The position numbers and the translations under genes were made by a program. Shown here piece by piece: positions 1 to 22,673 of a DNA stretch of 22,673 nt; position 1 is the first letter of the stretch; every line of letters starts with the position of its first letter. The stretch comes from Lunasporangiospora selenospora (lineage: Eukaryota; Mortierellomycota; Mortierellomycetes; Mortierellales; Mortierellaceae). The notes beneath the pieces are model-generated. The model worked only from the letters and a program-made list of their open reading frames with translations, had not been told where the DNA came from and searched no databases. The stretch is taken from positions 2,764-25,436 of the forward strand of contig JAABOA010000104.1 in the NCBI GenBank assembly GCA_015680635.1. Direction: 5' to 3'.

Positions 1-2
1 GA

Positions 3-116
3 GCCGCTGTGGGGGAGAGCACTGCCTCGGCAGACTGGATTTTAGCAAGGATTGAGCCAGTGGGCAAAGCCGACGTGGAGAGAATCCTGAGGACAAGAGC
101 AGCCACTCGCCACTGA
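3..116 (+). other. Open frame entering from the left edge, possible 3' end of an upstream gene
   Basis: A frame is open from the first bases of the window to a TGA at 114-116 and encodes 37 residues, including ADWILARIEPVGKADVERIL. Most codons begin with G or A, as real coding sequence often does. It could be the last exon of a gene lying to the left, ending about 150 bp before the HUT1-type start. It is too short to exclude chance, and I recognise no family. The following stretch (117-262) holds only C/T-rich leader sequence. Confidence 0.2.
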
Positions 117-189
117 GAGAGGGGGCCAGTCTTTCTTTATGACCTCTCACTCGCTCTTTCTTTCCTTTCGTCTCATCTATTCCTGGCAC

Positions 190-262
190 CCATCCCCGCC
201 TGCTATCCAGCACATCCCATCCATCCTCCCCTCCCCTCCCCCCATTCTCCCACTCAGCAACA
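190..262 (+). promoter_or_regulatory. Pyrimidine-rich leader of the HUT1-type gene
   Basis: The 70 bases before the ATG at 263 are almost entirely C and T, with runs of C around 229-243. Such CT-rich tracts directly upstream of the start are common around fungal transcription start sites. The assignment as core promoter/5' UTR is inference from composition and position; no TATA box is evident. Confidence 0.4.
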
Positions 263-1440
263 ATGCTTCGACTGGCTGGCTGTGTAGCCGGGTATGTCTC
301 TTGTCTGACCATTTGTGTTGTACAATGTCGATCTAGGTTAAATCCCAATGTCTTTGTGATGAGAACTGACCATGAAGCCTTTTCATCACTAGCATTTACA
401 CCTGCTTCCTGACCTGGGGCTATTACCAGGAAAAGGTTTCGACTACACCTTATGGCCAGGATGCCGTCAAGTTTAGATTCTTCATCTTTCTCAACGTCAT
501 CCAGGCCCTGTTTGCCTCAGCGATCGCCTATTTATATCTCAAAGTCCAAGGCAAACCGCTCTCCATGCCTTCAAAGCCCCTCGTTGCCAAATACATTCAG
601 CTTTCCTTCTTGAGCGTTATCGCTTCACCATTCTCCTATGCAGCCCTGAAGCATATCGACTACCCAACCCTGGTTCTTGCAAAGTCGTGCAAACTGGTCC
701 CAGTCATGTTTATGAACATCCTCCTCTACCGTCGCAAGTTCCCTGGCTACAAATATGTTTGTGTCGCTCTTGTCACCATCGGAGTCTCAGGATTCATGCT
801 CCTTGCCCCAGTGGATGGCCACAAGTCAAAGAAGGGCGTTGTCAACAGCTCTCTCTACGGACTCTTCCTCGTGGTCATTAACCTTACGCTGGATGGCATC
901 ATCAACTCAACCCAGGACCAGATCTTCCATACATTCAAAGTATCGGGACAGCAGATGATGTGCTTCATGAACTTATTCATGTCTGGATATATGACGGTCT
1001 GGCTCTTGAATCCCTACAACTCCGAGTTGGCTAGTGCGCTGGCGTTCTGTCAAACTCATCCTGCAATCATCAAGGACATTGTCATGTTTTCGATCTGCGG
1101 TGCACTGGGCCAGTGCTTTATCTTTTACACCCTGGAGAAATATGGATCGCTCTCCTTGGTGACCGTGACCGTGACCAGAAAACTGTTCACGATCCTGCTC
1201 TCGGTCGTTGCCTACGGCCACCACCTTAACGTTGAGCAGTGGCTTATGGTTGCTGTTGTGTTCTCAGGCATTGGCCTGGAGGCCTATGTCAAACGGGCAG
1301 AGAAACTGCAAAAGATGTCCGCTGCTGGCAGCAAGAAGGACGGCATTATCGCTAGCCATACTGAGTTCACGGAAAAAGTTTCTAATACAACAACCGGGAT
1401 CACTCAAAGGACGACTATTGTCGCGCCGAAGCAGCATTAG
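263..1440 (+). CDS. HUT1: UDP-galactose/UDP-sugar (nucleotide-sugar) transporter, SLC35B1/HUT1 family
   Basis: Two exons, 263-291 and 393-1440, with an intron 292-392 (GTATGT..CTAG), give a 358-residue protein. The 29-nt first exon encodes MLRLAGCVAG and the join restores the family start GIYTCFLTWGYYQEKVST. The protein is a multi-pass drug/metabolite-transporter-fold protein. Landmarks are DYPTLVLAKSCKLVPVM (about 99-115), NSTQDQ (181-186) and TVTRKLFTILLS (269-280), all characteristic of the SLC35B subfamily. Family members sit in the ER membrane and move nucleotide sugars; HUT1 has been linked to UDP-galactose transport and protein folding in yeasts, and SLC35B1 has also been reported as an ER ATP/ADP exchanger, so the substrate is not settled here. 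The hydrophilic C-terminus ends APKQH rather than in a dilysine retrieval signal. It is convergent with the heme gene downstream. Confidence 0.93.
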
Positions 1441-1460
1441 AAAATTATGTGATACTCACA

Positions 1461-1466
1461 AATAAA
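1461..1466 (+). terminator. AATAAA polyadenylation signal of the HUT1-type gene
   Basis: A perfect AATAAA lies 20 bp after the TAG stop at 1438-1440, the usual position for a fungal mRNA 3'-end signal. The rest of the 306-bp convergent intergenic stretch (1441-1746) holds nothing else I can identify apart from the opposing signal at 1694-1699. Confidence 0.5.
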
Positions 1467-1693
1467 GAACAGCTGACATTAGTCACAACTTTTTGATGCC
1501 TTACAACCGTTGCCCCGTCACCATAATGTTCATTACACTCTACAATTTTAATTACCCCCGTTAGAATATGGGCTCCTATCAACGAATCAATCGATTATTC
1601 ATCGCATCCGATCATCTAGACTATGTGACAAGAGGTATCTGAGCTGATTGTCTTTTGTCAAAGTACCGAACACGTTTACAACTCTTTAGAACT

Positions 1694-1699
1694 TTTATT
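1694..1699 (-). terminator. AATAAA polyadenylation signal of the uroporphyrinogen decarboxylase gene
   Basis: On the minus strand an AATAAA lies about 47 bp past the TAA stop (1747-1749). Together with the plus-strand signal at 1461 it places the two convergent transcript ends about 230 bp apart. Confidence 0.45.
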
Positions 1700-1746
1700 C
1701 ATCAATGCCTGTCTCCACCAGAATCCGCTTGAGTTCTAATATTTTC

Positions 1747-3606
1747 TTACCCAAGGATATTCATATCACTCTTGATCTCCTTAGCCTTCTCCTCGGCTGC
1801 AACTTCGAGGCCTACTCGATGCACTGTCTTCAGGAACAGCTCCATACCCTCGACGGGAACGCTTGGCAAAATTCCATGACCCAGATTTGCGATATATCGT
1901 CCTGTCGAACCAAACTCACGCACCATCCGTGTAGCTGTTGCCACAATTGCCTCGTCACCTCCCAAGAGAACGCTTGGGTCCATGTTGCCTTGCAATGTCA
2001 CGCGTCCCTTGGTAACTGCCTTGGCAGCCGTTGGTGAATAAGTCCAGTCCAAGGAGACAGTCTCGTATCCGATCACAGCCAGCTTGTCGAGCGCATACCA
2101 TGAGCCCTTTGCAAATACGGTCATTGGTACACTCTCATCCCGGCCAAGAATCTCCTTCACCCGTGTGGCGATCTGCGCCAGGTAAGGCAGAGAGAACTGC
2201 TCAAACTCGTGAGGACCGAGCTCGCCGCCCCAGGACTCAAACACTTGCAACATCTACATTAGTTTAGGCGAGAAGACGAAAGTGGACAGGACAGAACAAA
2301 TAACAAAATTTCTTATTAGAACCTCAGTCACCAAAATACAAATCAGAAGCGGCTGAATTTGGTAAGCGACTACTGATCCATTACCTGAGCTCCGGCACGG
2401 ACTTGGCCGACGAGAAAATCAACGCACACGTCTGTAATGCGACGCAAGAGCTCGTGACTCTCCTGGGGATACTTGTACAACCACTCCTTTGCCTTTGACA
2501 AAGTCTTGCTTCCACCGCCTTCAATCATATAAGACTAAGACGATATTATTAATAAAGGAAATATTGACTAATAAACTTTTACAGCGTAAAGTCTAACCCA
2601 CAGCATATTCTGCTCCATTGGAAGATCCTTACCATCAAAGTCCAAGGGGCACCCACGAATCCAATGAGAGGGACACGTCCATTGAGAGCATGTCTGGTCA
2701 TTGTGATGGCATCAAAGACATACTGGAGCTCCTTGTTGACATCAACACTTTCCTTCAACTTTGTATGCACTTCTTCAGGTTTTACCAAAGGGTCTGGGAA
2801 GTGAGGACCCTTGCCAGGTACCATCTCAACCTCCATTCCCAATGCCTGTGGGATAACCAAGATGTCCGAGAAGATGATTGACGCGTCCAAAAGACCATCG
2901 TAACGATCAATTGGCTGCAAAGTCACCTTGGTCGCCAATTCGGGAGTGCGGCAGATCTTGAAAAAGTCGTTCATGACCCGCTCCTCTCGGAACTCTAAAG
3001 GAGGTAAAAGGATCGGGATAGAAAATATAGTTTGGTTGAGCGATCTACTTTGGAAAGAACAGTAACCATGCGACTCTGCCAAGGAGTGCCGAGGAGTAGT
3101 TTTCTCTGCACAGACTCGTTTCTTTCAGGTAGCCTGACAACTAGTACATAGTCCAGAGTCATAGCCAAGAAGCGAAATGAAGAAAGCAAAGATGCCATCC
3201 GCGACCGGCTAATATCCAAAGTTCCAATATTGACAAAAGCTCCTTCCGAGGTTTCCATAGAGTCCCATGATATCGTTTTTTTTTGGTTTTTTTTTTTTTT
3301 TTGCGCCATCAGGCTTTTGCAAATTAACTCGAAGGTTGAGATGCTCAATTTGATCTCAATGTGGTGGAATCGATTGCGTCTTTAGCCATCCCTTGACAAG
3401 AATATCTTCTCTGGTCATCATCTTAGCTGCTCATGATTCGATGACAAGTCAATGGAGTTGCTTCCTTCGTGTACTTGTGACCTACCAGGAAGGTAACGAC
3501 CAGCCTGACGCATGACCCAGACTGGTGCGCGTTCAGTCTTTTCGCCGCGGGCAGCCCTGAGGATCAGGTCATTCTTGAGGGGAGGGAAAGGTTTGGGGTC
3601 GGCCAT
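1747..3606 (-). CDS. HEM12: Uroporphyrinogen decarboxylase (heme biosynthesis)
   Basis: Four exons on the minus strand: 3486-3606, 2633-2994, 2385-2534 and 1747-2253, all with GT..AG introns, encode 379 residues (animal and yeast enzymes are about 360-367). The enzyme removes four acetate carboxyls from uroporphyrinogen III to give coproporphyrinogen III in the cytosol. The motif [19 protein letters not shown] spans the first splice junction and carries the two substrate-binding arginines (R33, R37). The catalytic aspartate is in [17 protein letters not shown] (D84), Tyr163 is in SYMIEGGG, Ser218 in QVFESWGG and the conserved His337 in YIANLGHG. All residues known to matter in the human enzyme are present, so it should be active. 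The first intron is long (491 nt) and holds homopolymer tracts. The start is the ATG giving [18 protein letters not shown], which matches family N-termini. Its start lies 289 bp downstream of the stop of the next gene on the same strand. Confidence 0.96.
3276..3302. repeat. T9-GG-T16 homopolymer tract inside the first intron of the heme gene
   Basis: On the plus strand nine T, two G and sixteen T follow one another; on the sense strand of the gene this is an A-rich tract in the middle of its long first intron. It is simple low-complexity sequence, prone to length errors in assembly, and has no coding effect. Confidence 0.85.
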
Positions 3607-3895
3607 GTCGGAGGTAAAGCAATGAATGAGGATGTGATCTGATTGTAAAAAAAGGTCTTAAAAAGTATATTTGTGACTCCTCTTCCTTCAGGAACTAGCC
3701 TGCTCACCACATACACTCCTCGGCCATGTTCTTACTCTGGCGTTTCATTTCTTTCATTTCATTTATTGAGTATGTTTGTTCGTTTCATTACATCTTTATG
3801 GACATGAGCAATAACAATAGTAAAAAGAATATATAACCTGAAATTCATAGAAGTCAAAGAGAACAACGAGAGTCCTGCGTGTATCGCGACCTTGT
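3607..3895 (-). promoter_or_regulatory. Intergenic spacer: CBS-PB1 3' end and heme-gene promoter
   Basis: This 289-bp spacer separates two genes read on the minus strand. A minus-strand AATAAA (3762-3767) lies about 129 bp after the TAA of the CBS-PB1 gene and is its likely polyadenylation signal. The remaining 155 bp or so must hold the promoter of the uroporphyrinogen decarboxylase gene, unless transcription starts further back. I see no clear TATA or CCAAT box. Confidence 0.4.
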
Positions 3896-6800
3896 CTATT
3901 TCCTCATCATGCCAAACACCACTGCAATCACCAAGCCCACACCAAGTCCGACAGCGCCTGAAATGACCAACGGGTTCATTGCGCTATCGGCTGGCGGCGA
4001 CGACGATGGCGACGACGACGGCAAGGAGGGTGGGCCGGCTTCGACCCGCTTCTCATTCTTTGAGGACACGGCCACGGACAAACGAATAAGTGGCCACCGG
4101 TTCCGATACGCCATCTGGACGGCATCCACAATATCAGAGTCTTGAAGGATCAGCACCTGGTCATTCTCTTCATCGCAATAGCTCATTGTCACTTCTGCAC
4201 TAAGCTCCAGTCCTCCGATTTTCTCTCGGACCTTATCATACAACTCCTTATACGACCGGGAGCTTGATGCAAATCGGTGTACCTGCCCACTCACGTTCTC
4301 CTTAAACTTGAATGTAAATTCAGTAGCGAACTCATCGCCTACAGCCGACATAGGCGGCATCGCTGCTGGTGAGCCCAAACGAACAGAGGACTCCATCACA
4401 CTACCTCCAGCACCATAATTGGCTTCTGAGTGTGGTGGCGCAAAGGACCTGACATCCGAAGCCGAAATTTCCGATCCAGTATCATCTCGCGCAAAAGTCG
4501 ATTCCCAGAACTTGTTCCAGACTGGACCCTGGCCCTCGGAGGCAGTATCGCCCTGAATTGAACCCATCTGATTCAGCATTGCCAATGAGACCTGCAAAAC
4601 ATCCACAAGGCCAGCCATCTGGTTATGGTCATCCACAACAGGCAAATGCAAATATCTGTTATCGTGCATCTTCTTGAGTGCTTCCAGAACGGTCATGCTC
4701 GATCGAACAGTGTCTGGGTGGGGCGTCATCACACGGATCACCGATGTCCTGTCTGGCTCCAATCCTGCAGCCATGACTCTCACCACAATATCCTAGTGAC
4801 ATAATAAAATTATCATTAGAAAGAGCCTAGTGGGCTTGCAGAAGGCTGATTTCGGGTGTTTGATCTAATAACATCCCATCTTACCTTAGTGGTGAAAATT
4901 CCAGCAATACGGCCATCCTCCATGATCAAGCTGGCAGTAGTGTGATACTGCTTCATCAACTTTGACGCCTCTCTCACGGAGGTTCTAGTTTGAATTTCAG
5001 CAACCCCATTGCTCTCATCCAGAATCGTGTTCAGGTCGGGCGAGGACATCTTTTCTCTCATCTAAATTTTGTTCAACCAAAAGAAAGAGTTAGCCTTTTA
5101 GCAATTGATTTATCCAGTTGCCATTTTTCTTTGCCAATAAATATGAGATAGAATAAACATTACCAGTTCAACATAGTTTTGAAGCTCTGGATTAGCAGGT
5201 GCAGCCCACTCTGACTGCATGCCTTCAAGAGCATCCACCAATTTTTTAGAAGACTGATGGGCCTTCTCCAGTTTCTCCAAGGCCTCGTACAAACACTTTG
5301 TAATGTCAAGCAATCCGACAACATCGCCTAAAATCACCCAGAAAACAACCAACTTGGCATTAGTTTCTCGTTTAACATTTTGACATACGCCACCTCCCTG
5401 GGACAATACAATACCATCAGAATTTAAACAGGGCAAGTGACGGAAACCGCCACTCACCATCCTGTTAAGCGCCTCAGTCGCGTTTGTGTCTGTGGTAACG
5501 CAGTATGGGTTCTATTCGTGAAAGATAATAGCACCAAAATGAGTCAATTAGCAGAGTTCGAGAGCAAAGTGAATGAAATTCATGATGTGATCCCGGAGTA
5601 TACATACCCTAGTCATGACCTGAGCTAGCAAGGTGTTGCGAATATCAAGTCCCTCGGAGACGACACGGAAAGCCAGATCTTTATCGGTCATAATACCTAG
5701 AACCATAGAAGATTCAGTATACGACATCCACTCCACGTCAGCAAACTCTTCATCGTGCATTTTCAAATGTTGTCTTGTACTAAAGACAATTCAAAGAAGA
5801 AAGGAGTACATACCGACAAGCGTCTGCTCTTGAGCGTCAATCACAAGAACAGCATCCGCCCTATTGTAGATGGTAGAATAGCCGAGTGGATGTTATGTCA
5901 AGGCATCGTAAACAGTCATCCTTCCAGAGAGAACTTTCACAATGATAGCATAGACTGCATCGATTCGGGCAAAGACAAGACGATAGACACACGACAACAA
6001 CCTCTCCTCCTCATATCCCCTCATAATCTCTGAGTACTCCACTTAAAAAGGAGGATGCTCAGCTGCTGTAGTAATTGGGTTGTGCTGGATTGATAGGAAT
6101 GTTGCCCAACGCTCTCTGACCAGGATTGACTGTTCGTTACCTCTTGGCAGCCATGATTCTATTTTAGAGAAAGAGAGACGGACTGGTGAGCACTTATTCC
6201 TTTCTTCAAGACCACTGTAATCTTCTGTCAGTGGGGCGCAAACATATCAGAGCGTCAGAGCTGAGCCGAGGAGAGCAGGACTGAACTAAGTTCGATGGCC
6301 CCTCCCACTCGTCCTCCATGTCTTCCCCTTGTTGCCAGGGCGGGAGAGGCAAGATCCGAATCTGCGCTGCCTCGGCACCGTGTCTCTTTCTCTCACTCTT
6401 ACCTTGCAGCATCTACGACCATGGCAGTGTCCGGGAGCGTGATTGCAGGGGATGGTCTAAGGGGATCCATATTACATGATACCAAAGAAGGTACAAGTGT
6501 TAAAAAGGAGACGAACAACAGTCATAGCCAAACAAAGGAACAAAAGGTTCCTTGGGGTCAGAGCGTGCATGGTCGTTTTTGCAGCTCTTTTCATTTTGTC
6601 TCCTGGACATCCCTGTCTCCGTTGGTCTCGCATCTGTGCCTGACGGAAAGCCTGAATGCGAGTCCCGTTGGGGGGAAGCAAAATATCAAGGAGAAAAATA
6701 TCCTTTCTGTTGGGTCGAAAAGCCCTTACCGGAGTGACCCGACGGTGCCTTGGACGGGGCGAGTGGACCCATGGGCCCTTGTGGCAGGATTCTTGCGGCC

Positions 6801-6995
6801 GAGCTCCTGGTCAAGCTTCTTACGCAAAGCATCGTCCTTGCGCGATTGCCGCTTGCGGGCCATCTCGGATGCTGAGAGACCATCAGCGGATGATGCTGCA
6901 TTGCTGTTGGGTCCAGCGACAGTGGTACGTTTTACGGTCGGAGCGCCGACGGTCGACCCTGCGTTAGACTTTGAGTAGGTCGTATTTCTCAACAT
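3896..6995 (-). CDS. Four-CBS-domain plus PB1-domain protein with C-terminal membrane anchor
   Basis: Nine minus-strand exons join in frame to 602 residues: 6730-6995, 6403-6456, 6141-6158, 5814-5860, 5608-5696, 5415-5511, 5164-5327, 4885-5061, 3896-4792. Order: Ser/Thr-rich N-terminus with a basic helix SEMARKRQSRKDDALRKKLD; CBS1 (about 89-150, LRPSPAITLPDTAMVVDAAR..); CBS2 (156-213, VMTRNPYCVTTDTNATEAL..); CBS3 (about 255-305) and CBS4 (about 322-375, VMTPHPDTVRSSMTVLEAL..); a PB1 domain (461-546) with the acidic stretch YCDEENDQVLILQDSDI; a Ser/Pro linker; and one hydrophobic segment (578-597) ending in GMMRK. CBS pairs bind adenine nucleotides or similar ligands; PB1 mediates head-to-tail protein pairing. 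The architecture matches fungal proteins such as fission yeast Mug70 and plant CBSCBSPB proteins, whose role is poorly known. The tail suggests a tail-anchored protein with the CBS/PB1 part in the cytosol. The donor of exon 6 (GTATTG at 5414) is the least certain junction. Divergent from the TFIP11 gene. Confidence 0.88.
6141..6158 (-). other. 18-nt microexon of the CBS-PB1 gene
   Basis: The exon A-ATC-ATG-GCT-GCC-AAG-AG lies between an AATAG acceptor and a GTAACG donor, flanked by introns of 244 and 280 nt. It supplies the residues between DAAR and ADAVLV, giving DAARIMAAKRADAVLV, which is the normal first helix and strand of a CBS domain. Phases on both sides are identical (two bases before, one after), so skipping it would delete six residues in frame. 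Without it the CBS1 helix is too short, which is the main support for the call. Confidence 0.8.
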
Positions 6996-7430
6996 TGGAC
7001 GGCTAGATGCTGATTGCTGAGAAGTGAGCTAGAAGGAAGAGGAATATGGGCGATTGGTGTGTTGGAGTGGACGATGAGAAGAGTGGAGAGGTGGACGTAA
7101 AATCGACCTGGAGAGAACAAGAGATGGCAGGTCTGGATGATGGTATGACAAAGATTGGAGAAGGAAACGACGGGGGGAAAAGCTGGCCCTGTGTGACGTG
7201 GTTTCTTGCACTTCTGTCGAGGTTGCTGAATGATCATTGCTCATTGTGTTCTTGGCTTCGAATGGGCAGACCCTGGACCAACCTCATCGATCCGCCTCAT
7301 CGACCCGCTTCATCGGCCTGCATCTCATCAGCTTGTACTGGCACTTGTTGACAGGATCCAATCCCAGGAATAGGACGACTGGAGGCGTCTTCTTTCACTC
7401 ACTACCCGTGCATACTAAAGAACTCTAATA
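6996..7430. promoter_or_regulatory. Divergent promoter between the CBS-PB1 and TFIP11 genes
   Basis: Both genes start outward from this 435-bp stretch, so it must carry both promoters. On the minus strand a CCAAT box (7053-7057) stands about 58 bp before the CBS-PB1 start codon. Close to the TFIP11 side is a three-fold 13-bp tandem repeat (7282-7320). No TATA box is obvious and no further gene is visible; the short open frames on both strands here resemble no protein I know. Confidence 0.5.
7282..7320 (+). repeat. Three tandem 13-bp units (CCTCATCGAYCCG) upstream of TFIP11
   Basis: Units at 7282-7294 and 7295-7307 differ at one base, and 7308-7320 (CTTCATCGGCCTG) is a weaker third copy. The array ends 110 bp before the ATG at 7431, where an upstream activating element would lie. 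A binding-site role is inference. Confidence 0.55.
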
Positions 7431-10400
7431 ATGGGAAGAAAGAAGCACGCCCTGAACGACGATTATGCATCGTCTTCAGACGAAGATCAGCCTCGAGAAA
7501 AATCCAGAGATGACTCTTTTGCAGGTATTACACTTGGTTGGATCGCGGTTGTGCTATAATATTTTATCTCTACAAACACTAATGATTTTCTCTCGTATCG
7601 ACCAGATCCTATGCACCAGAGGAAACGAAAGCATGCGAAAGATGAAGCCATTTACGGGTCTTTTTATGACTGGGGATCTGACGAGGACGAAGCTAAGCAG
7701 AAATCAAACAGGAGATCTGGGCGCTCGCGAGAATTTGCTTTCGTCTCGGCCTCCTCCTCCGCACCATCGTCCAAGGACCCAAAACATCCAAGAGTCAGGT
7801 CATCCCATGCTGATGAGTCTATGTCAGGATCTGATTCAGAGCGAGGCGATAATAACGATGATGACGATATTGGCGATAGTAGGAGGAACTCGGATGATAT
7901 GGATTCTGATGGTCGTGCAGAGGATAGGGATATCGAAATGGAAGAAGTTGGCGACGAGGATGAGGATGACGAGGATGAGGACGAACGGGCTGCCAGAAAA
8001 GCGCGCGAGGCTGCATTCAAAGAAAAACGCCAGCGGGAACAAGCAGAACTAGACACATATGAAGACAAACCCCAGAAACAACGCCCGCAGATGGGGATGG
8101 CTCACACCAACAATCTAATGCAACCACCTTTGCAACATCGGCCAAACCCTATAGCTTCAAGAAACTTTTCACCCGCCACATCGAGCCCTCAGTCAGACTC
8201 ACCCGTCACCACACCCGTCAAAGTTAGCAAGGATTATGGTTCTTTCTCTGCCAAGGGAAGTGGGTTCGGTCTCAAAATGCTGGAGAGGATGGGTTGGAAA
8301 AAGGGATATGGTTTGGGTTCTGGTGGCTCTGGTATTGTCGAGCCTATCGAGACGAAGCAAAGACCTGTCAAGATGGGTATCGGTTTTGGTGGATTCAAGG
8401 AAAAGACTGCCCAGACAGTTGCGGAGGAAAAGCGAAGGGGTCTGCCTGTTTCTTCAGATGAGGACGAGGAGCCTGAACCTCAGGCAAAGGGCAAAGGAAA
8501 GAATAAGGGAAAGGGAAAGGGTGATATTTCTACTCCAGCGGATGGATGGAAGCAAGCAGCAAGCCGCAAGAGTGCTAGGACAGGACCAAGGATTGAGTAC
8601 AAGACCGCAACAGAAATTCAGCAGGAGATTGAGTCTGGAGATTTGCCTATGGCCCCAGCGCAGACTCAGAAAATCATAGACATGACAGGCAAGACTGTAA
8701 GTATCCCTTTGAGTTACACGATGTAGAGGAAACTTAGACTCCCGGCTACCGATACTAACCGCTGATGCGTAACTCTCTTTTAGGTCCGAGAACTATCTTC
8801 TATGAGCCAAATCAGCTCGGCAATCGCCCGATCTGACGAGCGCTTCCCCGAGCTCCGACACAATCTCGAGCTAATGGCCGACATCTCAACTACAGACCTG
8901 GAGCAGCTTGCGAGAAAACAGAAAACAGACCATATTCGCCAACAAACGCTAGAGAAAGACGGTCAGAGAATTCAACATCTTGTCACCCAAGATGAAACGA
9001 ACATTGAGAGGCTCGTCAAAGCCATGTCGATTGCGGACCAATGTCAAAAAATAGCCAATGAGGTCAAAGAAGCCACCAGTGACACAACAGGTGTTCCCGC
9101 GGTTGAAATCAAGGAGGATTATCTGGCAATGGCATTCAAGGAACCATTCGATCTTTTTTCAGGACTTTATTTTGAGGAATACAAGCTTTACGAACTTGAC
9201 CAGATTGTCATGGCATCCATTCAGGAAAGCTTCAAACGCCTTCTCAAAGATTGGGACGTTCTTTCGACTCCAACACTCGGCGCTGGGCTGTTCAAAAAAT
9301 GGCAAAAGCTACTAAGAACTAGCCGCGTTGTCTATGAAGATACACGAGGCCCCGTGTATGATGCGCGCGACGGAGCCTCACTTTTCGGTGGACATAAGCA
9401 GCAACAGCACGAGGCAATGTCAGCATACGAATCGCTCCTGAACCAACACTGGCTGCCTAAGGTGCGATCAGCTCTTAATAATAGATGGGACCCCCGCGAC
9501 TGTGACTCTGTAATAGAGCTGCTGGAAGCCTGGGCCCCGCCTTTGCTGCCTATGTTTATCCAAGACAACATAGTGACACAACTGATCATGCCCAAGCTAC
9601 AAAAACAAGTAGATCAGTGGACACCACGCGATGAGTTGATGCTACATACGTGGATTCACCCATGGCTCCCTGTCCTTGGACAAGCCCGACTTGAACAAGA
9701 GCTCTTTGCTGAGGTGCGGAGAAAATTGGCTACGGGCCTTACTTCTTGGTCGGCTCTTGATCCTTCAGGGCTTCAGGTGCTTGACCCTTGGCGAGGGGTT
9801 TTTGATCCAACAGACATGGAGATATTGTTGCTAAAGTCTGTGCTACCCAAGCTGGTTGAGGCGCTTCAGGCGCTTGAAATCAATCCTCGAGACCAGCACC
9901 TGGAAATCCTTCAAGCAGTTTTGCCTTGGCACATTTTTTTCCCAAGCACAACATTCAGCTCCTTGCTTTTGAATGAGTTTTTCCCAAAGTGGCATCGTGT
10001 CCTCTATCTTTGGCTTACGCACCCAGAATCGTCGTCGAATACAGATCTACAGGTCTCGCAATGGTATCACTGGTGGAAAAGGCTTTTCCCGCAAGAGGTA
10101 CTACAAGAACCGGCTGTTGCAGCAGGATTCAGGCAGGGATTGGACATGATCAACCAGTTCATGGCTGGACTCGAGATAAGGTCGCCCGCCGAAGTTGGAT
10201 CNNNNNNNNNNGACTGCCAGCAAACGGCAATGGCGGCAATGGCGCCTCAAGCAATGAAACTCAATCTGTCTTGGGCCGACTCCAGACCAAGAAACATCTG
10301 GCAACATCTGTATCGTTCAAGGATCTTGTCCAAGATTACGCGACCCAAAACTCGCTTCTATTTGTCTTAACGCGTCAGATCCATGATCGGTCAGGTCGAC

Positions 10401-10606
10401 CGCTCTATCGACTAGGAGGAAACTCTACAGGGACAGCTGGAGGAATTCTTGTTCATATGACGGACGAAGTTGCGTTTGTCAAGTCAGAGGAGACTGGAGC
10501 GTGGGCTCCTATTGGGCTGGAGGAGCTGATGATTCTAGCAGGCGCTGGAAAAGGTCAGCCCAGAACCGAAACCAACTCCAGTAGCCATCCCCGTAGATCT
10601 AGCTGA
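7431..10606 (+). CDS. TFIP11: TFIP11/Ntr1-type G-patch splicing factor, interrupted by an assembly gap
   Basis: Three exons: 7431-7524, 7606-8696 and 8784-10606, the last crossing a run of ten N. The protein is about 1000 residues. It opens MGRKKHALNDDYASSSDEDQ, followed by the N-terminal TIP motif AIYGSFYDWGSDEDE, a strongly acidic stretch, then a G-patch at about residues 245-295 (GSGFGLKMLERMGWKKGYGLG). The third exon carries the helical GCFC-type region (ELRHNLELMADISTTDLEQL onward). The C-terminus SFKDLVQDYATQNSLLFV..LYRLGG..WAPIGLEELMILAG matches the family end. In yeast the orthologue Ntr1/Spp382 uses its G-patch to activate the helicase Prp43 and release the lariat intron from spent spliceosomes. 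The frame before the gap and the frame that encodes the family C-terminus after it differ, so the gene is broken in this assembly, not necessarily in the organism. It is somewhat longer than human TFIP11 (837 residues). Confidence 0.92.
10202..10211. other. Assembly gap (10 N) inside the TFIP11 gene
   Basis: Ten consecutive N interrupt exon 3. Codons before the gap start at coordinates divisible by three, while those encoding the conserved C-terminus start at coordinates with remainder two. If no intron or real frameshift is hidden, the true missing length leaves remainder two on division by three (8, 11, 14 and so on), so ten is a placeholder. Confidence 0.95.
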
Positions 10607-11008
10607 GAGATACTGATATTCTGAGCGTCCTCATGGTGACTTGAGAATGTCGAGCTCTTGTACATGAAACTGAAATTAAACCCCAACATGAAATCGGGAG
10701 TGAAGCTTCTCCCTTTAAATCTATCTCTCTCAACAAGAAAAGGTTCCCGAGAAAGTAGCTCTATAGTCATGCTAACACTTTCAGGGACATTGAGCCGTAA
10801 TGGCAAGCTTCACATCCAAATATGCCCCATTCTCATCCATACAAGCAGGAGCTATCGATAGACGACTGCTGAGACTCTTGGTGCTACTCGTACTCCCAGA
10901 AAGTATTACCTGATACCCTACTGCCAATTAATCAAAACTGAACTGTTTACTGAAGGGCCAGATCACAGTGACACTCAGGTCACTCATGTCCACCAGGATG
11001 TTAACCGT
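10555..11008 (-). pseudogene. Three consecutive minus-strand open segments, possible decayed or unrecognised gene
   Basis: Reading on the minus strand, three open segments in different frames follow each other: 10928-11008 (ILVDMSDLSVTVIWPF), 10781-10926 (MDENGAYLDVKLAITAQC near its end) and 10555-10806 (ESVSMTIELLSREPFLVERD..). The second and third overlap, and the protein would read through naturally from AITAQC into PESVSM if one base of the CCC at about 10784-10786 were extra. The alternation of hydrophobic and polar residues looks beta-rich rather than random. I recognise no family, splice sites joining the first two are not convincing, and the last segment overlaps the end of the TFIP11 gene by 52 bp. 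Chance open frames remain a serious alternative. Confidence 0.2.
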
Positions 11009-11362
11009 TCAGCAGTCATGTCTGAAAATATTAGAATTAGATTTGCGCGCCAAGGGAAGAGGCGCTGTCGTGTCGATGCATCGGCACTAACAGATATAAA
11101 TCTGGAAGCTATCAAATAACAAGACACTTGACAGACATTTCCAAGCTTTGTCTGGGTCTAAGGGTTAATGAGTGCATGAATACAACTTCAACACAACGTT
11201 GAAAGTTTGCTCAATTACAGTGGCATCTTGACTTTGATTATACACTCAAACTAGACCAAGTACTATGATAGTAATTTATTTTTTCCATTTTCCCATAGCG
11301 ACAAGACTTTACTGACGAGAGTGCGAATGAACTAGGACTAGCAACTCACCTATTGCGCTTGA

Positions 11363-11704
11363 ACTACACTTGGATCGCGGTTATTGTCGCCTAAATTATA
11401 CGCAAACCCTATTCATTTGGATGGAAACAAAAATCTTCGTCTACGTGGGTCCAACAGTCAAACAACGAGAGAAGATCGTCTTACTAATGTTCAGGACGAT
11501 GGAGTGGTAGAAGGACTTCTAGTCGGAGATGACACCTTTGCTTTACAACGATTCGTTTTGAACCAAGGAATGGATAGACTAGGGATTGTCGGCACCATTC
11601 GGGATGATAAACTGGTACAGAAGTGGCATGCTCTGTATCAATTGACTACAGAATCAAGATTTACTAGAGGTTTAATTGTCGAATTTAACACTTGTGGATT
11701 TTAA
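11363..11704 (+). other. Isolated open frame of 113 codons, unrecognised
   Basis: The frame is open from just after a TGA at 11360-11362 to the TAA at 11702-11704 and has no ATG near its beginning. It includes GVVEGLLVGDDTFALQRFVL and GMDRLGIVGTIRDDKLVQKW, which read like globular protein rather than random sequence. The lack of a start suggests an internal exon or a remnant of a larger gene. I recognise no domain, and AT-rich DNA can produce such frames by chance. Confidence 0.25.
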
Positions 11705-12298
11705 GATTGAACTCCATGACAATGGATGGTCTGTAAATCGCCAAAGGTCCTGATATTGCCTCGATAGTAGGCTGACACTTCAACAGAGAACCAACCTAAC
11801 TCCATCATGTTTTTTTTATGCTCTCTATTGTATTATACTCAAGGTTCTACTCCACAGAGATGTCATTTTATGCTGAAGCACAAGGTAACAAGATCCAAGA
11901 AATATCCAGATATTCTTTGTCGAGATCAACTAAAAGTATTTTGAGTAATTTACTACCTGTCTTTCCGTATGCCTCTCAGTCTCCAATAATAATGCCGTTG
12001 CTTTGGGTTTCGTACTTTTCCATCTACCTCTTTCTTGATAGCCCATTAATATCTGGCATCATGGCAATAATAACGATGGAACTCGACAGAAGATTCTTGC
12101 AGAGATTAGGGGCCCCGACCTCAGGGTCACATTAAACAACTGTGTCACTTCAATAAGGTCAAAAATTAACTTTGATAGCCACTCAACGGACGTCTACTCA
12201 GATTTACCTTCAACCCTTATCGCCCATTTACTCATTGGCCGTTCTCATTTCAGATGAGGAGTAATATTTATGCTCTCCTACTTCAACCACTCTGGCTA

Positions 12299-12316
12299 TT
12301 TTTTTTTAAAAAAAAA
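12299..12316. promoter_or_regulatory. T9A9 perfect palindrome upstream of TM9SF3
   Basis: Nine T are followed directly by nine A, 385 bp before the TM9SF3 ATG. Poly(dA:dT) tracts of this size keep nucleosomes away in fungal promoters, so a promoter role is plausible; this is inference from position. Confidence 0.35.
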
Positions 12317-12700
12317 CCTCGCTCGTCGTCAAAAACTAACAACCCGGTCTCGACAGCACAGAAACATACGACTCCATTTGGATATGCTACACCCTGACAA
12401 AAGAGGAGCATCCCTGGATGTGCGGATTTAACAATAATCGTACCAGACTGCGCGATCTCACAAAAGTCAACAGAAACTCGGTAGAGTGTTGTAGCGGGTT
12501 GATGAAACTAGGACCCTTTGTAAATAGGACTCTCCCAAATGCAAAGCCTCGTTTGTTGAATTTAAATTTAGGCATGGCTTTCATGGACACAGCCCACCAG
12601 TTCTACATCCCCTGAGACAAGACAGCACACAGAAAGGACCAGCTGGCAAGAATCGAACACAAAGAAGGCTCAAAGGAACAACCAGACGAGAGAATCATCA

Positions 12701-15415
12701 ATGAGGCTTTCATCAGGATGGGGCCGGAGGGTACTCTCGGCACTGGCAGTTTTATCAGCGACTGCAACAATTATTAATGCGGATGAACATTCGCACAAGG
12801 TAGACTGTGTCCTAGACATTGCTCTAATTTAATCATGCTGAATCAATTACTATCTGGACATCAATCCTCACCCACATCATCACAATCGGTCAATAGTACG
12901 AGGATGGAGAAGAAGTCATTGTGTGGGCTAACTCTGTTGGACCTATTAGGTAGAGAACACCTTGGCTAAGTCACCTATATCTGTATCTGGCAACCATGGT
13001 TCTCGTACGCTAAGGCGCCTTCCTGACATTTTTGTTTCTCTGTTATCTACTTTGCATGATATCAGCAACCGTCAGGAGACATATGAGTACTTCCAACTAC
13101 CTTATTGTAAGGGCGAAGGAAAGGTTGAACATCACCACGAGTCGTTAGGAGAAGCTCTCTTGGGCATGGAGCTTATTAATTCTGGGATTCCCATTAAGTT
13201 CGGTCGTAAGTACCCTAGGAGTCAATACTCGTCGATCATGGTTCAAATCGAGATAGGGCAGCACAATAACTAACTATCGATATTTTTCACCTCTTAAAAT
13301 GGGGAAACTTAGAGAGTGAAGATCCGCGTTCAATTTGCTCGCAGAGATTGCTATCGCCTCAGGATATCAAAACGTTCCAATATGCAATCTCTCATGACTA
13401 TTGGTTCCAGTTTTTTATTGACGACCTTCCCGTCTGGGGTAAGTAGATATCTTTGTTGATTACCCTGGATGCTAGCAACTGGCCTCTTTCTGAATACATT
13501 CACTCACCTGAAGTTCTTCTAATTATGATGCCCTCTTTAATAAATACTAGGAATGGTCGGAAAGAAGGTACAGGACACAAATGCAGTTATGCTGTATACC
13601 CATCAACATTTTGAACTCAAGTACAATGGAAACCAAATCATCTCAGCTCAGGTCTCCACAAAGAAGCCTGTAACATTGGAAGGAACTGCAGGAGGAATGC
13701 ATATCGACTTTACTTTCTCAGTATCCTGGGAGGCAACGGATAAGGAGTTCAAGACTAGATTCGAGCGATATCTGGACTCGGACTTTTTTGAGAACAAGGT
13801 AGATAACAGATTAATGATATTGTTACAAGAATTGTCTCATGATCATGCCTAATTTCCCCATTTCCTCCGCCAATAGATCCACTGGTTCTCGATTTTCAAC
13901 TCTTTGATGATGGTTCTCTTTTTGACTGGATTTGTCAGCGCGATGTGGATCCGGTACCTCCGCAGAGATTTTGCGCGATATGATAAAGAGGCTGGATTGA
14001 GCGACTTTGTATGCCTTCACCCCCTTGTTATGGCAATTTTGTTGTAAACGCAGATTTGGTCCGCTGTCCGAGCTAGATGATTGTCTAAAATGATCTATTG
14101 CTCCTTAACTTACACTGTGGAAAATTGCTTAGGACCACGACCTAGGGGATGACTATGGCTGGAAACAAATCCATGGAGACGTGTTCCGACCCCCAGCAAA
14201 CCCCATGACGTTTGCTGCCTTCTTGGGCACAGGTTATCAACTCGCGTGGACATCGTTCTTTGTGATCCTGTATACAATTTTTGGACAGGAATGGACTGAG
14301 AGGGCAAGCATCATGACAGCAACGATTTTCATATATGCTTTTACCTCTTTGATTTCTGGATATACCAGTGCCAGTCAGTATGCGCAATATGGCGGACGTG
14401 AGTGGGTTCGGGCAATGTTCTTGACGGCAGTGTTTTGGCCAGGCTCTGTGGCTATAGTTACTGGCCTGACGAATTCGATCGCAATCTACTACAACAGCAC
14501 GCGCGCTATTCCTTTCGGAACTATGGTAAACCTCTTTCTACAACACGCTTTTCACAATTTATATAGAGTGTATTAGACTCTGGACACGTTTTACTAACAT
14601 CTGCTCCTCTGCTATGATTTTTGTCTTTTCCAGATTGCACTGTTGGCTATCTGGCTGTTCATTGTCCTTCCGGTATGTCTGGTCGATTGCTCAATGCGAA
14701 CTCGGATTTTGTTTCTACAGCACCAACGCTCTGCTAATTTGCTTCCGTTATATTGACCCTTCAATGAAATAGTTAACATTTGTGGGAACGATTATGGGCA
14801 AAAACTGGGCTGGCAAGGCTGACTTTCCATGCAGAGTGCATCCCATCCCACGACCAATCCCAGAAAAGATTTGGTACGCTGAGCCAATTGTGGTGATCGG
14901 ACTGGGAGGAATCCTACCATTCGCATCCATCTTTATCGAGATCTACTTCCTGTTTACATCATTTTGGAACTACAAAGTGTATTATGTATATGGTTTTGGT
15001 CTGCTGGTCTTTATGATTGTGATGCTGGTAACAGTATCTGTGACTGTGGTGAGTACGTATTTTGTTATCAATACAGAAGACTATCGGTGGCATTGGATGA
15101 GTTTGGCCACATGTGGATCGACCGCGGCCTATGTCTATATCTATTCAGTTTACTACTTCATGCAGAAGACAAAGTAAGTTCCTTGACTCAGTCTCCATAT
15201 TATGAAAGGGTCATTGTGCAATCTCCTAACATTTCTCTCTCGTTTATTAACTCTCAATGCCATACATTAGGATGTATGGGCTCTTCCAGACAAGCTTCTA
15301 CTTTGGAAATACTGCCCTGGCGTGTATGGCTATCTTCTTAATGCTTGGGTCTGTAGGACACTTTGCAGCCAACAAGTTCATAGTGCGGATATATCGAAAC
15401 GTCAAGCTGGACTAG
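12701..15415 (+). CDS. TM9SF3: Nonaspanin, transmembrane 9 superfamily member 3 type
   Basis: Ten exons (12701-12799, 12897-12949, 13066-13205, 13313-13438, 13551-13798, 13877-14008, 14133-14525, 14634-14672, 14773-15173, 15271-15415) join in frame to 591 residues, close to the 589 of human TM9SF3. A signal peptide (about 1-27) is followed by a lumenal domain with [17 protein letters not shown] and [12 protein letters not shown]-like motifs, then nine membrane segments starting at [19 protein letters not shown] (from 223). Further family landmarks are [56 protein letters not shown] and NTEDYRWHW. The C-terminal KLD fits the KXD/E signal by which nonaspanins bind COPI and stay in the Golgi. 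Nonaspanins act in sorting membrane proteins with glycine-rich transmembrane segments and in endosome/Golgi trafficking. The exon 3 to 4 junction was chosen with the GTAAGT donor (FGQSEDP); a GTCGTA donor four bases earlier is a weaker alternative. Exon 8 has only 39 nt. Confidence 0.96.
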
Positions 15416-15560
15416 GAGATAGAATGTTTAGCGGACTATATATTTCTGGACAAGTGACAAGAAGAAAAGTTTGGATCTTTGACAGAAGATTTTTCATACT
15501 CTTTCATACCCGAAGAAATGGCTCATAACCCAAAGAAAGAGAAGCAACAGTTTTATTGCC

Positions 15561-15582
15561 AAAAAAAAAAAAAAAAAAAAAA
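15561..15582 (+). repeat. 22-A tract 146 bp after the TM9SF3 stop
   Basis: An uninterrupted run of 22 A lies on the sense strand in the 3' flank of the gene. Its length in the assembly is uncertain, as for any homopolymer. Confidence 0.85.
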
Positions 15583-15823
15583 GGCCCAGCTACTCTTGTT
15601 GTTTTACAAGTCAACAGGAAAGGGTTTATTCGTGGTCATTACAAAAACACTTCGTCCTCCCTTTAGTTTTTCCTTTTAGTCGTGCCCCCCTCCCCTCCCC
15701 CTTTTTTTTTCTTGTCGCTATCCAGATAGACCCTGAAGGAGAAAAGGAGACCCCGCCCCAATGTTGTGGGGGACAACATGGCACGCGCGTGGTCAGCAGT
15801 ACACAAAGAGGACCTTAAAAAGG

Positions 15824-15843
15824 GGGCGGGAGAGGGCGGGAGA
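15824..15843 (+). repeat. Two adjacent GGGCGGGAGA repeats
   Basis: Two perfect 10-bp units stand head to tail, preceded by further G and followed by GGGA. Each contains a GGGCGGG core like a binding site for a C2H2 zinc-finger regulator. They lie 1.6 kb before the PLC-like start, so which gene they serve, if any, is open. Confidence 0.4.
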
Positions 15844-17447
15844 GGGAAGGAAAAGGAGCAAAAGTACGAACATCAAGATGTACTGCTCGCTTTATTTCAC
15901 AGTTTCCTTGCCTTTCAATGCAACGCAGGACTTTGTGGCGCGAATAGCCCCAACTTCTCGACATCACAGCCATCCTCGTCTTTTGCATTCTTCTGCCCAA
16001 TGGAGCGAGACTCGCAACTTTATTGGTCTTATATTAGTCTGGAGGTTGTCTGGAGGCTAGGAGATCATCACTCCCATAGAGATGGAAAGACTTGCATCCG
16101 GGCTAATCGCACACAACGGCGTGCGTTTGCATAGAACAACTCGGGATTTGCAATCCGGATAGAAAGAAATGAACATGTATTGCTTTGAGCTGGTCAAAAA
16201 AACAACCACATCTGTAATCAGTTCTTCCGGACATGTTGTCAAGGAAGAAGGCACATCGACCCTCCAAGGCATTTATTTGTTTATGCTTCAAGGTTGAGAG
16301 CGAGGGATACATGCGAGCGAGCGTTGCATTCGACTAAAAAGAGGGGATGGAGGACAAGAAGAGGGAAGGGACAGGGGGTGGAAGGGACAGGAGATAAGGG
16401 CACTGACAGTTGTCTACCAGGTGACATGGACCGTAGCTTTTCCCACTCGGTTTTGTCACCATACCGCCTTGCACACAAAAGTTTCTCATGTCATGCTGCA
16501 TTGATGTCTCCGCCACTGGGTTCTGCTTTTGTGTCTGTTATTGCTTTGTGTCTGTCTTCGCTCTTTTTCCCTCTTTCTAGTTTTTGTTACCCCATCCTCC
16601 ACCAACACCTCAAATTTTGTCTCTTCTCAGGGCATCCCACTTTGTCCAGTTCACAGAGCTCCCTTCCATTAGACGACCCGTGTGCACCTCATAGAGTCAC
16701 CTTTCTCCTGAGAGCCACTCCATCTCCTCTTCACTTTCCTCTGGCTTATTTCAGCAGGCATACGCAACCGTCAGCACAGAACAGAAATCATCAAACATCC
16801 AGGAACAACACGGGGCTCGCAATCAATTTCATCCTGCACCTTTTCCTCAGTCCTCGGAGAGCTTGCGATCACCTAACCAAGGAACAAAGTAGAATAAGAG
16901 TCACCCTCACGATCAAAGGAACCGTTGCTTTCATCCTGCGAGCTAGCTTTCTCTTCTCTGCTTTTCCAAACCGAACTCTTTCGTCCCCCCTTCTTGCCAC
17001 TGTCTCGCCTATTCACCATCTGCAGTTCCCGCACAATATCAAGGAACCACATATTTACGAGTTCAGCCAGGAATGGACCCTGTAGAGCCACATATATACC
17101 CATACAAATATTGCATCGACCATAGATCTCAGAACCGTCAATTTCCTCAGAGGAACGAAGCCAACCCTTCACGCTCTTGTTTAGAGGCACGAGCCCTTTC
17201 TGATTTTCACTCCAAGTCATTTGTGGCGATATTTTCAGCCCCAAGACCCTGTAAAAACGCAAGCTCGGCCTACACATTTCCCTCAGATTCCTCTAGTATC
17301 TGGCAAAAACTCTACGCACAGCATTGGCAGAACAAGCGATCCACACCAACAGTATTGCGACCGAGTATATCACAAGACAGCTTGGGCCCTCTTGTTTCTG
17401 GAGTATCTGTATCTAGGATAATAACAGTCGGGACCATTCTCAACTCG

Positions 17448-19496
17448 ATGTCAGCGTCGATGAAAGGCTGTCGAACATACTTGAGAGGGCTAGATCAAGC
17501 TCAGAGAAGATCTTACAAAAGTCAGTACGGAGAGCGTGGTAATGGGATTGCCATTTGGCCGACGCTTTGGCTTGCTGTATGTTATATCATGACAACATCT
17601 CTGGTGCTGGCAGCGGCCGCCACAGTCCAATCAGGGAACCCAGATATTCAGCTTGAGCCAAGAGTCGTCCCACTACTGCCACCCCCACCGCCAACTCTAG
17701 GAAGGAGAGCACAACATCAACAAAACGACGTCGCATCACTGCCTCGGTTATCTCAACATCCACTTGCGTGGAGTCCTCAGCAGCATGCTAAATGGGGGAT
17801 CCCCTGCTCAAGTCAGCCATTACAACAGCTACCACAAGAGCATTACATGCATAAGCGAGATGCATCGGGCAATTTTGTTCCTGAGGCCAATGGAGTGGAC
17901 CTGAGACCTCGTGAAATTCACAACATTTCGATGCCGCTCTCAGCCTTTCAGGCAAAGGCCGTGGTGAATAGCACAGACATGCTTTGTAACGGAAGAGCCG
18001 ACATCTGTGATTTGCGTTACAACCAAGTGGTAGGTTTAGCAAACGTTTATTACAGTCTTCATCTCATCAGCCAAGCATAGTTTTGCTTACCCAACCAATA
18101 ACACTTTTTCTCTCCCTCATGAATTAGACGTACCCAGGTACACACAACAGCGCCTCTTACGACCTTGAATACGACTGCCAACTGGCAACAAAAACATGCC
18201 TCCAAAAGACAACCGTCTGCACTCAACAAGCACAAAACTGTACAAAAGGCTGGGAGGTCCGCTGCACAAAGATCACGAACACCTGCACCAAGAACCTACC
18301 AAGTTGGCTCCATTGGCTCTGCGGAGCATTCTCCTCTGTTTGTGAATCTACTGAGCAGTTCTGTTTGGGCTGGGAGGAAATTTGTACAAGCAGCCTGGAC
18401 ATCTGCACACTCTGGGGTTCTGCCTGCTTGGATGTCGTTCCTGATTGGGCTATTAAGTGTCTATGGGAAAACCAACCTGGATATCCTATCGCTCGACAAC
18501 TTCAGGATGGTAAGTCAAGAGTAAATAATGCCTATATACCTGCCTACTCCAAAACATTCTCGCTCACTGCTGTAATTACATGAAAATACTCTAGGCATCC
18601 GGTTCTTAGATCTGGGAACGTGTTTAACAAACAATGACACTCAAGTCGTAATGTGCCATGGCCAGGGATTAATCAGGGCTTTGGGCGTATCACTTGACTC
18701 TATACTTCAACAAATCTTACAGTTCATGCTGGCCAACCCCAATGAAGTACTCACAATCGAGTTCAACGAGACAGATGGAGACATTCCGATATTATCGCGG
18801 ATGATCGTATCCAAGATTCTTCAATATTTTACACTTTCAACAGGCGAACTAATGTTCTGGTCACGGAAAAGTATTTCAGATCCCTGGCCGACGTTGCGGG
18901 ATATGATTCTGGCAAACAAGAGGATCATGCTCTTCTTTGGAGATACGTATGACCCAATTCCCGATCCGAAACCAGGCTGGGCCAACCAAAAGAATCTTTG
19001 GAAACAGGATGGGTTTACATACACGAGCCAAGACTCAATGCCTAGAGAACTGAACAAGACCTATTATGATTGGTGTGCACAGGGGCCACCGACTGATGGA
19101 TCTTATGTCAGATGGCAGCAAATTGACATCAAGTAAGTCTTAAAATACACTGAATTTAGCTTCAAAGTCTACCTATTAACAACAAATCTCTTGGTCCTCC
19201 TACATGTTCTAACGACCTTGTTTTAATTTCATCGTAGTATGGCCATCTTAGAGGATGACATTATCAACGAGATCAAACAGGGCAGAATCCCACAACTGTG
19301 TATCGAGCCCCTGGCAATAGAGACGAATGGAGCCTTCCTTGATGCAATCGGAAACTACTGTTATAAGCGATGGCCCTACTGGTTCCGAGTTCGCGTAAAC
19401 AATTACTGGCATGGAAATGTCTTCAAGGTAGCCAGTCTTTTTAATGATTGGAACGTTGCCCGAGTGCGTGCAGGTGACTCCATTACGCCATATTAG
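17448..19496 (+). CDS. PLC-like phosphodiesterase with N-terminal membrane/signal segment and cysteine-array insert
   Basis: Four exons (17448-18029, 18128-18509, 18595-19132, 19238-19496) give 586 residues from the chosen ATG. A hydrophobic segment at about 34-58 (IWPTLWLAVCYIMTTSLVLA) is a signal peptide or type II anchor; a Pro- and Gln-rich linker with N-glycosylation sites follows. The catalytic domain begins NQVTYPGTHNSASYDL (His200), continues GIRFLDLGTC (322-331) and CHG (His343), and has LTIEFNETDGD. This order matches the PI-PLC X-like fold of fungal PLC-like phosphodiesterases, which cleave phosphodiester head groups; the substrate cannot be read. Between the first and second motif sits a 95-residue insert with 13 cysteines. 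The start is uncertain: the frame stays open up to an ATG at 17073 (125 more residues without family features), and ATG 17460 is also possible. Product probably acts outside the cell or in the secretory lumen. Confidence 0.8.
18176..18460 (+). other. Heptad-spaced cysteine array within the PLC-like protein
   Basis: Thirteen cysteines fall at residues 211, 218, 225, 232, 240, 247, 259, 266, 273, 280, 287, 294 and 305. Nine of the twelve spacings are exactly seven, one is eight, and the spacing of twelve (248-258, containing NLPSWLHWL) splits the first twelve into six and six. Both halves contain a GWE segment (GWEVRC and GWEEIC). Seven residues are two helical turns, so each half would show its cysteines on one face of a helix. 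The reading frame was checked base by base and joins correctly to catalytic motifs on both sides. Confidence 0.85.
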
Positions 19497-19510
19497 ACAA
19501 ACTTGTTGAG

Positions 19511-19516
19511 AATAAA
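19511..19516 (+). terminator. AATAAA polyadenylation signal of the PLC-like gene
   Basis: AATAAA lies 14 bp after the TAG stop at 19494-19496, a normal position for 3'-end formation and support for this stop codon. Confidence 0.5.
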
Positions 19517-20120
19517 AAATTGGATAAGCAATGAGACCAACAAGGTTTGGTGGCAATTTCCACCATCAGCAATTGTTAGGTCGGGTTGGAGATTACTGTT
19601 TGAAGCTGGACAGAGTGTAGAAGATGGCATGAAAGTTTCTGCAACACTAAGGAGCTTTATGGACTGGATCTCTTAAGTTTGCTCTTGAACATTCGCTCTG
19701 GCTTGAGCGACAATAGGCAGGGTCCTTGGGTACAAAGCATGATGCATGGCCGATATTTTTTATGCTTGAACAGCTAGGCTCACTGCTCCGCCCATATCAA
19801 CGAAGTTCTCTGTGTTTCTTTAATCCGCTTCGGCGTACCTACCCGCTCACTTCCTCCTCTCTTCTCTCCCATCATACTCCACTCTTTCGCACATTTAATC
19901 ATCACAACCCATCCACAATCCTTAAAATTTCTTTACCATACCCATCAGTAGCATTTGCATTCTTTCTGTCTTTCCTTGCATCTCCAGAGCAATCATCATT
20001 CCTGGACCTCATCAGGGTCCCACATCGCCAAATCTAGACAGAACATACTTTTAGAATTGGTAGCGCACTAGCGAGATACCAGCTAACATCATCAAAGAAA
20101 CATCCTATAATCCCTTCAAC
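19517..20120 (+). promoter_or_regulatory. Intergenic region and pyrimidine-rich leader of the LEA_2 gene
   Basis: This 600-bp stretch holds no gene I can support. Its second half, about 19840-19990, is strongly C/T-rich with CTCTTCTCTCCC-type runs, as before the HUT1-type gene, and turns A-rich near the ATG (20041-20120). It most likely contains the core promoter and 5' UTR of the gene at 20121. Confidence 0.4.
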
Positions 20121-21619
20121 ATGGCACGGAGGGGTAGTCGTCATCAAGCCTACCCTATGGACGACTATCCACGCTCTCAGCACAAAGAACAAAGTCGTAA
20201 TAACAGTTTCGACGAAAGGAGAGACTCCTATGATTCATATGAGCCAGACTACCACCAGCACCATCGAGCAGAGCATGAAGTTGATATCCACAGCAACCAC
20301 GGAAGCATCACACGGATAAAGGATGAGCGACCCATACGAAAATGGGATGCACTCTTTCCATGTATCAAATCTCGCTTGGGTCGGACAGCTGCGTGCATCG
20401 GCCTGGGGATTCTTATCGGAGTCATCATCTTTGTTATGGTTCTGTATACTGTTTTTTCGATACCAAAGGTCGAATTCCAGAACCTGGTCGGCTCTCCTGA
20501 ATTTACGTTCAACGACGGCAATACGACATTGGGCGTCCACCTTGTTGCCAACTTAACAGTCAACAACCCAAACCCAATTGGAGTTTACTTCGAGCTGCTG
20601 AATATCACGGTAGGTTGCCTTCTCCCTCTCTCCTTCGCAAGGCACTTTTCTCTGCCACGTTTACCATCATCAACACCATGAGCCCACCACGACAGCCACG
20701 ATAGCGCCACGATAGCCTCCATAACCACAAAGAGTTTCGGGAGCAGCGTCCCGCAATGAAATCGAAGGAACAGGGGCGGGAACCAAACAAGTTGTGAAAA
20801 CCCCCGAAAGGCTCCTCCCCCTCAAAATCATCGGAACTGGAAGTGCGCCACTGTGTCACATACAATAAGGCAACAGAGGGTCGACAGCCACTAAATGTGC
20901 TCTAGAGCCTTTCTCTTTGCATGTCATGTCTGAGCGTGCAGATGCCTCAGAGTGATGACCAAAACACCATTGAAGCTATTGTCGATGAGGAGTTTGGAGG
21001 TCATTGGTGTATGAACAAGCCAGGGAAAAGCACTACAACACACTAGAGTTACCTCTCCCCAGCACTGAAATTGAAAGCGAGCGTTCCTGGCATAGACTAA
21101 CGTGATAACGACCCATCTAGGCTTACTATCCGACATATGCACCACCAATCGGAGGCGGCAATATTACCAATACGGACTTTCCATCAAAGTATGTCCAGAC
21201 CATCCAGTTCCCAGTATGGGCAAGATACGATAAAAGTCAGGATCCGGGATTCGGTTTGCTTAAAGACCTTTTTTCAAAGTGTGGCAAGCTCGGCACTGTT
21301 GTTGGCTTCAAGGACAGCGAGTTTACAATGAACTTCGACTTGAATATTCGGATGCGAATATTGAGTTTCAACCTCAGTCCTGATATCAAGAGGTTCCCCG
21401 TTGATATCGATTGCCCGTTAAATGTAAGCTCTACTATTGACGCCATAACAGACAGGTACCTTCTGCAAAATTTTGACGCTAATGTCGATTGTCTTGACGA
21501 AACAGCTTATTGATTTAGCGAAAGGACTTGTCCCTGGAGGTGGCGGGGATGGATCATGGTGGAATAAGATCCCTGGCGGAGTTGTGGACTGGATTGGCTT
21601 GATTCCAGGCTTTCCTTGA
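20121..21619 (+). CDS. Single-pass membrane protein with LEA_2 (NDR1/HIN1-like) domain
   Basis: Three exons (20121-20609, 21121-21423, 21506-21619) joined in phase 0 encode 301 residues. Residues 1-89 are hydrophilic, rich in Arg, Asp, Tyr, Ser and His and probably cytoplasmic. One membrane segment (90-113, ACIGLGILIGVIIFVMVLYT) is followed by an outer domain: FTFNDGNTTLGVHLVANLTV, NNPNPIGVYFELLNIT, joined to AYYPTYAPPIGGGNITNTDF, then beta-rich sequence to DIDCPLN and a Gly/Trp-rich tail ending IPGFP. The NPNPIGVYFELLNIT motif is typical of the LEA_2/WHy fold, seen in plant NDR1-like and fungal membrane proteins whose role is largely unknown. Several N-glycosylation sites in the outer part agree with a type II topology. 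The first intron is long (511 nt). I am confident of the fold, less of any function. Confidence 0.8.
20610..21120 (+). other. 511-nt first intron of the LEA_2 gene
   Basis: The donor is GTAGGT and the acceptor CATCTAG. The intron is about five times longer than most in this window. It holds a short direct repeat of CCACGATAGC-like units (about 20698-20719) and no open frame that extends the protein on either side. No nested gene is visible on the opposite strand. Confidence 0.6.
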
Positions 21620-21835
21620 AATGACGTGTGGGCCCTGAATCGAATCCTGATTACCCAAGCCCAGGACAAGCGCCCATCAACCCCTATAGGCGAAATCTAT
21701 AGACTGATAATATCCTGCTGTATTTTATAAAATGTTTTTTTTTCACCCTAGCCTGGCCACTTTCCCAGACCACTAATTCGTTAACTCGATCTTGAGAAAT
21801 ATTATTCAAGCATAGCTAGACAGGATCTTTGACTG

Positions 21836-21861
21836 AAAAAAAAAAAAAAAAAAAAAAAAAA
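21836..21861 (+). repeat. 26-A tract 217 bp after the LEA_2 stop
   Basis: A run of 26 A on the sense strand follows the gene, like the 22-A run after the TM9SF3 gene. Because both genes keep their introns, these are not tails of retroposed copies. Confidence 0.85.
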
Positions 21862-22133
21862 GCTTGCAAATCAGCCGATACTCTTATAACCCCACTTGGA
21901 GGATGACAGTAAGCGTATAGAAGTAATTTAGGCACTCATTACGGCATCAAAACACCACCTGGACTCAGGCTGCATTAACTGACTTCGGTCTTTGTCTGGG
22001 GAAGTCCTGTCTCACCTACTAGCCCTGGTCACCCACTACCATTGCATTCAGACTATGTATCCAAGGCCCGGCTCAAAGCTTTTTTTTGTAACAGTCTGTT
22101 TCTAACGGAATTGCTACGCACAGATGATTTGAG
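21862..22133. other. Gene-free stretch before the right-end repeats
   Basis: No open frame of note, RNA gene or clear signal is visible in these 270 bp. Short homopolymers occur, for example the T run at about 22080-22087. Confidence 0.4.
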
Positions 22134-22260
22134 GTTACTACTCCGTGGTAGCAATCCTCTATAACCCATAGCATCTACACGTTACTTCAAGGCCCCGCAC
22201 AACGATTGCCACCCCCTCCCTGAGGCGTTAAAAGGTTGAAAACAGATTAGGTTACCGGAT
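22134..22260 (+). repeat. Diverged repeat, copy A
   Basis: This segment aligns along its length with 22551-22660. Shared blocks in order are GTGGTRGCAAT, ATAGCA, CACGTT, GCCCCGCRCAACGATTG, TTAAAA and GTTACCGGA. Copy A has about a dozen extra bases between the CAACGATTG block and TTAAAA. Many differences between the copies are A/G or C/T exchanges. It is non-coding and probably part of an old dispersed or mobile element. Confidence 0.6.
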
Positions 22261-22550
22261 TGGATTCTACCTATCCTCTCCATCACCGAGAGGTTCTGCC
22301 TACCTGCTAGACTCTCTATCAGGCAGATGCCCGCCGACTCCATGTCGTCTTGTGCGCCTGGGTAGCGCTGCTCTCTGTGTTCTCCAAGCAATGATCCACA
22401 CGGAGTGAGTTAGCTTGACAAAGGACCATGGCTGTACATCGATCTTTCCACAGCACTTCCGTCGCTCGTCTCTCCCCCTTTCTATAACAAGCAGTTTCCG
22501 CTGGTGTGGTCATGTAAGTAAAGGCTAAAGTAAAAACTAATATAGCCCCA

Positions 22551-22660
22551 GTCACCTCTTTGTGGTGGCAATTCTCCACTAACTATAGCAACTCACGTTG
22601 CCACTGCCCCGCGCAACGATTGTCGCCTTAAAAAAATTGAGAAACGGGCTGTTACCGGAA
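22551..22660 (+). repeat. Diverged repeat, copy B
   Basis: Second copy in the same orientation, its conserved GCCCCGCGCAACGATTG block starting 414 bp after that of copy A. The window ends 13 bp later, so the element or array may continue. The 290 bp between the copies contain no recognisable transposase or RNA gene. Confidence 0.6.
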
Positions 22661-22673
22661 CGGGATATGACTC

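Follow-up and report, generated by a model that had tools for sequence, protein, structure and literature searches.

The window analysed here is a 22,673-nucleotide stretch of contig JAABOA010000104.1 of the fungus Lunasporangiospora selenospora (Mortierellomycota). Pfam identifies the following ordinary neighbours upstream of the gene considered below:

376-1440: UAA nucleotide-sugar transporter
1747-3124: uroporphyrinogen decarboxylase
3896-4792: CBS-PB1 protein
7560-10199: TIP_N/G-patch and GCFC splicing-factor pieces
14133-15177: EMP70

The open reading frame of the GCFC-domain gene contains an assembly gap, a run of 10 N at positions 10202-10211. The gene considered here, BGW38_000170, carries a long cysteine-rich insert, and its features are:

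17448..19496, + strand: four-exon PLC-like phosphodiesterase gene (GT-AG introns, spliced frame; 586 aa)
17547..17627, + strand: hydrophobic segment near the N-terminus, aa 34-60 (seen by eye in the translated sequence)
18143..18145, + strand: first catalytic histidine, His200 in THNS, at the end of the first barrel strand (alignment, model)
18176..18286, + strand: arm 1 of the predicted hairpin, with Cys 211, 218, 225, 232, 240 and 247 (sequence; predicted helix P0001 78-117, aa 211-250)
18287..18319, + strand: tip joining the two arms, aa 248-258, containing Pro252 and His256 (predicted helix break P0001 118-119)
18320..18427, + strand: arm 2 of the predicted hairpin, with Cys 259, 266, 273, 280, 287 and 294 (sequence; predicted helix P0001 120-161, aa 253-294)
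18458..18466, + strand: Cys305-Leu-Trp307, Trp307 aligning with Trp47 in helix B of Bacillus PI-PLC (pairwise and profile alignment)
18621..18623, + strand: Cys331, co-occurring exactly with Cys305 (94 aligned rows)
18657..18659, + strand: second catalytic histidine, His343 (H in 93 of 94 aligned rows)

Splicing of exons 17448-18029, 18128-18509, 18595-19132 and 19238-19496 across three GT-AG introns yields the 586-aa protein. The public protein (P0001), annotated as a hypothetical protein, begins at Met134; our reading is longer at the N-terminus and 100% identical to it over residues 175-586. The hydrophobic stretch at aa 34-60, absent from the public gene model, is a probable signal peptide or signal anchor, and from this stretch, recognised by eye, we infer that the PLC-like enzyme is probably secreted. 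Of the 23 Mortierellomycota-group rows (a row being one protein of our set of relatives), 20 have a KR pair ahead of the domain, which we take to be a possible Kex2 site, though chance may contribute to this count; dibasic pairs are also common in Glomeromycota, and are mostly missing upstream of the domain in chytrids and Zoopagales. The cysteine-rich segment is contained in a single uninterrupted exon, supported by the assembly sequence and the reading frame.

Thirteen cysteines fall within residues 211-305 (211, 218, 225, 232, 240, 247, 259, 266, 273, 280, 287, 294 and 305), with successive spacings of 7, 7, 7, 8, 7, 12, 7, 7, 7, 7, 7 and 11. An earlier note on this DNA had described thirteen cysteines with nine of twelve spacings equal to seven, at 18176-18460, between His200 and the FLDL motif, and our recount agrees with it exactly on number, coordinates and position. 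When both end cysteines were held fixed and the 11 others placed at random, none of 200,000 trials reached nine sevens, the maximum being six. Three residues after Cys 259, 273 and 287, arm 2 carries aromatic residues. The same note had seen in the GWE segment of both halves a hint of internal duplication, which we abandoned: permutation gave p values of 0.07 (halves in order), 0.25 (C4 versus C9, cysteines being numbered in order along the ladder) and 0.23 (shift of five); across all seven tests the smallest value was 0.04, uncorrected, for alternate heptads of arm 2. At the DNA level, the region 18100-18540 contains no tandem repeat.

The predicted fold is a PI-PLC-type TIM barrel, which places the protein in the PI-PLC (X-domain-like) superfamily, and the two catalytic histidines of that superfamily are found as His200 and His343, aligned with those of the Bacillus enzyme. 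Three protein searches returned 191 proteins, P0001 among them, of which 94 entered the barrel alignment (97 were dropped for length or a missing motif). The position of His200 is a histidine in 94/94 rows; it stands at the end of a strand, 63-67 of P0001, in the model, and its THNS motif aligns with GTHDS of Bacillus PI-PLC. The score for Pfam PF00388 is 19.9 bits, below the gathering score of 23.1, which makes the protein a distant relative and, by that rule, not a member of PF00388. Relatives with precomputed Pfam labels fall in PF26146 and PF26178, fungal and bacterial PLC-like phosphodiesterases, with which the window protein shares the barrel, the catalytic His and both cysteines of the CNG...C start (92 of 94 rows); unlike it, most of these relatives have a cysteine-free insert (115 of the 164 located).

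The active site differs from that of the metal-independent bacterial PI-PLCs in that the catalytic Arg69 of the Bacillus enzyme is replaced by Gly329. All 17 aligned Mortierellomycota rows have Gly at this position, and the other 28 rows of the ladder group have Asp (27) or Glu (1); judged from the alignment, this is a lineage-wide active-site change at residue 329 in Mortierellomycota. Calcium-dependent PLCs of the eukaryotic type have acidic ligands for the metal, which follow strand 2 or lie on a later strand (E341, D343 and E390 in PLC-delta1); this set is incomplete here. In the window protein Asp327 and Glu371 are present, with Gly329 in place of the second acid. An Asp at the Arg69 position would presumably suit a calcium-dependent enzyme.

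The bacterial-PI-PLC-like barrel carries the insert in its first beta-alpha loop, between the first catalytic His and Trp307. On its C-terminal side, IKCLWENQPGY of the window protein aligns with IKQVWGMTQEY of Bacillus PI-PLC (chain residues 43-53); in the Bacillus chain, the blocks corresponding to the two sides of the ladder are separated by just two residues (41-42). Trp47 belongs to helix B, a membrane-inserting element of Bacillus PI-PLC (PMC9572076), so that a hairpin inserted at the start of the helix B counterpart would most likely form a stiff arm by the active-site mouth.

We then located the insert in the relatives by its flanking motifs alone, with no cysteine pattern used, which succeeded for 164 of the 191. 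These inserts contain 0 (115 inserts), 13 (31), 5 (7), 3 (5) or 1 (3) cysteines, with 11, 10 and 7 found once each. From the first His motif to DGxR, 112 of the 115 cysteine-free inserts span 29-33 letters, in line with the claim that a short segment is normal at this site. Among the 27 rows not located by motifs, four (P0018, P0029, P0031 and P0101) also have 13 cysteines, bringing the full ladder to 35 proteins, P0001 included, in three fungal phyla: 19 in the Mortierellomycota group (including P0001 and P0016), 7 in Glomeromycota and 9 in Zoopagales. Rows were assigned to groups by record names, and lineages were looked up for four species.

The spacing pattern is closely similar in all 31 located 13-cysteine rows. 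The C2-C3, C3-C4, C5-C6, C7-C8, C9-C10 and C10-C11 spacings are 7 and the C4-C5 spacing is 8 in 31/31; C1-C2 is 7 in 26 and 6 in 5, C8-C9 is 7 in 29 and 8 in 2, and C11-C12 is 8 in 8 rows and 7 in the other 23. Across the tip, C6-C7 is 12 in 29 of these rows, 11 in one and 19 in another, and 15 in P0101. Outside the cysteines, the arms of P0001 are 13-27% identical (7/55 to 13/49) to those of eight chosen rows of other phyla. As far as these comparisons go, the cysteine framework is conserved and the other arm residues are free.

Outside this set of relatives, the ladder segment gave three weak matches to PDB sequences (best E 0.38), NCBIfam matched none of five proteins, and 3 pattern matches on viral contigs included no relative. 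Among 52 barrel-pattern matches on bacterial and archaeal genome contigs no relative was found either, by a scan so insensitive that it missed known bacterial relatives. A description of the ladder was absent from the titles and abstract openings listed by our literature search, in a collection with few of the subscription journals. A 'PLC-like' effector candidate of Rhizophagus clarus was set aside, as it has a GDPD domain and hence belongs to another family (PMC4746824).

In the AlphaFold model, the insert forms two long helices (aa 211-250 and 253-294) with a tight turn between them. Two cysteines seven residues apart on the same helix are too distant to bond together (rise of ~10.5 Å), so that their partner has to be the other arm, another molecule or a metal. 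The reading that we consider very likely is an antiparallel helical hairpin zipped by disulfides: the insert would form a single alpha-helical hairpin with a cysteine at every second turn on the sides that face each other, and the twelve ladder cysteines would form six nested intramolecular disulfides (247-259, 240-266, 232-273, 225-280, 218-287 and 211-294). In idealised supercoiled antiparallel helices with 9.5 Å between axes, all six CB-CB distances can be 3.8 Å; with straight helices, they drift to 7.4 Å at the ends. Note that, at 8.0 Å between axes, the same simple geometry accommodates the 8-residue step with no bulge and thus does not discriminate; a pi-bulge at this step is a guess. 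Two features of the models count against the hairpin rungs: the helix confidence of the six-rung model is only 64-75 (pLDDT), and in the model of a five-cysteine chytrid relative (mean pLDDT 90.2; helices 40-45 and 51-64, turn 46-50) Cys47 sits in the turn, outside the helices. Prolines occur in the arms of 9/9 Zoopagales, 1/7 Glomeromycota and 0/19 Mortierellomycota-group rows, and where they do the helices have to be kinked or shorter. The two antiparallel helices with six cysteine pairs proposed in the earlier note are supported rather than proven, by the predicted helices, by short relatives that are readable with balanced arms and by the joint loss of C6 and C7 in one protein (see below).

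Foldseek returned weak matches to WXG100-type hairpins (e.g. 3gvm_B, TM by target 0.70, E 1.4), of a kind that would suit any helical hairpin; the hairpin alone may match a known fold. Helical hairpins held by disulfides are known from CHCH proteins (twin CX9C) and alpha-hairpinins (CX3C), both with antiparallel helices and nested disulfides in two rungs, and natural disulfide-stapled helical hairpins usually have two rungs. Compared with these, the spacing here is 7 and the rungs number up to six; no spacing of 10, as in twin CX9C, occurs among the 7, 8, 12 and 11 observed. In copper storage proteins (Csp), cysteines, mostly in CX3C pairs, line a four-helix bundle; the present insert has two predicted helices and no spacing of 4. 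We know of no longer covalently zipped helical hairpin than one of six rungs.

A close parallel is the V-shape helix and 'disulfide zipper' of yeast carboxypeptidase Y; in this secretory-pathway hydrolase, the nested disulfides C217-C240 and C224-C233, with a spacing of seven in each helix, bridge two helices inserted over its active site (PMC6609556). The spacing and the predicted hairpin of the window protein agree with it, the disulfides here being predicted from the pattern; the carboxypeptidase zipper differs in having two rungs instead of six and an alpha/beta-hydrolase fold, and no sequence relation is claimed. With its PI-PLC-type barrel, the window protein is not a serine carboxypeptidase. 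The remark in the earlier note that it knew of no described domain with this pattern therefore needs qualifying, as a two-rung version of the same spacing is already described (PMC6609556).

Shorter inserts also bear on the pairing. Those with five cysteines, found in three chytrid genera, in Geosiphon and in a second Ambispora paralogue (two species), are readable as 2+2+1 in 7/7 rows. The four chytrid inserts share the spacings 7, 7, 7 and 11, all ladder steps being equal, so that their split into arms is taken from the structure model. The three-cysteine inserts (two Syncephalis fuscata proteins and three other rows) are readable as 1+1+1, with irregular spacings that allow other pairings. 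Inserts readable as 1, 2, 5 and 6 rungs are thus observed. In the 11-cysteine insert of Diversispora P0090, C6 is replaced by Phe and C7 by Ser (MAFFT with Gigaspora P0028), and these two cysteines, lost together, are exactly the predicted tip partners. Length changes are less regular: C2-C3 is 9 in P0090, with two extra residues and nothing opposite, and 8 in P0101, likewise unmatched. In Ambispora C4-C5 and C8-C9 are both 8 (2/2 rows), which by sequence is the sole clean case of a matched insertion. A compensation between C1-C2 = 6 and C11-C12 = 8 in Syncephalis was considered and dropped, as other Zoopagales rows have 7 and 8.

Three unbalanced ladders occur in two proteins: P0019 (2+4+1) and P0086, with 6+3+1 in domain 1 and 3+6+1 in domain 2. 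Taken as they stand, these count against the hairpin. All three ladders lack blocks that close relatives keep, which suggests gene-model errors; on this comparison they are probably just that. P0086, from Syncephalis pseudoplumigaleata, has 694 residues and two tandem PLC-like domains, both with incomplete ladders. In a barrel tree of 39 rows with shortened inserts, six cysteine-number labels require 8 changes, against a possible minimum of 5; the four chytrid rows form one clade (100/99), and the five-cysteine Glomeromycota and three-cysteine Syncephalis rows are nested among 13-cysteine relatives. Overall, on the evidence of the alignments and the tree, the insert is widely conserved and repeatedly resized. 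That rungs are gained and lost pairwise, evolution thereby setting the arm length and with it the distance of the active site from the membrane or wall, is a tentative extension that we hold to be doubtful.

The thirteenth cysteine behaves differently. Of the 94 aligned rows, 45 have Cys305 together with Cys331 and 49 have neither, with no mixed case; Cys522 occurs in 43/45 rows with this pair and 0/49 without, and a cysteine four residues after Cys342 (CHxxC) in 47/49 rows without it and 0/45 with it. In the 39-row tree, the seven rows with neither ladder nor Cys305 pair form one side of a branch, so that a single deep branch, rather than many independent events, seems to account for the split. 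Cys305, 331, 342 and 522 thus form a separate set of barrel cysteines; among the pairings possible within it, Cys305-Cys331 is the simplest guess. Assigning Cys305 to this set leaves an even twelve for the ladder. The earlier suggestion that Cys305 pairs elsewhere is accordingly strengthened, short of proof, by its tracking of Cys331 in 94/94 rows. Two sea-anemone-type relatives, P0103 (Actinia tenebrosa) and P0106, have one cysteine at the Cys305 position and no ladder, from which Cys305 may predate the hairpin.

Aromatic residues recur at fixed rungs of arm 2. Three residues after C7, C9 and C11, Phe, Trp and Trp are found in 19/19 Mortierellomycota-group rows, and the same positions in Glomeromycota are Phe in 6/7, Trp in 7/7 and Trp in 7/7; Zoopagales have Trp after C7 in 7/9 and after C9 in 8/9, and an aromatic after C11 in 0/9, which counts against the overall reading. 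In arm 2, 89% of 164 seven-residue steps have a hydrophobic residue just before the next cysteine, and arm 1 is mostly polar, so that the arm would present one sticky side, compatible with docking, whether the partner is a membrane, a polymer of the wall or the barrel itself. At 35 residues of helix, the arm would measure ~50 Å; it would be hydrophobic along one of its helices and could help the probably secreted phosphodiesterase to dock on its substrate, a lipid or a wall component, or to orient towards it. Taken on its own, this docking role has, in our estimate, slightly less than an even chance of being correct.

The main competitor keeps the disulfide hairpin and drops the docking: the hairpin would only stabilise the first loop, or its length would drift neutrally. 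The repeated change in ladder length fits this (8 label changes against a possible minimum of 5), as does the retention of the catalytic His by relatives with shorter inserts, the binding role being our extrapolation. Set against it are the 8-residue step at C4-C5, kept in 31/31 rows across three phyla, and the recurrence of the aromatics, which suggests a selected surface; we regard it as a possible, though unlikely, account. Considered as a whole, the statement that the insert is a disulfide-zipped hairpin acting as a rigid docking arm appears likely to us, a judgement weighted to the hairpin and overlapping with the no-docking account, which shares it.

Other explanations part with the intramolecular disulfides. 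Two proteins could zip their arms into a dimer, or cross-link into the wall, and heptad-spaced cysteines on one helix face would also suit such an antiparallel zipper. The short tip, the break of the helix at the tip in the model and the equal number of cysteines per arm at varied lengths (P0019 and P0086 excepted) fit self-pairing instead, which makes intermolecular bonding improbable. The cysteines might otherwise stay reduced in a secreted metal-binding arm, each facing pair binding Cu(I) as a two-coordinate thiolate site or sharing Zn(II). Thirteen cysteines in strict geometry, a number reminiscent of the copper storage protein Csp1, and a single His (256) at the tip speak for it, but the protein looks secreted (hydrophobic N-terminus, KR pair), so that its cysteines would cross an oxidising compartment, and in carboxypeptidase Y nested pairs of the same spacing are disulfides (PMC6609556); we consider metal binding very improbable. 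Finally, the ladder could be an artefact of a wrong exon or frame, given that in the public models P0019 and P0022-P0025 the exon with the ladder is partly or wholly missing. With a complete in-frame 13-cysteine ladder in 35 rows, P0001 included, and a window frame that is open and identical to the public protein, the chance of this is negligible. In the five public models the omission apparently arises through false introns, and annotated databases under-report the ladder as a result.

With six rungs at a strict seven-residue step in three phyla, and with shorter relatives alongside, these inserts would form a series tracing the growth of a covalently locked helical arm, with a pairing predictable from sequence alone. 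Studies of oxidative folding and of rigid spacers would also find a natural test object in the ladder. An arm at the membrane-insertion site of bacterial PI-PLC would also give a testable view of how the phospholipase-like enzymes secreted by early-diverging fungi and by arbuscular mycorrhizal ones contact their substrate.

Downstream of the PLC-like gene, a gene at 20064-21513 encodes, by eye, a membrane helix and an LEA-2-like region; Pfam at E 0.001 gave no match for the two window open reading frames there. In Podila epigama, the public model P0027 joins a portion of the PLC-like barrel to a PF03168 protein. The PLC-like and PF03168 genes are probably neighbours in Podila epigama too, P0027 being a fusion error.
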